NCBI RefSeq assembly: GCF_000425105.1
Contig: NZ_AULD01000005.1
Coordinates: 124,001 to 188,000 of the forward strand
Length of the DNA: 64,000 nucleotides
Source: Agrococcus lahaulensis DSM 17612
GTDB taxonomy: Bacteria > Actinomycetota > Actinomycetes > Actinomycetales > Microbacteriaceae
Direction of reading: 5' to 3'
Shown here: positions 1-64,000 of the stretch, piece by piece
How the letters are laid out: the number at the start of each line of letters is the position of its first letter
How positions within the stretch are numbered: position 1 is the first letter of the stretch
Position numbers and translations under genes: made by a program
Notes under the pieces: generated by a model
The model's input: the letters and a program-made list of their open reading frames with translations, nothing else
Databases searched by the model: none
Told to the model about the DNA's origin: nothing

Positions 1-358
1 GGAGGAACGAGAACTGGCCGACGAAGACGAGGCCGAGCACGATGAGCACGCCGCCGAGGATGCGCACGAGCGTGTCGCCGTGCTGCAGCAGGAACGAGCT
101 GACGGCGCCGACGATCGCGTTGCCGAGCACGAACACGAGCGTGAAGCCCGCGATGAAGAGGCCGACGCCGCCGACGAGGCGACCGCGGCCGCGGCCCTGC
201 TCGCCGACGAGCGAGCCGACGAGCCCGAGGTAGCCGGGCACGAGCGGCAGGATGCACGGGCTCGCGAACGAGACGATGCCGGCGAGCAGCGCGATCGGGA
301 CGGAGACGAGCAGCTGGCCGCTCAGCACGGAGCCCGCGGGGTCGAAGGCGGCGATCAC
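1..358 (-). CDS. ccdA: Cytochrome c biogenesis protein CcdA (partial, N-terminal part)
   Basis: Polytopic membrane protein of the DsbD/CcdA family, which carries electrons across the membrane to a periplasm-side thioredoxin used for cytochrome c heme ligation. The visible 119 codons hold hydrophobic segments and the family signature SPCILPLVPGYLGF at about residues 33-46, which includes a conserved reactive Cys. The start is a GTG that overlaps the TGA stop of the upstream TlpA/ResA-like gene (GTGA), so the two are translationally coupled. The C-terminus lies outside the window; in related genomes resB and resC follow, which cannot be checked here. Confidence 0.9.
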   Translation of the reverse strand, partial: MIAAFDPAGSVLSGQLLVSVPIALLAGIVSFASPCILPLVPGYLGLVGSLVGEQGRGRGRLVGGVGLFIAGFTLVFVLGNAIVGAVSSFLLQHGDTLVRILGGVLIVLGLVFVGQFSFL

Positions 359-915
359 CGCTCGAGCTCCTCCCGCAGCAGCGTCGCGAGGATGCTCGTG
401 TCGGAGACGGCGCCCGAGACGCGCGCCGCGACGCGGCCCTCCTTGTCGAGCACGAGCGTCGAGGGCACGGCGTTGGGCGCGACGATGCCGGTGAACGCGA
501 GCTGCGCCTCGGCGCTCTCGTCGTCGAGGATCGACGGGTAGTCGATGCCGAACTGCTCCTCGAACGCGATCGCCTGCGCCGCGCCGTCGCGCGTGTTGAC
601 GCCGAGGAAATCGACCTCGTCGCCGAACTCGGCGTGCAGCTCGGCGAGCACGGGCGCCTCGACGCGGCACGGCGGGCACGCGGCGTACCAGAAGTTCACG
701 AGCGCGACGCCGTCGAGCTCGCTCGAGTGCAGCTCGCCGCCGTCCGCGAGCGGTCCCCCGAACTCGCCCGGCGCCTGCCGCTCCTCGAGCGGCACCTCGG
801 TCACGAAGCCGTCGCCGGCGATGTAGCCGGCGTCGCCGACCTGGCCGGCCACGCCGTCGGCGCTCGAGCAGCCCGCGAGCGCGAGCGCAGCGAGCGCGAA
901 CGCGCCCACGCGCAT
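355..915 (-). CDS. TlpA/ResA-like thiol-disulfide oxidoreductase lipoprotein
   Basis: 186-residue exported thioredoxin-fold protein, probably the reductant for apocytochrome c heme-binding cysteines. A lipoprotein signal with lipobox LAGC lies at residues 13-16, so the mature protein should be anchored on the outer face of the membrane. The active site CPPC lies at residues 80-83 after the typical VNFWYAAC stretch, and AVPSTLVLD supplies the conserved cis-proline region. The ATG at 915 is chosen because it places the signal peptide at the very N-terminus. The stop overlaps the ccdA start, and a histidine phosphatase gene ends 32 bases upstream, a common actinobacterial cytochrome maturation layout. 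Confidence 0.9.
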   Translation of the reverse strand: MRVGAFALAALALAGCSSADGVAGQVGDAGYIAGDGFVTEVPLEERQAPGEFGGPLADGGELHSSELDGVALVNFWYAACPPCRVEAPVLAELHAEFGDEVDFLGVNTRDGAAQAIAFEEQFGIDYPSILDDESAEAQLAFTGIVAPNAVPSTLVLDKEGRVAARVSGAVSDTSILATLLREELER

Positions 916-947
916 CCGCCGCCCGCGACCCCTCGCCGCCGCGCCGC

Positions 948-1589
948 TCACACCGCTCCCGCGTCGACCGCGTCGACGCCCGCGGCCGGCTCGGCGTAGT
1001 CGACCTCGACCATGCGTCCGTCGCGGCGGACGTAGCTCGTGATCGACGAGAGCTGGCAGCGGCGCTTGCGAGGGTCGTGCCAGAGCGGCTTGCCCGCGAG
1101 CGCGAGGTGCGAGATCCAGATGGGCGACTGGTGGCTCACCATCACGATGTCGCCGTCGTCGGCGGACTCGTCGAGCTCGTCCCACGCGTCCTCCATCGCG
1201 GCGATGACGCGCTGCGCGATGGCGGTGTAGGGCTCGCCCCACGAGGGGCGGAAGGGGTTGCGCAGCAGCGGCCACGCGGACGGGTGGCGCAGCGCGCCGC
1301 TCGCCTCGAAGGTCTTCCCCTCGAACTGATTGGTCGGTTCGATGATGCGGTGCTCGGTGCGGATCTCGAGGCTGAAGCGCTCCGCCCACGGCTGCGCCGA
1401 CTGCTGGGCGCGCTCGAGCGGGCTCGCGGCGAGGCGCACGACCGGCCGGTCCGCGAGGTGCTCGGCCGCGAGCTCGGCCATCCGCTCGCCGCGCTCGGAG
1501 AGGCGGTAGCCGGGCAGCCGCCCGTAGAGGATGCGCTCCGGGTTGTGCACCTCGCCATGGCGCACGAGATGGAGGCGACGGGCGGGCAT
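948..1589 (-). CDS. Histidine phosphatase family protein
   Basis: 213-residue phosphoglycerate-mutase-like phosphohydrolase. The catalytic motif LVRHGE lies at residues 8-13, and the second catalytic histidine is probably in VMVSHQSPI in the C-terminal half. The ATG at 1589 gives the expected length. The gene is the first visible member of the minus-strand run leading into the TlpA/ResA and CcdA genes. This association is frequent in Actinobacteria, but the substrate is unknown. It is not a clear glycolytic phosphoglycerate mutase. Confidence 0.85.
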   Translation of the reverse strand: MPARRLHLVRHGEVHNPERILYGRLPGYRLSERGERMAELAAEHLADRPVVRLAASPLERAQQSAQPWAERFSLEIRTEHRIIEPTNQFEGKTFEASGALRHPSAWPLLRNPFRPSWGEPYTAIAQRVIAAMEDAWDELDESADDGDIVMVSHQSPIWISHLALAGKPLWHDPRKRRCQLSSITSYVRRDGRMVEVDYAEPAAGVDAVDAGAV

Positions 1590-1659
1590 GACCTCAATCG
1601 TACTTGCGGAGTCTATGCGCGGCGGAGGTGAGGGCGAGCAGCCGCCGTAGGCTCCCGGC

Positions 1660-2370
1660 ATGCGGGTGAAGGCGTGCGTGAACGGCCCGCGGCTGCCGCT
1701 CGAGCACCCGCGGCTCGCGGCCGATCCGGCGGTCGTCGCGGCGGAGGCGCGCGAGGCGGTCGACGCGGGCGCGTTCGCGGTGCACGTGCACCCGAAGGAT
1801 CCGACGGGGCGCGACAGCCTCGCGCCGGCCGACGTCGCGCGCTTCCTGCGCGCCGTGCGGGGCGCGGTCGACGTGCCGGTGGGCGTCACGACCGGTGCGT
1901 GGACGGGCGATGCGGCGGCTCGGCTCGCCGCGATCGAGGGCTGGAGGGACCTGCCCGACTTCGCCTCGGTCAACGCGCACGAGGGCGGCGCGGAAGCGGT
2001 CGCCGAGGCGCTGCTCGAGCGCGGCGTGAGCGTCGAGGCCGGCATCTGGCACCGCGAGGGGCTCGAGCGGTGGCTGCGCTGGTCGCGCCGCGGCGAGAGC
2101 GACCGCGTGCTCGTCGAGATCCAGGACATCGCGGGTGCCGCCGAGGTCGAGTCGCTCGCGCGGGCGCTCGTCGAGGGCGCGCGCGCCGCGGAGCCCGACG
2201 TCCCCGTGCTCCTGCACGGCGAGGAGCGCTCGACGTGGCACGCCATCCGCCTCGCCGCCGCGTGGGGCGTCCCGACCCGCGCCGGCCTCGAGGATTCGCT
2301 CGCCCTGCCCGACGGCTCGATCGCGCCCGGCAACGCCGCGCTCGTGCGCGCGGCGCTCGCGCACGGCTGA
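1660..2370 (+). CDS. 3-keto-5-aminohexanoate cleavage (BKACE/DUF849) family protein
   Basis: 236-residue TIM-barrel protein of the beta-keto acid cleavage enzyme family, which joins a beta-keto acid and acetyl-CoA to give acetoacetate and a new acyl-CoA. The N-terminal signature ACVNGPRL and the metal-binding AVHVHPKDP are visible, as are the strand SVNAHEGGA and the late AGLEDSL motif. It is shorter than the roughly 270-300 residues usual for the family, as in many actinobacterial paralogues. No lysine-fermentation partner genes are nearby, so the physiological substrate cannot be assigned. It starts at ATG 1660, divergent from the histidine phosphatase. Confidence 0.8.
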   Translation: MRVKACVNGPRLPLEHPRLAADPAVVAAEAREAVDAGAFAVHVHPKDPTGRDSLAPADVARFLRAVRGAVDVPVGVTTGAWTGDAAARLAAIEGWRDLPDFASVNAHEGGAEAVAEALLERGVSVEAGIWHREGLERWLRWSRRGESDRVLVEIQDIAGAAEVESLARALVEGARAAEPDVPVLLHGEERSTWHAIRLAAAWGVPTRAGLEDSLALPDGSIAPGNAALVRAALAHG

Positions 2371-2395
2371 GGCGCGAGCACGACAGGATGGAGGG

Positions 2396-2677
2396 GTGCC
2401 CCTCCTCGTGCCCCTCGTCGCCGCGCTGCTCGTCGCAGCCGGCGCCGCCATGCTGTGGGTGTGGGCCGGCTCGATCGCGCACCGCGCGCACGGCGGCACG
2501 GTCGCGCTCGTCGTGGTCGCGCTCGCGGGCGCGGGAGTCTGGCTGCTCGTCGCCTCGGACGGGACGGATGCGTCGGTGCCGGCCGCGGCGGGCTGGGTCG
2601 CGCTCGGCGCGTCGGCCGTCGCACTCGTCGCCGGCTGGGTCGCGATCGCGCGGTGGGCGCCGGAGCGCCGAAGGTAG
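2396..2677 (+). CDS. Small integral membrane protein, unknown function
   Basis: 93-residue hydrophobic protein with about three membrane segments (residues 2-22, 29-50 and 60-82) and an RRR tail. The GTG at 2396 follows a purine-rich GGATGGAGG. No motif is recognised. The gene lies between the BKACE gene and aspS, ending 10 bases before the aspS start, so it is probably cotranscribed with aspS. The composition and GC-rich third positions fit a real gene. Confidence 0.65.
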   Translation: MPLLVPLVAALLVAAGAAMLWVWAGSIAHRAHGGTVALVVVALAGAGVWLLVASDGTDASVPAAAGWVALGASAVALVAGWVAIARWAPERRR

Positions 2678-2687
2678 GATCGAGCGC

Positions 2688-4010
2688 GTGACTCAGCCGA
2701 CCTCGCTCCCCCGCACGCTCATCGCCGACCTCGCGTCGCTGCCGGACGGGCCGGTGAAGGTGCAGGGCTGGGTCGAGACGGTGCGCGACCAGAAGCGCGT
2801 GCAGTTCGTCATCCTGCGCGACGAGTCGGGAGCCGCCCAGCTCGTCAACCCGGTCAACGACGACACGGCCGAGACCGCCGCGACGATCTCCGCGCTCATG
2901 CACGGCTCGTTCATCACCGTGACGGGCGACCTCAAGGCCGACGAGCGCGTCAAGCTCGGCGGGCTCGAGGTGAAGGTCGGCTCGCTCGTGGTCGAGTCGG
3001 TCGCGAAGGATTCGCCGATCGCCGACGACTCGTCGATCGACAAGCGCCTCGACTGGCGCTTCCTCGACCTGCGCCGCCCGGAGGCGCAGCTGATCTTCCG
3101 CGTGCAGACGACGATCGAGCACGCGATGCGCCAGCACTGGATCGACGAGGGCTTCATCGAGCTGCACACGCCGAAGCTCATGGCCACCGCCTCCGAGTCG
3201 CGCGCCGAGCTCTTCGAGGTGCCCTACTTCGAGACCACCGCCTACCTCGCGCAGTCGCCGCAGCTCTTCAAGCAGATGGCGCAGTCGGCCGGCTTCGGCA
3301 AGATCTTCGAGATCGGCCCGGCCTTCCGCGCCGACCCCTCGTTCACCAGCCGCCACGCGACGGAGTTCACGTCGATCGACTCCGAGATCTCCTGGATCGA
3401 CTCGCACGAGGACGTGATGCAGCTGCACGAGCAGCTGCTCGCGAAGGCGGTCGCCGCGGTCGTCGAGCGGCACGGCGCCGAGATCGAGGAGCGCTTCGGC
3501 ATCACGCTCGAGGTCCCGACGCTGCCCTTCCCGCGCATCCCCCACGCCGAGGTGAAGGCGATCGTCGAGGGTCGCGGCCACACGATCGAGCGCGCCGACG
3601 GCGACCTCGACCCCGAGGCGGAGCGCCAGATCTCGGCGCACATCAAGGAGACGATGGGCCACGACTTCGTGTTCGTGACCGAGTACCCCTCCGGCGTGCG
3701 GCCGTTCTACCACCTGCGCCCCGAGGGCCGCGGCGACGTGACGAACTCGTACGACCTCATCTACAACGGCGTCGAGATCTCCACGGGCGCGCAGCGCGAG
3801 CACCGCATCGACGTGCTCGAGGCGCAGATCGCCGAGAAGGGCATGGATGCGTCGGAGCTCGAGGAGTACCTCGACTTCTTCCGCTACGGCGTGCCCCCGC
3901 ACGGCGGCTTCGGCATGGGCCTCGCCCGCGTCGTCATGCTCATGCTGGGCCTGGGCTCGATCCGCGAGACGACGTACCTCTTCCGCGGCCCGACGCGCTT
4001 GAAGCCGTAG
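2688..4010 (+). CDS. aspS: Aspartyl-tRNA synthetase, archaeal/eukaryal-type (possibly non-discriminating)
   Basis: 440-residue class II tRNA synthetase charging tRNA-Asp and perhaps tRNA-Asn. An N-terminal OB-fold anticodon domain (about residues 18-110, VKVQGWVETVRDQ) is followed by the class II core with motif 2 (IGPAFRADPSF) and motif 3 (GGFGMGLARVVM, about 406-417). It lacks the roughly 120-residue GAD insertion of the standard bacterial enzyme of about 590 residues, which marks it as the archaeal/eukaryal type often annotated aspartate--tRNA(Asn) ligase. GTG start at 2688. If non-discriminating, it would need GatCAB, which is not in this window. Confidence 0.93.
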   Translation: MTQPTSLPRTLIADLASLPDGPVKVQGWVETVRDQKRVQFVILRDESGAAQLVNPVNDDTAETAATISALMHGSFITVTGDLKADERVKLGGLEVKVGSLVVESVAKDSPIADDSSIDKRLDWRFLDLRRPEAQLIFRVQTTIEHAMRQHWIDEGFIELHTPKLMATASESRAELFEVPYFETTAYLAQSPQLFKQMAQSAGFGKIFEIGPAFRADPSFTSRHATEFTSIDSEISWIDSHEDVMQLHEQLLAKAVAAVVERHGAEIEERFGITLEVPTLPFPRIPHAEVKAIVEGRGHTIERADGDLDPEAERQISAHIKETMGHDFVFVTEYPSGVRPFYHLRPEGRGDVTNSYDLIYNGVEISTGAQREHRIDVLEAQIAEKGMDASELEEYLDFFRYGVPPHGGFGMGLARVVMLMLGLGSIRETTYLFRGPTRLKP

Positions 4011-4018
4011 CGCCTCCA

Positions 4019-4171
4019 CTCGTCGAATAGCGCGCACTCACCCGCTCGTCGAGTAGCGCGCGCAGCGCGTCACCCGCTCGTCGAGTAGCGCGCACCCACC
4101 CGCTCGTCGAGCAGCGCGCGCAGCGCGTCCACCCGCTCGTCGAGTAGCGCGCGCAGCGCGCGTATCGAGAC
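4019..4171. repeat. Dispersed palindromic repeat locus A1 (five units)
   Basis: Five near-identical units beginning CTCGTCGAGTAGCGCGC start at 4019, 4045, 4077, 4103 and 4136, with alternating spacings of about 26 and 32-33 bases. The last ends in GCGTATCGAGAC. The array lies between the convergent 3' ends of aspS and the glutaredoxin-like gene. It belongs to the family also seen at 19717, 24338, 29130 and 32938, whose core is GTCTCGATACGC, a variable GC hairpin, then GCTACTCGAC. Confidence 0.85.
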
Positions 4172-4186
4172 GAACCAGCGAGAGCG

Positions 4187-4438
4187 TCAGGCGCCGAGCC
4201 GCGTCCGGATCCGATCGGCCAGCTTCGCCTCGTCGACCCGCCACGCGGAGTGCTGGCGGCCGTCGATGAGCACGACCGGGATGTCGTCGCTGTAGCGCTC
4301 CGCGAGCGCCGCGTCGTCGAGGATCGACAGCTCCGTGAGCGTCACCTCATCGAAACCGGCGACGACGCGCTCGACGATCGGCCGCGCGTCATCGCAGAGG
4401 TGGCAGCCGGGCTTCGTGATGAGCGTGATCTCGACCAT
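4187..4438 (-). CDS. Glutaredoxin family protein
   Basis: 83-residue thioredoxin-fold protein. The redox motif CHLC lies at residues 12-15 after the strand ITLITKPG, and IPVVLIDG carries the cis-proline. The length and motif match the small glutaredoxin-like (DUF836) family of Actinobacteria, presumed cytosolic thiol oxidoreductases. ATG start at 4438. Its 3' end abuts the repeat array at 4019-4171. Confidence 0.85.
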   Translation of the reverse strand: MVEITLITKPGCHLCDDARPIVERVVAGFDEVTLTELSILDDAALAERYSDDIPVVLIDGRQHSAWRVDEAKLADRIRTRLGA

Positions 4439-4470
4439 CGCTCCAGCCTAGACACCGGCCAGACAAGCAG

Positions 4471-4503
4471 AGGCCGGGAGCCTGCGAGTGCAGGTCCCGG
4501 CCT
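4471..4503 (-). terminator. Intrinsic terminator after bS22 gene
   Basis: AGGCCGGGA at 4471-4479 pairs with TCCCGGCCT at 4495-4503, and CCTGC with GCAGG inside, closing a GAGT loop with one bulged base at 4480. It lies 14 bases beyond the stop of the bS22 gene on the minus strand, followed by a modestly T-rich stretch. Confidence 0.75.
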
Positions 4504-4516
4504 TGGCTGCAACCGA

Positions 4517-4615
4517 CTACTTGCGGTTGCGACGCTGGTGGCGCGTCTTGCGAAGCAGCTTGCGGTGCTTCTTCTTCGCCATGCGCTTGCGGCGCTTCTT
4601 GACGACAGAACCCAT
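4517..4615 (-). CDS. Small ribosomal protein bS22 (AURKAIP1/COX24-domain peptide)
   Basis: 32-residue, extremely basic peptide starting MGSVVKKRRKRM and continuing with KKKHRKLLRKTR. This closely matches bS22 described on the mycobacterial ribosome and the AURKAIP1/COX24 domain. It is encoded alone, with purines GAGGAACCTCT just upstream of the ATG and a strong terminator downstream. At 99 bases it is easily missed by gene finders. Assignment rests on the sequence pattern and length. Confidence 0.88.
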   Translation of the reverse strand: MGSVVKKRRKRMAKKKHRKLLRKTRHQRRNRK

Positions 4616-4729
4616 AGAGGTTCCTCACTTCCGAATCGGGATTGCTCGCTGACGCTGCGCAGCCTCGAGGCCCGCGCAGGGAAAACGCTCGGGACATCCT
4701 ACCGGAATCGGCGCGGACGCCGCTGGGGG

Positions 4730-5410
4730 TCAGTCCAGTCGGGCGTCGTCGGCGTCGCGCGCGGGGCGCTCGGGGTCGTCGCCGCGCTGCTGCTCGCGGC
4801 CGCGCAGCTTGCCCTTCGCCTCGTCGAAGCGCTGCGCGTTGCGGGCAGACAGCTCCTGCAGCCGCTCCTGCACCTCGTGGATGCGGTCCCGGGCCTCCTG
4901 CATGCGCTCCTGCACGTCGTGCACCCGGTCAGCCGCCCGGCGACCGATCGATGCGCCGACCGGCGCGGGATGCTCCACGGTCTCGGAGACGCGCGCGAGC
5001 GCCTGCTCCGCCGCGACGCGCGCCTGCTCGGCGGCCTGCCGCGCCTGGTCGGCCGCGGCGCGCAGCGGCGCCTGCACGTTGACGCCCGCCCACGCGGCGA
5101 AGGCGGCCGCGCCGAGCGATGCCTCCTCCTGCTCCCCCTCGGCGAAGATGAAGGGCATGAGCCAGTCGTCGATCTCGTCGAAGGGCGCGAGGACGATGGC
5201 GTAGTGGCGGTGCTGGCCGTCCTCGCGCACTGTCACGAGGCCCGCGTCGCGCAGCGTGCGGAGGTGCTTCGACACCGTCGGCTGCGGCACGCCCAGGGCC
5301 TCGACGATCTGGCTGACCGAGGCGTCTCCGGTCGTCGCGCGGCGCTCGAGGAGCACCCCGAGGATGTCGCGGCGCGTGCTGTCCGCGATCACGCTGAAGA
5401 TGTCGGCCAT
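4730..5410 (-). CDS. ArsR-type winged-helix transcriptional regulator with coiled-coil tail
   Basis: 226-residue protein. Residues 1-75 form an ArsR-like winged helix (FSVIADSTRRDILGVL, then VPQPTVSKHLRTLRDAGLV with the recognition helix). The metal-binding CxC of ArsR metal sensors is absent. Residues about 115-215 are long A/E/R/Q-rich helices, including HDVQERMQEARDRIHEVQERLQEL, predicted to form a coiled coil. ATG at 5410 is preferred over an upstream in-frame ATG because it begins at the domain. It is divergent from trkH, with 129 bases between, which could hold a shared control region. Confidence 0.8.
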   Translation of the reverse strand: MADIFSVIADSTRRDILGVLLERRATTGDASVSQIVEALGVPQPTVSKHLRTLRDAGLVTVREDGQHRHYAIVLAPFDEIDDWLMPFIFAEGEQEEASLGAAAFAAWAGVNVQAPLRAAADQARQAAEQARVAAEQALARVSETVEHPAPVGASIGRRAADRVHDVQERMQEARDRIHEVQERLQELSARNAQRFDEAKGKLRGREQQRGDDPERPARDADDARLD

Positions 5411-5539
5411 GCGCAAAGCATGCCAGCGTCGAGGCGGGGGCGACAAACCGCGGACGGCGCGTGACGGCGCTCGCGAGGACTACGCTTGCCCCGTCCTGCG
5501 CCGCCCGACGGCGCTCCGGTTCCGCGAAGGGCACAGCAC

Positions 5540-6970
5540 GTGGCGCAGCTGCGGTCGTCGAGCGATGCGACGCTGCTCGAGCGATCGCGCGACGCCGTCG
5601 AGCACTTCGCCGCCGCCTACCCCGCTCGCTTCGCGATCGTCGTGTTCGCGGCGCTCAACCTCGTCTTCGCCGTGCTGCTCGCGACGCCGTGGGCGACGGC
5701 CGGCGACGGCACGACCGGTGCCGTGGATGCGTTCTTCCAGGCCGTGAGCGTCGTGTGCGTCACGGGGCTCACGGTCGTCGACATGGCGACCCACTGGAGC
5801 CCGTTCGGCAACGCGGTCGTGATGATCGGCGTCGAGGTCGGCGGCATCGGCGTGCTGACGCTCGCGTCGATCCTCGGCATGACCGTCGCGCGGCGGCTCG
5901 GGCTGCGGCAGCGCCTCATGGCCGCGAGCGACTCCAATCCCTCGCGCGTGCGGCGCGGCGTCGTGCAGGAGCAGCAGGCCATCCGCCTCGGGGAGGTCGG
6001 CTCGCTGCTGCGGATCGTCGCGCTCTCGGTGCTCGCCTTCGAGGCCGTGCTGATCGTGCTGCTGCTGCCGCGCCTGCTCCTCGAGGGCAAGGATCTCCTC
6101 ACCGCGCTCTACGAGGCGACCTACTGGTCGATCATGGCCTTCACCAACTCGGGCTTCGTGCCGACTGTCGAGGGGCTCGAGCCCTTCGCGACCGACCCGT
6201 GGTTCCTCGGCGTGCTCATGCTCGGCGTCTTCATCGGCTCGCTCGGCTTCCCCGTCTACTTCGTCATCCTCCGGCACCTCGGCAAGCCGCGGCAGTGGTC
6301 GCTCCACGTCAAGCTCACGATCACCGTCTCGCTGCTGCTCTTCCTCCTCGGGGGGCTCGCGTTCCTCGTGCTCGAGTGGGGCAACGCCGACTCGTGGGGC
6401 ACCGACGACTTCGGCCAGCAGCTGCTGCACGCCTTCTTCCTCTCGGCGATGGCGCGCTCGGGCGGCTTCGCGGTCGACGACCTCGGGCTGCTGCACAACT
6501 CGAGCCTGCTCGTCACCGACATGCTCATGTTCGTCGGCGGCGGCTCCGCTTCCACGGCCGGCGGCATCAAGGTGACGACGCTCGCGATCCTCTTCCTCGC
6601 GGCGATCGCCGAGGCCCGCGGCCGCAAGTCGATGGAGGCGTTCGGCCGCCGCATCCCCTCCGACGTCCTGCGCCTTGCCGTCTCGGTCACGCTGTGGAGC
6701 GCGACGATCGTCGCGGGCGTGACGATCGTGCTGCTCGAGATCACCGGCGCGCCGCTGTCGTTCGTGCTCTTCGACGTCATCAGCGCGTTCGCGACCGTCG
6801 GCCTCTCGACCGGCTTCACGCACGCGGGTCTCGAGGACCCGGCCAAGATCATCCTCGCGCTGACGATGTTCGTCGGCCGCATCGGTAGTGTGACGCTCGC
6901 CGCGGCGCTCGCCGCGAGCCAGCGGACGCAGCTGTTCACGCGTCCCGAGGAGAGGCCGATCGTTGGTTGA
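5540..6970 (+). CDS. trkH: Trk-type potassium uptake channel subunit TrkH
   Basis: 476-residue polytopic potassium transporter subunit of the TrkH/KtrB superfamily. It has the repeated pore-loop pattern; glycine-containing selectivity-loop segments are visible (VSVVCVTGLTVVD, AFTNSGFVPT, SARSGGFAV-like, and ATVGLSTGF). The GTG at 5540 is chosen because GAAGGG lies 8 bases upstream; an in-frame TTG at 5486 is possible but would overlap the promoter region. The stop overlaps the start of trkA, so channel and gating ring are made together. Confidence 0.9.
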   Translation: MAQLRSSSDATLLERSRDAVEHFAAAYPARFAIVVFAALNLVFAVLLATPWATAGDGTTGAVDAFFQAVSVVCVTGLTVVDMATHWSPFGNAVVMIGVEVGGIGVLTLASILGMTVARRLGLRQRLMAASDSNPSRVRRGVVQEQQAIRLGEVGSLLRIVALSVLAFEAVLIVLLLPRLLLEGKDLLTALYEATYWSIMAFTNSGFVPTVEGLEPFATDPWFLGVLMLGVFIGSLGFPVYFVILRHLGKPRQWSLHVKLTITVSLLLFLLGGLAFLVLEWGNADSWGTDDFGQQLLHAFFLSAMARSGGFAVDDLGLLHNSSLLVTDMLMFVGGGSASTAGGIKVTTLAILFLAAIAEARGRKSMEAFGRRIPSDVLRLAVSVTLWSATIVAGVTIVLLEITGAPLSFVLFDVISAFATVGLSTGFTHAGLEDPAKIILALTMFVGRIGSVTLAAALAASQRTQLFTRPEERPIVG

Positions 6971-7634
6971 CAGGATCCCCCACGACGCCCCCGTGCTCGT
7001 GATCGGGCTGGGCCGCTTCGGCGCCGCGACGGCGGGGCAGCTCGCCCGCCTCGACCGCGAGGTGCTCGCGATCGACGGCGACATCAACCTCGTGCAGAAG
7101 TGGTCGGAGCGCCTCACCCACACCGTGCAGGCCGACGCCCGCTCGATCGATGCGCTCAAGCAGGTCGGCGCCCAGGACTTCTCGATCGCCGTGTGCGCGG
7201 TCGGCTCGTCGATCGAGGCGTCAGTGCTCATCGTCGCGAACCTCGTCGACCTCGGCGTGCCGCAGATCTGGGCGAAGGCGATCAGCCAGTCGCACGGCAA
7301 GATCCTCAGCCGCATCGGCGCCAACCACGTCATCTACCCCGAGGCGGAGGCCGGCGAGCGCGTCGCGCACCTCGTCTCCGGCCGCATGCTCGACTACATC
7401 CAGTTCGACGACCAGTTCGCGATCGTCAAGATGTACCCGCCGAAGCACATCCGCGGCATCTCGCTCGCCGAGTCGAAGATCCGGTCGAAGTACCACCTCA
7501 CGGTCGTCGGCGTGAAGAGCCCGGGCGGGGAGTTCACCTACGCGACGCCCGAGACCGTCGTCTCGAACCACGACCTCATCATCGTCTCCGGCAATCAGAA
7601 CGACATCGAGCGCTTCGCGGCGCTGAGCGCATGA
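6963..7634 (+). CDS. trkA: Trk potassium uptake regulatory subunit TrkA (RCK protein)
   Basis: 223-residue cytosolic RCK protein gating TrkH. An N-terminal Rossmann NAD-binding domain carries GLGRFG at residues 15-20 and the acidic VLAIDGD end of the second strand; the C-terminal about 80 residues form the TrkA-C domain (RGISLAESKIRSKYHLTVVGV). The TTG start at 6963 overlaps trkH by 8 bases and has GAGGAGAGG upstream. The next gene overlaps its stop (ATGA). Confidence 0.92.
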   Translation: MVDRIPHDAPVLVIGLGRFGAATAGQLARLDREVLAIDGDINLVQKWSERLTHTVQADARSIDALKQVGAQDFSIAVCAVGSSIEASVLIVANLVDLGVPQIWAKAISQSHGKILSRIGANHVIYPEAEAGERVAHLVSGRMLDYIQFDDQFAIVKMYPPKHIRGISLAESKIRSKYHLTVVGVKSPGGEFTYATPETVVSNHDLIIVSGNQNDIERFAALSA

Positions 7635-8041
7635 GCGCCGACGCCGAGCGCACCGCGATCGACGACGGCACGCGCTGCCCGTGCGGCACGGGCCTCACCT
7701 ACGGCGAGTGCTGCGGGCCGATCCACCGCCGCGAGCGCGAGGCCGCGACGGCCGAGCAGCTCATGCGCTCCCGGTTCACGGCGTTCGCGCTCGGTGACGT
7801 CGACTGGCTGCTCGCCTCGTGGCACCCGACGACCCGGCCGCGCTCCCTCGAGCTCGACCCGGGCATCCGCTGGCTCCGGCTCGACATCGTCGGCGCGAGC
7901 GCGGGCGGCCCGTTCGACCGGGAGGGCACCGTCTCGTTCGACGCCCACTGGGTCGCCGACGGCACTCGTGGCGCGATGCGCGAGCTGAGCCGGTTCCGCC
8001 GCGACCAGGGCTGGCAGTACCTCGACGGCCAGCAGCGCTGA
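7631..8041 (+). CDS. YchJ family protein with SEC-C-type zinc motif
   Basis: 136-residue protein with an N-terminal zinc-binding SEC-C-like cluster (RCPCGTGLTYGECC, Cys16, Cys18, Cys27, Cys28) followed by an NTF2-like domain with AEQLMRSRFTAFALGDVDWLLASWHP. Members are called YchJ or UPF0225; function unknown. The ATG overlaps the trkA stop, so it is the third gene of the trk operon, a context that may be only transcriptional convenience. Confidence 0.88.
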   Translation: MSADAERTAIDDGTRCPCGTGLTYGECCGPIHRREREAATAEQLMRSRFTAFALGDVDWLLASWHPTTRPRSLELDPGIRWLRLDIVGASAGGPFDREGTVSFDAHWVADGTRGAMRELSRFRRDQGWQYLDGQQR

Positions 8042-8047
8042 CGCGCC

Positions 8048-8872
8048 TCAGCCGGCGGCGAGCTCCCGGGCGCGCTCGAGCGCCGCGGCCGTCGCGCGGT
8101 CGAAGACGTCGCCGAGGCGCGCCTCCTGCAGCACCGCGATCGCCCGCTCGGTCGTGCCCTTCGGGCTCGTCACCCGGCGGCGCAGCTCGGCCGGCTCCGC
8201 TCCCTCGGCGGCGAGCAGCTCGCTCGCGCCGCGGAAGGTGCCCTGCACCATCGTCGCCGCCTGCTCGGGGGTGAAGCCCATCCGCTCGGCCGCGCCCGTG
8301 AGCTCCTCGATGAGCAGGAAGATGTACGCGGGCCCGGAGCCCGAGATGGTCGAGAGCGCGTCGATCTGCGACTCGTCGAGCACGAGCACCTCCCCGACCG
8401 ACTCGAACAGCCGCCCGACGAGCGCGACGTCGTGGGCCGAGGCGCGGCTGCCGCCCGCGATGCCTGTGACGCCGAGCCCGACGTGCGAGGGCGTGTTGGG
8501 CATCGCCCGGACGACGGCGACGGATGCGGGCAGTGCGGCCTCGATGGACGCGGTCGTCGTGCCCGCCGCGATCGAGACGACCACCGCATCCGCCTCGAGG
8601 TGCGGCGCGACCTCGCGCGCGAGCTCGACGATGCCCGCCGGCTTCACCCCGAGCACCACGAGCTTCGCGCCGGCGACCGCGCGGGCGTTGCCGTCGGGCT
8701 CCGACTCGAGCGCGATGGACTCGACGCCCTCCAGCCGGATCGCGCTCGCCTTCTCGGCGGTCCGGTTCGTCACGACGATGCGCTCGGCACCGTGGCGCGC
8801 GAGCCCCGTGAGGATCGCGCCGCCCATCGAGCCGACGCCGAGCATGGCGATGGGAGGGAGCAGCTCTGGCAT
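8048..8872 (-). CDS. proC: Pyrroline-5-carboxylate reductase
   Basis: 274-residue cytosolic enzyme catalysing the last step of proline synthesis, NAD(P)H-dependent reduction of pyrroline-5-carboxylate. The dinucleotide motif GVGSMG lies at residues 12-17. The family landmarks VVRAMPNTP and SGSGPAYIFLLIEEL, and the C-terminal VTSPKGTTERAI, are present. Convergent with the YchJ gene, 6 bases apart. Confidence 0.95.
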   Translation of the reverse strand: MPELLPPIAMLGVGSMGGAILTGLARHGAERIVVTNRTAEKASAIRLEGVESIALESEPDGNARAVAGAKLVVLGVKPAGIVELAREVAPHLEADAVVVSIAAGTTTASIEAALPASVAVVRAMPNTPSHVGLGVTGIAGGSRASAHDVALVGRLFESVGEVLVLDESQIDALSTISGSGPAYIFLLIEELTGAAERMGFTPEQAATMVQGTFRGASELLAAEGAEPAELRRRVTSPKGTTERAIAVLQEARLGDVFDRATAAALERARELAAG

Positions 8873-8925
8873 GCCGCCAGGCTAGTGCCGCGAGCCGCGA
8901 GCGCCGCCCGCGTAGACTCGCGGCC

Positions 8926-9888
8926 GTGAGCGCATCCCACGGTACGAAGGCGGTCGTCGCGGCGTTCCTCGCGAACACGGGCATCGCCATCACGAAGTTC
9001 GTCGCCTGGTTCTTCTCCGGTTCGGCGTCGATGCTCGCCGAGGCGATCCACTCGGTCGCCGACGCCGGCAACCAGCTGCTGCTCCTGCTCGGCGGCCGGC
9101 TCGCGAAGCGGAAGGCCGACGCCGAGCACCCGTTCGGCTACGGCCGCGAGCGCTACGTGTGGGCGTTCATCGTCGCGCTCGTGCTGTTCTCGGTCGGCGG
9201 CCTCTTCTCGATCGCCGAGGGCGTCTCGAAGCTGCGCGACCCGCACGAGCTCGACATCATCTGGCTGCCGCTCGTCGTGCTCGGCATCGCGATCGTGCTC
9301 GAGAGCCTCTCGTTCCGCACCGCCATCAAGGAGTCGAACAAGGTGCGCGGCAAGGCGCGCTGGGTGGACTTCATCCGCAAGGCGAAGAGCCCCGAGCTGC
9401 CGGTCGTCCTGCTCGAGGACCTCGCGGCGCTCCTCGGCCTCATCTTCGCGTTCATCGCGGTGGGCCTCACGGCGCTCACCGGCAACCCGCTCTTCGACGC
9501 GATCGGCACGATCGTCATCGGCGTGCTGCTCATCGTCGTCGCGGCCGTGCTGGCCGTCGAGATGAAGTCGCTCCTCATCGGCGAGGGCGCGACGAAGGAG
9601 GACACGGCGCGCATCGCGCGCGTGCTGAACGCCGCCCCGGGCGTCGAGTCGGTCATCCACATGAAGACGCTCTACCTCGGGCCCGACGAGCTCATGATCG
9701 CCGCGAAGGTCGCGTTCCCGCCGAAGAGCGACATCGAGCACGTCGCGCGCACGATCAACGAGCTGGAGTCGCTGCTGCGCGCCGAGATCCCGCACGCGCG
9801 AGTGATCTACATCGAGCCCGACCTCTACGTCCACCGGCCCGAGATCGCTCCCTCGACCGACCACATCGTGATCCAGTCGGGCAACTGA
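8926..9888 (+). CDS. Cation diffusion facilitator family transporter
   Basis: 320-residue CDF metal-ion/proton antiporter exporting divalent metals such as Zn2+ from the cytoplasm. About six membrane helices are visible. The TM2 metal site is in EAIHSVADAGNQ (H and D), with HPFGYGRERY in the following loop; the TM5 site is less canonical (LLEDLAALLGL). A C-terminal cytoplasmic domain of about 90 residues follows. GTG start at 8926, divergent from proC. Metal specificity is not readable. Confidence 0.9.
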   Translation: MSASHGTKAVVAAFLANTGIAITKFVAWFFSGSASMLAEAIHSVADAGNQLLLLLGGRLAKRKADAEHPFGYGRERYVWAFIVALVLFSVGGLFSIAEGVSKLRDPHELDIIWLPLVVLGIAIVLESLSFRTAIKESNKVRGKARWVDFIRKAKSPELPVVLLEDLAALLGLIFAFIAVGLTALTGNPLFDAIGTIVIGVLLIVVAAVLAVEMKSLLIGEGATKEDTARIARVLNAAPGVESVIHMKTLYLGPDELMIAAKVAFPPKSDIEHVARTINELESLLRAEIPHARVIYIEPDLYVHRPEIAPSTDHIVIQSGN

Positions 9889-9919
9889 CGGACGGGACGC
9901 GTCTGTGTAGGCTGTCTGC

Positions 9920-10336
9920 ATGGACTTCCTGCACTCGCTGCTGCTCGCCGGCCACTTCATCGGCCTCGCCCTGCTCGTCGGCACGTTCTTCGTGCAGATG
10001 CGCGCGAAGGCCGGGCACAACTTCACCCTGCTGCTGATCGGCGGCGCGCTGCAGCTCGTCACGGGCGTCTCGCTCTACGGGCTCGCCATGGCGAACGACG
10101 CCGACGTGAACCACATGAAGCTCGGCATCAAGGGCGTCATCGCGCTCGTCGTCTTCGTCGCCGCGCTCGTCGGCTTCCTCCGCCAGCGCTCGATGCGAGC
10201 CGAGAAGTCACGCCTCGCCGCCGGCGGCGCCGTGGCGGCCGCCGACGTCGCCCTCGAGCGCAAGCTCCTGCCGTTCTTCCACACGGCCGGCGGGCTCGCG
10301 CTCGTCAACCTGCTCATCGCGGTCTTCTGGCGCTGA
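9920..10336 (+). CDS. Four-helix membrane protein, unknown function
   Basis: 138-residue protein with four predicted membrane segments, starting MDFLHSLLLAGHFIGLALLVG. The early His12 and later HMKLGIKG resemble small membrane proteins with a helix-embedded histidine, but no family is firmly recognised. It starts 31 bases after the CDF transporter and ends 9 bases before the next gene, so it may share an operon. Confidence 0.7.
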   Translation: MDFLHSLLLAGHFIGLALLVGTFFVQMRAKAGHNFTLLLIGGALQLVTGVSLYGLAMANDADVNHMKLGIKGVIALVVFVAALVGFLRQRSMRAEKSRLAAGGAVAAADVALERKLLPFFHTAGGLALVNLLIAVFWR

Positions 10337-10345
10337 GGTAACCGG

Positions 10346-11293
10346 ATGGGGTGGCTCGAGCTCGTCGCCCTCCTCGCCATCCTGGGCGTGACGATCGCGC
10401 TCGTGCTCGCGGGACCCCGCCTGTGGCACAGCGCCTCCACGCAGGGAGCCCGCCGCATGGGCGGCGGGCTCGGCGTCGTCGACGAGATATGGCGCCCGCA
10501 CACCTACGAGCAGCGCATCGTCGAGGAGCAGCGCGAGGCGGCCGGCGACCAGGTCGAGGGGCTCGAGCCGAAGGACCCCGCGCTGCCCGCCCGGCGACTG
10601 AGCGTCGAGTCGACCGCTTCCCGCCGACTCGACCGGCTGTCGCCGCCGCCGCCGGCGACTCGACCGCTTCTCGCCTACTCGAGCCCTTGCCGCGGGTCCG
10701 CTCGACGCGAGGGGGTCGGCTCGACGCGAGGCGGTCGGCTCGACGCGAAGGGGTCGAGTCGCGAGCGGCGCCGCGCCGCGCGGTCAGCGGCGCTCGGCGA
10801 AGAACGCGCGCAGCTGCGCCTCGGCCTCGGGCGCGAGCACGCCCGAGACGACCTCGACGCGGTGGGGCAAGCGCCGTTCGCGCAGCAGGTCGACGACGCT
10901 GCCGGCGGCGCCGGCCTTCTCGTCCCACGCCCCGAACACGACCCGATCGATGCGGCTCGCGAGGATCGCGCCCGCGCACATGACGCACGGCTCGAGCGTG
11001 ACGACGAGCGCGCATCCGTCGAGCCGCCACGCACCGCGCGTCGCGGCCGCCTCGCGCAGCGCGACGACCTCGGCGTGCGCGGTCGGATCGTGCCGCAGCT
11101 CGCGCTCGTTCCGCCCCGTGCCGATGACGGTGCCGGATGCGTCGACCACGACCGCGCCGACCGGCACGTCGGCAGAGCGCTCGGCCGCCGTCGCCTCGTC
11201 GAGCGCGAGGCGCATGAGCGCCTCGTCGCGTGCCGCCGGCCGCATCCGCCCTCCTCGTCGGGCGCACCGCAAGCAGGCGGCCCACTACCCTGA
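10346..11293 (+). CDS. Membrane-anchored hypothetical protein; reading frame runs on through a repeat
   Basis: Only about the first 80 codons look like a real gene: an N-terminal membrane segment ([21 protein letters not shown]) and a short soluble part with [22 protein letters not shown]. Beyond about position 10590 the frame enters a GC-rich repeat (10602-10763) and then runs antisense to tadA, with composition unlike the start. The original stop was probably lost when the repeat arose. The true product length is uncertain; the N-terminal part resembles short conserved Microbacteriaceae proteins. Confidence 0.5.
10602..10763. repeat. Inverted GC-rich repeat family C (GACTCGACCGCTTC units)
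   Basis: Units such as CGACTCGACCGCTTCTCGCC (10656 onward) on the left are answered on the right by GGTCGGCTCGACGCGAGGC-type units and GCGAAGGGGTCGAGTC, giving an imperfect long inverted repeat. It sits between the 10346 gene and the 3' end of tadA and extends the reading frame of the former. It differs in sequence from the CTCGATACGC family elsewhere in the window. Confidence 0.7.
10784..11245 (-). CDS. tadA: tRNA adenosine(34) deaminase
   Basis: 153-residue zinc deaminase converting A34 to inosine in tRNA-Arg(ACG), a tRNA also encoded in this window at 23664-23736. The zinc and catalytic motifs HAE (residues 57-59) and PCVMC (86-90) are intact. ATG at 11245 gives the usual length. It is divergent from upp with 53 bases between. 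Confidence 0.93.
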
Positions 11294-11298
11294 ACCCT

Positions 11299-11937
11299 AT
11301 GCGAGTCCACGTCGCCGACCACCCGCTCATCACCCACAAGCTCACCGTGCTGCGGGATGCGCGCACGCCGTCGCCGACCTTCCGGTCGCTCGTGGGCGAG
11401 CTGATGACGCTGCTGGCCTACGAGGCGACCCGCAACGTGCGCGTGACGCCGAAGGAGATCCAGACGCCGGTGACGGTCACGACCGGCGTCGAGATCGCCG
11501 AGCCGCGACCGCTGGTCGTGCCGATCCTGCGCGCCGGCCTCGGCATGCTCGAGGGCATGACGGCGCTCGTGCCGACCGCCGAGGTCGGCTTCCTCGGCAT
11601 GGCGCGCAACGAGACGACGCTCCAGCCGACGACCTACGCCGAGCGGCTGCCCGACGACCTCTCGGATCGGCAGTGCTTCGTGCTCGACCCGATGCTCGCG
11701 ACCGGCGGCTCGCTCTCGGGCGCCATGCAGTTCCTCTTCGATCGCGGCGCGGTCGACGTCACCGCCATCTGCCTGCTCGGCACCCCGGAGGGGCTCGAGC
11801 GGGTCGAGCGCGACATGGACGGCCACGACGTGACGATCGTGCTGGGCGCCCTCGACGAGGGCCTCGACGAGCGCGGCTTCATCGTGCCCGGCCTCGGCGA
11901 CGCGGGCGACCGGCTCTACGGCACCGTCGACGAGTGA
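11299..11937 (+). CDS. upp: Uracil phosphoribosyltransferase
   Basis: 212-residue pyrimidine salvage enzyme converting uracil and PRPP to UMP in the cytosol. The PRPP loop [11 protein letters not shown] lies at about 128-138, and [10 protein letters not shown] and the C-terminal [12 protein letters not shown] uracil-binding region are present. Length matches the family. It is divergent from tadA and followed by the regulatory region of the winged-helix gene. Confidence 0.95.
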
Positions 11938-11957
11938 TGCCCGCGGCGCCGCGCGCC

Positions 11958-11977
11958 GTCACAATTCGTCACATTGC
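11958..11977 (+). promoter_or_regulatory. Tandem decamer, candidate winged-helix operator
   Basis: GTCACAATTC is followed directly by GTCACATTGC, a direct repeat with a 10-base period, ending 8 bases before the -35 box at 11986. OmpR-type winged helices bind direct repeats of this spacing, so autoregulation by the protein encoded at 12316 is plausible but unproven. Confidence 0.45.
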
Positions 11978-11985
11978 GCGGCCGT

Positions 11986-12015
11986 TTGACTTCCCGCGCG
12001 ACAAGCCGCGATACT
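11986..12015 (+). promoter_or_regulatory. Sigma-70-type promoter for leaderless mini-ORF
   Basis: TTGACT at 11986-11991 and GATACT at 12010-12015 are separated by 18 bases, one of the best -35/-10 pairs in the window. The expected start point, near 12022, coincides with the ATG at 12023, so the first message would be leaderless. Confidence 0.65.
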
Positions 12016-12022
12016 GACAGGC

Positions 12023-12118
12023 ATGATGACCACCTTCGGCCCCCAGTCCGTCCTCGCGACGAACGGGACGAACGGCATGATGATGCCGATGGTCGCCATG
12101 CGTCGAATGTGTGCTTGA
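12023..12118 (+). CDS. Leaderless Met-rich 31-residue peptide (candidate leader peptide)
   Basis: 31 codons starting MMTTFGPQSVLAT, with a central NGMMMPMVAM and ending CA. Eight of the 31 residues are methionine. The ATG lies at the predicted transcription start of the 11986-12015 promoter. The last codons (CGT CGA ATG TGT GCT) are unlike normal GC3-rich usage here, as in a peptide whose translation rather than product matters. It lies upstream of a winged-helix gene with alternative hairpins between. Coding status is unproven. Confidence 0.4.
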   Translation: MMTTFGPQSVLATNGTNGMMMPMVAMRRMCA

Positions 12119-12244
12119 GCCCAGCTCGCACCCGCCCGACCGCTCCGCATCGGAGTCGCTGACGCATACCCGTCGCACCCCGTGAGGCCCTGAGCAGGCC
12201 TTCGAGCGGTCACCGGACCCATCCGAGGTCTGCGCACCACCCCT

Positions 12245-12294
12245 CGACTCCTCGAGTCGGCAGCACTCATCGCCCCTCCGCGGGCGCTGCCGAC
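12245..12294 (+). promoter_or_regulatory. Mutually exclusive leader hairpins (attenuator-like)
   Basis: CGACTC at 12245-12250 pairs with GAGTCG at 12254-12259. GTCGGCAGC at 12256-12264 pairs with GCTGCCGAC at 12286-12294. The two stems share bases 12256-12259 and cannot coexist. The second stem ends 21 bases before the ATG at 12316, close to its GGAAGG ribosome site. An attenuation or translation switch is inferred. Confidence 0.4.
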
Positions 12295-12315
12295 CGCACG
12301 CCGGAAGGCCCTCCC

Positions 12316-13056
12316 ATGACCATCACCGCTCTCCCCACCCGCACTGCCCTTCACCGTCAGCTCGGCCGCCCCTCGCTCGCCCAGCCCCGCACGAGCGGCT
12401 CGAGCGCCCTCAAGCCGCAGCCCGCCGCATCCGCCCCGACCCCGACGGCCGCGCCGCGCGCCGCCGTCCGGGCCGTGCCCGAGGGCACCGAGGCGCGCGG
12501 CTTCGTGCTCTACGTCGGCCTCGGCGAGGACGCCGCCGCCGAGGACCGCGTCGAGCTCGCGCGCCTCGTGACCGAGCTGCGCGCGCTCACGGCGAAGCTC
12601 GCCCCGAGCGCCCAGACCCACGCCGCCGTCGCGCTCGCCCCCGCGGGCGCCGGTGGCCGCGACGTCGACGTCGTGCGCCGCGCGCTCGGCGACCCCGCGG
12701 TGCAGCAGCCCGCGGCCGAGACCGACCCGGGCATCGTCATCGACCTGACCCGCAAGCGCGTCGCGATCGGCGACGAGATCGCGCCGCTCACCTACCGCGA
12801 GTTCGAGCTGCTGCAGCACATCGTGCTGCGCGAGGGCTCGACGGTCGGCCGCTGCGACATCATCGACGCGCTGTGGGACGCCGACGCCGACGACCGTCCC
12901 AACGAGCGCACGATCGACGTGCACGTGCGGCGCCTGCGCGCGAAGCTCGGCGCCTACGCCGAGATCATCCGCACCGTGCGCGGCGCGGGCTACCGCTTCG
13001 ACGGGCACGCCGACGTCACGGTGCTCGCCTCCGGGCCGAGCCCCGACCGCTTCTGA
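12316..13056 (+). CDS. Orphan OmpR-type winged-helix DNA-binding protein
   Basis: 246-residue protein. Residues about 1-60 are Ala/Pro/Thr-rich and disordered, about 60-130 form an unassigned alpha/beta segment (RGFVLYVGLGEDAAAEDRVELARL), and about 140-235 form a trans_reg_C winged helix (PLTYREFELLQHIV, then RTIDVHVRRLRAKLG and IRTVRGAGYRF). The phospho-acceptor receiver domain of a response regulator is absent and no kinase gene is adjacent. ATG at 12316 has GGAAGG 7 bases upstream. Function as a transcription factor is inferred. Confidence 0.85.
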   Translation: MTITALPTRTALHRQLGRPSLAQPRTSGSSALKPQPAASAPTPTAAPRAAVRAVPEGTEARGFVLYVGLGEDAAAEDRVELARLVTELRALTAKLAPSAQTHAAVALAPAGAGGRDVDVVRRALGDPAVQQPAAETDPGIVIDLTRKRVAIGDEIAPLTYREFELLQHIVLREGSTVGRCDIIDALWDADADDRPNERTIDVHVRRLRAKLGAYAEIIRTVRGAGYRFDGHADVTVLASGPSPDRF

Positions 13057-13180
13057 CCAGCGCCCACAGCCCATTCACAGGTAGAACTGGGTCGGTTCGT
13101 TACCCATCCGTTATACGTTCGTCGCACGTCGATCGTAGTGCTGTGGCGATCGGCGGAAGCGGAGGCAGCAGCCTCACTTG

Positions 13181-13229
13181 GTGCAAGGGACTGGGGCCGG
13201 TCGGGAGAACCCGATCGGCCCTCTTGCAC
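13181..13229 (+). other. Long stable hairpin, possible terminator or structured RNA
   Basis: GTGCAAG at 13181-13187 pairs with CTTGCAC at 13223-13229, and GGGCCGGTCGGG at 13194-13205 pairs with CCCGATCGGCCC at 13210-13221 with one G-T wobble, closed by an AGAA tetraloop. No T run follows on the plus strand. It lies about 125 bases beyond the winged-helix stop and 11 bases before the hydrolase 3' end, so it may terminate from either side. Confidence 0.6.
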
Positions 13230-13240
13230 ATCCGGGCAGG

Positions 13241-13999
13241 TCAGCCGAGGTGCTCGGCGAGGAACGCGGATGCGCGGCGCCGGAAGGCGCCCGAGGTCGG
13301 CGCGTTCACGTGGTTGCGACCGGGGATCTCCTCGAAGCGGCCATCGGCCAGGAGCGGCAGCAGCTCGCGGGTGTCGTCCGCGCGGGTGTCCTTCGCGCCC
13401 GTCATGAGCAGCGTCGGCACGGCCGGCGGCGCTTGGGCCGGGTCGAAGAGCGTGCGCGAGACCTCGCCCGCGAGCGTGACGAGCGTCGCCGGGTCGTGCT
13501 CGGGGAACACCGCCGCGAGGTCGACGATGAACGACTCCATGGGGCCGGGCTCGGCCTCGCCCGCGAGCGCGCGCTGCGCGAGGTCGACGTCGAAGCGCTC
13601 GAACGGGTCGCTCGCCGGCAGTCCGCCGAGCACGAGCGCCCGGAAGGCGTGCGGACGGGTGCCGGCATGCCGCCAGAGCAGCCGGGCGCCCATCGAGTAG
13701 CCGATCGCCCCGGGTGGCTCGTCGAGCGCGAGCTGCGCGAGCACCGCGTCGACGTCGGCGACGAAGCGCGGCACGTCGTAGCCGGTCGATGGCCGGTCGC
13801 TCTCGCCGTGGCCGCGGAGGTCCATCGCGATGCCGCGGAGCCCGCGCTCGGCGAGCGCGGCGCTCCAGCCGCTCCCGATCCAGTTGCGCTTCGCGTTCGA
13901 CGAGAAGCCATGGATCATCAGCACGGGCGAGCCGTCGGGGTCGCCGAGCTCGTGCAGGGCGATCCGCACGCCGTCGGGCGCCATCGCGAACACGGTCAT
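13241..13999 (-). CDS. Alpha/beta hydrolase
   Basis: 252-residue cytosolic serine hydrolase. The nucleophile elbow is GYSMG with Ser102, the oxyanion HG is at residues 30-31, LRGHGESDRP matches the family, and the catalytic His is probably His230 in GRNHVNAP. Substrate unknown. It stands alone on the minus strand between two plus-strand genes. Confidence 0.88.
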   Translation of the reverse strand: MTVFAMAPDGVRIALHELGDPDGSPVLMIHGFSSNAKRNWIGSGWSAALAERGLRGIAMDLRGHGESDRPSTGYDVPRFVADVDAVLAQLALDEPPGAIGYSMGARLLWRHAGTRPHAFRALVLGGLPASDPFERFDVDLAQRALAGEAEPGPMESFIVDLAAVFPEHDPATLVTLAGEVSRTLFDPAQAPPAVPTLLMTGAKDTRADDTRELLPLLADGRFEEIPGRNHVNAPTSGAFRRRASAFLAEHLG

Positions 14000-14092
14000 G
14001 CTGCTCCTCGGTCGGGGGCGGATGCGGTGCGTCGGGTGACGAGGGGCGGTGCCCGTCGAGCCCTAGGCTAGCGACGAGAGAAGGGTGCTGCG

Positions 14093-14782
14093 TTGGCGCG
14101 TTCCGTCCTGTTCATCAAGCACATCGAGTACGAGACGGGCGGGCATGCGACGACGCTGCTGAGCCACCTGCCGACGCGCGAAGCGGTGCTCGAGACCGCG
14201 CTGCCGCCGCTCGACGACATCGCCGGCATCGTCATCACCGGCGGGCAGATGAGCGCCGCCGAGGTCGATCGCTTCCCGTCGCTGCAGGCGACGGCCGATC
14301 TCGCGCTGCGGGCCATCGACGCGGACGTGCCGGTGCTGGGCATCTGCCTCGGCCACCAGATCATCGGCCGCGCGCTCGGCGGTGTGCACCGCGAGGGCGT
14401 CGTCGACGCCGTCGGCATCCTCGACATCGAGCTCCTCGAGCCCGACCCGTGGCTCGGCGACCACGTCGGCCGGCTCGGCGCCATGCGCTGGAACAGCGAC
14501 GTCGTCTCGCTCCCGCCGGGCGCGCGGCTGCTCGCGCGCAGCGCGACCGTCGACAACGACGCGTTCCGCTACGGCTCGGCGCTCGGCATGCAGTTCCACC
14601 TCGAGGCCGACGACCGCGTCATGCGACTCTGGGACTCCGTGGCGTCACCGACGCTCTCGGAGCTGCGCGACCCGGATGCGGTGGCCGAGTGGCGCGCACA
14701 CCTCGCGAGCGACGAGACCCTGCTGGGCGTCGTCGAGCGCGGCTTCGGCGCGTTCGCGGAGGCGTGCGCCGCGCGGCTGTGA
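14093..14782 (+). CDS. Class I glutamine amidotransferase-like protein
   Basis: 229-residue single-domain GATase1. The nucleophile Cys85 is in GICLGHQIIG, and the His169-Glu171 pair is in QFHLEAD, so the triad is complete. No synthase domain is fused and none is adjacent; similar stand-alone proteins are often labelled GMP synthase-like. The TTG start at 14093 has GAGAGAAGGG upstream; no ATG near the domain start competes. Confidence 0.85.
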   Translation: MARSVLFIKHIEYETGGHATTLLSHLPTREAVLETALPPLDDIAGIVITGGQMSAAEVDRFPSLQATADLALRAIDADVPVLGICLGHQIIGRALGGVHREGVVDAVGILDIELLEPDPWLGDHVGRLGAMRWNSDVVSLPPGARLLARSATVDNDAFRYGSALGMQFHLEADDRVMRLWDSVASPTLSELRDPDAVAEWRAHLASDETLLGVVERGFGAFAEACAARL

Positions 14783-14843
14783 CGGCCGCGCCGCACCACC
14801 GGGGTCAGCCGGCGAGCCGCACCGTCGCCTCGGTCGGCCCGCC

Positions 14844-15200
14844 TCAGCGCTCGGTGCCGCCGACCCGCACCCGATCGGGCTGCACCACCGCCTCGGTCAG
14901 CACCGCGCCGTCCTCGCCGAGCGCGCGGAGCCTCAGCCGCTCGCCAGGGTAGTAGAGCGTGAACGTCGCGAGCTCGTCCCCGACGGTGACGCGGCCGGCT
15001 CCGATCTCGGCTTCGCCCCCGACGCCGCAGCCCGCCTCCGGGCACACCTCGAGCGCCGCGATGCCGTCCGCGGCCCACCCGAGCTCGACGTGCAACGTGC
15101 TCGAGTAGCCGACAGCGGTGCAGGCGGCACCGAACCCGCAGCCCGTCGTGCCGGCGACGACGGCGAGCGTCGCAGCGAGCGCTCCCCGTGCGCGGCGCAC
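14844..15200 (-). CDS. Putative exported small protein, unknown function
   Basis: 118-residue protein with a basic start, a hydrophobic stretch (ALAATLAVVAG) and a Cys at residue 19 in GTTGC, a weak lipobox at best. The mature part carries Cys pairs (CTAV, CPEAGCG) and beta-rich segments such as LATFTLYYPGERLRLRALG. GTG start at 15200 lies 2 bases after the asparaginase stop, so it is probably the second gene of that transcription unit. No family recognised. Confidence 0.65.
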   Translation of the reverse strand: MRRARGALAATLAVVAGTTGCGFGAACTAVGYSSTLHVELGWAADGIAALEVCPEAGCGVGGEAEIGAGRVTVGDELATFTLYYPGERLRLRALGEDGAVLTEAVVQPDRVRVGGTER

Positions 15201-15202
15201 GG

Positions 15203-16120
15203 CTACACGACCGGGCGCAGCAGGCCCACGGGCTCGCCGGCGCTGCGCTGCACGAGACCGAGCGGTTCGGCGAGCCGATCGAGCGTGCCCTCGGGGAGCG
15301 CGCCCGCCCGCTCGAGCATCGCGAGGGCGACCGGTGCGCCGGCTCGCCGCGCGCCGTCGGCGCTCTTCACGACCGCGGTCGTGCCGTCGGGGGCGACCAT
15401 CGCCTGCGTGCCCTCGGCCCCGAACTTCGTCGCGCATCCGGTGCCCGCGATCACGACCGCATCGGGTCGGCCCGCGCCGTCGATGAGCGTCGGGTGCGCC
15501 CGCATCGCGTCGCCGACGAAGCGGTGCCCGCCCGTGCCGTCGGGCGCGAGGCGGCGGAAGGCGCGAGCGAGGCCGAGCGGGGTTGTGGCGAAGACGAGCG
15601 CCCCGCAGCCGTCGCGCGCGATGCCGGGCACGCTCTCGCCCGCGGCACCGTCGATCCCCTCGCGGAGGACCGCGGTCAGCGGATGCGACTCCTCCCAGTA
15701 CCCGTCGGACACGCCGAGCGCGCGCGCTGCGGCGGCGAACGCGATGTGCTTGCCGACGCACATGTGCGCGAAGCGCCGCTGCGTGCCGTCGGGCGCCTTC
15801 ATCGGCGGGCAGCGGAGCGACGCCTCGTCGACGTCGAGGGCTGCCGCCATCGCCTGCGCGGTCGCGACGTGCTCGTCGTCCGCCCAATGGCTCGCGCTCG
15901 CGAGCGCGGCGTGCGCGGGCTCGAGCTCGACGAGGCCCCGCTCGAGCAGCGTCGCCGCGAAGAGCGGCTTGAGCGCGCTGCGCGCGAGGAACGGGCGCTC
16001 GACCGGCCCGTGGGCCTCGATGACGCGGCCCTCCGGGTCGATGAGCACCGCGACGCCGCGGTGCTCGGACTCGATGAATCCGTCGCGCTCGACGACGGCG
16101 AGGAGCTCGGTGGCTGGCAT
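15203..16120 (-). CDS. L-asparaginase (asparaginase II family)
   Basis: 305-residue protein of the Rhizobium-type asparaginase II family (PF06089), hydrolysing asparagine to aspartate and ammonia. Recognisable blocks are the N-terminal ESEHRGVAVLID, the FLARSALKPLFAA serine region, CPPMKAP and HMCVGKHIAF, and the later GRPDAVVIAGTGCATKFGAEG. No signal peptide, so cytosolic. Starts 10 bases from the 3' end of the alkyltransferase gene, in the same direction. Confidence 0.88.
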   Translation of the reverse strand: MPATELLAVVERDGFIESEHRGVAVLIDPEGRVIEAHGPVERPFLARSALKPLFAATLLERGLVELEPAHAALASASHWADDEHVATAQAMAAALDVDEASLRCPPMKAPDGTQRRFAHMCVGKHIAFAAAARALGVSDGYWEESHPLTAVLREGIDGAAGESVPGIARDGCGALVFATTPLGLARAFRRLAPDGTGGHRFVGDAMRAHPTLIDGAGRPDAVVIAGTGCATKFGAEGTQAMVAPDGTTAVVKSADGARRAGAPVALAMLERAGALPEGTLDRLAEPLGLVQRSAGEPVGLLRPVV

Positions 16121-16129
16121 CCGCCCAGG

Positions 16130-16756
16130 CTAGTGCGCGGCGCCTGCTCCTTCGACGCGCAGCAGCCGCTGCTTCGCCTCGATGCCGCCGACGTACTGCC
16201 CGAGCGCCCCGTCGCTGCGCACCACCCGGTGGCACGGGATCGCGATCGGCAGCGGGTTGCGACGGCACGCGGTGCCGACCGCCCGCACCGCTCGCGGCGA
16301 GCCGGCTGCCGCCGCGACCTGCGCGTAGCTGCGCGTCTCGCCGTAGGGGATCTCGCGCAGCCGCTCGATCACGTCGCGGCCGAAGCCGCGCGCGAGCGAG
16401 AGGTCGAGCGCCCCGTCGAAGGCCCGAGAGCGCCCGCCGATCAGGTCGTCGATCGCGCGCGCCGCCGCGTCGAGCCGGGCGGGCGCCTCGAGGATGCGGG
16501 GGCTGAGCGAGGTCGCGAGCCGCTCGAGGGTCGCATCGGGCGCTGCCCCGTCGAACGTCACCGAGACGAGGCCGGCGGGCGTGCTCGCGAGCAGCAGCGC
16601 GCCGAGCTCGGTGTCGAGCGAGCGGTAGGCGACGTCGAGCAGCCCGCGCTCGGCGGCGCGATCCGCGAGCCTCGCGCGCAGCTCAGCGACCCGATCGGCG
16701 GCGGGCTCGAGCGGCGCGGCCGGGAACGGCGCGCCCGGAGAGAGCGGCCCGGTCAT
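16130..16756 (-). CDS. Methylated-DNA--protein-cysteine methyltransferase with N-terminal extension
   Basis: 208-residue O6-alkylguanine DNA alkyltransferase. The acceptor Cys175 is in IPCHRVV, with the DNA-binding helix in YGETRSYAQVAAAAGSPRAVRAVG. About 50 residues precede the usual N-terminal domain. The ATG overlaps the sigma factor TGA (ATGA), making it the third gene of a coupled alkyltransferase-sigma-alkyltransferase unit. Function in repairing alkylated guanine by suicidal transfer follows from the family. Confidence 0.88.
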   Translation of the reverse strand: MTGPLSPGAPFPAAPLEPAADRVAELRARLADRAAERGLLDVAYRSLDTELGALLLASTPAGLVSVTFDGAAPDATLERLATSLSPRILEAPARLDAAARAIDDLIGGRSRAFDGALDLSLARGFGRDVIERLREIPYGETRSYAQVAAAAGSPRAVRAVGTACRRNPLPIAIPCHRVVRSDGALGQYVGGIEAKQRLLRVEGAGAAH

Positions 16757-17214
16757 CGCTCCTCCCCCATGAGCACCCGCAGCCTGCGCACGCCGTCGGA
16801 CGACGCGCGACGCACCGCATCCGTCGAGGACTCCAGCTGCGCCGCGACCTCGGCGAACGGCAGCCCGCCGAGGTGGTGCAGCACGACCGCCTCGCGCTGG
16901 CGCTGCGGCAGCTGCGCGAGCGCGCGGGCGAGGTCGAGGTCGCGCGCTCGACTGGGTGCGACGCGCTCCGGCACCTCGCCGACCACGAGTCGCGAGCGGC
17001 GTCGCAGCACGTCGATCGCCTTCCGGTGCGCGATCGTCACGAGCCACCCCTCGATGCGCTCGTCGTGCGCCAGTGTCGGATAGGCCTCGAGCGCGGTGAG
17101 GAACGTCTCGCTCCACGCGTCATCGGCGTCGGTCTCGTCGAGCAGCGCTCGGCAGACCCGCCAGACGCGAGCGCCGTGCCGCTCGACGATCCTCTCGAAC
17201 GGCGCACGGCTCAC
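16753..17214 (-). CDS. ECF-like RNA polymerase sigma factor
   Basis: 153-residue sigma-70 family protein with region 2 (VWRVCRALLDETDADDAWSETF, then IEGWLVTIAHRKAIDVLRRR) and region 4 (LPQRQREAVVLHHLGGLPFAEVAAQLESSTDAVRR). Regions 1 and 3 are missing, as in ECF factors. The GTG start at 17214 overlaps the stop of one alkyltransferase gene (GTGA), and its own stop overlaps the next (ATGA). No anti-sigma gene is adjacent, so control is unclear. A role in alkylation response is inferred from context. Confidence 0.88.
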   Translation of the reverse strand: MSRAPFERIVERHGARVWRVCRALLDETDADDAWSETFLTALEAYPTLAHDERIEGWLVTIAHRKAIDVLRRRSRLVVGEVPERVAPSRARDLDLARALAQLPQRQREAVVLHHLGGLPFAEVAAQLESSTDAVRRASSDGVRRLRVLMGEER

Positions 17215-17699
17215 GCGACCGAATCTAGCCGCGCGCGCCGCTCGTGATCGAGCAGGTAGCGCTTGCGCTCGACGCCGCCGGCGTACCCGGTGAGCGCGCC
17301 GGTCGAGCCGACGACCCGGTGGCACGGCACGACGATCGAGAGTGGGTTGCGGCTGTTCGCGAGCCCGACGGCGCGCACGGCGGTCGGCTGGCCGATCCGG
17401 GCTGCGATCCAGCCGTAGGTGCGCGTCTCGCCGTAGGGGATCTCGCGCAGCGCATCCCAGACGCGCAGCTGGAACGGGCTGCCGGCCGGGTCGAGCGGCA
17501 GCCCGAACGCCTCCCGCTCCCCCGACCAGTACTCGCCGAGCTGGCGCACGGCATCCGCGAACACCGCGTCGTCGCGGTCGCCGAAGCCGGCCGGGTCGGG
17601 CGCGGGCCGATGCTCGGGCATGTAGACGCCCGAGAGCGCGCCGTCGCGAGCGACGAGGGTCAGCTCGCCGATCGGGCTGTCGATGGTGGTGTGCGTCAT
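17211..17699 (-). CDS. ogt: Methylated-DNA--protein-cysteine methyltransferase
   Basis: 162-residue O6-alkylguanine DNA alkyltransferase of standard length. Acceptor Cys126 is in VPCHRVVGSTG, and the recognition helix is in IPYGETRTYGWIAARIGQPTAVRAVG. ATG at 17699 is preferred over an upstream in-frame ATG (17726) because MTHTTIDSPIG begins the family and GAGAGGAA lies upstream. First gene of the coupled three-gene unit. Confidence 0.9.
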   Translation of the reverse strand: MTHTTIDSPIGELTLVARDGALSGVYMPEHRPAPDPAGFGDRDDAVFADAVRQLGEYWSGEREAFGLPLDPAGSPFQLRVWDALREIPYGETRTYGWIAARIGQPTAVRAVGLANSRNPLSIVVPCHRVVGSTGALTGYAGGVERKRYLLDHERRARLDSVA

Positions 17700-17806
17700 G
17701 GCCGTATTCCTCTCACACCCTGCCAACGCGCGAGCGGGGCGGGATGTGAGGTTGTGGATGGCGGCGGATGCGCGGGACGCTCTCGCGCGCCGCCTAGGCT
17801 CGGAGC

Positions 17807-18367
17807 ATGGAGATCGCGCTCGTCCGGCACGGCCAGACGGACTGGAACCTCGCCGGACGACTGCAGGGCACGAGCGACATCCCGCTCAACGAGACGGGCA
17901 TCGCCCAGGCGCACACCGCCGCGCGGCTGCTCGCGGCCGAGACCCCGGGCGACGGGCGGTGGGATGCCGTGGTGTCGTCGACGCTCGAGCGCGCGGCCGT
18001 CACGGCCGACATCATCGCCGCCGAGCTCGACCTCGAGGTCGGCGGCCGCTACGCGAGCCTCATCGAGCGCGCCTACGGGGAGGTCGAGGGGCTCACGAAG
18101 GACGAGGCGATCGCGCGCTTCGGCACGGACTGGCCCGGCGAGGAGGACTTCGACGACCTGCAGCAGCGGGCGGTCGCGGCGATCGACGACGTCGCGGCGC
18201 GCAACCCCGTCGGGGCGCTCGTGATCGTCTCGCATGGCACGTTCATCCGCGCCTTCGCCGACCACGTCACCGGGCTCGAGACCCGCACGCCCGACAACGC
18301 GCACTCGGTGCGCTTCCGCGGTGCGCCCGGCGCGTGGACGCTCGTCGACGGGCTGGTGCTCGCGTGA
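17807..18367 (+). CDS. Histidine phosphatase family protein
   Basis: 186-residue phosphoglycerate-mutase-like phosphatase. LVRHGQTDWN at residues 5-14 holds the phospho-accepting histidine, and VIVSHGTFIRAF the second. The early GRLQGTSDIPLNETG block is typical of broad-specificity phosphatases and cobalamin-pathway CobC relatives. Its stop overlaps the GTG of the FAD oxidase gene, so they are coupled. The start is 107 bases from the divergent ogt gene. Confidence 0.88.
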   Translation: MEIALVRHGQTDWNLAGRLQGTSDIPLNETGIAQAHTAARLLAAETPGDGRWDAVVSSTLERAAVTADIIAAELDLEVGGRYASLIERAYGEVEGLTKDEAIARFGTDWPGEEDFDDLQQRAVAAIDDVAARNPVGALVIVSHGTFIRAFADHVTGLETRTPDNAHSVRFRGAPGAWTLVDGLVLA

Positions 18368-19707
18368 GCCTCGACGCGCTCCGAGCGGCGCTCCCGGCCC
18401 ACGTGCTCGTCACCGACCCGGTCGCGCTCGACGTCGCCCGCGCCGACAAGTCGGGGCATCGCGCCCTCGCGGCGCCGCTCGCGATCGTCGAGGCGGAGGC
18501 GGTGGAGCACGTGCAGGCCGCGCTCCGCTGGGCGAGCGAGCATCGCGTGCCGGTCGTGCCGCGCGCCGCGGGCACCGGTCTCGCGGGCGGCGCGATCGCG
18601 GGCGAGGGCGAACTCGTCGTCTCGGTCGACCGCATGCGGCGCCTGCTCGACGTCTCCCTCGTCGACCAGTCCTGCGTGGTCGAGCCGGGCATCCGGAACG
18701 CCGAGCTCAACGAGCTGCTCGCCGCCCACGGCCTGTGGTGGCCGCCCGACCCGGCGAGCCGCGCGATCTCGACGGTCGGGGGCAACATCGCCACGAACGC
18801 TGGCGGCCTGCTGTGCGCGAAGTACGGCGTGACGCGCGAGTGGGTGCTCGCGCTCGACGTCGTGCTCGCCGACGGCAGCCTCATCTCGACCGGCCACCGC
18901 ACCGTGAAGGGCGTCACGGGGCTCGACCTCACGGCGCTCATGATCGGCTCGGAGGGCACGCTCGGCATCGTCGTCGGCGCGACGCTCAAGCTGCGCCCGC
19001 TCGTCGAGGGCGGCATCTGGACGGTCGGCGCGTTCTTCGACGACGAGGCCCTCGCCGCCGCCGCGTGCACGGCCGTGACGGCCGCGCGCATCCGCCCCGC
19101 CATCATGGAGCTCGTCGGCCGCGACGCCGTCTCGATGCTCGCCGCCTACACCGGCCAGCCGATGGAGGGCGCGTTCGTGCTCGTGCAGACCGACGACCTC
19201 GGCGCCGCCGCGACGTCGGAGGCGGTCGCGGCGATCCTCGCCGCCCACGGCGGGCGCGTCGAGCGCACCGACGACGCGGCGCGGTCGGATGTGCTCGTGC
19301 AGGTGCGCAGGCAGGTGCACTTCGCGCTCGAGTCGTTCGGCACGGTGCTCGTCGAGGACGTCTCGGTGCCGAGGTCGCGGCTCGCCGACATGTTCCGCGC
19401 GTGCGACGAGGCGTCGGCCCGGCACGGCGTGCGGCTCGCAACGACGGCGCACGCCGGTGACGGCAACCTGCACCCGACGTTCGTCTTCGACGGCACGGAG
19501 CCGAGCGACGAGATCTGGGCGTGCGCGAACGAGGTGTTCGAGGCGGCGATCGCGATGGGCGGCACGCTCACGGGCGAGCACGGCGTCGGCATCCTCAAGC
19601 GCCGCTGGCTCGTCGATGAGCTCGGCGAGCGGCAGCTCGAGCTGCAGCGGGCGGTGCGGGCCGCGTCCAATCCGCTCGGCATCCTGAACCCCGGCAAGGC
19701 CGTCTGA
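18364..19707 (+). CDS. FAD-binding 2-hydroxyacid oxidase/dehydrogenase (GlcD-like)
   Basis: 447-residue flavoprotein of the VAO/GlcD type oxidising 2-hydroxyacids such as glycolate or D-lactate. The FAD domain shows VPRAAGTGLAGGAI and the ISTVGGNIATNAGG and GSEGTLGIV motifs. The C-terminal cap includes THAGDGNLHP-like TAHAGDGNLHPT and GGTLTGEHGVG. GTG at 18364 overlaps the upstream stop. No GlcE/GlcF partners are adjacent, so it probably works alone. Confidence 0.88.
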   Translation: MSLDALRAALPAHVLVTDPVALDVARADKSGHRALAAPLAIVEAEAVEHVQAALRWASEHRVPVVPRAAGTGLAGGAIAGEGELVVSVDRMRRLLDVSLVDQSCVVEPGIRNAELNELLAAHGLWWPPDPASRAISTVGGNIATNAGGLLCAKYGVTREWVLALDVVLADGSLISTGHRTVKGVTGLDLTALMIGSEGTLGIVVGATLKLRPLVEGGIWTVGAFFDDEALAAAACTAVTAARIRPAIMELVGRDAVSMLAAYTGQPMEGAFVLVQTDDLGAAATSEAVAAILAAHGGRVERTDDAARSDVLVQVRRQVHFALESFGTVLVEDVSVPRSRLADMFRACDEASARHGVRLATTAHAGDGNLHPTFVFDGTEPSDEIWACANEVFEAAIAMGGTLTGEHGVGILKRRWLVDELGERQLELQRAVRAASNPLGILNPGKAV

Positions 19708-19716
19708 GGTCGCCCC

Positions 19717-19799
19717 GTTCGTCGAGCAGGACCGAAGGCCGCATCGAGACGATCGCAAGGATCTCGATACGGCCGCTCCGCGGCCTACTCGATCACCGG
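19717..19799. repeat. Dispersed palindromic repeat locus A2
   Basis: GTTCGTCGAGCAG at 19717 and CGCATCGAGAC at 19740-19750 are followed by the inverted partner ATCTCGATAC at 19761, with a GGCCGC-TCC-GCGGCC hairpin at 19771-19785 and CTACTCGATCACCGG. It fills the space between the convergent ends of the FAD oxidase and FKBP genes and could end transcription both ways. Confidence 0.8.
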
Positions 19800-19806
19800 C
19801 AGCGGG

Positions 19807-20178
19807 TCAGCGGACGGCGACCAGGTCGCACACGAAGATGAGCGCCTCGTTCGGGCCGATCACGCCGCCCGCGCCGCGCTCGCCGTAGGCGAGGTGGGGC
19901 GGGATGACGAGCTTGCGGCGGCCGCCGACGCGCATGCCGAGGATGCCCTGCTCCCAGCCCTTGATGACCATGCCGACGCCGAGCGGGAACTCGAGCGGAG
20001 CGCCGCGGTTGTAGGAGGCGTCGAACTCCTCGCCGGTGGAGTGCGTCACCCCGACGTAGTGCACGCTCACCTGCTTGCCGTTCACCGCCTCCTCGCCGTC
20101 GCCGACGGTGATGTCGGTGATCTCGAGGTCAGCGGGCGCGGGCCCCTCGGGGGCGTCGATCTCGGGCTTCTCAGTCAT
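19807..20178 (-). CDS. FKBP-type peptidyl-prolyl cis-trans isomerase
   Basis: 123-residue single-domain FKBP that catalyses proline isomerisation. Landmarks are VSVHYVGVTHSTGEEFDAS, FPLGVGMVIKGWEQGILGM and RKLVIPPHLAYGERGAGG, with the binding-pocket aromatics retained. No signal peptide, so cytosolic. ATG at 20178 is preferred because the upstream in-frame extension is basic and lies in the intergenic region. The 129 bases to the divergent osmC gene hold both promoters. Confidence 0.92.
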   Translation of the reverse strand: MTEKPEIDAPEGPAPADLEITDITVGDGEEAVNGKQVSVHYVGVTHSTGEEFDASYNRGAPLEFPLGVGMVIKGWEQGILGMRVGGRRKLVIPPHLAYGERGAGGVIGPNEALIFVCDLVAVR

Positions 20179-20307
20179 GCACCCATCCTCCCACGGGCGC
20201 GCTCGACGCCTTCCGACGCATCCGACCACCCGACCTCAAGCCTGCGCGCGTAGCCTGGCGCTGTCGGCCGCCGACGGCGGACGGGACGCGAACTCAAGGA
20301 GGACTTC

Positions 20308-20730
20308 ATGGCCATCACCTCGAACGCGAGCACCAGCTGGAACGGGCCGCTCAGCAGCGGCTCCGGCACGACCACGCTCGGCACCGGCTCGAGCTTCGAC
20401 CTCACGTGGAAGGCGCGCGCCGAGGAGGGCGGCGCCTCGACGCCGGAGGAGTTCATCGCGGCCGCGCACGCCTCGTGCTACGCGATGGCGCTCTCGCACG
20501 CGCTCGAGGAGGCCGGGCACGCGCCCGAGTCGCTCAGCACGAGCGCGAAGGTGTCGTTCGAGCCCGGCAAGGGCATCACCACGAGCGTCCTGACGGTGAG
20601 CGGGAAGGTGCCCGGCATCGACCAGGAGCAGTTCGCGAAGCACGCCGAGGAGGCGAAGGCAGGGTGCCCCGTGTCGCAGGCGCTGGCCGGCATCGAGATC
20701 CAGCTCGAGAGCGCCACCCTGGAGAGCTGA
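20308..20730 (+). CDS. OsmC family peroxiredoxin
   Basis: 140-residue OsmC/Ohr-type thiol peroxidase that detoxifies organic peroxides. The two reactive cysteines are Cys57 (AAHASCYAM) and Cys120 (AGCPVSQAL). The N-terminus NASTSWNGPLSSGSGT matches the OsmC subgroup. ATG at 20308 follows an AAGGAGG-like site. It is monocistronic by position and followed by the small peptide gene at 20842. Confidence 0.92.
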   Translation: MAITSNASTSWNGPLSSGSGTTTLGTGSSFDLTWKARAEEGGASTPEEFIAAAHASCYAMALSHALEEAGHAPESLSTSAKVSFEPGKGITTSVLTVSGKVPGIDQEQFAKHAEEAKAGCPVSQALAGIEIQLESATLES

Positions 20731-20841
20731 GAAACCCATCGCGCGAAGGCGGTGGATGCCTTACATTCAGCAGTAGACCCGCGCAGGGGCTAGGTCGGCC
20801 CTGCGAGGGAACCACCCACCACCACATGCAAAGGAACTCCA

Positions 20842-20958
20842 ATGGGCTTCAAGCAGCTCCCCACCCACCTCCTCCTCTCGCCGCTCGGCGAGGATGACTT
20901 CATCATCATGGGCGGAGAGGACGACTTCATCATCATGGGCGGCGGCAGCTCCAAGTAG
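20842..20958 (+). CDS. 38-residue peptide with duplicated EDDFIIMGG unit, undescribed
   Basis: Short gene with an AAAGGA ribosome site 7 bases before its ATG. Residues 1-16 (MGFKQLPTHLLLSPLG) look like a leader. Residues 17-25 and 26-34 are two exact copies of EDDFIIMGG, and the C-terminus is GSSK. Third codon positions are almost all G or C, as in real genes here, and the two 27-base copies differ only at synonymous sites. There is no Arg or Cys and no secretion signal. It is flanked by its own leader and a strong hairpin. It resembles a modified-peptide precursor or multi-copy signal peptide, but no maturation enzyme is adjacent. Function unknown. Confidence 0.7.
   Translation: MGFKQLPTHLLLSPLGEDDFIIMGGEDDFIIMGGGSSK
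20890..20943 (+). repeat. 27-base tandem repeat inside peptide gene
   Basis: Two adjacent 27-base copies (20890-20916 and 20917-20943) encode EDDFIIMGG twice. They differ at the Asp codon (GAT/GAC) and the last Gly codon (GGA/GGC) only, both silent, which suggests selection on the peptide after duplication. Confidence 0.9.
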
Positions 20959-20973
20959 CCTGCCCCCGACGGT

Positions 20974-21014
20974 CGCGGCCGCGGCCCCGACAGCAATGTC
21001 GGCCCGCGGCCGCG
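20974..21014 (+). terminator. Strong hairpin terminator after peptide gene
   Basis: CGCGGCCGCGG at 20974-20984 pairs with CCGCGGCCGCG at 21004-21014, and CCGACA at 20987-20992 pairs with TGTCGG at 20997-21002 around a GCAA loop. It starts 16 bases after the peptide stop and precedes the convergent agmatinase end. There is no T tract, as usual in actinobacteria. Confidence 0.8.
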
Positions 21015-21035
21015 CTGCGTCCGGAGGCCTTCCGC

Positions 21036-21971
21036 TCAGCGCGACGGCGGCGGGATGAGCGCGAGCAGCTCCCACACCGCGTGCGCGGCGGCCAGCCCCG
21101 TGATGCCGGCGTGGTCGTGGGCCGGGAGCACCTCGACGACATCGCCGCCCACGATGTCCAGCCCGCGCAGGGCTCGCAGCACGCCGAAGAGCTCTCGCGT
21201 GCTGATGCCCGCGACCTCGGGCGTGCCGGTGCCGGGCGCGTGCGCGGGATCGAGCACGTCGATGTCGATCGACACGTAGACCGGCCCGGTGCCGAGACGG
21301 GCGCGGATGCGCTCCGCGAGCTGCTCGGCGGAGCTGCGGGCGAAGTCGTCGGTGCGGATGATCGCGAAGCCCGCGCGCGCGTCGTCCTCGAGCTCGCTCG
21401 GGTCGTAGATGCCGCCGCGGATGCCGACGTGCTGGCAGTGCTCGAGGTCGAGCAGCCCCTCCTCCGCCGCGCGCCGGAACGGCGAGCCGTGCCAGATGCT
21501 CGCGCCGTGCAGCGTGTCCCAGGTGTCGAGGTGCGCGTCGAAGTGGAGCACGGCGAGCGGACCGTGCCGCTCGGCGGCGGCCCGCAGCAGCGGCAGGGCG
21601 ATCGTGTGATCGCCGCCGATCGCCACGACGGTCGTGCCCCGCTGCACGAGCGCCCGCGCCTGCTCGTGGATCGCCTCGACGGCGGCCTCGATGTCGTAGG
21701 GGCCGACCCGCAGATCGCCGCCGTCGACCACCTGGCGATCGCGGAAGGGGAACGAGTCGTGCGCCTGGTGGTAGGGGTGCAGCTGCCTGGAGTGCTCGCG
21801 CACGTGCGCGGGGCCGAAGCGCGCGCCGGGCCGGAAGCTCGTGCCCGAGTCGAACGGGATCCCGACGACAGCGACATCCGCGTGCTCGACCTCGTGCAGC
21901 TGCGGCAGCAGCGCGAAGGTCGCAATCCCCGCGTAGCGCGGCAGCCCCGGGTCGTCTCGCTGACCGATCAT
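21036..21971 (-). CDS. speB: Agmatinase/arginase family ureohydrolase
   Basis: 311-residue binuclear manganese hydrolase of the ureohydrolase family, most like agmatinase (agmatine to putrescine and urea). Metal-binding motifs are GGDHT (119-123), DAHLDT (145-150) and SIDIDVLDPAHAPGTGTPE, all intact. ATG at 21971 is chosen, though an in-frame GTG and ATG lie farther upstream. It is convergent with the small peptide gene and divergent from the 22129 gene. Other guanidino substrates are possible. Confidence 0.88.
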   Translation of the reverse strand: MIGQRDDPGLPRYAGIATFALLPQLHEVEHADVAVVGIPFDSGTSFRPGARFGPAHVREHSRQLHPYHQAHDSFPFRDRQVVDGGDLRVGPYDIEAAVEAIHEQARALVQRGTTVVAIGGDHTIALPLLRAAAERHGPLAVLHFDAHLDTWDTLHGASIWHGSPFRRAAEEGLLDLEHCQHVGIRGGIYDPSELEDDARAGFAIIRTDDFARSSAEQLAERIRARLGTGPVYVSIDIDVLDPAHAPGTGTPEVAGISTRELFGVLRALRGLDIVGGDVVEVLPAHDHAGITGLAAAHAVWELLALIPPPSR

Positions 21972-22128
21972 GTCGCCTCCCCATCCGGCGCGCTCGGCGT
22001 GGACGACCGGGCCGGATGCGGTCGCTCCCGTCGTGATCATCGCACGCGTCGCGATCGAGCCCGGGCGGCCCCGCGGCCGGGTGCGGACTCCCGGCCGCGC
22101 GCGAGAGAATGGTGGAGGAGGTGCGGCA

Positions 22129-22632
22129 GTGGACGACGAGGGCATGCAGGGCGACGGGGCGATGGCCGCGATCGAGCGCTACGCGCGACGCGCGGAGCGC
22201 ATCGGCCGCATCGCCGCCGACGAGCGCACGCCGCACGAGGAGGCGCACGAGATCGCCCGCGCGACCGCGGTGCTCGCCGCGCGCGACCACGGGCGCGATG
22301 CCGCTCGGGCGCGGCTGCGCCGCTCGCCGCTGCTGCACGGCCTGTTCGGCGTCGTCGTGCTCATCCCCGTGGTGAGCGCATTCTTGCCCGACGGCCGGGG
22401 ACTCACCCTCTTCTCGCTGCTCTCGCTCGTCTACGTCGCCGTGCACGTGGCGGAGCTCACGGTCGGCAGCCCCGTGCACCGCTTCGCCGGCCGGCTGCCC
22501 GCCGCGGTGCAGCAGTTCCTCTCGCCCCACCAGGTGCTCTTCGAGCAGGCGGTGCTGCACGCCTACACCGAGCGGAGCCGCGAGACCGGAGCGGTCGGCT
22601 GCTCGTGCGGTGTGCACGACGACGCGCCCTGA
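22129..22632 (+). CDS. Membrane protein with Cys/His tail, unknown function
   Basis: 167-residue protein with a charged N-terminal half, about two membrane segments (LLHGLFGVVVLIPVVSAFL and LTLFSLLSLVYVAVHVAEL) and a C-terminal GCSCGVH that could bind a metal. GTG at 22129 is preceded by GGAGGAGG. No family recognised. The 157 bases to the divergent agmatinase gene hold both promoters. Confidence 0.65.
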   Translation: MDDEGMQGDGAMAAIERYARRAERIGRIAADERTPHEEAHEIARATAVLAARDHGRDAARARLRRSPLLHGLFGVVVLIPVVSAFLPDGRGLTLFSLLSLVYVAVHVAELTVGSPVHRFAGRLPAAVQQFLSPHQVLFEQAVLHAYTERSRETGAVGCSCGVHDDAP

Positions 22633-22708
22633 GATCATCCGCGGGGACGACGCGCGATCCGTCGTCCGTGCGACGCGGACCGGCGGCCTCGACCGATTCG
22701 ATGGAGGC

Positions 22709-23146
22709 ATGAGGAGACGCCTCCCCACCATCGCCGCCCTCGCCGCGGCCTCGCTCGCCGTCACCGCCCTCTCGGGCTGCACGAGCATCGCCGACGCGTT
22801 CGAGCGCGTGCACAGCGAAGCGTTCGACTCCCGAGCCGAGGCCTCCGAGGGCTGGGTCGGCGTGGAGATGCCGAGCTGGCTGCCCGACGATGCCGCGAGC
22901 ATCCGCACGACCGCGACGAACGACGAGACGAGCGCCGTGATCGCGTTCACGGGGAGCGAGCCGAGCGGATGCGCGGTGGGGCCCCGCTCGACGCTCCCGT
23001 TCGACGGCCGGTACGGCGGCTTCGCCGACGCGAGCGAGCTGCCGGACGAGGTCGTCTGGTGCGGCGCCTACGAGGTGCACCGGACTGCCGGCGGGTGGCT
23101 CGCGTGGTTCAACGCGACCGAGGAGGGCCAGACCCCGGCGTCCTGA
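22709..23146 (+). CDS. Putative lipoprotein, unknown function
   Basis: 145-residue exported protein with a basic start MRRRLP, a hydrophobic signal and lipobox LSGC at about residues 21-24. The mature part is acidic and Trp-containing (EGWVGVEMPSWLPDDAASIRTT), with two further cysteines (SGCAVGP and VWCGAYEV) that may form a disulfide. ATG at 22709 starts exactly at the signal peptide, with GGAGGC upstream. No recognised family; it lies 76 bases after the 22129 gene. Confidence 0.75.
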   Translation: MRRRLPTIAALAAASLAVTALSGCTSIADAFERVHSEAFDSRAEASEGWVGVEMPSWLPDDAASIRTTATNDETSAVIAFTGSEPSGCAVGPRSTLPFDGRYGGFADASELPDEVVWCGAYEVHRTAGGWLAWFNATEEGQTPAS

Positions 23147-23162
23147 GCGGCGGATCGCCGCC

Positions 23163-23474
23163 TCAGCCGTTCGGGTGGCGTTCCCGCTCGAACGTCAGGT
23201 CGAGCGACCACGACTCCGGCTCGCCGTGGGCGTGCAGCCGCTCCGAGTGCGGCTCGAGGCTGCGCCGGAAGACGGCGCCGCGGAACACCGCCGGCATCGT
23301 GAAGTCCTCCCCGGTCGCGAGCAGCCGACCGCGCGCATCGAGCAGCAGCGCGTGGCGCACCACGCCCTCGTCATCCGGATCGCTCGTCCACCGCAGCTCG
23401 GTCCCCGGCGGCCAGCGCTCGAGGAGTCGCTCGCGCAGCCCGTTCACCGCGTCGGCCGCGAGGCCCTCGGCCAT
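23163..23474 (-). CDS. Hypothetical protein, possibly truncated by an upstream in-frame amber codon
   Basis: 103-residue soluble protein with TELRWTSDPDDEG and RHALLLDARGRLLATGEDF; no family recognised. The frame stays open upstream of ATG 23474 for nine codons to a TAG at 23499-23501, and beyond that for twelve codons to an ATG at 23537 (MDFDYSELTPDS). The joined sequence reads like one continuous protein with helix AARAAYERMAEGL across the stop. Neither ATG has a good ribosome site. A nonsense mutation or sequence error is possible. Confidence 0.6.
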   Translation of the reverse strand: MAEGLAADAVNGLRERLLERWPPGTELRWTSDPDDEGVVRHALLLDARGRLLATGEDFTMPAVFRGAVFRRSLEPHSERLHAHGEPESWSLDLTFERERHPNG

Positions 23475-23615
23475 GCGCTCGTATGCGGCCCGAGCGGCCT
23501 ACGAGTCAGGCGTGAGCTCGCTGTAGTCGAAGTCCATGGTGGTCGCGATCCCGGCACCGCGCGGGCCCCGGACTCGCCTCGAGGCGCAAGCGGACGCGGA
23601 CGCATCCGAAACCAC

Positions 23616-23645
23616 GAAGGCCACCTGCTTCCGCAGGTGGCCTTC
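23616..23645 (-). terminator. Perfect 13-bp hairpin terminator after tRNA-Arg
   Basis: GAAGGCCACCTGC at 23616-23628 pairs fully with GCAGGTGGCCTTC at 23633-23645 around a TTCC loop. It lies 18 bases past the tRNA-Arg 3' end on the minus strand. Confidence 0.85.
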
Positions 23646-23663
23646 TACTGTCTCAACACAGTG

Positions 23664-23736
23664 CGCGCCCGGAGGGACTCGAACCCCCAACCTTCTGATC
23701 CGTAGTCAGATGCTCTATCCGTTGAGCTACGGGCGC
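23664..23736 (-). tRNA. tRNA-Arg (anticodon ACG)
   Basis: Complete cloverleaf on the minus strand: acceptor GCGCCCG/CGGGCGC, D-arm AGCTCAACGGATAGAGC, anticodon arm TCTGA-CTACGGA-TCAGA with ACG at the centre, and T-arm GGTTCGAGTCC. Its A34 is the substrate of TadA, encoded at 10784-11245. No CCA is encoded. Confidence 0.96.
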
Positions 23737-23746
23737 CTGGCCGAAC

Positions 23747-23777
23747 GGCCAGGGATCAGACTACCTGATCCCTGGCC
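23747..23777 (-). terminator. Perfect 13-bp hairpin terminator after cspA
   Basis: GGCCAGGGATCAG at 23747-23759 pairs with CTGATCCCTGGCC at 23765-23777 around ACTAC. It lies 41 bases beyond the cspA stop and 10 bases before the tRNA-Arg 5' end, separating the two units. Confidence 0.85.
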
Positions 23778-23818
23778 GTCAGCGCGAATCGAGCCGCGTC
23801 ACGGGGACGCGACCAGGC

Positions 23819-24022
23819 TCACAGGGGGCGAATGTTCGCAGCCTGCGGACCCTTGTTGCCCTCGACGATCTCGAACTCGACTGCCTGAGCCTCCTCGAGG
23901 GTCTTGAAGCCGCTGGACTGGATCTGGCTGTAGTGAGCGAACAGATCCTTGCCGCCGTCATCCGGAGCGATGAAGCCGAAGCCCTTGCCGGAGTCGAACC
24001 ACTTGACGGTGCCGGTTGCCAT
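23819..24022 (-). CDS. cspA: Cold-shock protein (CspA family)
   Basis: 67-residue single cold-shock domain, an RNA chaperone binding single-stranded nucleic acid. RNP1 [10 protein letters not shown] and RNP2-like LFAHYSQI are visible. ATG at 24022 has GAAGGAAAT just upstream and starts MATGTVKWF, the family norm. The leader contains a TGCGGC/GCCGCA hairpin at 24042-24057 and is probably long, as in many cold-shock messages. Confidence 0.95.
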
Positions 24023-24160
24023 ATTTCCTTCAATCATGCTGTGCGGCCGGAGCCGCATTCAAAAGCGCCGAGCAAGATCTGCCCTGCGCCGCTCTCAGCG
24101 TAGCGTCGATGACCGCCGCCGCGCTGAGAACTTTTCCGCCGGCTCGCGCCGGAGGACGAG

Positions 24161-24195
24161 CGAGGCCCCGCATTCCAGAAGGAAGCGGGGCCTCG
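24161..24195 (-). terminator. Hairpin terminator after tRNA-Ser(GCT)
   Basis: CGAGGCCCCGC at 24161-24171 pairs with GCGGGGCCTCG at 24185-24195, and TTCC with GGAA inside, leaving an AGAA loop. It begins 6 bases past the tRNA 3' end. Confidence 0.85.
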
Positions 24196-24200
24196 GTCCG

Positions 24201-24289
24201 TGGAGACGGAGGGATTTGAACCCTCGGTCCCCTATTGGGGACTCCACCTTAGCAGGGTGGTGCACTAGGCCGGACTATGCGACGTCTCC
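24201..24289 (-). tRNA. tRNA-Ser (anticodon GCT)
   Basis: Class II tRNA with a long variable arm (GAGTCCCCAATAGGGGAC). Acceptor GGAGACG/CGTCTCC, anticodon arm CCACC-CTGCTAA-GGTGG with GCT, and T-arm GAGGGTTCAAATCCCTC. The discriminator reads A rather than the usual G of serine tRNAs, so the exact 3' base should be confirmed. Confidence 0.95.
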
Positions 24290-24337
24290 GTGGCCCGCGG
24301 TGGGCAGGCCGACGGCAAGTCTAGCAAAGCGGGGCAT

Positions 24338-24442
24338 GGTCTCGATACGCGTGCTGCGCGCGCTACTCGACCAGCGGGAGAGGCCGTGCTGCGCGCGCTA
24401 CTCGACCAGCGGGAGAGGCCGTGCTGCGCGCGCTCCTCGACA
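24338..24442. repeat. Dispersed palindromic repeat locus A3 (35-base tandem period)
   Basis: GGTCTCGATACGC at 24338 opens a tandem array whose 35-base unit GTGCTGCGCGCGCTACTCGA plus CCAGCGGGAGAGGCC begins at 24351, 24386 and 24421 (last copy partial). It follows the LCP gene 3' end directly, within the 163-base gap before tRNA-Ser(GCT). There are no spacers, so it is not a CRISPR array. Confidence 0.85.
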
Positions 24443-24452
24443 GCGCGGGCGG

Positions 24453-25730
24453 TCAGCCGCCGAAGGGCACGACGCACGACTCCTGCGACGCGTCCTGACC
24501 GATGACGCCCTCGAGCTCGTCGGTGGGCGTCGGCGTCGGCGTCGCCCCGGGGGCGGCGCTCTCCGTCGGTTCGGGCGTCTCGGTCGGCTCCGGGGTGGCG
24601 GATGCGGTGGGCCCGGTCGTCGGCTCGGGCGTCTGGTCGGTCGAGCCCACACCGAGCGAGTCCTCGCCGAGCTCGATCGGCAGGTCGAGCCGGATGCGGC
24701 GCATGAGCTCCTCGGCGCGCTCCTCGTCGGGGACGACCCGCGCCCCTTCCGGCACGTTCGGGAAGAGCACGAACTGCATCGTCTCGAGCGGGATGTCGGC
24801 GAGCACGCGCGCCATCGACACCATCGTGCCGATGTCGCCGAGGCCCGACGAGAGGGTCATGTTCTCGATCGCGACCTGCGAGATCGCGTAGAGCCGCGTG
24901 AAGTCGGTGAGCACCGCATCCGACTGCAGCGTGCGCACGAGCGACGAGAGGAACACCTGCTGCGACGAGATGCGCGCGAGGTCGGAGCCGTCGCCGACGC
25001 CGTGCCGGGAGCGGAGGAACTGCAGCGCCCGCTCCCCCTCGAGCTCGTGCACACCCGCCTCCTCGATCTGGAGGCCCGTCCACGGGTCGTCGATCGGGCC
25101 GGCGAAGCAGACCGGCACGCCGCCGACCGCGGTCGACATGTTGATGACGCCCTGGAAGGTGATCATCGCCGCGTAGGGCACGTCCATGCCCGTCAGGCTC
25201 TCGACGACCGTCGCGACGCACGCGAGCCCGCCGCGGCCGAGCGCCTGGTTGAACTGCACGTTCCGCTCGGCGGGCACCGTCTCGCCGGTCTCCGGGTCCT
25301 CGCACGCGGGGAAGTCGACGAGCAGGTCGCGCGGGAACGAGACGACGCGCGCTCGGCTGTGGTCGTCGTTGACGTGCAGGAGCATCGTGACGTCGTTGAG
25401 CTTGTCGCCGTCGTAGGCCGACTCGCCGAACTCCTCGCCCTGCCCCTCGCGCTGATCGGAGCCGACCATGAGGATCGTGAACCCGCCCTCGTAGGGCGCG
25501 AAGCCGGCTTGGGCGGGCGGCACGTCGGCGGCGAGGTCGACGGTCGTGATGCCGGTCGTGACGCGCAGCACCGAGATGCCGACGACGCCGACGAGCGCCG
25601 CAAGCACGACGGCCATGCCGAGCGCGATCCAGCGGAAGACGTGGGCGATCCCCGAGTGCCGCCGCAGCCGCCCGTGGCGCGGCGTCATCGACGAGGTGTC
25701 GACGACGGTGGTCGCGCGCTCGGCTGCCAT
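24453..25730 (-). CDS. LytR-CpsA-Psr (LCP) family cell-wall glycopolymer ligase
   Basis: 425-residue membrane protein that attaches teichoic-acid-like or arabinogalactan-type polymers to peptidoglycan. A short cytoplasmic N-terminus and one membrane segment (ALGMAVVLAALVGVVGISVL, about 35-54) precede the LCP domain, with GGFTILMVGSDQREG, LNDVTMLLHV and SFPRDLLVDFP, and FLRSRHGVGDGSDLARISSQQ carrying the lipid-phosphate arginines. The C-terminus is a PT/EP-rich linker of about 60 residues. ATG at 25730 is chosen because upstream codons overlap the tRNA region. Confidence 0.92.
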   Translation of the reverse strand: MAAERATTVVDTSSMTPRHGRLRRHSGIAHVFRWIALGMAVVLAALVGVVGISVLRVTTGITTVDLAADVPPAQAGFAPYEGGFTILMVGSDQREGQGEEFGESAYDGDKLNDVTMLLHVNDDHSRARVVSFPRDLLVDFPACEDPETGETVPAERNVQFNQALGRGGLACVATVVESLTGMDVPYAAMITFQGVINMSTAVGGVPVCFAGPIDDPWTGLQIEEAGVHELEGERALQFLRSRHGVGDGSDLARISSQQVFLSSLVRTLQSDAVLTDFTRLYAISQVAIENMTLSSGLGDIGTMVSMARVLADIPLETMQFVLFPNVPEGARVVPDEERAEELMRRIRLDLPIELGEDSLGVGSTDQTPEPTTGPTASATPEPTETPEPTESAAPGATPTPTPTDELEGVIGQDASQESCVVPFGG

Positions 25731-25760
25731 GGGGCGCCCTCCTGGTCTGGCGGTCTCGTG

Positions 25761-25845
25761 CGGAGGGCGTGGGATTCGAACCCACGAGGCATCGCTGCCC
25801 ACCGGTTTTCAAGACCGGCTCCATCGGCCGCTCGGACAGCCCTCC
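25761..25845 (-). tRNA. tRNA-Ser (anticodon TGA)
   Basis: Class II tRNA: acceptor GGAGGGC/GCCCTCC, anticodon arm CCGGT-CTTGAAA-ACCGG with TGA, long variable arm, T-arm GTGGGTTCGAATCCCAC, G discriminator. It lies 30 bases upstream of the LCP start, same strand, so the LCP gene may be cotranscribed. Confidence 0.96.
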
Positions 25846-25972
25846 AGGCGCCTCGCGCGGGCTGGGTGCGCGGCGGGGCCTCGGGGAATTGTACGGCGCG
25901 ATGGGATGCGTCGACTACGCCATCGGCGTGACGACCCGATGGCAGGGCGGTCACTCGTGCGCGGGGCGGGGG

Positions 25973-26773
25973 CTACGCGCTGACGAGCAGCCCCTCGAGC
26001 ACCTCGGCGAGGCCGTCGTCGTGGACGTCGGACGTCGACTCGCTCGCGGCCGCCTTGACCTCGTCGGGCGCCTGCCCCATCGCGACGGCGCGGCCGCCGC
26101 CCGCGGCGACCCACTCGAACATCTCGATGTCGTTGCGGCCGTCGCCGACGGCGAGGATCCGCTCCCGCGGGATCTCGAGCAGGCTCGCGACGCGCTCGAG
26201 GCCCGTCGCCTTCGTCACGCCGTCGGGGGCGATGTCGAGCCACGACGAGTAGCCGATCGCGTAGGAGACCTTGTGCAGGCCCATCCGCTCGACGATCTCG
26301 AGGAACTCGTCGGCCGCGTGGTCGGGGCTCATCACCACGACGCGCATCGCGGGCTGCTGGAAGAGGTCGTCGAACTCGACCTGCTCAGCATCCTCGAGGT
26401 TCCAGTCGTGCATGCCGTTCGTGTAGCGGCGGTGGCCGGTCGCGTCCTCGACCATGAAGGCGCCGCTCGGCAGCCCCTTCGCGATCGTGCGGAGCGCCTC
26501 CTCGGGGTCGAAGGTCTCGACGTGGAGCGGCTCGTAGCGGCCGGCCTTGCGCTCGAGCACGAGTGCGCCGTTCGCCGCGACGAGGTGGCTCGGCTCGATC
26601 CCGAGCCGCTCGGCCGTCGACTCGGTGGTCGGCTGGGAGCGCCCGGTGGCCAGGATCACGACGTGACCGGCCTCGACGACCGCACGCACCGCATCCGCCA
26701 CCCGGGGCGAGAGCGAGTCGTCCTCGTGGACGATCGTGCCGTCGATGTCGAGGGCGATGAGCAGCGGCTCCAT
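25973..26773 (-). CDS. HAD family hydrolase (Cof-type phosphatase)
   Basis: 266-residue cytosolic HAD phosphatase of the Cof/IIB type. Motif I DIDGT has Asp9 and Asp11, ATGRS is motif II, and the late VGDGRNDIEMFEW is motif IV with the Mg-binding aspartates; a mid-protein cap domain fits type IIB. The ATG at 26773 overlaps the serS stop (TGATG), so translation is coupled; a GTG one codon earlier is possible. Substrate unknown, sugar phosphates being typical. Confidence 0.88.
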   Translation of the reverse strand: MEPLLIALDIDGTIVHEDDSLSPRVADAVRAVVEAGHVVILATGRSQPTTESTAERLGIEPSHLVAANGALVLERKAGRYEPLHVETFDPEEALRTIAKGLPSGAFMVEDATGHRRYTNGMHDWNLEDAEQVEFDDLFQQPAMRVVVMSPDHAADEFLEIVERMGLHKVSYAIGYSSWLDIAPDGVTKATGLERVASLLEIPRERILAVGDGRNDIEMFEWVAAGGGRAVAMGQAPDEVKAAASESTSDVHDDGLAEVLEGLLVSA

Positions 26774-28050
26774 CACGCACCCACCGTCGCGGCGGCGGGC
26801 TCGATGACCGACAGGCCGCCGAGGTAGGGCTGCAGCGCCTCGGGCACGCGCACCGAGCCGTCGGCCCGCTGGTGCGTCTCGAGGATCGCGACGAGCCAGC
26901 GGGTCGTGGCGGCGGTGCCGTTGAGCGTCGCCACGGGCGCCGTCTTGCCGCTCTCGGTGCGGTAGCGCGTGCCGAGCCGGCGCGACTGGAACGTCGTGCA
27001 GTTGGAGGTCGACGTCAGCTCGCGGTACTGCTGCTGGCTCGGGATCCACGCCTCGATGTCGAACTTCCGCGCGGCGGAGGAGCCGAGGTCGCCGGCCGCG
27101 ACGTCGATGACGCGGTAGTCGAGCTCGCACGCCTGGAGCATCCGCTCCTGGAGGGCGCGCATCCGGTCGTGCTCCGCCTCGGCCTCGCCGGGCTTGACGT
27201 ACGAGAACATCTCGAGCTTGTTGAACTGGTGCACGCGCAGGATGCCGCGGGTGTCGCGGCCCGCGGAGCCCGCCTCGCGGCGGTAGCACGTCGACCAGCC
27301 GGCGTAGCGCTTCGGCTCGTCGACGTCGATGATCTCGTCGGCGTGGAAGCCCGCGAGCGCGACCTCGGAGGTGCCGGTGAGGTAGAGGTCGTCGGCGGGC
27401 AGGTGGTAGACCTCGTCGGCGTGCTCGCCGAGGAAGCCCGTGCCGCGCATGATCTCGGGCCGCACGAGCGTCGGCGTCGTGAGCGGCGTGAAGCCGTCGG
27501 CGAGCACTTGGTCGAGGCCGAGCAGCATGATCGCGAGCTCGAGCCGCATGCCGATGCCGGTGAGGTAGTAGAAGCGGGAGCCGGCGACCTTCGCGCCGCG
27601 CGCGATGTCGAAGGCCTTGAGGCTCTCGCCGAGCTCGACGTGGTCGCGCGGCTCGAAGTCGAACGAGCGCTCCTCGCCGTGCGTCGCGAGCGTGACGAAG
27701 TTCGCCTCCTCGCCGGCGGGCACGTCGGGGTGCACGAGGTTGCCGAGCCGCGAGACGGCGGTGTCGAAGGCGGCCTCGGCCTCGGTGACGCGCGCCTGCG
27801 CCTCCTTCACGCCGGCGGCGAGCGCCTTGCCCTGCTCGATGAGCGCCGGGCGGTCCTCCTTGGCGGCCTGGCCGACGAGCTTGCCGTGCGCGTTCTGCTC
27901 GGCGCGCAGCCGCTCGAACTCGGTGATGGCGGCGCGGCGGGCGGCCTCGGCGGTCAGCGCGTCGTCGACGTGCGAGACGGGGTCGCCGCGGCGCTCCTGG
28001 CTCTCGCGCACGAGGTCGGGCTGGTCGCGCAGCAGCTGGGGATCGATCAC
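26773..28050 (-). CDS. serS: Seryl-tRNA synthetase
   Basis: 425-residue class II synthetase. The N-terminal arm (about 1-105) forms the long antiparallel coiled coil that holds tRNA-Ser. The core has motif 2 ([22 protein letters not shown]) and the C-terminal motif 3 region ([18 protein letters not shown]). Two of its tRNA substrates are encoded nearby at 24201-24289 and 25761-25845. The HAD gene is coupled downstream. Confidence 0.96.
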
Positions 28051-28139
28051 CCCTCCAGTCTAGGAGCCGTGGGTGAACGGACCGTCGGAGCCGCGACCGC
28101 CTCGGGATCCGTCCCGGATGCACGGGGTACTGTGCCGAC

Positions 28140-29120
28140 ATGCGCGCAGGCATCGTCTACAACCCGGTGAAGGTCGATCGCGACACCCTCGCCCGGCGGG
28201 TCGAGACCGCCGAGCCGATCGAGTGGTCGGAGCCCGTGTGGTTCGAGACGGATGCGGACGACTCCGGCCGCGCCGCGGTCAAGGCGGCGCTCGCCGAGGA
28301 CATCGACCTGCTCATCGTCGCGGGCGGCGACGGCACCGTGCGGGTCGCGGCCGACGAGATCACGAGCACCGACGTGCCGCTCGCGATCGTGCCCGCGGGC
28401 ACCGGCAACCTGCTGGCCCGGAACCTCGGCATCGACGTGACCGACGCGGTCGAGGCCCTCCGGACCGCGTTCGGCGGCACCGAGCGCGAGATCGACCTCG
28501 GCGAGCTCGAGATCCAGGCGCCCGACGGCACGCGCTCGAAGCACGCGTTCGCGGTCATGGTCGGCTTCGGCCTCGACGCCGAGATGATCGACAAGACCGA
28601 CGAGGGACTCAAGAAGAAGGTCGGCTGGCTCGCCTACGTGGATGCGGCCGGTCGCGTCATCTCGTCGCTCGACAAGGTGCGGGTGGCGGTGCGGATGGAC
28701 GGCGGGCGCACGACGCGCTCGACGGTCAACACGATGCTGATCGGCAACTGCGGCACCGTGACGAACGGCATCATCATCCTCCCCGACGCGGCGATCGACG
28801 ACGGGATGCTCGACATCGCGCTCGTGCGTCCGCGCGGCGTGCGCGGCTGGGCGCAGGTCGCCGGCTACATCGCCCGCAACAACCTCATCGTGACGAAGCT
28901 GCTGCGACGACGCGGCCACCTCGGCCGGCAGCGCACCGGCGCGGCGCTCGGCTACGGGCAGGCGAAGGAGACCCAGGCGCGGCTCGACGAGCCGCGCGCG
29001 GTGCAGGTCGACGGCGACGTCGTGGGCGAGGCGATCGCGCTCCGCGCCGGCATCCGCGAGGAGGCGCTGCGCGTGCGGGTGCCGGCCGAGCACGCGCGCG
29101 ACGAGGGCCCTGCGGTCTGA
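28140..29120 (+). CDS. Diacylglycerol/lipid kinase family protein
   Basis: 326-residue DagK-family kinase phosphorylating a lipid alcohol with ATP. The catalytic GGDGT lies at residues 62-66, followed by PLAIVPAGTGNLLARNLGI and the second domain with FGLDAEMI and DDGMLDIALV. Length matches the family. ATG at 28140, divergent from serS with 89 bases between. The exact lipid is not readable. Confidence 0.9.
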   Translation: MRAGIVYNPVKVDRDTLARRVETAEPIEWSEPVWFETDADDSGRAAVKAALAEDIDLLIVAGGDGTVRVAADEITSTDVPLAIVPAGTGNLLARNLGIDVTDAVEALRTAFGGTEREIDLGELEIQAPDGTRSKHAFAVMVGFGLDAEMIDKTDEGLKKKVGWLAYVDAAGRVISSLDKVRVAVRMDGGRTTRSTVNTMLIGNCGTVTNGIIILPDAAIDDGMLDIALVRPRGVRGWAQVAGYIARNNLIVTKLLRRRGHLGRQRTGAALGYGQAKETQARLDEPRAVQVDGDVVGEAIALRAGIREEALRVRVPAEHARDEGPAV

Positions 29121-29129
29121 CGCCCCATC

Positions 29130-29292
29130 CGTTCGTCGAGCAGCCCGGCCGCTCCACCCGTCGGTCGAGTAGCCCGGCCGCCGGCCGGGCGTATCGAGAC
29201 CAAGAACGCCGCTGCGACAGACCGGTCTCGATACGCCGCCTGCGGCGGCTACTCGACCAACGGGTTGAGGGCGGCGCTGCTCGACCAACGGG
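29130..29292. repeat. Dispersed palindromic repeat locus A4 (both orientations)
   Basis: GTCGAGTAGC, a CCCGGCCGCCGGCCGGG hairpin and GTATCGAGAC (about 29164-29200) are followed by the inverted copy GTCTCGATACGCCGCCTGCG and GCGGCTACTCGACCAACGGG (about 29225-29264), plus partial CGACCAACGGG units. Opposite copies would form a large cruciform. It lies between the convergent lipid kinase and pheA ends, filling the 187-base gap. Confidence 0.88.
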
Positions 29293-29307
29293 AGGAGCGG
29301 GATGCGC

Positions 29308-30252
29308 TCAGCCGTCGGAGAGCGGCTCCCCGGCGACCAGCCCCCGCAGCCAGTCGCGGGCCTCGACGAACGAGCGGTCGCTGTAGCGGCGCTCGACGTG
29401 GATCCGCTGACCATCGGCCCGCGGGTACGAGCCCAGGAACGTCACCGACGGGGAGAAGCGCTTGAGGCCGAGCAGCGCATCCGCCACCCGCTCGTCCTTG
29501 ATGTGCCCGTCAGCGTCGATCACGAAGCGGTAGCGGCCCAGCCGGTCGCCGATCGGCCGCGACTGGATGAGCGAGAGGTTGACGCCGCGGGTCGCGAACT
29601 GCTCGAGCATGTCGAGCAGCATGCCCGGCTCGTCGCTCGGCAGCTCGACGACGAGGCTCGTCTTGTCGGCGCCGGTCGGCTCGCCGGGAGCGCCAGCGCG
29701 ACCGACGAACAGGAACCGGGTCACCGCATCCGGGTTGTCGCCGATCCGGTCGGCGAGCACGTCGAGCCCCTCGACCCAGTCGCCGATCGTGGGGGTCGAG
29801 AGCGCGGCTTGGGCGCCGCTCGCGCCGAGATCAGCGGCGGCCGTGACGTTCGACGCGGCTGGCAGGTGCGCGCGGCCGGGCAGCTCGCGCTGCAGCCAGC
29901 CGCTGCACTGCGCCCACGCGACGGGGTGCGCAGCGACGACGCGGATGTCGTCGAGGCGCGTGCCCGGCGGCGCGACGAGCGAGAAGTTCACGCTCACGAC
30001 GTGCTCCGAGAGGATGCGCAGGCCCGGGGTGGCGGCGAGCGCGTCCTGCGCGGCGGTGACGCCGCCCTCGATGGAGTTCTCGATCGCGATCATCGCGGCG
30101 TCGGAGCGGCCCTCGGCGACGGCCGCGAGCGCCTCGGCGACGTTCGCGACCGGCACGCGCTCGGTCTGCTCGAGCCCGGGCACCTGCTCGAGCGCCGCCT
30201 CGGTGAACGTGCCGCGCGGGCCGAGGAACGTCACGACGCGGGGCTGGCTCAT
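29308..30252 (-). CDS. pheA: Prephenate dehydratase
   Basis: 314-residue enzyme converting prephenate to phenylpyruvate in phenylalanine synthesis. The periplasmic-binding-like catalytic part starts VVTFLGPRGTFTEAA, with AMIAIENSIEGGV. A C-terminal ACT domain carries GVNLSLIQSRPIG, the phenylalanine-sensing region, so feedback inhibition is expected. ATG at 30252. No chorismate mutase domain is fused. Confidence 0.94.
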   Translation of the reverse strand: MSQPRVVTFLGPRGTFTEAALEQVPGLEQTERVPVANVAEALAAVAEGRSDAAMIAIENSIEGGVTAAQDALAATPGLRILSEHVVSVNFSLVAPPGTRLDDIRVVAAHPVAWAQCSGWLQRELPGRAHLPAASNVTAAADLGASGAQAALSTPTIGDWVEGLDVLADRIGDNPDAVTRFLFVGRAGAPGEPTGADKTSLVVELPSDEPGMLLDMLEQFATRGVNLSLIQSRPIGDRLGRYRFVIDADGHIKDERVADALLGLKRFSPSVTFLGSYPRADGQRIHVERRYSDRSFVEARDWLRGLVAGEPLSDG

Positions 30253-30280
30253 GGCTCCAGCCTAGGTCGGGCGCGCATCC

Positions 30281-30372
30281 GCACAGCGCAAGCCCGCGAG
30301 CGGCGGGCGGCGGCGGATGCGCGCGTCGACGCGGGCGCGCCGCGGGACCGCGCCGCCGGGCTTGCGTTGTGC
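30281..30372. repeat. Long palindrome family B, copy 1
   Basis: GCACAGCGCAAGCCCG at 30281-30296 and CGGGCTTGCGTTGTGC at 30357-30372 are 16-base inverted arms with one mismatch around a GC-rich 60-base loop that can itself fold (CGGCGG/CCGCCG). It occupies the 193-base gap between the divergent pheA and pgm genes. A second copy is at 58047-58138. Confidence 0.75.
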
Positions 30373-30445
30373 ACGGGGCGGGGCGGCAAGCCCGTCGCCC
30401 CGCCGTGACCTGCCGCCGCTCAGCGGCCGGTGCTTTGATGGCCCC

Positions 30446-32095
<1,650 letters not shown>

Positions 32096-32125
32096 TTCGT
32101 CCACCGACGGGGGCTGCTGCGCCCG

Positions 32126-32151
32126 AGCGGGGCTGGCGTGCCCGCCCCGCT
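32126..32151 (+). terminator. Candidate terminator after pgm
   Basis: AGCGGGGC at 32126-32133 pairs with GCCCCGCT at 32144-32151 with a 10-base loop, 31 bases past the pgm stop. The rest of the 155-base gap to the SMR genes shows nothing else supportable. Confidence 0.55.
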
Positions 32152-32250
32152 GGGGCGGAACGGCCCCGGTCGCGAGAGGCGCTCGTACCGCGACAGCGCT
32201 CGTTCGCGGTGCTCGAGCTCGAGGCGCTCGCGCGCTGAGCCCGGCGCTGC

Positions 32251-32583
32251 TCAGTGGGTGGCGCCGAGCTCCACGAGCAGCACGCCGAGCGCGATCAGCG
32301 CGATGCCCGCGAGCATCGTGCGGGTGAGCGGCTCGCGGAAGAGCACGCGGCTCAGCACCGCGGTGAGCGCGACGCCGACCGCGGTCCAGATGCCGTAGGC
32401 GACGCCGAGCGGCATCCCGTGCGCGAGCGACACCGACAGGAGCGTGAAGGCGACGAGGTAGCACCCGGCGACGACGAGCGACCAGCGCCGCTTCGGCCGC
32501 TCCCCGACCGTCGCCATGCGCAACGAGAGCGTGCCGCCGACCTCGGCGACGATCGAGCCGATGAGCGCGAGCCAGGCGATCAC
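32251..32583 (-). CDS. Small multidrug resistance (SMR) family transporter, subunit 2
   Basis: 110-residue four-helix membrane protein of the EmrE/SugE superfamily. The membrane-embedded acidic residue is Glu in GSIVAEVGGTLSLR (TM1), and TM3-4 show GVAYGIWTAVGV and the family-typical GIALIALGVLLVELG. GTG at 32583 overlaps the stop of the upstream SMR gene (GTGA). Paired SMR genes usually act as heterodimers, such as EbrAB, exporting cationic compounds or guanidinium. Confidence 0.88.
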   Translation of the reverse strand: MIAWLALIGSIVAEVGGTLSLRMATVGERPKRRWSLVVAGCYLVAFTLLSVSLAHGMPLGVAYGIWTAVGVALTAVLSRVLFREPLTRTMLAGIALIALGVLLVELGATH

Positions 32584-32927
32584 GAGGTCTCCCGCGCATC
32601 GCGCTGCGCCCGCTGCGAGCCGATCTCGACGAGCAGCACGCCGCCCATGATGAGCGCGATGCCGGCGCCCATGAGCGGCGTGAGCGCCTCGCCGAACAGC
32701 AGCGCCGACGCGACGGCCGTGATGACGACGCCGCACGCGCCCCAGATGCCGTAGCCGACGCCGAGCGGCATGCCGGCGCGGAGCGCGAGGCCGAGCGCGG
32801 CGAAGGCGCCGAGGTAGCCGAGCGCGACGACGGCGTAGAGGGCGGGGGCGTCGAGGGCGGCCTTCAGGGAGAGGGTCGCGGTGACTTCGAGGGCGATGGC
32901 GGCTGCCAGGAGGAGCCAGCGCTTCAC
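32580..32927 (-). CDS. Small multidrug resistance (SMR) family transporter, subunit 1
   Basis: 115-residue four-helix SMR protein starting KRWLLLAAAIALEVTATLSLKA, with the conserved TM1 Glu in ALEVTATLS and GVGYGIWGACGVV in TM3. GTG start at 32927. Translationally coupled to the second SMR gene. A guanidine riboswitch, common upstream of such pairs, was looked for and not seen; dispersed repeats lie there instead. Confidence 0.88.
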   Translation of the reverse strand: MKRWLLLAAAIALEVTATLSLKAALDAPALYAVVALGYLGAFAALGLALRAGMPLGVGYGIWGACGVVITAVASALLFGEALTPLMGAGIALIMGGVLLVEIGSQRAQRDARETS

Positions 32928-32937
32928 GGGCGGATCC

Positions 32938-33064
32938 GTCTCGATACGCGGCCTGCGGCCGCTACTCGACGAGCGGGGGCAAGGGCGGCCGCCGCTCGAC
33001 GAGCGGGGGTACGGGCGGCAGCCGCTCGACGAGCGGGGGTCGGGGCGGCCGCCGCTCGACGAAC
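32938..33064. repeat. Dispersed palindromic repeat locus A5
   Basis: GTCTCGATACGCGGCCTGCG with GCCGCTACTCGACGAGCGGG (32938 onward) is followed by three shorter copies of CCGCTCGACGAGCGGGGG at about 26-29 base intervals. It fills the 145-base space between the CapA stop and the SMR start, so it lies upstream of the SMR operon and could hold or block its promoter. Confidence 0.85.
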
Positions 33065-33072
33065 GGCGGGCG

Positions 33073-34323
33073 TCACGGGGCGAAGGAGTCGGTGACGATG
33101 CGCACGTCGGGACCCAGCGCATCCGTCACGAGCTCGATGCCCGACTCGACCGTCAGCTCGTCGCGCCACGCCGAGCGCGTGATCGGCTCGGCCGCGTCGA
33201 CGAGCGGGTGCAGCTGCAGGTTGCGGCGGTGGATCCAGTCCTGCGAGCGGAACTGCTGCGGCGTCAGGTCGAAGTGCATGTAGATCGGCACCGCCGCGGG
33301 GTCGACCACCTCGACCGGCCCGCCCGGCTCCCCCACGAGCTCGAACTGCGCGACCGCGCTCACGACTCGCGGGATCGCCATCTGCGTCGTCACCGAGTTG
33401 CCGAGCGAGTAGTAGACGAAGGCGCGCGAGCCGTCGGCGCGCTCGAGCCACTCCGCCTCCTGGAGCACGTGGGGGTGCGTGCCGAGGATGACCTCGGCGC
33501 CGAGGTCGGCGAGCCGCTGCGCCTGCTCGCGCTGCCGGGCATTGACGACGCTCGAGTACTCGTCGCCCCAGTGCACCGCGATGATCGTCGCGTCGGCCAC
33601 CTCCTCGGCCTCGGCCATCTGCTGCTCGACGAGCGGGTCGTCGAGCCAGGTGACGACGAAGTCGTTCGTGGGCGTGTTCGAGAGGTCGACGAAGTTGAGG
33701 AACGCGACCGTCATGCCGTTCACCTCGGCGACCGGCACCTCGGCCTGCTCCTCCGGCGAGCGGAACGCCCCAGAGATCAGCAGCGGGTCGAGCTCGTCCC
33801 ACACGGCGCGCGTGCGATCGACGCCCTCCTGCCCGCGGTCGAACGTGTGGTTGTTGCCGAGCCCCACGGTGTTGCAGCCCGCGTCGGCGATCCCCTCCGC
33901 GAACTCGCGCGGCGCGTTGAACGCCGGGAAGTACGTCAGCCCCAGCTCGACGCCGCCCGAGGGCGCCTCCTGGTTGCAGTAGACGAGGTCGCTGTCGGCC
34001 CAGATCGGCCGCGCGGCGTCGAAGAACTGCCCGTAGTCGTACCCGCCGTCGTCGGTGCGCGCATCCGTCGTCACCGAGTCGTGCGGCAGGATGTCGCCCA
34101 TCGCGCTGACCGAGACGGAGATCGGCTCGGGGGTGGGCGTCGGGGTCGCGGATGCGGTGGGCTCGGCCGCGCCGTCGGTGGCCGAGGGCGCGGGGTCGAG
34201 CGCCCCCTGCTGGCAACCGGTGAGCACGAGGGCGGCCGCTGCGGCGATCGCGAGCAGCCCGCGCCGACGCGCGAGCACGCCGCCGAGAGCCCTGGATCCG
34301 CCCACCGATGCTCGCTCGCTCAT
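33073..34323 (-). CDS. CapA family lipoprotein (metallophosphoesterase-like)
   Basis: 416-residue exported protein. A lipoprotein signal with LTGC (about residues 34-37) is followed by a Pro/Thr/Ala linker, then the CapA/PgsA-type domain: SAMGDILPHD, GLGNNHTFDRG, VHWGDEYS and LGTHPHVLQ, the metal-binding histidines of the calcineurin-like fold. Related proteins act in capsule or polyglutamate synthesis, but no capsule genes are adjacent, so the role is open. ATG 34323. Confidence 0.88.
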   Translation of the reverse strand: MSERASVGGSRALGGVLARRRGLLAIAAAAALVLTGCQQGALDPAPSATDGAAEPTASATPTPTPEPISVSVSAMGDILPHDSVTTDARTDDGGYDYGQFFDAARPIWADSDLVYCNQEAPSGGVELGLTYFPAFNAPREFAEGIADAGCNTVGLGNNHTFDRGQEGVDRTRAVWDELDPLLISGAFRSPEEQAEVPVAEVNGMTVAFLNFVDLSNTPTNDFVVTWLDDPLVEQQMAEAEEVADATIIAVHWGDEYSSVVNARQREQAQRLADLGAEVILGTHPHVLQEAEWLERADGSRAFVYYSLGNSVTTQMAIPRVVSAVAQFELVGEPGGPVEVVDPAAVPIYMHFDLTPQQFRSQDWIHRRNLQLHPLVDAAEPITRSAWRDELTVESGIELVTDALGPDVRIVTDSFAP

Positions 34324-34365
34324 GCCATCCAGGCTAGACGCGGCGGAGGCGGCGGAGATCGCGCC

Positions 34366-34605
34366 TCAGCGCTCGATGATGGCGACCGCGATGCAGACGA
34401 CGACCGTGCCGACGAGGAGCAGCCACGACAGCGGCGAGCCGAGCGACCCGCGACCGGCCCCGCGCGCGGGCGAGCTCGAGCCGCTCGACGAGCCGCCGAA
34501 CGCGCCGCCGCCGCCACGCATGCCGCCGCCGGAGAAGCGGAACGATCCGCCGCGGAATCCGCCACCGCCGCCGCGGAAGCGAGGGCGCGCGCTGCGCTTC
34601 GCCAT
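34366..34605 (-). CDS. Gly/Arg-rich tail-anchored membrane protein, paralogue 3
   Basis: 79-residue protein of a tandem trio. It starts MAKRSARPRFRGGGGGFRGG, continues with a Gly/Ser/Phe-rich disordered part, and ends with one membrane segment (LSWLLLVGTVVVCIAVAII) near the C-terminus. No signal peptide, so the Gly-rich part is predicted cytoplasmic with a tail anchor. Starts 4 bases after its upstream paralogue. Function unknown. Confidence 0.7.
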   Translation of the reverse strand: MAKRSARPRFRGGGGGFRGGSFRFSGGGMRGGGGAFGGSSSGSSSPARGAGRGSLGSPLSWLLLVGTVVVCIAVAIIER

Positions 34606-34609
34606 CCGC

Positions 34610-34897
34610 TCAGCCGCCGAGGTAGGAGAACAGGAACGCGATGACGATGATCGCCATGATCAGCCCGAACGCCGACCAGGACCCGCCACCGTCGCCGCCG
34701 CGTCGCCGGTAGGAGCCGGAGCTGCCGCTCGAGCTCCAGTTCCACGAGCTGCTGCCGCGCGAGCGGCTCGACGAGCGGCCGAACGAGCCGCCGCCGCCGC
34801 GCCGCGATCCGCCGCCCGAGAAGCTCCGCCGCGACGAGCTGCGGCCGAAGCCGCCCCCGCCGCCCCTGCGTCCACCGCTCACACTGCGCTTCGCCAT
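34610..34897 (-). CDS. Gly/Ser-rich tail-anchored membrane protein, paralogue 2
   Basis: 95-residue member of the tandem trio: MAKRSVSGGRRGGGGGFGRS, then Ser/Arg/Gly repeats with the shared SSWNWSSSGSSGS motif, and a C-terminal membrane segment (AFGLIMAIIVIAFLFSYLGG). The WNW block matches paralogue 1. The low-complexity part is net positive. Confidence 0.7.
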   Translation of the reverse strand: MAKRSVSGGRRGGGGGFGRSSSRRSFSGGGSRRGGGGSFGRSSSRSRGSSSWNWSSSGSSGSYRRRGGDGGGSWSAFGLIMAIIVIAFLFSYLGG

Positions 34898-34920
34898 GGC
34901 GGCAGGCTACGCGATGCGGT

Positions 34921-35211
34921 TCAGCGGCCCCCGAGGAGCGTGATGCCGAGCGAGATGGCGAGGATGAGCGCGATGAGCCACCACGGCGCCGCCCCGCCCT
35001 CGGCGCGGTCGTCGCCCCGACCGGTGCTCCACAGGTCGAGCCCGCTCGAGCCGCTCGAGCTGGCGCTCGAGGCCCAGTTCCACGAGCTGCTGCTCGGCGT
35101 CGAACCGCCGAACGAGCCGCCGCCGCCCGAGAAGCCCCCGAACGAGCGACCGCCGCCACCGAAGCCGCCTCCACCGCCGCGGAACCCGCCGCTCACGCTC
35201 GCCTTCGCCAT
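34921..35211 (-). CDS. Gly/Ser-rich tail-anchored membrane protein, paralogue 1
   Basis: 96-residue first member of the trio: MAKASVSGGFRGGGGGFGGG, the shared SSSSWNWASSASSSGSSG block, a short acidic linker and a C-terminal membrane segment (WWLIALILAISLGITLLGG). It lies 9 bases from the VanY-type gene. All three share start motif, WNW block (1 and 2) and tail anchor, so they arose by duplication. No described family is recognised. Confidence 0.7.
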   Translation of the reverse strand: MAKASVSGGFRGGGGGFGGGGRSFGGFSGGGGSFGGSTPSSSSWNWASSASSSGSSGLDLWSTGRGDDRAEGGAAPWWLIALILAISLGITLLGGR

Positions 35212-35220
35212 GGCGGCATG

Positions 35221-36012
35221 CTACGGCGCGTAGTCGGGCGCGGGCTCGAGCTCGAAGAACTCCTCGAGGGTCGCGGCACCGCGCTCGTGCATCGCGGTCG
35301 AGACCTCGACGCCGACGTAGCGCAGGTGCCACGGCTCCCACTCGTAGCCCGTGATGTGCTCGAGCCCCTGCGGGTAGCGCACGACGAAGCCGTGCTGCCA
35401 CGCGTGCTCAGCGAGCCAGCGACCGGCCGCGGTGTCGCCGAAGCACGTCGCGAGCCGGCACGCGCCGCCGGTGCCGGAGACGTCGATCGCGAGCCCCGTC
35501 TGGTGCTCGCTGTGCCCGGGCCGCGCGCTCGTCGTGTCGGCCTCCGCCTGCCCGTAGCGCGCGACGTAGCCGGAGTAGAGCTCCGCCTGCCGGTCGTAGC
35601 CGCGGTAGGAGGAGAACACGAACGTGCCCTCGCCGATCTCGGCGCGCATCGCCTGCGACATCGCCGCGAGCGCGGCGTCGAGCTCGGGCCGCACGAGCTC
35701 GCCGCCCTCCTGCGCGCTCGAGACGGCGACGAGCTCGGGCCGGTACTCGGGCGGCTGCAGCGGCCGCCGCTTGTTGACGACGACCTGCAGGCTCGCGCCC
35801 GAGTCGATGTCGAAGGCGGATGCGTCGGGCTCGGCTGGCAGGGGCGTCGGGGTCGGGGTCGCGGTCGGCTCGGGCGCCGCTGCGCTTGCGGTCGGCGTCG
35901 GCGCGGGCGTCTCGCTCTCCGTCGCCGCGGTCTCGCTCGGCGCGGGCGCCTGCGCGGCACCGCACCCCGTCAGCACGAGCGCTGCTGCCACCACCACCAC
36001 GACTCGACGCAC
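35221..36012 (-). CDS. M15 family D-alanyl-D-alanine carboxypeptidase lipoprotein
   Basis: 263-residue exported peptidase. Lipobox LTGC lies at about residues 14-17, followed by a P/T/A-rich wall-spanning linker to about residue 62. The VanY-type domain shows FSSYRGYDRQAELY, GHSEHQTGLAIDVSG and EPWHLRYVG, which carry the zinc histidines, aspartate and catalytic glutamate. It trims peptidoglycan stem peptides. ATG 36012, divergent from the MFS gene. Confidence 0.9.
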   Translation of the reverse strand: MRRVVVVVAAALVLTGCGAAQAPAPSETAATESETPAPTPTASAAAPEPTATPTPTPLPAEPDASAFDIDSGASLQVVVNKRRPLQPPEYRPELVAVSSAQEGGELVRPELDAALAAMSQAMRAEIGEGTFVFSSYRGYDRQAELYSGYVARYGQAEADTTSARPGHSEHQTGLAIDVSGTGGACRLATCFGDTAAGRWLAEHAWQHGFVVRYPQGLEHITGYEWEPWHLRYVGVEVSTAMHERGAATLEEFFELEPAPDYAP

Positions 36013-36067
36013 GCATCCATCGTGCCATCCGCCTCGACCGCCCCCGGCTGGCGCCCCGAGAAACCAT

Positions 36068-36082
36068 TCGGTAGACTAACGA
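36068..36082 (+). promoter_or_regulatory. Imperfect palindromic operator upstream of MFS exporter
   Basis: TCGGTAG-A-CTAACGA has 7-base arms with one mismatch, 24 bases before the MFS start and overlapping a possible -10 (TAGACT). It is a plausible TetR/MarR-type operator, but no such regulator gene is adjacent. Confidence 0.4.
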
Positions 36083-36106
36083 TCTTCCCGAGAGCTAAGG
36101 ACCCCT

Positions 36107-37900
36107 ATGCCGCAGCGCGATCCGCGCGCCGCCGAGAGCACCGCCGTGCCCGGCGACCCCTTCATGACCCGTCGCCAGATCATGCTCGTGCTGGTCGGCC
36201 TGATGATCGCGATGTTCCTCTCGTCGCTGTCGCAGACGGTCGTGGGCACGTCGATGCGCACCATCGCCGACGACCTGCACGGGCTCGACCTGCAGGTGTG
36301 GGTCGTGACGGCATTCCTCATCGTCTCGACGATCGTGACGCCCATCTACGGCAAGCTGAGCGACATCTTCGGCCGCCGGCCGCTCTTCCTCGCCGCGATC
36401 GCGCTGTTCCTCGTCGGCTCGATCCTGTGCTCGTTCGCGCAGGACATGATCCAGCTCGCCGCGTTCCGCGCCGTCCAGGGGCTCGGCGCCGGCGGCCTGA
36501 TGGCGCTGCCGCTCACGATCATGGCCGACGTGCTGAGCCCCCGCGAGCGGGCGAAGTACCAGGGCTACTTCCTCGCGGTCTTCGGCGTCTCGTCGATCCT
36601 CGGCCCGCTCATCGGCGGCATGTTCGCGGGCGCCGACGAGATCCTCGCGCTCGACGGGTGGCGCTGGGTGTTCCTGTTCAACCTGCCCATCGGCGTCGCG
36701 GCGCTGTGGATGGTGTGGCGCTACCTGCACCTGCCCGCTCACCACGAGCGCGTGCGCATCGACTGGTGGGGCGCTGCCCTGCTCGTCGTGGGCGTCGTGC
36801 CGCTGCTGCTCGTGGCCGAGCAGGGTCGGGTGTGGGGCTGGACGTCGGTCGCCTCGATCGTCTGCTACGTCGTCGGGATCCTCGGGCTCATCGCGTTCGT
36901 GCTCGTCGAGCGCCGGATGGGCACCGCCGCCCTCATCCCGCTGCACCTGTTCGGCAACCGCGCCTTCTCGATGGCCACGCTGCTCGGCGTCCTCAGCGGC
37001 TTCGGCATGTTCGCCGGCATGATGATCATCCCGTTCGTGCTGCAGATCGTGCATGGCATGAACCCGACCGAGGCGGGGTTGGCGACGCTGCCGCTCATCG
37101 TCGGGCTCATGATCGCGTCGATCGCGTCGGGCCAGATCATCGCTCGCACGGGTCGCTACGGCGCCTTCCCGGTGCTCGGCCTCGCCTCCATGGCGATCGC
37201 CTACGGCGTGCTCGTGACCCTGCAGTGGGACAGTCCGCTCTGGGTGCTGCTGCTCGGGCAGCTGCTGCTCGGCCTCGGCCTCGGCCAGGTCAACCAGACG
37301 CTGACGATCGCGAGCCAGAACGCGGTGCAGCCGAAGGACATGGGCGTCGCGACGAGCTCGGCGACGTTCTTCCGGCAGCTCGGCGGCACCGCGGGCGTCG
37401 CGGTCGTCTTCTCGATGCTCTTCGCCCGCCTGCCCGAGACGCTCCAGACCGCGTTCGGGCGCCGCGACCTGCGCGCCGACCTCGAGGCAGCGGCGCAGGA
37501 TCCCTCCGTGCTCGCCGACCCCGGCAACGCCCGCATCCTCGAGGTGCTCGCGCGCCCCGAGCAGATCGGCGGCGCGCTCAACGAGGATTCGTCGTTCCTC
37601 AACACCGCCGACCCGCGGCTCGCTGCCCCGTTCCTCGACGGCTTCTCGAACGCATCCAGCGGGCCCTTCTGGGTCGCGCTCGCGGTCGTCGGCGTCGCGC
37701 TCGTCATCGCCCTCTTCTTCCGCGTGCCGCCGCTGCGGCAGAAGTCGGCCATGGAGGAGGCGATGGAGGAGCGTGCCGCGCAAGCGCAGCTCGAGGCGGA
37801 TGCGTCGGCCCCCGGCTCGATCGCCCCTCCCGTCACGACCGCGTCGAACCCGGTCGTGCGGACGGCCCGCGGCCGGGACGAGCCCTCCAGGGACTCCTGA
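36107..37900 (+). CDS. MFS transporter, DHA2 (14-helix) drug exporter type
   Basis: 597-residue major facilitator with about 14 membrane segments, driven by proton antiport. Landmarks are FLSSLSQTVVGTSMRTIADDL (TM1), GKLSDIFGRRPL (motif A) and AVQGLGAGGLMALPLTIMADV (motif B region), plus FGVSSILGPLIGGMFA (motif C). The C-terminal tail is long and charged. ATG 36107 has AAGGA upstream. Substrate not readable. Confidence 0.9.
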   Translation: MPQRDPRAAESTAVPGDPFMTRRQIMLVLVGLMIAMFLSSLSQTVVGTSMRTIADDLHGLDLQVWVVTAFLIVSTIVTPIYGKLSDIFGRRPLFLAAIALFLVGSILCSFAQDMIQLAAFRAVQGLGAGGLMALPLTIMADVLSPRERAKYQGYFLAVFGVSSILGPLIGGMFAGADEILALDGWRWVFLFNLPIGVAALWMVWRYLHLPAHHERVRIDWWGAALLVVGVVPLLLVAEQGRVWGWTSVASIVCYVVGILGLIAFVLVERRMGTAALIPLHLFGNRAFSMATLLGVLSGFGMFAGMMIIPFVLQIVHGMNPTEAGLATLPLIVGLMIASIASGQIIARTGRYGAFPVLGLASMAIAYGVLVTLQWDSPLWVLLLGQLLLGLGLGQVNQTLTIASQNAVQPKDMGVATSSATFFRQLGGTAGVAVVFSMLFARLPETLQTAFGRRDLRADLEAAAQDPSVLADPGNARILEVLARPEQIGGALNEDSSFLNTADPRLAAPFLDGFSNASSGPFWVALAVVGVALVIALFFRVPPLRQKSAMEEAMEERAAQAQLEADASAPGSIAPPVTTASNPVVRTARGRDEPSRDS

Positions 37901-37967
37901 GGCGCCTCCCAGGGAGCGCCCCTAGGTTTGATGGCGGAGCGACCGCTCCACGATCAAGGAGGTTGAG

Positions 37968-38159
37968 ATGGGTCTCGACGACAAGATCTCGAACGCTGCC
38001 CAGGAGGCAGTCGGCAAGGCCAAGCAGGGCATCGGCGACGCGACGGACAACGAGCGCCTCGAGGCCGAGGGCCACAAGGACGAGGCGAGCGCCAACGCCA
38101 AGCAGGCGGGCGAGCACGTCAAGGACGCCGGCAAGGACGTGAAGGACACCTTCAAGTAG
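37968..38159 (+). CDS. CsbD family stress protein
   Basis: 63-residue, highly charged helical protein, Lys/Glu/Ala-rich, with NAAQEAVGKAKQGIGDATDN and repeated HVKDAGKDVKD. It matches CsbD/YjbJ, typically a general-stress gene of unknown biochemical role. The ribosome site AAGGAGG is perfect, suggesting high expression. A GGAGCG-AC-CGCTCC palindrome lies about 30 bases upstream of the ATG. Its own terminator follows. Confidence 0.92.
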   Translation: MGLDDKISNAAQEAVGKAKQGIGDATDNERLEAEGHKDEASANAKQAGEHVKDAGKDVKDTFK

Positions 38160-38169
38160 GTCTCCGATT

Positions 38170-38205
38170 GCGAAGGGGGCGAGCGCGTGCGCTCGCCCCC
38201 TTCGC
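38170..38205. terminator. Bidirectional hairpin terminator between csbD and CitE-like gene
   Basis: GCGAAGGGGGCGAGCGC at 38170-38186 pairs perfectly with GCGCTCGCCCCCTTCGC at 38189-38205. It stands between convergent stops at 38159 and 38212 and should end both transcripts. Confidence 0.85.
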
Positions 38206-38211
38206 CCTGCC

Positions 38212-39063
38212 TCAGTAGTTCAGCTCGTCGAGCCGCGTTGCGTCGATCTCGATGCCGAAGTCGCGCGCCTGCGCCTGGATCTTCTGCGCTCGCGCGAGCC
38301 GCGGGAGGTCGCTGCCGTCGGTGATCTTGCCGCCTGACTCCTCGAACGCGCGCACGAAGCCGTGCGCCCAAGCGACCTCGTCGGGGCTCGGCGCGAGGCC
38401 CGCGTTGACCATCGGCGCCTGCTCGTGGGTCAGCATGAGCTTGCCCGACATGCCCATCTCCTTCGCGAGCCGCGTACCGGCGTCGAGGCCGTCCATCGAG
38501 AGCGTCGGGCCGTCGATCGGCGCGGGCAGCCGCGCGGCCCGCGAGGCGATCACGAGCTGCGAGCGCGCGTACGCGAGCGCGATCGGGTCGTCGCCCGTCG
38601 CGGTGTCGCGCTTGAAGTCGCCCGTGCCGAACGCGAGCCGGAACGTCGACGGCGCGTTCGCGATCTGCTCGACGTGCAGCACCCCGCGCGCCGTCTCGAC
38701 GAGCGCGAGGATGCGCATCCCCTCCGGCAGGCGGTCGGCGGTGTCGTTGACGTGGCTCGCGGACTCCGTCTTCGCCAGCATGACGCCCTCGAGCCCCGGC
38801 GCCCGCTCGAGCTCGGCGAGATCGGTGCTCCAGAAGTCGCTCGCCGCGTCGTTGATGCGCACCCACGCGCGGTGGCCCGTCGAGAGCCACTCGACGGTGT
38901 CGGCGCGCGCCTGCGCCTTGTCCTTCGCCGCGACCGCGTCCTCGATGTCGATGATGATCGCATCCGCCTCGCTCTCCTGAGCGATCTGGAAGAGCTCCGG
39001 CTTCGAGGCCGGCACGAGGAGCCAGGAGCGGGCGATGGCGGGAGAGATGTCGGTTCGAGGCAC
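38212..39063 (-). CDS. HpcH/HpaI aldolase/citrate lyase beta (CitE-like) family protein
   Basis: 283-residue TIM-barrel CoA-ester lyase relative. RSWLLVPASKPELFQIA begins the fold. Mg ligands are probably Glu in ALVETARGVL and Asp in GTGDFKRDTA, and IIIDIEDAV is characteristic. No citrate lyase alpha or gamma genes are near, so it is a stand-alone lyase such as a malyl/citramalyl-CoA type. GTG 39063 is preferred; a GTG at 39108 would add 15 residues. Confidence 0.83.
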   Translation of the reverse strand: MPRTDISPAIARSWLLVPASKPELFQIAQESEADAIIIDIEDAVAAKDKAQARADTVEWLSTGHRAWVRINDAASDFWSTDLAELERAPGLEGVMLAKTESASHVNDTADRLPEGMRILALVETARGVLHVEQIANAPSTFRLAFGTGDFKRDTATGDDPIALAYARSQLVIASRAARLPAPIDGPTLSMDGLDAGTRLAKEMGMSGKLMLTHEQAPMVNAGLAPSPDEVAWAHGFVRAFEESGGKITDGSDLPRLARAQKIQAQARDFGIEIDATRLDELNY

Positions 39064-39124
39064 GTGCTCCAGGCTAACCCGCGCGCTGCCGCGCGGTGTC
39101 GACGCCACTGGCTAGGCTCGCGGC

Positions 39125-39340
39125 ATGTCGATGATGTACTCCGGCGGGCTCGGCATCGCCGGCCTCGTGCTCGGTCTGCTGCTGATCGCGGGCGGCATCG
39201 TGCTGCTCGTGATCGGCTCCCGGCGACGCGACGACTCCACCTCGCGCCCGCCGCTCGCGATCGGCGTGACGCTCCTCGTGCTCGGGACCGCGCTCGCGGT
39301 CCCAAGCTTGCTGTGGACCGTGATGCTCTTCATGGCGTGA
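39125..39340 (+). CDS. Small two-helix membrane protein
   Basis: 71-residue protein with two membrane helices (GLVLGLLLIAGGIVLLVIG and LAIGVTLLVLGTALAVPSLLW) joined by a charged RRRDDSTSRP loop. First of three tandem small membrane proteins with similar layout but little shared sequence. Unknown function. Confidence 0.6.
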   Translation: MSMMYSGGLGIAGLVLGLLLIAGGIVLLVIGSRRRDDSTSRPPLAIGVTLLVLGTALAVPSLLWTVMLFMA

Positions 39341-39386
39341 CCGGCGCCCGGGCGATCGTCCAGGATCCGCTCCTAGGCTCGGCGGC

Positions 39387-39617
39387 ATGGACGCCATCTT
39401 CGGAATGTCGCAGGGAGTCGCCACCTGGGTGCTGGCGCTCGGCCTCGGCGCGCTCGTGCTCGGCACCCTGCTGCTGACGAGCGGGCGCCGCCGCCGCGAG
39501 AAGCAGGAGCACGGCTCGCAGAACCGCGTGCTCGCGATCGTGCTGATCGTCGCCGGCGCGATCGCCGCGATCCTCGGCGCGATCTCGTGGATCATGGCGC
39601 TCACGACGGGCGGCTGA
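39387..39617 (+). CDS. Small two-helix membrane protein
   Basis: 76-residue protein with two membrane helices around a basic GRRRREKQEHGSQ loop, the same architecture as its neighbour at 39125. ATG 39387. The next gene starts 6 bases after its stop, so they are cotranscribed. Unknown function. Confidence 0.6.
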   Translation: MDAIFGMSQGVATWVLALGLGALVLGTLLLTSGRRRREKQEHGSQNRVLAIVLIVAGAIAAILGAISWIMALTTGG

Positions 39618-39623
39618 GCGAGC

Positions 39624-39839
39624 ATGCCCGCGGGATTCGCGATCGTCCTGGCCGTCTTCGTCGCGGCCGTCGTCCTCACGGTGGTCGGCGTCGTGATGAG
39701 CATGCGCGGCACCGGCTCGACGCCGAAGCGGGGCGGCTGGCTCGCGCTGCTGAGCGGACTCGTCGCGCTCTGCTTCGGCGTCGCACTGTTCGTCTTCCTG
39801 CTCGGCGCCCTCATGGACGACCAGCCCGGGCTCTGGTAG
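39624..39839 (+). CDS. Small two-helix membrane protein
   Basis: 71-residue protein, membrane helices at about 5-26 and 38-62 with a TGSTPKRGGW loop and DDQPGLW tail. Third of the tandem set; convergent with the S4-domain gene. Unknown function. Confidence 0.6.
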   Translation: MPAGFAIVLAVFVAAVVLTVVGVVMSMRGTGSTPKRGGWLALLSGLVALCFGVALFVFLLGALMDDQPGLW

Positions 39840-39847
39840 CCGAGACG

Positions 39848-40219
39848 TCAGTCGGCGCGACCCCGCAGCCGGTCGATCTCGCGCCGCTCGCGGCTCGACG
39901 GCCGGCCCGCGCCCCGCGGCCGGAACGGCACCTGCGCCGCGTCGATCGCGCTCGGCCGGGGCGGCGAGCGGTCCTCGATCGCCTCGGCAGCGAGCGGCGC
40001 GCTCACCCGCTTCGCGAGCAGCTGCTTGACGATGACGACGCGGTCGAAGCCGTGGATGCGCACTCGCACCTCGTCGCCGACGCGCACGGGCTGCGCCGCC
40101 TTCGCGGCGTTGCCGTTCAGCTTCACATGACCGCCGCGGCACGCCTCGGTCGCGGCGGCGCGCGTCTTCACGAGCCGCACCGCCCAGATCCAGACGTCGA
40201 GCCGGACTCGCTCGCTCAT
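39848..40219 (-). CDS. S4 domain RNA-binding protein (HslR-like)
   Basis: 123-residue RNA-binding protein. An S4 domain occupies residues about 4-70 ([31 protein letters not shown]), followed by a basic tail. Hsp15/RqcP-like S4 proteins bind stalled large ribosomal subunits, but which subtype this is cannot be told. ATG 40219 overlaps the recQ stop. Confidence 0.88.
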
Positions 40220-42195
40220 GCCTCGGCCAGCACCTCGAGCACCGCGGCGCCGTAGCGCTCGAGCTTCGACTCGCCGACGCCCGAGATGGTCGAGAGCTCG
40301 ACCATCGTGCGCGGGCGGCGCTCGGCGATCGCGGCGAGCGTCTTGTCGTTGAAGACGACGTAGGCAGGCACCGACTGCTCCTTCGCCGTGCTGGCGCGCC
40401 ACGAGCGCAGCGCTTGGAAGAGCGACTGCGCCGCGTCGTCGAGCTGCGCGGTGCTCTCGGAGCGGCGCGCGACGTTCGCCGGCGCCTTCACCTCGTGCCG
40501 CAGCCGCACCTCCCGCTCGCCGGCGAGCACGGCAGCCGAGGCGTCGGTGAGCCCGAGCACGCCGAACTCGCCCTGCGGCTGCAGCAGGCCCTGCGCGAGC
40601 AGCTGCCGCACGACGCCGCGCCACTGCACGGCGCTCAGGTCGTTGCCGATGCCGTAGGTCGCGAGCTGGTCGTGGCCGAAGCGGCGGATGCGCTCGGTGT
40701 CGGCGCCGACGAGGATGTCGACGAGGTGACCGGCGCCGAACGACTGGCGCCGCTCGCGCTGCAGCCGCACGATGGTCGAGAGCAGCTTCTGCGCCGGGAC
40801 GGTGCCGTCGTAGGAGTCGGGCGGCGTGAGGCACGTGTCGCAGTTGCCGCACGGCTCGCTCGGCTCGCCGAAGTAGGCGAGCAGCTGCACGCGCCGGCAC
40901 TCGACGGTCTCGCACAGCGCGAGCATCGCGTCGAGGTGCATCGTCTGGTTGCGCTTGCGCTGCGCGTCGCCCTCACCGTCGGTGATCATCCGCCGCTGCT
41001 GCACGACGTCCTGCAGGCCGTAGGCGAGCCACGCGGTCGACGGCTCGCCGTCGCGGCCCGCGCGCCCCGTCTCCTGGTAGTAGCCCTCGACCGACTTCGG
41101 CAGGTCGAGGTGGGCGACGAAGCGCACGTCGGGCTTGTCGATGCCCATGCCGAACGCGATGGTCGCGACCATCACGACGCCGTCCTCGCGGAGGAAGCGC
41201 TGCTGATTCCTCGCGCGCCTGCCGGCGTCGAGGCCCGCGTGGTACGGGAGCGCGTCGACGCCCTGCGCGCGCAGCCAGTCGGCGGTCGACTCGACGGACT
41301 TGCGCGAGAGGCAGTAGACGATGCCGGCCGCGCCGGGGTGCTCGTCGCGGATGATGCGCAGCAGCTGCGCCTTCGCGTCCTGCTTCGGGGCGATGCGGTA
41401 CTGGATGTTGGGGCGGTCGAAGCTCGAGACGAACACCTTCGCGCCGTGCAGCCCGAGCCGCTCGACGATCTCGGCGCGGGTCTCGACCGTCGCGGTCGCC
41501 GTGAGCGCGATGCGGGGCACGTCGGGCCAGCGCTCGCCGATCATCGAGAGCTGCAGGTAGTCGGGGCGGAAGTCGTGCCCCCACTGGCTCACGCAGTGCG
41601 CCTCGTCGATGGCGAAGAGCGCGATCGGGGCGGCGTCGAGCAGCGCCTGCGCGACGGGCAGCCGCTCGGGCGCGAGGTAGAGCATGTCGAGCTCGCCCGC
41701 GAGCAGGCGCCGCTCGACGTCGCGCCGCTCGTCGGGGCTCTGCGTGGAGTTCAGGTAGGCGGCGCGCACGCCGAGCTGCTCGAGCGCGTCGACCTGGTCG
41801 TGCATGAGCGCGATGAGCGGGCTGATGACGACGCCCGTCCCCTCGCGCACGAGCGAGGGGATCTGGTAGCAGAGGCTCTTGCCGCCGCCTGTCGGCATGA
41901 GCACGACGACGTCGCGGCCCGCGACGACCTCGTCGATGATCTGCGCCTGCTCGCCGCGGAACGCGTCGTAGCCCCACACGCGCGTGAGCGCCTCGAGCGG
42001 CGTCGCCGCCTTCGCCGTCGCGGCGATGCCGGGCGCGCGCGTCGCGGGGCGGACGGCGGTGCGGACGCCCCCTGCCGGCGCGTCCGCGTCGGTCGGCGGG
42101 AGCCAGCCGTCGGCCGGCTCGCCCCACGACTCCCACGCCCCTGGGGCGTCGTCGTCGCTCGGCGGCACCCAGTCGTCGTGCCTCGCGTCCGTCAC
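40216..42195 (-). CDS. recQ: ATP-dependent DNA helicase RecQ
   Basis: 659-residue superfamily 2 helicase for recombination and replication-fork repair. An N-terminal Asp/Trp-rich extension of about 65 residues precedes the helicase core with [13 protein letters not shown] (Walker A), [13 protein letters not shown] (DEAH and aromatic loop) and [13 protein letters not shown]. The zinc cysteines are in CETVECRR and CGNCDTC. The C-terminal HRDC domain includes [17 protein letters not shown]. Complete. Confidence 0.95.
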
Positions 42196-42275
42196 GCATC
42201 CCCCTCCGTGGCCCTGCGCATCAGCCTAGGCGCGGCCGCCGACGCGGCGTGCGGGGCGACGCCCTCCCTGTGGGC

Positions 42276-43034
42276 TCAGCGCCGCCGCTCGAGCCACTCC
42301 TCGAAGGTGATCGAGCCCTTGTGCTGCTCGGTGAGATTGGCGCCCGAGCGCAGGTAGTCGAGCAGCGAGGGCGGGAACGGGCCGTTGACGATGAGGCCGC
42401 GCGCGCCGGTGATGCGCTGCCACGACTTCGCGAGGTCCCGCGAGATGCGCACCTGAGGGCCGGCGATCTCGGTGAACCGCTTGCCGGTCGGCTCGAGCGC
42501 CTCCTGCGCGACGAGGTCGGCGACCTCGCTCACCGCGACCGGCTGCAGGCGGCCGCCGAGCGCGACTGGGATGGCGCCGAGCGCGGAGCCCGCCTCGAAC
42601 TGGTCGACCGACCACTCGTGGAACTGCGCCGCGCGCACGACCGACACCTCGAGCGGCGACTCGAGGTAGGCGAGCTCCTGCTGCCGCTTGCGGCGGTGGT
42701 AGCCGAGCCGCGAGCGCTCGACGCCGAGGATCGACAGCAGCACGACCCGGCCGACGCCGGCGCGCTCGGCCGCCTGCACGACGTTGCGAGTGCCGATCGT
42801 GAAGGGGCGCAGGTCGAGCGGGTTGCGCGAGTTGAGCGAGTCGACGACGACGTCCGCTCCCGCAAGCGCGTCGTCGAGCCCGTCCCCCGTGACGACGTCG
42901 GCCCTGACGCCCGGCGCGCCGGCGATCGTCCTGCCCGAGCGCGACATCGGCGCGGGCCGCTCGCCCCGCCGGCCGATGGCTCGCACGATCGCCGAGCCCG
43001 CGTTCCCCGATCCACCAACCACGACGATCCGCAT
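42276..43034 (-). CDS. NAD(P)-binding SDR/NmrA-like protein
   Basis: 252-residue atypical short-chain dehydrogenase. Rossmann motif GGSGNAGSAIVRAIG begins at residue 7, and GVGRVVLLSILGVERS and GYHRRKRQQE hold the Tyr/Lys region in degenerate form. It may sense NAD(P)H or act on a sugar or quinone. ATG 43034. Runs with the recQ group. Confidence 0.8.
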   Translation of the reverse strand: MRIVVVGGSGNAGSAIVRAIGRRGERPAPMSRSGRTIAGAPGVRADVVTGDGLDDALAGADVVVDSLNSRNPLDLRPFTIGTRNVVQAAERAGVGRVVLLSILGVERSRLGYHRRKRQQELAYLESPLEVSVVRAAQFHEWSVDQFEAGSALGAIPVALGGRLQPVAVSEVADLVAQEALEPTGKRFTEIAGPQVRISRDLAKSWQRITGARGLIVNGPFPPSLLDYLRSGANLTEQHKGSITFEEWLERRR

Positions 43035-43072
43035 GCCCTCACCGTACGCGGGAAGCGCGAGCGGTGCAGGCA

Positions 43073-43141
43073 CCGAGGGCCCGGCACCGTCACCGGTCCG
43101 GGCCCTCGGGTCGACGCATCCGACGCTGTCCGGATGCGTCG
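43073..43141 (-). terminator. Two tandem hairpins after DEAD-box helicase gene
   Basis: CCGAGGGCCCGG at 43073-43084 pairs with CCGGGCCCTCGG at 43098-43109; CGACGCATCCG at 43112-43122 pairs with CGGATGCGTCG at 43131-43141. Both lie within 75 bases of the helicase stop and before the next gene on the same strand. The second stem is built from the heptamer CGCATCC and its complement. Confidence 0.75.
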
Positions 43142-43147
43142 GGCCGA

Positions 43148-45292
43148 CTACTCCGCGGCGGGCTCGGCGGTCGGTGCGGTCGTCAGCGTGTCGAGCAGGT
43201 CGTCGCCGGGGACCGCCGGGATCATCGGCGCCTCGATCTCGGCGCGGTCGAGCAGCTGCTGCGTGCGCTTGCGACGCGCGGGCGCGATGACCGTCACGAC
43301 CCGGCCCGCGTTGCCCGCGCGGCCGGTGCGGCCCGCGCGGTGCAGGTAGGTCTTGTACTCGTCCGGCGGGTCGGCCTGGACGACGAGCGCGACGTCGTCG
43401 ATGTGGATGCCGCGCGCGGCGACGTCGGTCGCGACGAGCACGTCGACCTTGCCGCGCTTGAGCTTCTCGAGCGAGCGGTTGCGCTTGGCCTGCGTCAGGT
43501 CGCCGTGCAGGCTCACCGCCGCGATGCCCGCGTCGCTGAACTGCTCGGCGAGCCGCTCGGCGTAGGCGCGCGTGCGGGTGAAGACGATGATGCGGCCCGG
43601 GTTCGCGACGATCTGCTCGAGCACCGCGTCCTTGTCGTAGCGGTCGACGACGAGCACCTGGTGGTCGATCGTCGAGGTCGACTGCTCCTCGCCGGCGACC
43701 TCGTGGACGGCAGGCTCGGGCAGGAACTCCCGCACGATCGTCTGCACCTCGGCGTCGAGCGTCGCCGAGAACAGCAGCTTCTGGCTGCCCGGGCGCGTCT
43801 GGCGGAGGATGCGCTGCACCGGCTCGAGGAAGCCGAGCTCGCACATGTGGTCGGCCTCGTCGACCACCGCGATCTCGACGGCACCGAGGTTGAGCTTGCG
43901 CTGCTCGACGAGGTCCTCGATGCGACCCGGCGTGCCGATCAGGATGTCGACGCCGCGGCGGAGCGACTCGACCTGGCTGTCCTGCTTCACGCCGCCGACG
44001 ATGACGGTCGTGAAGATGCCGACGGCGCGGCCGAGGCCCATGACGGTGTGGTTGATCTGCTGGGCGAGCTCACGCGTCGGCGCGAGGATGAGGGCGCGCG
44101 GCGGCCGGCCGAGCTCGCGGCGCTCGGGGCGGTTGCGCAGCAGCAGCTCGACGATCGGGGCGCCGAACGCGATGGTCTTGCCCGAGCCGGTCCGGCCGCG
44201 GCCGAGCACGTCGCGCCCTGCGATCACGTCGGGGATCGTCGCGGCCTGGATGGGGAAGGGCGACGGTGCGCCCATCGACTTCAGCGCTCCGGCGATGCCG
44301 GCGCCGAGGCCGAGGTCGGCGAACGAGACGCCCTCGACATCGGCTGCGCTCGTCGCGGTCGCGTCGAGCCGGTCGAGCACGACGTCCTCCTTCGGCGCGA
44401 AGGGCTTCGCGTCGGTCGAGGGGTAGTACGTGCTGTCGCGCCGCTGCGGGCGGTCGTCGAAGCTGCGGCGGGGGCGCTCCTCACGCTGAGGGCGGCGATC
44501 GCCAGCCCTGTCGTCGCGGTCGCGGAACCCGCGCTGCGGGCGCTCGTCGCGATCGAAGCGGCGCTCGCCGCGCGGGGCGCGGTCGTCGAAGCCGCGGCGC
44601 GGGCGGTCCTCGCGCTCGGGGCGACGGTCGCCGCCGCGCTCGTCGCGGTCGCGGAAGCCACGCTGCGGGCGCTCGTCGCGGTCGAAGCGGCGCTCGCCGC
44701 GCGGGGCGCGGTCGTCGAAGCCGCGGCGCGGACGATCGTCGCGCTCCGGACGGCGGTCGCCACCCCGCTCGTCGAAGCTGCGGCGGGGGCGGTCGTCGCG
44801 GTCGAAGCGGCGGTCGCCGCCGCGGTCGGCGAAGCGACGCTGCTGCGGGCGGTCGTCGCGGTCGAAGCGGCGGTCGTCGCGGTCGAAGCGGCGCTCGCCG
44901 CGGCGCTCGTCGCGCTCAGCTCCGAAGCGGGCCCGGCCCTGGTGCTCGTCGCGGGCGCGGTCGAACCCGCGCGGCCGCTCGCCGCGGTGCACTCGGTCGT
45001 CGCGCTGGTGGTCGCGCCCGCCCTGGGCGCCGCCGCGCGTGCGGAAGACGGGGCCGCGGCGGTCGTCGCGCTTGCGCTCCTCCGGCGGGATCCAGTTCGG
45101 CCGGCGGGACGCGCCCTGCGACCGCTGCTCGCGGTGCTCGCGGTCGTCGCTCGTCCAGCGGCGCTTGGGTCGGGCGTCGCCGTCCTGCGCCGGCCGGTGG
45201 CCGCGGTGACCCGGGCTGCGGGAGCCGGGGCGCGCGGAGGCGCGGTCGTCGGATCGGCGGGCGCCGTGAGGGCGCGAGGGATTCTGTGCCAT
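43148..45292 (-). CDS. DEAD-box RNA helicase with long repetitive RDR/RGF-rich N-terminus
   Basis: 714-residue helicase. Residues about 1-320 are disordered and rich in Arg, Asp, Gly and Phe, with repeats such as RRFDRDDRP and two 43-residue near-identical copies at about 179-221 and 222-264. The core follows: Q motif FADLGLGAGI, GRTGSGKT, PTRELAQQ, DEAD, SAT and HRAGRTGRAG, all intact. The basic tail usual in bacterial DEAD helicases is here at the N-terminus. ATG 45292 is preferred over the in-frame 45328. Confidence 0.92.
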   Translation of the reverse strand: MAQNPSRPHGARRSDDRASARPGSRSPGHRGHRPAQDGDARPKRRWTSDDREHREQRSQGASRRPNWIPPEERKRDDRRGPVFRTRGGAQGGRDHQRDDRVHRGERPRGFDRARDEHQGRARFGAERDERRGERRFDRDDRRFDRDDRPQQRRFADRGGDRRFDRDDRPRRSFDERGGDRRPERDDRPRRGFDDRAPRGERRFDRDERPQRGFRDRDERGGDRRPEREDRPRRGFDDRAPRGERRFDRDERPQRGFRDRDDRAGDRRPQREERPRRSFDDRPQRRDSTYYPSTDAKPFAPKEDVVLDRLDATATSAADVEGVSFADLGLGAGIAGALKSMGAPSPFPIQAATIPDVIAGRDVLGRGRTGSGKTIAFGAPIVELLLRNRPERRELGRPPRALILAPTRELAQQINHTVMGLGRAVGIFTTVIVGGVKQDSQVESLRRGVDILIGTPGRIEDLVEQRKLNLGAVEIAVVDEADHMCELGFLEPVQRILRQTRPGSQKLLFSATLDAEVQTIVREFLPEPAVHEVAGEEQSTSTIDHQVLVVDRYDKDAVLEQIVANPGRIIVFTRTRAYAERLAEQFSDAGIAAVSLHGDLTQAKRNRSLEKLKRGKVDVLVATDVAARGIHIDDVALVVQADPPDEYKTYLHRAGRTGRAGNAGRVVTVIAPARRKRTQQLLDRAEIEAPMIPAVPGDDLLDTLTTAPTAEPAAE
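44501..44758 (-). repeat. 129-base tandem coding repeat (two copies)
   Basis: Two near-identical 129-base copies within the helicase gene encode the 43-residue unit beginning DRRP(E)R and containing RRGFDDRAPRGERRFDRDE. Flanking partial copies extend the pattern. Recombination between copies could change the length of the tail. Confidence 0.8.
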
Positions 45293-45494
45293 TGCTCGTC
45301 TCTTCTGCGCACGAGCGATCGATCGCACTCGCGCGGGTCATGCCGCATTCATCGCGGGGATCTGGTCGACCGCGAGGGTGCTCGCGGGATCTCCGGCCGC
45401 GGTGACACTCCATGCGGCGCACACGCGCCTGTCCCGAGCCGACCGATCCACTCTACGGCACGGCGACGCGGAGCGACAGGGCAGGATCCGTCGC
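45293..45494 (-). other. Leader/intergenic region upstream of DEAD-box helicase
   Basis: 202 bases between the DUF2510 gene stop and the helicase start. A TAGAGT -10-like box lies on the minus strand at about 45452-45457, with only a poor -35. It would give a leader of about 150 bases. A 28-codon GTG-started frame ending at 45338 could be a leader peptide, but nothing else supports it. Confidence 0.35.
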
Positions 45495-46418
45495 TCAGCC
45501 CAGCTGGTCGTGGGCGCGCACGCCGCCCCGCATGACCGACGACGTCCACTGGCGGCCGTCGAACCAGCGCGCGTCGGCGCGCTGGAACGGATCGGCGTAC
45601 CAGTCGGGCGGCACCTGCTGCGGCGCGACGGGTGCGAGACCCACCGGCTGCGGCGCGCCGTCGTGCGGCGAGTGCCCGGCGGGCGCCGACATCGCCCGCT
45701 GCTGCGCCTGCCACGCCTCGTAGGCACGCACGTGCGCCTCGCGCTCGAGGCGATCGAAGTCCGCGGGCGTCGGGATGGGCGGCGGCTCCCGATCGGGCAG
45801 CTCGCGGCCGTAGACGTCGCGCTCGACCGGCGGGCGCTGGCCGAACGACGGGGACGGGCTCGCGGCGCGCTGCGCCGCCGCCGACTCGCGGCTCGCGACC
45901 GTCGGCTGCACGATCGCGCCCTGCTCCTGGCCGAAGTGGGTCGGCTGCGCCGGCACCGAGCCGGTCGAGCCGGGCGCGGGCCCCACGGGCGGCGACGCCG
46001 GCGCCGGAGAGTGGAGGGCGGCCTCGCCGCCTGGCACGGCCGGCGACGCGGCCGCACGCGGCGCGGTGCTCGTGAGCACGCGCCCGTCGCGGGCCGCGTA
46101 GTAGTGCATCGACGAGTCGGCGGGCCACTGCCCCTCGATGCGCAGCTGCGCGCGGCCTCCTGGCCGGGCGGGCGGCACGAAGGTCAAGCGCGTGCCCGTG
46201 CCCGCGGGAGCCCGCACGGTGATGCGTGCGCCCTCGATCACGCCGTCGGCGCGCGTGACGGAGATCGTCAGCGGGAGGTCTCCCGCCGGCACGTGCATCG
46301 TGATGTCGCCCCAGTCGAGCGGCGCGTGGAGTCCGCCGATGTCGAGCACGGGCGGGTGCAGGAAGTCGTCGATGCGGCCGTCCGCGATCGCGGAGTGCAC
46401 GATGAGGAAGCTGGGCAC
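45495..46418 (-). CDS. DUF2510 domain protein with N-terminal beta domain
   Basis: 307-residue protein. Residues about 1-115 form a beta-rich domain of unknown type (PSFLIVHSAIADGRIDDFLH), then about 140 Pro/Ala/Ser-rich residues. A C-terminal DUF2510 domain contains PPDWYADPFQRADARWFDGRQWT, the PGWYxDP-type motif common in actinobacterial membrane or secreted proteins. GTG 46418 has GGGAGGA upstream. No signal or membrane segment. Unknown function. Confidence 0.8.
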   Translation of the reverse strand: MPSFLIVHSAIADGRIDDFLHPPVLDIGGLHAPLDWGDITMHVPAGDLPLTISVTRADGVIEGARITVRAPAGTGTRLTFVPPARPGGRAQLRIEGQWPADSSMHYYAARDGRVLTSTAPRAAASPAVPGGEAALHSPAPASPPVGPAPGSTGSVPAQPTHFGQEQGAIVQPTVASRESAAAQRAASPSPSFGQRPPVERDVYGRELPDREPPPIPTPADFDRLEREAHVRAYEAWQAQQRAMSAPAGHSPHDGAPQPVGLAPVAPQQVPPDWYADPFQRADARWFDGRQWTSSVMRGGVRAHDQLG

Positions 46419-46515
46419 GGCATCCTCCCTCGTCCCGTCACGACTGCGGCCCGCGACCTGCTGCGAGCCGCACTCATCTTGCCAGCGCGACCCCGCGCAT
46501 CCGCTGTGAGCGCGA

Positions 46516-49500
46516 TCAGCGCCTGCTGGCCGCCGCGAGCTCACCGCGCCGCTCGGCGCGCGTGCCGCTGCCGACCCGCACCCGGCGGCGCTCGATCGCG
46601 CCCTCGACGACGAGGTAGAGCACCGGCAGCACGATGAGGGTCAGGAGCGTCGACGAGATGAGCCCACCGATCACCACGATCGCGAGCGGCTGCGAGATGA
46701 AGCCGCCCTCGCCCGTGAGGCCCGCCGCCATCGGCACGAGCGCGAAGATCGTCGCGGCGGCGGTCATGAGGATCGGCCGGAGCCTGCGCTCCGCGCCCTC
46801 GACGATCGCCTCGCGCACCGGCCGGCCGCGGTCGCGGTACTGGTTGACGAGGTCGATGAGCACGATCGCGTTCGTCACGACGATGCCGACGAGCATGAGC
46901 ACGCCGACCATCGAGGCGACGCCGAGCGGCACGCCGGTGATGAGCTGCATCGCGATCGCGCCGCTCGCGGCGAACGGCACCGAGACGAGCAGCAGGAACG
47001 GCTGCAGCAGGCTCTTGAAGGTCGCGACCATGATGACGTAGACGAGCAGCACCGCGACTAGCGCCGCGATCCCGAGCTGGGTGAACGCATCCGTGATCTG
47101 CGTCGCGACACCGCCGACCGCGGCGCTCGCGCCGTCGGCGAGCTCGAGCTCGGCGAGCGCGTCGGCCACGCCGGTCGACACCCCGCCGACGTCGGCCGCG
47201 TTCGGCGTCACGGTGACGGTCGCGGTGCGCGCGCCGTCGCTCGTCGAGATCGACACCGGCCCCTCGATCTCGGTCACCTCCGCGACGTCGGCGAGCGGCA
47301 GCGTGCCGTTCGGGGTCGGCAGCTGCAGCTCGCGGAGCTCCTCGAGGGTCGCCGCCGGCGCGATGGCGTCCATCCAGATGCGCACGAGGGAGCCCTCGAG
47401 CTGGATGTCGCCGATCGGCGTCGGCTGCATGGCCTGCGCGACGAGTCCCGAGACGGCCGCCTCGCTCAGCCCGAGGCTCGCGGCGAGCTCGCGGTCGACC
47501 GCGACCTGCACGAGCGGCTGGGCGCCCTCGAGCGAGTCGGTCACCTGCGAGACGCCGTCGAGGCCCGAGACGGCGTCGACGACGGATGCGGTGGCGGGCT
47601 CGAGCACGTCGGTCGTGGGCGCCTGCACCTCGATCTCGATGTCGCCGCCCGCGAAGCCGCCGGACGAGCCGACCGTGACCTCGCCCTCGGCGTCGTCGCC
47701 GAGCTCGAGGATCTGCTCGCGGAGCGCCTCCATGTCGGTGCCGTCGGCGGCGATGACGCCGTAGCTGACCGCGCCGCCGCCCGCGCCGCCGCCCGTGAAG
47801 CCCGCGAACTGGTTCGCGGTGCTCGAGACGGTCGCCGAGACGGTCTCGACGCCCTCGAGCCCCTGCAGCTCGTCAGAGAGCGTCTCGGCGGCCGCGAGCT
47901 GCGCGTCGAGCGACGCCCCGGGCTCGAGCTGCTGCGTGACGTTGACGGTCGTCTGGCCGTCGTCGCCGAGGAAGTTCGTGGCGAGCAGCGGCAGCGCGGC
48001 GACGCTCGCAGCGAGCACCGCGACGGCGCCGCCGAGCACGAGCCACGGGCGCCGGAGCGTCGCGAGCAGGATGGGGCGGTACCCGCGCCGCAGCCGGTCG
48101 GGGCGCTCGGCCACGGGCTGCGGCTCGGGCGCCGCCTCGGCGGCGACGGGGGCGGATGCGCTGCGCCGGCCGAGGAGGGAGCGTCGCGTCGGGCGGGCGG
48201 TCGCCTCGCTCGCGGCGGCGGCGCGCGCCGCGGCCTCCTCTCTCTCTACGACCTCCTTCGGCCGCTTGAGCAGCCAGTACGCGAGCACGGGCACGATCGT
48301 GAGGGCGATCACGAGCGAGGAGACGAGCGCGATCGTCACCGTGAGGGCGAAGGGCCGGAAGAGCTCGCCGGTGATGTCGCTCACGAAGGCGAGCGGCAGG
48401 AACACGATGACAGTGGTGAGCGTGGACGCCGTGATCGCGCCCGCGACCTCGCGCACCGCATCCAGGATCGCCTTCGAGCGCGAGGGCTCGAAGCCCATGT
48501 GGCGCTTGATGTTCTCGATCACGACGATCGAGTCGTCGACGACGCGGCCGATCGAGAGGGTGAGCGCGCCGAGCGTCAGCACGTTGAGGGAGTAGCCGGC
48601 GCCCCACATGCCGATGAAGGTCATGAGCACAGAGATGGGGATCGACACCGCCGTGACGATGGTCGACCGCACCGACCAGAGGAAGACGAGGATGACGAGC
48701 ACGGCGAAGGCGAGGCCGAGCATGCCCTCGACCGCGAGCGCCTCGATCGACTGCTCGATGTAGGGCGCCTGGTCGAGCACGGTCGTGAAGGTGACGCCCT
48801 CGCCGAGCTCGTCCTGCAGCGTCGGGAGCAGCGCCTGCACCGCGTGGGAGACGTCGACGGTGTTGGCGGCCTGCGTCTTCGTGATCGAGAGGATGATCGC
48901 CGGCTCGCCGTCGACGATCGCGACCGACGAGACGGGATCGGTGCCGAGCGCGACGTCGGCGACGTCGCCGATCGCGATGTCGCCCGTGAGCGGCAGCCCC
49001 GCGACGTCGTCGACCGAGCCGAGCCGCTCGCCGATCTGCACGCTGAGCGTCTGCTCGCCGTCGTCGACGGTGCCGCCGGGCAGCAGCTGCCCGTGCTCGT
49101 CGATCGCGTCGGAGACGTCGACGCGGCTGAGGCCTGCCGCCGCGAGTGCCGCATCGTCGGGTGCGATCGTGATGCGCTGCCCGGGGGCGCCCTGCAGCTG
49201 CACCGCGCGCACGCCGTCGGTGCGCTCGAGCTGCGGGACCGCGATCGTCTCGATGCGGTCGACGAGCGCGGACTGCTCCCCAGGTCCGGAGACGGCGACG
49301 CGCAGCACGGGGAAGTCGGCGATCGAGCCGGTGAGCACGGTGGGCTCGGCGGTGTCGGGCAGCTGGCCCAGGATGCGGTTGACGGCCTGCTGCACGCGCT
49401 GCTCGGCCGTAGGGATGTTCGTGCCGTAGGTGAACTCGGCGAAGACGACGCTCAGCGACGTCGAGGAGGTGCCGCTCGTGCCCTCGAGCCCCGGCACCGA

Positions 49501-49719
49501 CTGGATCGCCTGCTCGATCGGCCCCGTGACGTCCTCGCTCATGATCTCGGGGCTCGCGCCCGTGACCGTGGTCGAGACGACCACCGCGGGCAGCTCGAGC
49601 TCGGGCGTCAGCTCCGTCTTGAGGTTCGCCAGCGCGACGCCGCCGAAGATGGCGATGCAGATGGTCGCGAGCGCGACGAGCGCCCTGTTCTTGAGGCTGG
49701 CGAGCGAGAGCAGATGCAC
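46516..49719 (-). CDS. RND family efflux permease
   Basis: 1067-residue resistance-nodulation-division transporter of about 12 membrane helices with two large extracellular domains. TM1 is followed by SEDVTGPIEQAIQSVPGLEG. TM4 has the proton-relay GRVVDDSIVVIENI, and TM10-12 carry the repeat of the fold (VGIVVTNAIVLIDLV). A central cytoplasmic loop of about 70 residues is charged and Ala-rich. No membrane-fusion protein or outer channel is adjacent, as expected for a monoderm. Substrate unknown. Confidence 0.92.
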   Translation of the reverse strand: MHLLSLASLKNRALVALATICIAIFGGVALANLKTELTPELELPAVVVSTTVTGASPEIMSEDVTGPIEQAIQSVPGLEGTSGTSSTSLSVVFAEFTYGTNIPTAEQRVQQAVNRILGQLPDTAEPTVLTGSIADFPVLRVAVSGPGEQSALVDRIETIAVPQLERTDGVRAVQLQGAPGQRITIAPDDAALAAAGLSRVDVSDAIDEHGQLLPGGTVDDGEQTLSVQIGERLGSVDDVAGLPLTGDIAIGDVADVALGTDPVSSVAIVDGEPAIILSITKTQAANTVDVSHAVQALLPTLQDELGEGVTFTTVLDQAPYIEQSIEALAVEGMLGLAFAVLVILVFLWSVRSTIVTAVSIPISVLMTFIGMWGAGYSLNVLTLGALTLSIGRVVDDSIVVIENIKRHMGFEPSRSKAILDAVREVAGAITASTLTTVIVFLPLAFVSDITGELFRPFALTVTIALVSSLVIALTIVPVLAYWLLKRPKEVVEREEAAARAAAASEATARPTRRSLLGRRSASAPVAAEAAPEPQPVAERPDRLRRGYRPILLATLRRPWLVLGGAVAVLAASVAALPLLATNFLGDDGQTTVNVTQQLEPGASLDAQLAAAETLSDELQGLEGVETVSATVSSTANQFAGFTGGGAGGGAVSYGVIAADGTDMEALREQILELGDDAEGEVTVGSSGGFAGGDIEIEVQAPTTDVLEPATASVVDAVSGLDGVSQVTDSLEGAQPLVQVAVDRELAASLGLSEAAVSGLVAQAMQPTPIGDIQLEGSLVRIWMDAIAPAATLEELRELQLPTPNGTLPLADVAEVTEIEGPVSISTSDGARTATVTVTPNAADVGGVSTGVADALAELELADGASAAVGGVATQITDAFTQLGIAALVAVLLVYVIMVATFKSLLQPFLLLVSVPFAASGAIAMQLITGVPLGVASMVGVLMLVGIVVTNAIVLIDLVNQYRDRGRPVREAIVEGAERRLRPILMTAAATIFALVPMAAGLTGEGGFISQPLAIVVIGGLISSTLLTLIVLPVLYLVVEGAIERRRVRVGSGTRAERRGELAAASRR

Positions 49720-49796
49720 CCGTCGATCCTGTCACCCCCGAACTGCGGGGAGGGCCGCTCCCGCTATGGATCGGCCCGCCCCTCGCACGGGCGGCG

Positions 49797-50540
49797 CTAT
49801 GCCTTCCGGCGCTCGACGAACGCGCGCATCGCGTCGCGCACGTAGGCGGCGCCCTCGGCCCCGCCGTAGTTCGCGGCGAACCGCTCGTCGGCGACGTACA
49901 TGTCGCCGAGCCCCGCGAACGCCTCGAGCGGCGGCGACGCGGTCTGCCAGCCGGCGCCGACCCAGGCGTAGTGGCGCTGCACGAGCGCCTGCACCTCGTC
50001 GGCGTCGACCGGCGTGCCGGCCGCTCGCGCCGCGGCGTAGCCCGCAGCGATGTCGACGTGCTCCTGGCCGAAGCGGCGCTTGTCGTCCTCCGACATGCCG
50101 CGCCACCAGGCCTGGGAGTCGTCCCACGCCTTCCGGCCCCACCGCTCGGTGACCTCCTGCTCGAACTGGCCCTGGTCGAACCCGTCGAGTGCTTCCTCCG
50201 CCGTCATGGCGGCTCCTCCCTCTCGTGCCCGCAGCGTCTGCTCGACGGCGCGGATCTGCCTGCGGATGCGGTCGGCCTCGGCAGCGAGGTCGGCGAGGTG
50301 GGCGCGCAGCGCCTCCTCGTCGGAGGCTCGCTGCAGGCTCTCGGCGATCGCCGGGATGCCGACGCCCAGCCCGCGCAGCAGCAGGATGCGCTGCAGCCGC
50401 GCGAGCGACGCCTCGTCGTACCAGCGCATCCCGCTCGCGTCGGTGCGGGCGGGAGCGAGGATGCCGACGGCGTCGTAGTGCCGCAGGGTGCGGCTCGAGA
50501 CGCCGGCGAGCTTCGCGATGCGCTGGATCGACCACTCCAT
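49797..50540 (-). CDS. MerR family regulator with TipAS-like drug-binding domain
   Basis: 247-residue one-component regulator. The MerR helix-turn-helix is at residues about 3-70 (IQRIAKLAGVSSRTLRHYDAVGIL), followed by a dimerisation coiled coil and a TipAS domain (about 120-245) with FDQGQFEQEVTERWG and HYAWVGAGWQ. TipA-type proteins bind thiopeptides and other hydrophobic compounds. ATG 50540. An inverted repeat at 50556-50580 lies just upstream. Confidence 0.9.
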   Translation of the reverse strand: MEWSIQRIAKLAGVSSRTLRHYDAVGILAPARTDASGMRWYDEASLARLQRILLLRGLGVGIPAIAESLQRASDEEALRAHLADLAAEADRIRRQIRAVEQTLRAREGGAAMTAEEALDGFDQGQFEQEVTERWGRKAWDDSQAWWRGMSEDDKRRFGQEHVDIAAGYAAARAAGTPVDADEVQALVQRHYAWVGAGWQTASPPLEAFAGLGDMYVADERFAANYGGAEGAAYVRDAMRAFVERRKA

Positions 50541-50555
50541 GCCGACGACGCTACG

Positions 50556-50580
50556 GGTTGACGCTGCGTCAACGTCAACC
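50556..50580. promoter_or_regulatory. Inverted-repeat operator upstream of MerR/TipA gene
   Basis: GTTGACGC-T-GCGTCAAC at 50557-50573 is a perfect 8-base palindrome, extended by CGTCAACC to 50580 (partner GGTTGACG at 50556-50563). MerR proteins bind dyads of this kind within a long-spacer promoter. It lies between the divergent regulator and crcB genes and could control either. Confidence 0.65.
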
Positions 50581-50614
50581 CCGGCTTCACCGCGCGGCGG
50601 TCTAGCGTTGCGGC

Positions 50615-51010
50615 ATGCGCCTGCTGCCGTCGATCGCCGCGGTCGCCCTGGGCGGCGCCCTCGGCACGGCCGCCCGCGCCCTGCTCGAGGCGGCTGTGCC
50701 TGGCGGCTGGGCGCTGCTGCTCGTCAACGCGCTCGGCAGCCTGCTGCTCGGCATCGCCACCGCCGCGCTCGCGAGCGCGCCGGACTGGCTGCGGCACGGC
50801 ATCGGCGCCGGCGTGCTCGGTGGCTTCACGACCTTCAGCGCCGTCGCGGTCGCGAGCGTGTCGGCGACCGCCGCGGCCCACGGCTTCTCGACGATCGTGC
50901 CGTCGCTGCCGGGCATCGCCATCGCGATCGGCATGCTGCTCGCAGGCCTCGCCTCGGCGTGGGCCGGGCTCGCGATCGGCCGCCGGCTCGTGCGAGAGCG
51001 GGCCGCATGA
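50615..51010 (+). CDS. crcB: Fluoride channel subunit CrcB (Fluc), first copy
   Basis: 131-residue four-helix fluoride channel of the CrcB/Fluc family. N-terminal GGALGTAARAL, VNALGSLLLGI and the pore-lining GVLGGFTTFSAVAV are typical. ATG 50615. Its stop overlaps the start of the second crcB gene (ATGA), so the two make a heterodimer. No fluoride riboswitch fits in the short leader. Confidence 0.92.
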   Translation: MRLLPSIAAVALGGALGTAARALLEAAVPGGWALLLVNALGSLLLGIATAALASAPDWLRHGIGAGVLGGFTTFSAVAVASVSATAAAHGFSTIVPSLPGIAIAIGMLLAGLASAWAGLAIGRRLVRERAA

Positions 51011-51381
51011 GCCCCCTCGAGCTGCTCGGCATCGCCGCGGCGGGCGGGATCGGCGCGGTGGTGCGCTTCCTCGCCGGCGCGCTGCCGCGCCGGCGCCCCG
51101 TGCGGTCGACGATCGTCGTCAACCTCGTCGCGAGCCTGCTCGCCGGCGCGCTCACCGGTCTCCTCGTGCTCGACGACGCGTGGCGCGCCATCCTCGTCAC
51201 CGGCTTCTGCGGCGGGCTCTCGACGTACTCGGCGTTCGCGCTGCAGGCGGTCGAGCAGCTCGAGCGCCGCCGCCGCGGCGCTGCCGCACTGACGATCGCG
51301 GTGACCGTCGTGGGCGGCGCGATCGCCGCATCCGCGGGCCTGCTCGCGGGTGCGCTGCTCGTCCCGTCGCCCGCGACGTGA
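51007..51381 (+). CDS. crcB: Fluoride channel subunit CrcB (Fluc), second copy
   Basis: 124-residue CrcB protein with GGIGAVVRFLAGALP, VNLVASLLAGA and GFCGGLSTYSAFALQ. It differs from the first copy, as in heterodimeric Fluc pairs of Gram-positive bacteria. Translationally coupled. Confidence 0.92.
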   Translation: MSPLELLGIAAAGGIGAVVRFLAGALPRRRPVRSTIVVNLVASLLAGALTGLLVLDDAWRAILVTGFCGGLSTYSAFALQAVEQLERRRRGAAALTIAVTVVGGAIAASAGLLAGALLVPSPAT

Positions 51382-51432
51382 GCCGGGGCACCCTATCCCC
51401 ACCCGCATCCGCCCACACGGCGACAAGCGGGC

Positions 51433-51466
51433 GCGATGCTACGATGGAGGTTGGACTTAGCATCGC
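51433..51466 (+). promoter_or_regulatory. Inverted repeat in leader of DUF3073 gene
   Basis: GCGATGCTA at 51433-51441 and TAGCATCGC at 51458-51466 are perfect 9-base arms with a 16-base loop containing GGAGG. It lies 57 bases before the DUF3073 ATG and could be an operator or a leader RNA hairpin. Confidence 0.5.
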
Positions 51467-51522
51467 AGTTCTCACATCGTTCGTCGGCTCTCGGCCGGCG
51501 CCGTCCGCAAGGGGGGTCCAGC

Positions 51523-51735
51523 ATGGGTCGTGGTCGTCAGAAGGCCAAGCACACGAAGCTGGCACGTGAGCTGAAGTCATTCAGCCCGAACATCAACTAC
51601 TCCGTGCTCCAGCAGGAGCTGGGGGGCGCCCCCGCCGACGACGAGCTCGTCGACAAGTGGGCCGACTACGCCGACTACTCGCCCGAGACCGACGACGACT
51701 ACGCCGACGGGCGTCAGCAGGGGCGCAGCGCCTGA
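51523..51735 (+). CDS. DUF3073 family protein
   Basis: 70-residue actinobacterial protein. MGRGRQKAKHTKLARELKSFSP and the acidic C-terminus (VDKWADYADYSPETDDDYAD) are the signature. No function is known for the family. ATG 51523 has AAGGGGGG upstream. The leader holds a perfect inverted repeat (51433-51466). Confidence 0.9.
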   Translation: MGRGRQKAKHTKLARELKSFSPNINYSVLQQELGGAPADDELVDKWADYADYSPETDDDYADGRQQGRSA

Positions 51736-51798
51736 CGCGGTCACCAGCATCCCAGCCGCGCCCGCGGCTCTGGAGTCCATGACGCGAAGGAGCCGATT

Positions 51799-53289
51799 GT
51801 GACGTCGCACGGCATCACCAACGCCAAGCTGCAGGAACCGGTCGAGGTCGGCAGCCACGCGACGGCCACGGCTCCCGTCTTCGAGTCGCTGTCGGTGCTC
51901 GACATGTTCAAGATCGGCATCGGGCCCTCCTCCTCGCACACGATCGGTCCCATGCGGGCCGCGCTCGACTTCGTCGCGCAAGCGGATGCCTCGGGCCGGT
52001 TCGACGAGATCGTGCGGCTGCGCGTCGACCTGCTGGGCTCGCTCGGCGCGACCGGCTCGGGGCACGGCACCGACACCGCGATCATGCTCGGCCTCGCCGG
52101 GCTCGCACCCGACACGGTCGAGACGCCGCAGATCGCGGCGACGCTCGACGAGATCCGCTCGAGCGGCGAGCTGCTGCTCGGCGGGCGCCTCGCCGTCCCG
52201 TTCGACGAGTCGAAGGTCTTCGTCTTCCGGCCGCTCACGGTGCGCCGCGAGCACCCGAACGCCCTCCGCATCACGGCCTACGACGCATCCGACGCCACGA
52301 TCGCGACCGCCGGGTACTACTCGATCGGCGGCGGCTTCGTCATGCGGCACGACGAGGGCGACGTGCTCTCGCCGGTGCCGGCGCCCGCGACGCAGCACCG
52401 CCCGGTGCCCTACCCCTTCAGCTACGGCGACCAGCTCGTCGAGCTCTGCGAGCGCACGGGGCTCTCGGTGCACGAGCTCATGCTCGCGAACGAGGAGGCG
52501 TGGCGGCCGCGCGAGGAGACGATCGCGCAGCTCGAGCGCATCTGGCAGGTCATGCAGGAGTGCGTCGCGCACGGCATCGAGACCGACGGCATCCTGCCGG
52601 GCGGGCTCGACGTCAAGCGCCGCGCGCGCGACTGGCACGCGAAGCTGCTCGAGCGCGACGCCGCCCCGAAGTCGGGTCGGCCCGACCTGCTCGAGGGCAT
52701 GGAGTGGGTCAACCTCTACGCGCTCGCGGTCAACGAGGAGAACGCGGCGGGGGCGCGCGTGGTGACGGCGCCGACGAACGGCGCTGCCGGCATCATCCCC
52801 GCGGTCATGCACTACGCCGACCGGTTCGCGGACTGCGTCGACGACGAGGTCTCGTGGCAGGTGCGGTTCCTGCTCGTCGCGGGCGCGATCGGCACCATCA
52901 TCAAGTCGAACGCCTCCATCTCGGGCGCCGAGGTCGGCTGCCAGGGCGAGGTCGGGTCGGCGTGCGCGATGGCGGCGGCCGGCTTCGCCGCGGTGCTCGG
53001 CGCGACGCCCGCGCAGATCGAGAACGCCGCCGAGATCGGCATCGAGCACAACCTCGGCCTCACGTGCGACCCGATCAAGGGGCTCGTGCAGATCCCGTGC
53101 ATCGAGCGCAACGCGATGGCGAGCGTCAAGGCGATCAACGCGGCCCGCATGGCGAAGCAGGGCGACGGCACGCACTACGTGAGCCTCGACACCGCGGTCG
53201 AGACGATGCGCCGCACGGGCGCCGACATGAGCGACAAGTACAAGGAGACCGCGCTGGGCGGCCTCGCGGTGGCCTTCATCGAGTGCTGA
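51799..53289 (+). CDS. sdaA: L-serine ammonia-lyase (iron-sulfur)
   Basis: 496-residue single-chain enzyme converting serine to pyruvate and ammonia. The beta domain starts [24 protein letters not shown]. The alpha domain has [32 protein letters not shown]-like and [19 protein letters not shown], whose cysteines bind the 4Fe-4S cluster. GTG start at 51799, with AAGGAG upstream. It is monocistronic, with a terminator following. Confidence 0.94.
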
Positions 53290-53314
53290 GCGCCTGAGCG
53301 CCGCACCGACGCGA

Positions 53315-53341
53315 AGGGAGTCCGCCGGCGGCGGACCCCCT
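53315..53341 (+). terminator. Terminator after sdaA
   Basis: GTCCGCC at 53320-53326 pairs with GGCGGAC at 53330-53336 (GGC loop), with outer AGGG/CCCT pairing to 53315 and 53341, 26 bases past the stop. It may also serve the convergent DUF4190-type gene. Confidence 0.6.
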
Positions 53342-53358
53342 CGCTCGTGCGCTGCGGC

Positions 53359-53802
53359 TCAGTAGCCGTACTGCGACGCGAAGATCGCGGCGAAGAAGAC
53401 GGTGATCGCGACGGGCCAGAAGATGAAGGCCCAGATGAAGCCGAGGATCGACGTCACGAGGCCCCAGATCGCCATCGTCTTGCCCGCGGGCTCCTTCGCG
53501 AGGCCGATGCCCGAGAGGATGCCGCCCGCGATCGCGTTGACGAACAGCGGGATGACGATGCTCGAGATGCCGAGGATGAGGCCCCAGACCGAGAGCTTGC
53601 GCTCGGTCGACGCCGGCGCGGCGTAGGCGCCGTAGGAGGGCACCGCACCGTAGGCCTGCCCCGCGTCGTAGGCGTGCCCAGCGTCGTAGGCCTGGCCCGC
53701 GTCGTAGGCCTGGTAGCCATTCGTCGCGGCCGGCTGGTAGCCGCCCTCGCTCGCGGGCTCGTAGCTCGGCTGGGCGGGCTGCTCGGGGGGCGTGTAGGTC
53801 AT
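53359..53802 (-). CDS. DUF4190-like two-helix membrane protein with Tyr/Ala/Gly repeats
   Basis: 147-residue protein. The N-terminal about 65 residues are Pro/Gln/Tyr-rich with repeated AYDAGQ/AYDAGH units. Two membrane segments follow (VWGLILGISSIVIPLFVNAIAGGILSGIG and LVTSILGFIWAFIFWPVAITVFFAAIF), with LAKEPAGKTMAIWG between, the DUF4190 signature. Function unknown; similar to its neighbour at 53874. Confidence 0.82.
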   Translation of the reverse strand: MTYTPPEQPAQPSYEPASEGGYQPAATNGYQAYDAGQAYDAGHAYDAGQAYGAVPSYGAYAAPASTERKLSVWGLILGISSIVIPLFVNAIAGGILSGIGLAKEPAGKTMAIWGLVTSILGFIWAFIFWPVAITVFFAAIFASQYGY

Positions 53803-53873
53803 GCGGAGGTCCTCGTGCTCGGTGGGCGTGCGGGCGAGCGCGTGGCTCGACCCACCAGCCTAGGGGCCGTCCG

Positions 53874-54479
53874 TCAGGGTGAGGCGCTCATCCCCATGAA
53901 GAGCACGCCGAGCACGCCGAGCAGCGGCAGCACGTAGACCAGCAGCACCCACAGCAGGCCGACGCCCGAGGTGATGAGGCCCGTGACCGCCATCGCTCGA
54001 CCGGCGGGCTCGCGCCGCAGGGCGATGAAGCCGAAGACGAGTCCGATGATGGGCACGACGACGAGCGCCCAGGCGAAGACCGCCGACGTGATGCCGAGCA
54101 CCATCGCGGTGATCGAGAGCCCCCGCTGCGGCACTTGCGCATTCGGGTACACCGGGGCGCGGTAGACGGGCACGCCGTAGGGGGTGTAGCTCGTGACCTG
54201 CGCGGCGGCGGGGTGGATGAGCTGCGCGTCGCCGTCGTGGTGGAGCGGTGTCGAGTAGCGCTGCGCGACGTTCGGCGGGATGTACGCGGGTGGCTTGCGC
54301 ATGGGATCCGACTGCCTCATCCTGGGCACCGCGGGCGAGCCCATGTCTGGTTGCGGCGCCGCGTCCCAGCGTCGGTCCTCGACGGGTCCGGGCGGCGACT
54401 GCTCCGACGTGAGCGGGCCGTCCTGCCAGGCGTACGGCGTCTCCTGCCGGGGCTGGAGCCGGTCGAACTCTTCGGACAC
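53874..54479 (-). CDS. DUF4190-like membrane protein
   Basis: 201-residue protein with a Pro-rich soluble N-terminus of about 125 residues and a two-helix C-terminal domain (ITAMVLGITSAVFAWALVVVPIIGLVFGFIALRREPAGRAMAVTG). It has the same architecture as the 53359 gene and is probably a paralogue. GTG 54479 has GGGAGGTGG upstream. Unknown function. Confidence 0.78.
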   Translation of the reverse strand: MSEEFDRLQPRQETPYAWQDGPLTSEQSPPGPVEDRRWDAAPQPDMGSPAVPRMRQSDPMRKPPAYIPPNVAQRYSTPLHHDGDAQLIHPAAAQVTSYTPYGVPVYRAPVYPNAQVPQRGLSITAMVLGITSAVFAWALVVVPIIGLVFGFIALRREPAGRAMAVTGLITSGVGLLWVLLVYVLPLLGVLGVLFMGMSASP

Positions 54480-54592
54480 GACGCCACCTCCCCTGGTTCC
54501 GAGCACGCTGATCCGTCGATTCCGGAAGACGCTACGCGCCGTGGCTCAAGATCGGCTGGACGCGGCATGCGGAGCGCATCCGCATCGGAAGG

Positions 54593-55681
54593 TCAGCGGA
54601 AGGCGCCAGCGAGCCGCACGGCGCCGCCGTCGACGCCCTTCGCGCCCTGCACCCAGTCGGCGAGCGCGGCCGGCGCCTGCTCGACGCGGCCGACGACCGC
54701 CGCGGGGATGCCGACCTCGCCGCTCGCCGCCACGACGCGCTCGGCGTCGGCCGCGTCGACGACGACGAGCATCCCGAGCCCGAGGTTCCACGTGCCCTCC
54801 GCGTCCTCGAGCGCGAAGCCGCCGAGACCGGCGAGCGCGCCGAAGACGGCGGGCACCTCCCACGCGGCGCGGTCGACCTCGACCGCGAGCCCGCGGGGCA
54901 GCACCCGGGCGAGGTTCGCGGCGATGCCGCCGCCGGTGACGTGCGAGATCGCGCGGATGCCGATCCCCCGCTCGAGCATGCCGAGGAGCGGGAGGGTGTA
55001 GAGGCGGGTCGGCTCGAGCAGCGCCTCAGCCGCGACGCCGCCGAGCTCGTCGACCCGGTCGGTCAGCGCGAGGCCGCGCTCGGCGAGCACGTGCCGCACG
55101 AGGCTGAAGCCGTTCGAGTGCAGCCCCGACGAGGCCATGCCGACCACGACGTCGCCCTCGCCGACGCGCTCGGCGCCCAGCACCGCATCCGCCTCGACGA
55201 TGCCCACCGCGGCGCCCGCGATGTCGTAGTCGTCGGGCTCCATCACGCCCGGGTGCTCGGCCGTCTCGCCGCCGACGAGCGCGGTGCCGGTCGCCTCGCA
55301 CGCCTCGGCGATGCCGCGCACGATGTCGGCGATGCGCTCGGGCACCACCCGGCCGCACGCGATGTAGTCGGTCATGAACAGCGGCTTCGCGCCGACCACG
55401 ACGATGTCGTCGACGACCATGCCGACGAGGTCCTGGCCGATCGTGTCGTGCTTGTCGATCGCCTGCGCGAGCGCGAGCTTCGTGCCGACGCCGTCGGTCG
55501 AGGTCGCGAGCAGCGGCTTGGCGAAGGAGCCGGCCGCCGAGAGGTCGAAGAGGCCGGCGAAGCCGCCGACGCCGCCCAGGACGCCCGCGCCGTGCGTGCG
55601 CGCGACGGCGGCCTTCATGAGCTCGACCGCGCGGTCGCCCGCCTCGGTGTCGACGCCGGCGGACGCATACGGATCGGTCAT
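54593..55681 (-). CDS. purM: Phosphoribosylformylglycinamidine cyclo-ligase
   Basis: 362-residue ATP-dependent AIR synthetase of purine synthesis. [44 protein letters not shown] and [13 protein letters not shown] are all present, and [16 protein letters not shown] lies in the C-terminal half. ATG 55681. It lies apart from purF (59139) and is divergent from tdh. Confidence 0.95.
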
Positions 55682-55782
55682 GCTCTCAGGGTACTTGCCG
55701 CCTGCGGCGCGACCCGGTCCCGCCCGCGTCCCCGGATGGCAGGATGGGCGGCGGCACACCCACCACGTCGACGGAGACACCC

Positions 55783-56838
55783 ATGCGCGCACTCGTGACC
55801 CGAGGCAGGCCGGGGCTCGAGCTCACCGAGCTGCCCGAGCCCGAGACACCACCCGGCCACGTGAAGGTGCGCGTGCTGCGCGCCGGCATCTGCGGCACCG
55901 ATCTGCACATCGACTCGTGGGATGCGTGGGCGCAGTCGGCTGTGACGCCCGGCCTGTCCGTCGGGCACGAGTTCTGCGGCGAGATCGTCGAGGTGGGCGA
56001 GGGCGTGACGGACTTCGCCGTCGGGCAGCTCATGAGCGGCGAGGGGCACGTCGTGTGCGGCCACTGCCGCAACTGCCGCGCCGGCCGCCGGCACCTGTGC
56101 ATCCGCACCTCCAACCTCGGCGTGCAGCGCGACGGCTGCTTCGCCGAGCAGGTCGTCCTGCCCGCGTCGAACGTGTGGGTGCACCCGGGGCTCACCGCCG
56201 CGACCGCGACCGCCGACCAGCTCGACGTCTTCGGCATCTACGACCCGTTCGGCAACGCCGTGCACACGGCGCTGAAGTTCCCGGTGGTCGGCGAGGACGT
56301 GCTCGTCACCGGCGCGGGCCCGATCGGGCTCATGGCGGCGATGGTCGCCCGGCACGCGGGCGCTCGCCACATCGTCATCACCGACATCGCGGAGCCGCGG
56401 CTCGAGCTCGCCCGCTCGCTCGGCTTCCGCGCCCTCAACCCGCGCGAGGCGTCGATCGCCGCCGTGCAGCGCGAGCTCGGCATGCAGGAGGGCTTCGACG
56501 TCGCGCTCGAGATGTCGGGCTCGCCGACCGCGCTCGTCGGCATCATCGAGAACCTCAACTTCGGCGGCCGCATCGCGATGCTCGGCTTGCCGGCCCAGCC
56601 GATCGAGGTCGACTTCGCGAAGGTCGTCTCGCACATGCTCACGATCCAGGGCATCTACGGCCGCGAGATGTTCGAGACCTGGTATGCGATGGCCGCGATG
56701 TCGCAGACCGGCCTCGACGTCTCCCCCGTCATCACCGACCGCTTCGCCTTCGCCGACTGGGAGGCCGCGTTCGAGCGCGCGCGATCCGGCGGCGCTGGCA
56801 AGGTCATCCTCGACTTCACCGATCCACAGGGAGCGTGA
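55783..56838 (+). CDS. tdh: L-threonine 3-dehydrogenase
   Basis: 351-residue zinc-dependent medium-chain dehydrogenase oxidising threonine to 2-amino-3-ketobutyrate. The catalytic zinc Cys37 is in GICGTD, and GHEFCGE and the structural zinc cysteines [18 protein letters not shown] follow. The NAD site is [11 protein letters not shown]. Next is kbl, the partner enzyme, with a 3-base gap. ATG 55783 is chosen because an upstream in-frame ATG adds only a non-conserved tail. Confidence 0.93.
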
Positions 56839-56841
56839 CCC

Positions 56842-58020
56842 GTGTACTCCATCCGTGCATCCATCGCCGACGAGCTCGCCGAGATCGAGGCCGCGGGCCT
56901 CACGAAGCGCGAGCGCGCGATCGCGTCGCCGCAAGCGGCGAGCGTCGTGGCGAACGGCGCCGAGGTGCTGAACTTCTGCTCCAACAACTACCTCGGGCTC
57001 GCCGACGACCCGCGCATCGTCGAGGCGGCGAAGGCCGCGCTCGACGAGTGGGGGTTCGGGATGGCCTCGGTGCGGTTCATCTGCGGCACCCAGACCCAGC
57101 ACCTCGAGCTCGAGTCGCGGCTCGCGTCGTTCCTCGGGCAAGAGGCGTGCATCCTCTACTCGTCGTGCTTCGACGCCAATGGCGGCCTGTTCGAGACGCT
57201 GCTGGGCGCCGACGACGCGGTGATCTCGGACGCTCTCAACCACGCGTCGATCATCGACGGCATCCGCCTCTCGAAGGCGAAGCGCTACCGCTACGCCAAC
57301 CGCGACATGGCCGAGCTCGAGGCGCACCTGCAGGACGCGCAGGGCGCGCGCCGCCGCCTCATCGTCACCGACGGCGTCTTCTCGATGGACGGCTACCTCG
57401 CGCCGCTCGAGGCGATCTGCGATCTCGCCGAGCGCTACGACGCGATGGTGATGGTCGACGACTCGCACGCGGTCGGCTTCACCGGCGCGACGGGCGCGGG
57501 CACGCCAGAGCTCGCCGGGGTGCAGCGCCGCGTCGACATCATCTCCGGCACGCTCGGCAAGGCGCTCGGCGGCGCCTCCGGTGGCTACATCGCGGCCCGC
57601 GCCGAGATCGTCGACCTGCTGCGGCAGCGCTCGCGCCCGTACCTGTTCTCGAACGCGCTCGCACCGTCGGTCGTCGCCGGCTCGCTCAAGGCGCTCGACC
57701 TCGTCGAGGGCGCCGGCGAGCTGCGCGAGCAGCTGCGGCGCAACACCGAGCGGTTCCGCGCCGGCATGGAGGAGGCGGGCTTCGAGCTGCTGCCGGGCGA
57801 GCACCCGATCACCGCGGTCATGTTCCACGACGCCCGGCTCGCGGCCGAGATGGCGGATGCGATGCTCGAGGAGGGCGTGTACGTCACCGCCTTCTCGTTC
57901 CCCGTCGTGCCCCGCGGTGAGGCGCGGATCCGGGTGCAGCTCTCCGCCGCCCACTCCGACGCCGACGTCGACCGCGCGGTCGCGGCGTTCGCCGCGGCGC
58001 GCGAGCGCGTCGCCGCCTGA
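56842..58020 (+). CDS. kbl: Glycine C-acetyltransferase (2-amino-3-ketobutyrate CoA ligase)
   Basis: 392-residue PLP-dependent enzyme splitting aminoketobutyrate with CoA into glycine and acetyl-CoA. [14 protein letters not shown], the glycine-rich [13 protein letters not shown] and [14 protein letters not shown] are visible, and the PLP lysine is in [19 protein letters not shown] 56842 starts 3 bases after tdh; the two make one operon for threonine catabolism. Confidence 0.95.
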
Positions 58021-58046
58021 CCCCCGCCACTGCCCCTGCCGCGCAA

Positions 58047-58138
58047 GCACAACGCAAGCCCCGCGCGGCAGTTGCGCGGCCTCCACGCAGCAGCAAGCCC
58101 GCGGGCCGCACATCGCGGCTCGCGGGCTTGCGTTGTGC
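58047..58138. repeat. Long palindrome family B, copy 2
   Basis: GCACAACGCAAGCC at 58047-58060 (continuing CCGCG) and GCGGGCTTGCGTTGTGC at 58122-58138 are inverted arms. A nested pair GCAAGCCCGCG at 58093-58103 and CGCGGGCTTGC at 58121-58131 competes for the right arm. It occupies the gap between convergent kbl and the SDR gene and matches the copy at 30281-30372. Confidence 0.78.
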
Positions 58139-58149
58139 TCGCGGTCGGG

Positions 58150-59010
58150 TCAGAAGACCGGCTTGCCGCCCGTCACGCCGAGCACCGTGCCCGAGACGTA
58201 GCTCGCCTCGTCGCTCGCGAGGTAGACGAACGCGGTCGCGACCTCGATCGGCTGGCCCGGGCGGCCGAGCGGCGCGTTCATGCCGAAGTCGGCGACCGAG
58301 GGCTTGGTCGACGGCTGCAGCGGCGTCCAGATCGGGCCGGGCGCGACGGCGTTCACGCGGATGCCCTTCTCACCGAGCTGCGTGGCGAGGTTGACCGTGA
58401 AGTTGTTGATCGCCGCCTTCGTCGACGCGTAGTCGAGCAGCGTGTCGGAGGGGTCGACCGCCTGGATCGACGAGCAGTTGATGATGCTCGCGCCCGGCTG
58501 CAGGTGCGGCAGCAGCGCCTTCGTGAGGTTGAACATCGCGAAGATGTTCGTCTCGTACGTCTGCCGCAGCTGCTCGTCGGTGATGTCGAGCAGCGACTCC
58601 TGCGCCATCTGGTAGCCCGCGTTGTTGACGAGGATGTCGACGCCGCCGAGCTCCGCGAGCGCGCGCTCCGCGAGCTCGATGTTCGCCTGCTCGGTGCGCT
58701 GATCGGTCGCGATCAGCACCGCCTTGCGACCGGCGGCCTCGATCTGGCGCCCGGTCTCCTCCGCGTCCTCCTGCTCCTGCGGGAGGTAGGCGATCGCGAC
58801 GTCGGCGCCCTCCTTCGCGAAGGCGATCGCGGTGGCGCGGCCGATGCCGGAGTCGCCGCCGGTGACGAGGGCGCGCTTGCCCTCGAGCCGGCCGCGGCCG
58901 ACGTAGCTCGTCTCGCCGTGGTCGGGCACGGGCTGGAGCGTGTCCGTCCAGCCGGGCCACTCCTGGGTCTGCTCTGGCAGGTTCTTGATGGATTCGGTGT
59001 CGAAGCTCAT
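58150..59010 (-). CDS. SDR family oxidoreductase
   Basis: 286-residue short-chain dehydrogenase with an N-terminal extension of about 45 residues (MSFDTESIKNLPEQTQEWPGW) typical of the YghA/GS39-type glucose-dehydrogenase-like subgroup. TGGDSGIGRA (NADP site), NNAGYQ, the catalytic Ser of NCSSIQA and the YASTK motif are intact, so it should be active. Substrate unknown; such genes are often stress-induced. ATG 59010 is preferred over one 9 bases upstream. Confidence 0.9.
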   Translation of the reverse strand: MSFDTESIKNLPEQTQEWPGWTDTLQPVPDHGETSYVGRGRLEGKRALVTGGDSGIGRATAIAFAKEGADVAIAYLPQEQEDAEETGRQIEAAGRKAVLIATDQRTEQANIELAERALAELGGVDILVNNAGYQMAQESLLDITDEQLRQTYETNIFAMFNLTKALLPHLQPGASIINCSSIQAVDPSDTLLDYASTKAAINNFTVNLATQLGEKGIRVNAVAPGPIWTPLQPSTKPSVADFGMNAPLGRPGQPIEVATAFVYLASDEASYVSGTVLGVTGGKPVF

Positions 59011-59138
59011 GTCCCCCACTGTGCCGCCGCAATCTGGACGCCGCTTGGGTGCGCGCCGAGCGCATCCGCCCGATCCCGAGCCGGCTCGGCGTGCTCGCTA
59101 GGCTTGGGTGTCAATCCCGCGACAGAAGGAGCTCGCCT

Positions 59139-60596
59139 GTGTGCGGCATCGTCGGCATCGTCTCCGACTCGAGCGTCAACCAGCAGGTGTACGACGCTCT
59201 CGCGCTCCTCCAGCACCGCGGGCAGGACTCGACGGGCATCGCGACCGCCGAGGGTCGCTCGATCCACCTGAAGAAGGCCAAGGGCCAGGTGCGCGAGGCC
59301 TTCCGCACCCGGGACATGCGATCGCTGCTCGGCGACTACGGCCTCGGCCACGTGCGCTACGCCACGCGCGGCGAGGCGGCGAACGAGCTCGAGGCGCAGC
59401 CGTTCTACGTCAACGCGCCCTACGGCATCGTGCTCGTGCACAACGGCAACCTCACGAACTCCCGCGAGCTCGAGCGCGAGCTCGCGACCGTCGACCACCG
59501 GCACGTCAACACCGGCAGCGACACCGAGATGCTCGTGAACGTGCTCGGCAGCGAGCTGCAGTCCCTCGTCGGCGGCGGCGAGCTCGACGCCGACCGGCTC
59601 TTCACCGCCGTGCGCCGCACGCACGAGCGCATCCAGGGCTCCTACGGCGTCATCGCGCTCATCGCCGGGCACGGGCTGCTCGCCTTCCGCGACCCCTTCG
59701 GCATCCGGCCGCTCGTGCTCGGCCGCCGCACGAGCGAGCAAGGCCGCAACGAGTGGATGGTCGCGAGCGAATCGGTCGCGCTCACGGGCTCGGGCTTCCA
59801 GGTCGAGCGCGACGTCGCGCCCGGGGAGGCGATCTTCATCACGCCCGACGGCGAGCTCGCCTCGGCGATGACGCACGACTCGCCGGTGCTGCTGCCGTGC
59901 GCGTTCGAGTACGTCTACCTCGCCCGCCCCGACTCCGTGATGAACGGCGTCAACGTGTACGAGTCGCGGCTGCGCATGGGCGAGCGCCTCGCCGACACGA
60001 TCGCGCGGTACACGCCCTCCGGCGCGATCGACGTCGTCATGCCCATCCCCGACTCGTCGCGCCCCGCCGCGATGGAGGTCGCCCGCCGGCTCGGCATCGA
60101 GTACCGCGAGGGCTTCTACAAGAACCGCTACGTCGGCCGCACCTTCATCATGCCGGGCCAGCAGGAGCGCAAGAAGTCGGTCAAGCAGAAGCTCAACGTG
60201 CTAGAGAGCGAGTTCCGCGGCAAGAACGTGCTCGTCGTCGACGACTCGATCGTGCGCGGCACGACGAGCCGCGAGATCGTCGAGATGATGCGCTCGGTCG
60301 GCACGAACACCGTCACCTTCACCTCCGCGGCGCCGCCCGTGCGCTACCCGCACGTGTACGGCATCAACATGCCCTCGCGCGGCGAGCTCATCGCCTCGGG
60401 CCGCTCGATCCCGCAGGTCAACGAGGCGCTCGGCAGCGACTTCCTCGTCTACCAGGAGGTCGACGACCTGCAGCGCGCGATCCTCGACGGCTCCGGCATC
60501 GAGGGGCTCGAGATGTCGTGCTTCACGGGCGACTACGTCACCGGCTCCGTGACCGACGAGTACCTCCGCTGGGTGGAGCAGACGCAGCTCAGCTGA
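59139..60596 (+). CDS. purF: Amidophosphoribosyltransferase
   Basis: 485-residue enzyme of the first committed purine step. GTG start makes Cys2 (CGIVGIV) the N-terminal nucleophile after Met removal; there is no propeptide. The glutaminase part has LLQHRGQDSTGIA and LGHVRYAT, and the PRPP site is VLVVDDSIVRGTTSREIV. Cysteine CFTGDY may join an iron-sulfur cluster. Its last 8 bases overlap the convergent membrane-protein gene. Confidence 0.95.
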   Translation: MCGIVGIVSDSSVNQQVYDALALLQHRGQDSTGIATAEGRSIHLKKAKGQVREAFRTRDMRSLLGDYGLGHVRYATRGEAANELEAQPFYVNAPYGIVLVHNGNLTNSRELERELATVDHRHVNTGSDTEMLVNVLGSELQSLVGGGELDADRLFTAVRRTHERIQGSYGVIALIAGHGLLAFRDPFGIRPLVLGRRTSEQGRNEWMVASESVALTGSGFQVERDVAPGEAIFITPDGELASAMTHDSPVLLPCAFEYVYLARPDSVMNGVNVYESRLRMGERLADTIARYTPSGAIDVVMPIPDSSRPAAMEVARRLGIEYREGFYKNRYVGRTFIMPGQQERKKSVKQKLNVLESEFRGKNVLVVDDSIVRGTTSREIVEMMRSVGTNTVTFTSAAPPVRYPHVYGINMPSRGELIASGRSIPQVNEALGSDFLVYQEVDDLQRAILDGSGIEGLEMSCFTGDYVTGSVTDEYLRWVEQTQLS

Positions 60597-61746
60597 GCGG
60601 CTTCCCGGCGGCGCTGCGCTCCGGCACCCAGGCGCCGAGGCTCGCGACGAGGCACGCGATCGCGGCGCCCAGCACGACGTCCGGCACGGGCACCGCGCCG
60701 AGCAGGAGCGCGGCGATGCCTGCGCCGACCGCCGCGGCGAGCGCGAGCAGCGCGGGCGTCGCGGGCGCGAGGCGCACGTGCGCACGGCGCGCGAGCTCGG
60801 CGAGGGCGACGGATGCGGCGAGCGCGATCCCGAGGAGCGTCGCGGCCGCGAGGTCGAGGGCTCCGGGCCGCGCGATGGGCGCGGCGAGCGCCGCGACGCC
60901 TCCGAGGGTCGCGACGACGGCCGCGGCGCGGGTGCGGAGGAGCCGCTCCGCGAGCCGCGCGAGCGGCGGGCCGAGGAGGCCGCCGAGCGCGAGCGTGAGG
61001 GCGATCGGCGCGGCCGGCTGCGGGTCGTCGGCGCCGATCGCCGACAGCGCGGGCCGCAGCGCCGCGATCGCGCCGGAGCCCGCCGCCGCGAGCAGTGCGA
61101 GCGCGAGCACGCGAGCGGCGAGGGGCCGCGCCGCGGACGGCGGGGCAGCGGCGCCGGCCGGCACGGGCGCCCCGTGCGAGGGTGCCGCGTCGCTCGAGGC
61201 GTCGTGCCGAGCGCTCACTCGCGCTCCGAGCGCGAGCAGCTGCGCCCCGGCGGCGACGAGGAGCACCGCGGGCGCATCGAGCGTCGGCACGAGCGGCACG
61301 GCCGCCGCGAGGGCCGTGCCGGCAGCGGCGGCGAGCAGGGTCGGCGCGGGGCGCACGGCGGGTGCGAGCAACGCATCGCGCTCCGCTCCGGCGATCGCGG
61401 AGGCGAGCTGCAGTCCGGCCGCGAGGCCGAGCAGCGGCGCGAGGGCCGGGCCGATCCCGACGTAAAGCAGCAGGAGCGTCGCGGTCGTCGTGAGCACGAC
61501 GAGCGCGAGCGCGGCCGCGATCATCGCAAGAGCGCGGGAGGCGCCCTCGGCCGTCGTGGCGCGTGCCAGGAGCGGCGCCGCGAGCAGCCCGAGCGCCGCG
61601 CCGGCGAGGGCGGCGGCGGCGCCGAGCGCGAGCGCGCGGGGCGATCCCTCGGCGAGCGCGACGACCGCGAGTGCCGCGAAGCCGGCGCCGAAGCCGATCC
61701 AGGCGAGCGCGTGCGCGATCGCGCTCCGCGTGCGCCCGGTAAGCAT
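60589..61746 (-). CDS. Polytopic membrane protein, MFS-like, unknown function
   Basis: 385-residue protein with about 11-12 hydrophobic Ala/Leu/Gly-rich segments and a central linker (VSARHDASSDAAPSHGAPV, about 195-215). The overall plan of two six-helix halves is MFS-like, but no MFS signature is clear. ATG 61746 overlaps by one base the stop of the preceding gene; its stop overlaps that of purF by 8 bases, in tail-to-tail orientation. Confidence 0.7.
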   Translation of the reverse strand: MLTGRTRSAIAHALAWIGFGAGFAALAVVALAEGSPRALALGAAAALAGAALGLLAAPLLARATTAEGASRALAMIAAALALVVLTTTATLLLLYVGIGPALAPLLGLAAGLQLASAIAGAERDALLAPAVRPAPTLLAAAAGTALAAAVPLVPTLDAPAVLLVAAGAQLLALGARVSARHDASSDAAPSHGAPVPAGAAAPPSAARPLAARVLALALLAAAGSGAIAALRPALSAIGADDPQPAAPIALTLALGGLLGPPLARLAERLLRTRAAAVVATLGGVAALAAPIARPGALDLAAATLLGIALAASVALAELARRAHVRLAPATPALLALAAAVGAGIAALLLGAVPVPDVVLGAAIACLVASLGAWVPERSAAGKPLS

Positions 61747-62237
61747 CAGGCCCGGCCGGGGCGGTCGTCCTCGCCGCGCTCGTCCTCGACGGCACCGGGC
61801 ACCGCGGGGCCGGCGGTGCCCGTCTCGGCGCCGCCCAGCCGCTCGAAGCGCGCCTCGAGGGCGTCGTCGTCGGCCGACGGCAGCGCATCCGGCCGCCGCA
61901 CCTCCGTGCGCTCGGCGACCGTCGCGGTCGTGCGCTTCGAGAGGGCGCGGTCGACGATGACCGCGACGAGCGCGCCGAGCCCGCCGCCGACCACGAAGCC
62001 GGCGACGATCATGAGCCCGATGACGGGCGTCGTGTCGAGCGGGACGCCGTTCTCGTTGACCGCTTGCGGCATCGACGAGGAGATGAGCCACGCGGCGACG
62101 GCGCCGACGAGCGCACCGAGCGCCGCGAAGGCGCCGTACTTCGGAGAGCGCCGCACCGTCACGTCGAACTGCTCGGTCGTGCCTGCCGGGTCGCCGGTGG
62201 CGTCGCCCTGGGGCGTCCGATCGTGCGTCGCGTCCAT
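61746..62237 (-). CDS. Two-helix membrane protein, unknown function
   Basis: 163-residue protein: a soluble Asp/Thr/Gly-rich start, two membrane segments (GAFAALGALVGAVAAWLIS and TPVIGLMIVAGFVVGGGLGALVAVIVD) and a charged tail (EDERGEDDRPGRA). ATG 62237 is chosen; an ATG at 62249 is in frame. It is coupled to the 60589 gene by TGATG, so the two likely form an operon. Confidence 0.72.
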   Translation of the reverse strand: MDATHDRTPQGDATGDPAGTTEQFDVTVRRSPKYGAFAALGALVGAVAAWLISSSMPQAVNENGVPLDTTPVIGLMIVAGFVVGGGLGALVAVIVDRALSKRTTATVAERTEVRRPDALPSADDDALEARFERLGGAETGTAGPAVPGAVEDERGEDDRPGRA

Positions 62238-62345
62238 GGCATCCAGCATCCCACGCGACGCGCCGCGCACCGCACGAGTACGGTGCGAGAGGGACCGGCG
62301 GGCGGCGAGCGCGCTCGCGCGCCCCGCGACGACAGGAGCCGACGA

Positions 62346-64000
62346 GTGACCGACGCGCAGCCCACGGCGAGCACGCCGACCGGAGCGCCTGCGGGGCAGC
62401 GCGACTGGAGCCTCGTCGATGCCGCGGCGGCGGCCCGGGAGCTCGAGGTCGATGCCGACGCGGGGCTCACGGCGGGGCAGGCCGCCGAGCGGCGAGCGCG
62501 ATTCGGCCCCAACGAGCTCGACGCCGCCCCGCCCGAGCCGGCGTGGCGGCGGCTGCTGCGGCAGTTCGCCGACCCGCTCATCTACCTGCTGCTCGGCGCG
62601 ATCGTCATCTCGGTCGTCGCGTGGCTGTTCGAGGGCGCGCACGGCCTGCCGATCGACGCGATCGTCATCGCGCTCATCGTCGTCGCGAACGCGATCCTCG
62701 GCTTCGTGCAGGAGGCGAGGGCGGCGGATGCCGTGGCGGCCCTGCAGGACATGACGGCGGTCACGGCCACGGTCGTGCGCGACGGGCGGGCGGAGCGGGT
62801 GCCCGCGTCCGAGCTCGTGCCGGGCGACGTGCTCGCGCTCGCGGAGGGCGACTCGGTCGGCGCCGACGCGCGGCTGCTGAGCGCGTCGTCGCTGCAGCTC
62901 GCGGAGGCATCGCTCACCGGCGAGTCGGTGCCGGTGACGAAGTCGCCCGCGACGCTCGCCGAGCCCGTGCAGCTCGGCGACCGCCGCAACATGGTCTTCA
63001 AGGGCACCGCGGTCGCGCAGGGCGTCGGCCGCGCCGTCGTCACGGCGACCGGCATGGCCACCGAGATGGGCCGCATCGCGACGATGCTCGCCGAGACGGA
63101 GCAGGAGCCGACGCCGCTGCAGCGCGAGATCGCGGCCGTCGGCCGCACGCTCGGCATCGCCGTGGTCGTCATCGCGGTCGTCGTGATGGCGGCCATCGGC
63201 CTCACGAGCGGCATCGGCTCGCTCGAGGAGGCCGTCGACGTGCTGCTCGTGGGCGTCTCGCTCGCCGTCGCGGCCGTGCCGGAGGGGCTGCCCGCGATCC
63301 TCTCGCTCGTGCTCTCGATCGGCGTGCAGGCGATGAGCAGGCAGGGCGCGATCGTCAAGAGCCTCTCGTCCGTCGAGACGCTCGGCTCCGCATCCGTCAT
63401 CTGCTCCGACAAGACCGGCACCCTCACGCGCAACGAGATGACGATGCTCACGGTGCACACCGGCTCGGGCGTCGCCGACATCACGGGCGTCGGCTACGCC
63501 CCCGAGGGCGAGGTGCTCGTCGACGGCAGCCCGCTGCTCGAGGCCGATCCGGCGCTCGGGATCCGCGCGGAGGACATCGTCGTGCTCTCGGGCGGCATGC
63601 TCGCCTCGGATGCCGAGGTGCGGCAGGACGAGGACGGCGGCTGGGTCGTCGTCGGCGACCCGACCGAGGCGGCGTTCGTCGTCGCCGAGCGGAAGGCTGG
63701 CCTGTCGGGGCGCCGCGAGCAGCGCTTCTCCCGCATCGGCGAGGTGCCCTTCACGTCCGAGCGCAAGATGATGTCGGTCGTCGTCGCCGACGCCGAGCAC
63801 CCGGTCGAGGGCGGCGAGGGCCAGCCGGTGCTCATCGCGAAGGGCGCGCCCGACGTGCTGCTCGAGCACAGCTCGCGCGTGCGCGTCGGCATGGCCGTGC
63901 GGCCGCTCACCGACGACGACCGCGCTCGGGTGCGCGAGGCGGTCGAGTCGATGTCGGCGCAGGCGCTCCGCACCCTCGCCGTCGCGTACCGTCCGCTCGC
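62346..64000 (+). CDS. Cation-translocating P-type ATPase, Ca2+-type (partial)
   Basis: At least 551 codons of a P2-type ATPase; the C-terminus lies beyond the window. Motifs are the N-terminal FGPNELDAAP, actuator TGES in EASLTGESVPVTK, TM4 PEGLPAI (the metal-binding helix of SERCA/PMA1 type) and the phosphorylation loop SDKTGTLTRNEM. GTG 62346 has GGAG upstream. Divergent from the 61746 gene. Ca2+ or Mn2+ is the likely ion; the last TM segments are needed to decide. Confidence 0.92.
   Translation, partial: MTDAQPTASTPTGAPAGQRDWSLVDAAAAARELEVDADAGLTAGQAAERRARFGPNELDAAPPEPAWRRLLRQFADPLIYLLLGAIVISVVAWLFEGAHGLPIDAIVIALIVVANAILGFVQEARAADAVAALQDMTAVTATVVRDGRAERVPASELVPGDVLALAEGDSVGADARLLSASSLQLAEASLTGESVPVTKSPATLAEPVQLGDRRNMVFKGTAVAQGVGRAVVTATGMATEMGRIATMLAETEQEPTPLQREIAAVGRTLGIAVVVIAVVVMAAIGLTSGIGSLEEAVDVLLVGVSLAVAAVPEGLPAILSLVLSIGVQAMSRQGAIVKSLSSVETLGSASVICSDKTGTLTRNEMTMLTVHTGSGVADITGVGYAPEGEVLVDGSPLLEADPALGIRAEDIVVLSGGMLASDAEVRQDEDGGWVVVGDPTEAAFVVAERKAGLSGRREQRFSRIGEVPFTSERKMMSVVVADAEHPVEGGEGQPVLIAKGAPDVLLEHSSRVRVGMAVRPLTDDDRARVREAVESMSAQALRTLAVAYRPL

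Follow-up and report, generated by a model that had tools for sequence, protein, structure and literature searches.

The window analysed here, i.e., the whole stretch of 64,000 nucleotides from Agrococcus lahaulensis DSM 17612, contains an osmC-like gene (20308..20730, plus strand; Pfam PF02566) and, next after it on the same strand, a 38-residue peptide gene (20842..20958) that translates as MGFKQLPTHLLLSPLGEDDFIIMGGEDDFIIMGGGSSK followed by a stop codon. Its N-terminal part, MGFKQLPTHLLLSPLG (20842..20889, plus strand), is leader-like. Two exact copies of EDDFIIMGG follow at 20890..20916 and 20917..20943 (both plus strand), carrying the conserved hexapeptide DDFIIM at 20893-20910 and 20920-20937, respectively. 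The 27-base copies differ at two sites (GAT/GAC and GGA/GGC), both silent, and G or C occupies the third position in 36 of the 38 codons. A Shine-Dalgarno-like AAAGGA precedes the gene at 20830..20835 (plus strand), and most relatives have GGAG or something similar there when aligned by eye. The original prediction, made from the letters of this DNA, had described the frame with its two exact repeats, the leader-then-repeat layout, the silent-only differences, the almost pure G/C third positions and the gene's own ribosome site, all of which we confirmed.

After the stop codon, a strong G+C-rich hairpin is located at 20974..21014 (plus strand), and a similar inverted repeat lies 3' of the gene in the 17 aligned homologues (by eye). 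The fold of 20956-21030 had a minimum free energy of -50.3 kcal/mol (z -4.33), which none of 200 shuffled sequences equalled. As the hairpin has no T run and a terminator scan of 20300-21500 returned no site, we only infer its role as a probable terminator; of the "strong hairpin terminator" predicted earlier, the hairpin itself is what stood. The peptide gene probably forms its own transcription unit just after osmC. The tail FIIMGGGSSK (20926-20955) looks like a strand and the start of a Walker A motif, a likeness that is probably due to chance because relatives beyond the window's own type do not have it.

Nine proteins encoded in the window between 17211 and 25802 were scanned against Pfam. 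Seven gave a match (FKBP, OsmC, arginase family, histidine phosphatase, FAD oxidase, alkylguanine methyltransferase, and LytR family) and two did not. No maturation enzyme was found among the seven matched proteins, in line with what had been noted from the sequence. An FKBP homologue is located upstream of osmC in eight of nine relatives' loci; the ninth, L203, has little upstream DNA. In loci L132 (2083-3882) and L202 (5305-7077), the FKBP gene is separated from osmC by an extra membrane-transporter-like gene, which we take to be Na+/H+ antiporter-like from its translated sequence and which the window does not have. The downstream side varies more than the upstream side: the window and L131 have an arginase-family gene there, and L203 has other genes. 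An unnamed open reading frame (window 22125-22632) directly follows the peptide gene in G020 and G002, and the sequence downstream in G014 is presumably CstA-like, as recognised from its translation.

Occurrence and variation in Agrococcus

Homologues of the peptide, 32-38 residues in size, were found in 17 of 24 Agrococcus genomes. Searching 60 relatives with the 38-mer identified 13 Agrococcus genomes, among them that of the window, at E < 0.001, and a match in G001 at E 0.28 proved to be a real homologue. The rest of the matches up to E 10 lay inside frames of at least 208 aa; the seven genomes without a homologue gave no match, or one in a frame of at least 981 aa.

The OsmC protein had a match in 22 of the 24 genomes, and in 17 of these 22 a member of the peptide family is the next gene after osmC on the same strand; osmC is thus the upstream neighbour in all 17 peptide-carrying genomes. 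Five genomes (G003, G009, G013, G021, and G023) contain osmC and have no ATC-ATC-ATG-like stretch within 600 bases downstream. Both genomes in which no osmC was matched are incomplete (G010, 65% complete; G015, 86%). In a nucleotide tree of osmC, i.e., a single gene with several weak nodes, the five non-carriers split from the 17 carriers with a local support of 0.99. Judging from this split, the peptide seems to have been gained once, or lost once at the base, and retained thereafter.

All 17 members contain one to three units of the motif D-x-[F/W/D]-I-I-M. The peptides of G016 and G022 have the same sequence as that of the window; these two and G019 were omitted from one alignment, which comprised 14 of the 17 homologues. 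The hexapeptide is DDFIIM in eight genomes, DDDIIM in seven, DGWIIM in one, and DPWIIM, as a single copy, in one. Two copies are present in 15 of the 17 genomes, three in G001, and one in G017, and the 16 genomes with more than one copy each repeat their hexapeptide without change. In the single-copy peptide (G017, L035), the first copy seems to have lost WIIM and still keeps the matching DP; two copies are consequently not strictly required. The units are 7, 8, 9, 11 or 13 residues apart and therefore do not form a regular array. Three unlike N-termini occur: QLP[T/I]HL in 13 homologues, KP[S/G]RR in two, and RPNKNDLS in two, so that the stretch common to the majority is replaced in four. The net charge is -5 to -3 in 15 genomes (-4 for the window peptide) and +1 in both W-type members, and the acidic character that had been ascribed to the repeat unit is hence not a general trait of the family.

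The silent GAT/GAC difference between copies 1 and 2 is kept in four DDF genomes (G000, G016, G020, and G022), which argues against very recent copying in these four. In seven further multi-copy genomes the first two copies are the same base for base, and homogenisation of the copies may have taken place in such genomes.

Upstream of the gene, the segment CCTTACATTCAGCAGTAG (20759..20776, plus strand) is a possible promoter or operator. By eye, an exact or near copy is present in G012, G014, G016, G020, and G022, and the segment recurs in this way in the other genomes of the QLP/DDF type. Instead of it, a TATAAACAGAGRTGACGGG-like stretch is found in G007 and in six of the seven genomes of the DDD type, and G014 has a form of both. 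A promoter shared with other genes was rejected: with up to three mismatches, the TATAAACAGAGRTGACGGG-like pattern was confined within the genus to the peptide locus, occurring once each in eight of the 24 genomes. A sigma-70 scan upstream of the peptide gene returned no site.

Selection on the reading frame

Substitution patterns were compared among seven DDD-type relatives. Both GDDDIIM motifs had zero nonsynonymous difference, with synonymous values of 0.26 and 0.31 per site; outside the motifs, nonsynonymous change amounted to 0.16 per site in the leader and 0.31 in the spacer. As far as substitutions can tell, this demonstrates that selection acts on the motifs and leaves leader and spacing free.

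The pooled nonsynonymous/synonymous ratio of the plus coding frame was 0.30, the lowest of the six frames in the seven DDD genomes (other plus frames 1.62 and 1.50; minus frames 1.16, 0.46, and 1.22). Of 33 third codon positions, 17 varied, vs eight first and seven second positions. Stop codons break the other two plus frames in 12 and 15 of the 17 homologues. The minus frame with the ratio of 0.46 has the same wobble positions as the plus coding frame. It contains internal stops in eight of the 17 homologues, five of them only at the extreme end, and because its body is interrupted in only three (G006, G018, and G019), the case against it is weaker than that against the other four. Retention of the ATG, the ribosome site and the stop codon favours the plus frame over this one. 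Frame, start and stop are retained across all 17 genus genomes, and two or three copies of the repeat occur in 16 of them, with a single copy in the other. The original prediction had named loss of frame or repeat in homologues as grounds for abandoning it, and its claim of a real gene was borne out; together with the ratio of 0.30, these comparisons identify 20842-20958 as a real gene.

This bears on the possibility that the locus is a regulatory RNA or a minus-strand gene and that the plus-strand frame is incidental, which we regard as very unlikely. The strong hairpin at a conserved place and the wobble-sharing minus frame would agree with it. Yet the variation concentrates at third positions, the plus-frame ratio is the lowest, and start and stop are retained in all 17 homologues. 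Moreover, none of four Rfam hits reached the gathering score, and 20770-20960 folds no better than shuffled sequences (z -0.54).

Comparison with known families and peptide classes

Among the collections scanned, the peptide is so far known only from Agrococcus. An alignment search of 398 genomes of the same family, taken to be Microbacteriaceae (10 of Agrococcus), yielded 24 matches with E values up to 0.5. Eight of them, with E values near 1e-14 or lower, were genus members; translation of the remaining 16 (E 0.08-0.47) revealed no D-x-x-IIM motif. A Gly-Asp motif pattern, which depends on a Gly codon and overlooks the type found in the window, matched 26 of the 398 genomes, four being genus members in a short open reading frame and the remaining 22 lying in open frames of at least 138 codons. 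A double-motif scan of genome contigs, which requires ATC/ATT codons and two copies and which single-copy relatives escape, returned 112 stretches, nine with the N-termini of the family. One actinomycete candidate (L189) arose from reading a 710-aa frame out of register, and other matches in short open reading frames, from unrelated phyla, were discarded on visual inspection.

In viral contigs, 19 stretches were found, none with the family's N-termini or a similar short open reading frame. Several of these contigs (L227-L230, L232-L234, L236-L240, and L242) contained, in the frame that was read, arrays of a nonapeptide resembling PPLDFFIIM, and the opposite strand may be their true coding strand. 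Plasmids gave one 44% match at E 9 and no family member. The window peptide had no match in Pfam or NCBIfam, and the best matches in PHROGs (E 0.46) and among PDB sequences (E 1.9) were insignificant. In the open-access literature searched on Agrococcus precursor or small peptides, RiPPs and the motif strings, we found no description of the peptide.

We also scanned eight genomes with the motif pattern for proteins that the peptide might mimic, and no obvious candidate emerged: 16 of 20 sites were the peptide itself, and the other four were in one ClpP-like and three arginyl-tRNA-synthetase-like proteins, which we assume from their sequences. In G011 (L252, about base 1500), the ClpP-like protein has DRDIIM, which resembles the DDDIIM of the peptide in that genome, probably by coincidence.

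Nine-residue repeats rich in Gly and Asp, such as the copy in the window, are reminiscent of RTX proteins, whose calcium-binding nonapeptide repeat has the consensus GGxGxDxUx. An RTX repeat protein was rejected, given the irregular spacing (7-13 residues in relatives) and the lack of a match to this consensus. Multi-core RiPP precursors as a general class consist of a leader-like part and repeated identical units. The Agrococcus peptide resembles them in having a leader-like part, then repeated identical short units, and a hairpin after the gene. It differs in that its core is fixed and its leader variable, in that the genomes gave no match to the six domains described below, and in a motif without Cys, Ser or Thr. 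Another general kind are small bacterial proteins with short linear binding motifs, in which a conserved motif sits on a varying tether. The Agrococcus peptide shares with these its short length, the stand-alone gene, and a motif conserved on a varying tether, but its motif is duplicated and it matches no Pfam or NCBIfam family.

Aureocin A53-like leaderless bacteriocins are reported from Agrococcus sp. SL85 as well (PMC11580447). These are likewise short peptides of the same genus; the present family differs by its net charge of -5 to +1. Among the nine window neighbours scanned, two of which had no Pfam match at all, there was no PH-domain or ABC-transport match. A leaderless class II bacteriocin was rejected on the net charge of -4 of the window peptide and on the lack of a linked transport or immunity gene among these nine neighbours (two without a Pfam match).

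Possible roles of the peptide

The original prediction had proposed a multi-core precursor of modified peptides. We screened the 24 genus genomes for PqqD/RRE (PF05402), YcaO (PF02624), LANC_like (PF05147), SPASM (PF13186) and MNIO (PF05114), each at E 0.001, as well as for Peptidase_C39 (PF03412), which is associated with double-glycine leader processing. None of the six was matched in any of the 24, and the 14 control genomes were matched in three, five, one, eight, two, and eight cases, respectively. The screen covers these six domain families. As to the peptide itself, the repeated core unit expected of a multi-core precursor is present, with two to three identical hexapeptides in 16 of 17 genomes. 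A conserved leader recognition sequence is missing, as the three N-termini are unlike each other and QLP[T/I]HL is constant only within 13 of 17. Apart from the repeat, the peptide thus did not show the RiPP hallmarks looked for, and its plan is still like that of a multi-core precursor. In this sense, the proposal is partly supported: the layout held, and modification found no backing in the 24 genomes.

The peptide is probably new, with a likely binding or signalling role, and no tested family or enzyme explains it. Our preferred, still tentative reading, which we place slightly short of an even chance, is that of an unmodified docking peptide that is bivalent, its two motifs binding a single partner in the cell. 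It is suggested by identical motifs that sit on a drifting tether and change together, and by the lack of processing machinery among the tested families. The motif D-x-[F/W/D]-I-I-M would be the working part; its independent units, usually two but rarely three or one, sit on a variable tether. The peptide would remain unmodified and act inside the cell, and the twin motifs would dock as a bivalent ligand onto one partner, either a dimer or a protein with two like sites. The IIM stretch could possibly be added to the partner as a beta-strand.

The evolution of the repeat does not separate bivalency from a multi-core precursor because both predict the same pattern. In the latter case, enzymes encoded elsewhere in the genome would free the repeats, with or without modification, to serve as a peptide signal or natural product. 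In favour of such a precursor are the tandem repeats, which are identical within a genome and vary in concert from group to group, a copy number of one to three, variable spacers, the leader-like N-terminus and the hairpin after the gene. Nonetheless, we regard this main alternative as less likely than bivalent docking, since none of the six tested domain families was matched in the 24 genomes, no signal peptide is apparent by eye, and the hexapeptide lacks Ser, Thr and Cys. Furthermore, the leader is not conserved family-wide and the motif is fixed, the reverse of the usual RiPP, and neither a maturation enzyme nor an exporter was found among the seven Pfam-matched of the nine window neighbours (two had no match). 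That the peptide gives rise to a new Agrococcus signal or natural product, with repeats excised by an unlinked, unrecognised system outside the common RiPP enzyme families, appears to us improbable.

Still less probable is a stand-alone beta-structured mini-protein, i.e., a beta-meander or self-assembling strands in which the repeats are structural rather than binding. A single-sequence AlphaFold model of the window peptide contains three strands (residues 10-14, 19-24, and 30-34; best pLDDT 81.7, pTM 0.47; five models 63-82), which take in both FIIM stretches and some of the leader. However, the model of a DDD-type relative computed with an 8-row alignment had low confidence (pLDDT 55.4, pTM 0.17), so that no fold is established, and the best Foldseek match in the PDB had E 2.6. 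The spacing of 7-13 residues and the lack of the first-strand stretch QLPTHLL in four members also argue against a defined mini-protein. Finally, an attenuator-type leader peptide, which would sense charged tRNA through its Ile-Ile-Met codons ahead of a terminator hairpin, would fit a short frame with ATC ATC ATG runs and a hairpin directly after it, and the same unnamed open reading frame is the next same-strand gene in the window, L131, G020, and G002. We hold this to be the least credible of the explanations. A convergent arginase-family gene precedes the unnamed frame in the window and in L131, and the frame was not found near the peptide in L132, L152, L177, L199, L202, L203, and L209, some of which end soon after. 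With the CstA-like sequence following in G014, there is no conserved co-directional target, and the D and aromatic positions are also under selection.

The gene is named by none of the libraries searched, yet it is kept in all 17 sampled members of one Agrococcus clade. Its hexapeptide copies stay identical while leader, spacing and charge drift, and the family offers a clean natural test of a short functional motif. A bivalent regulator would make its partner a control point specific to the clade, and a precursor would imply a maturation route beyond the usual enzyme families. In either case, the peptide is small enough for direct synthesis and testing.
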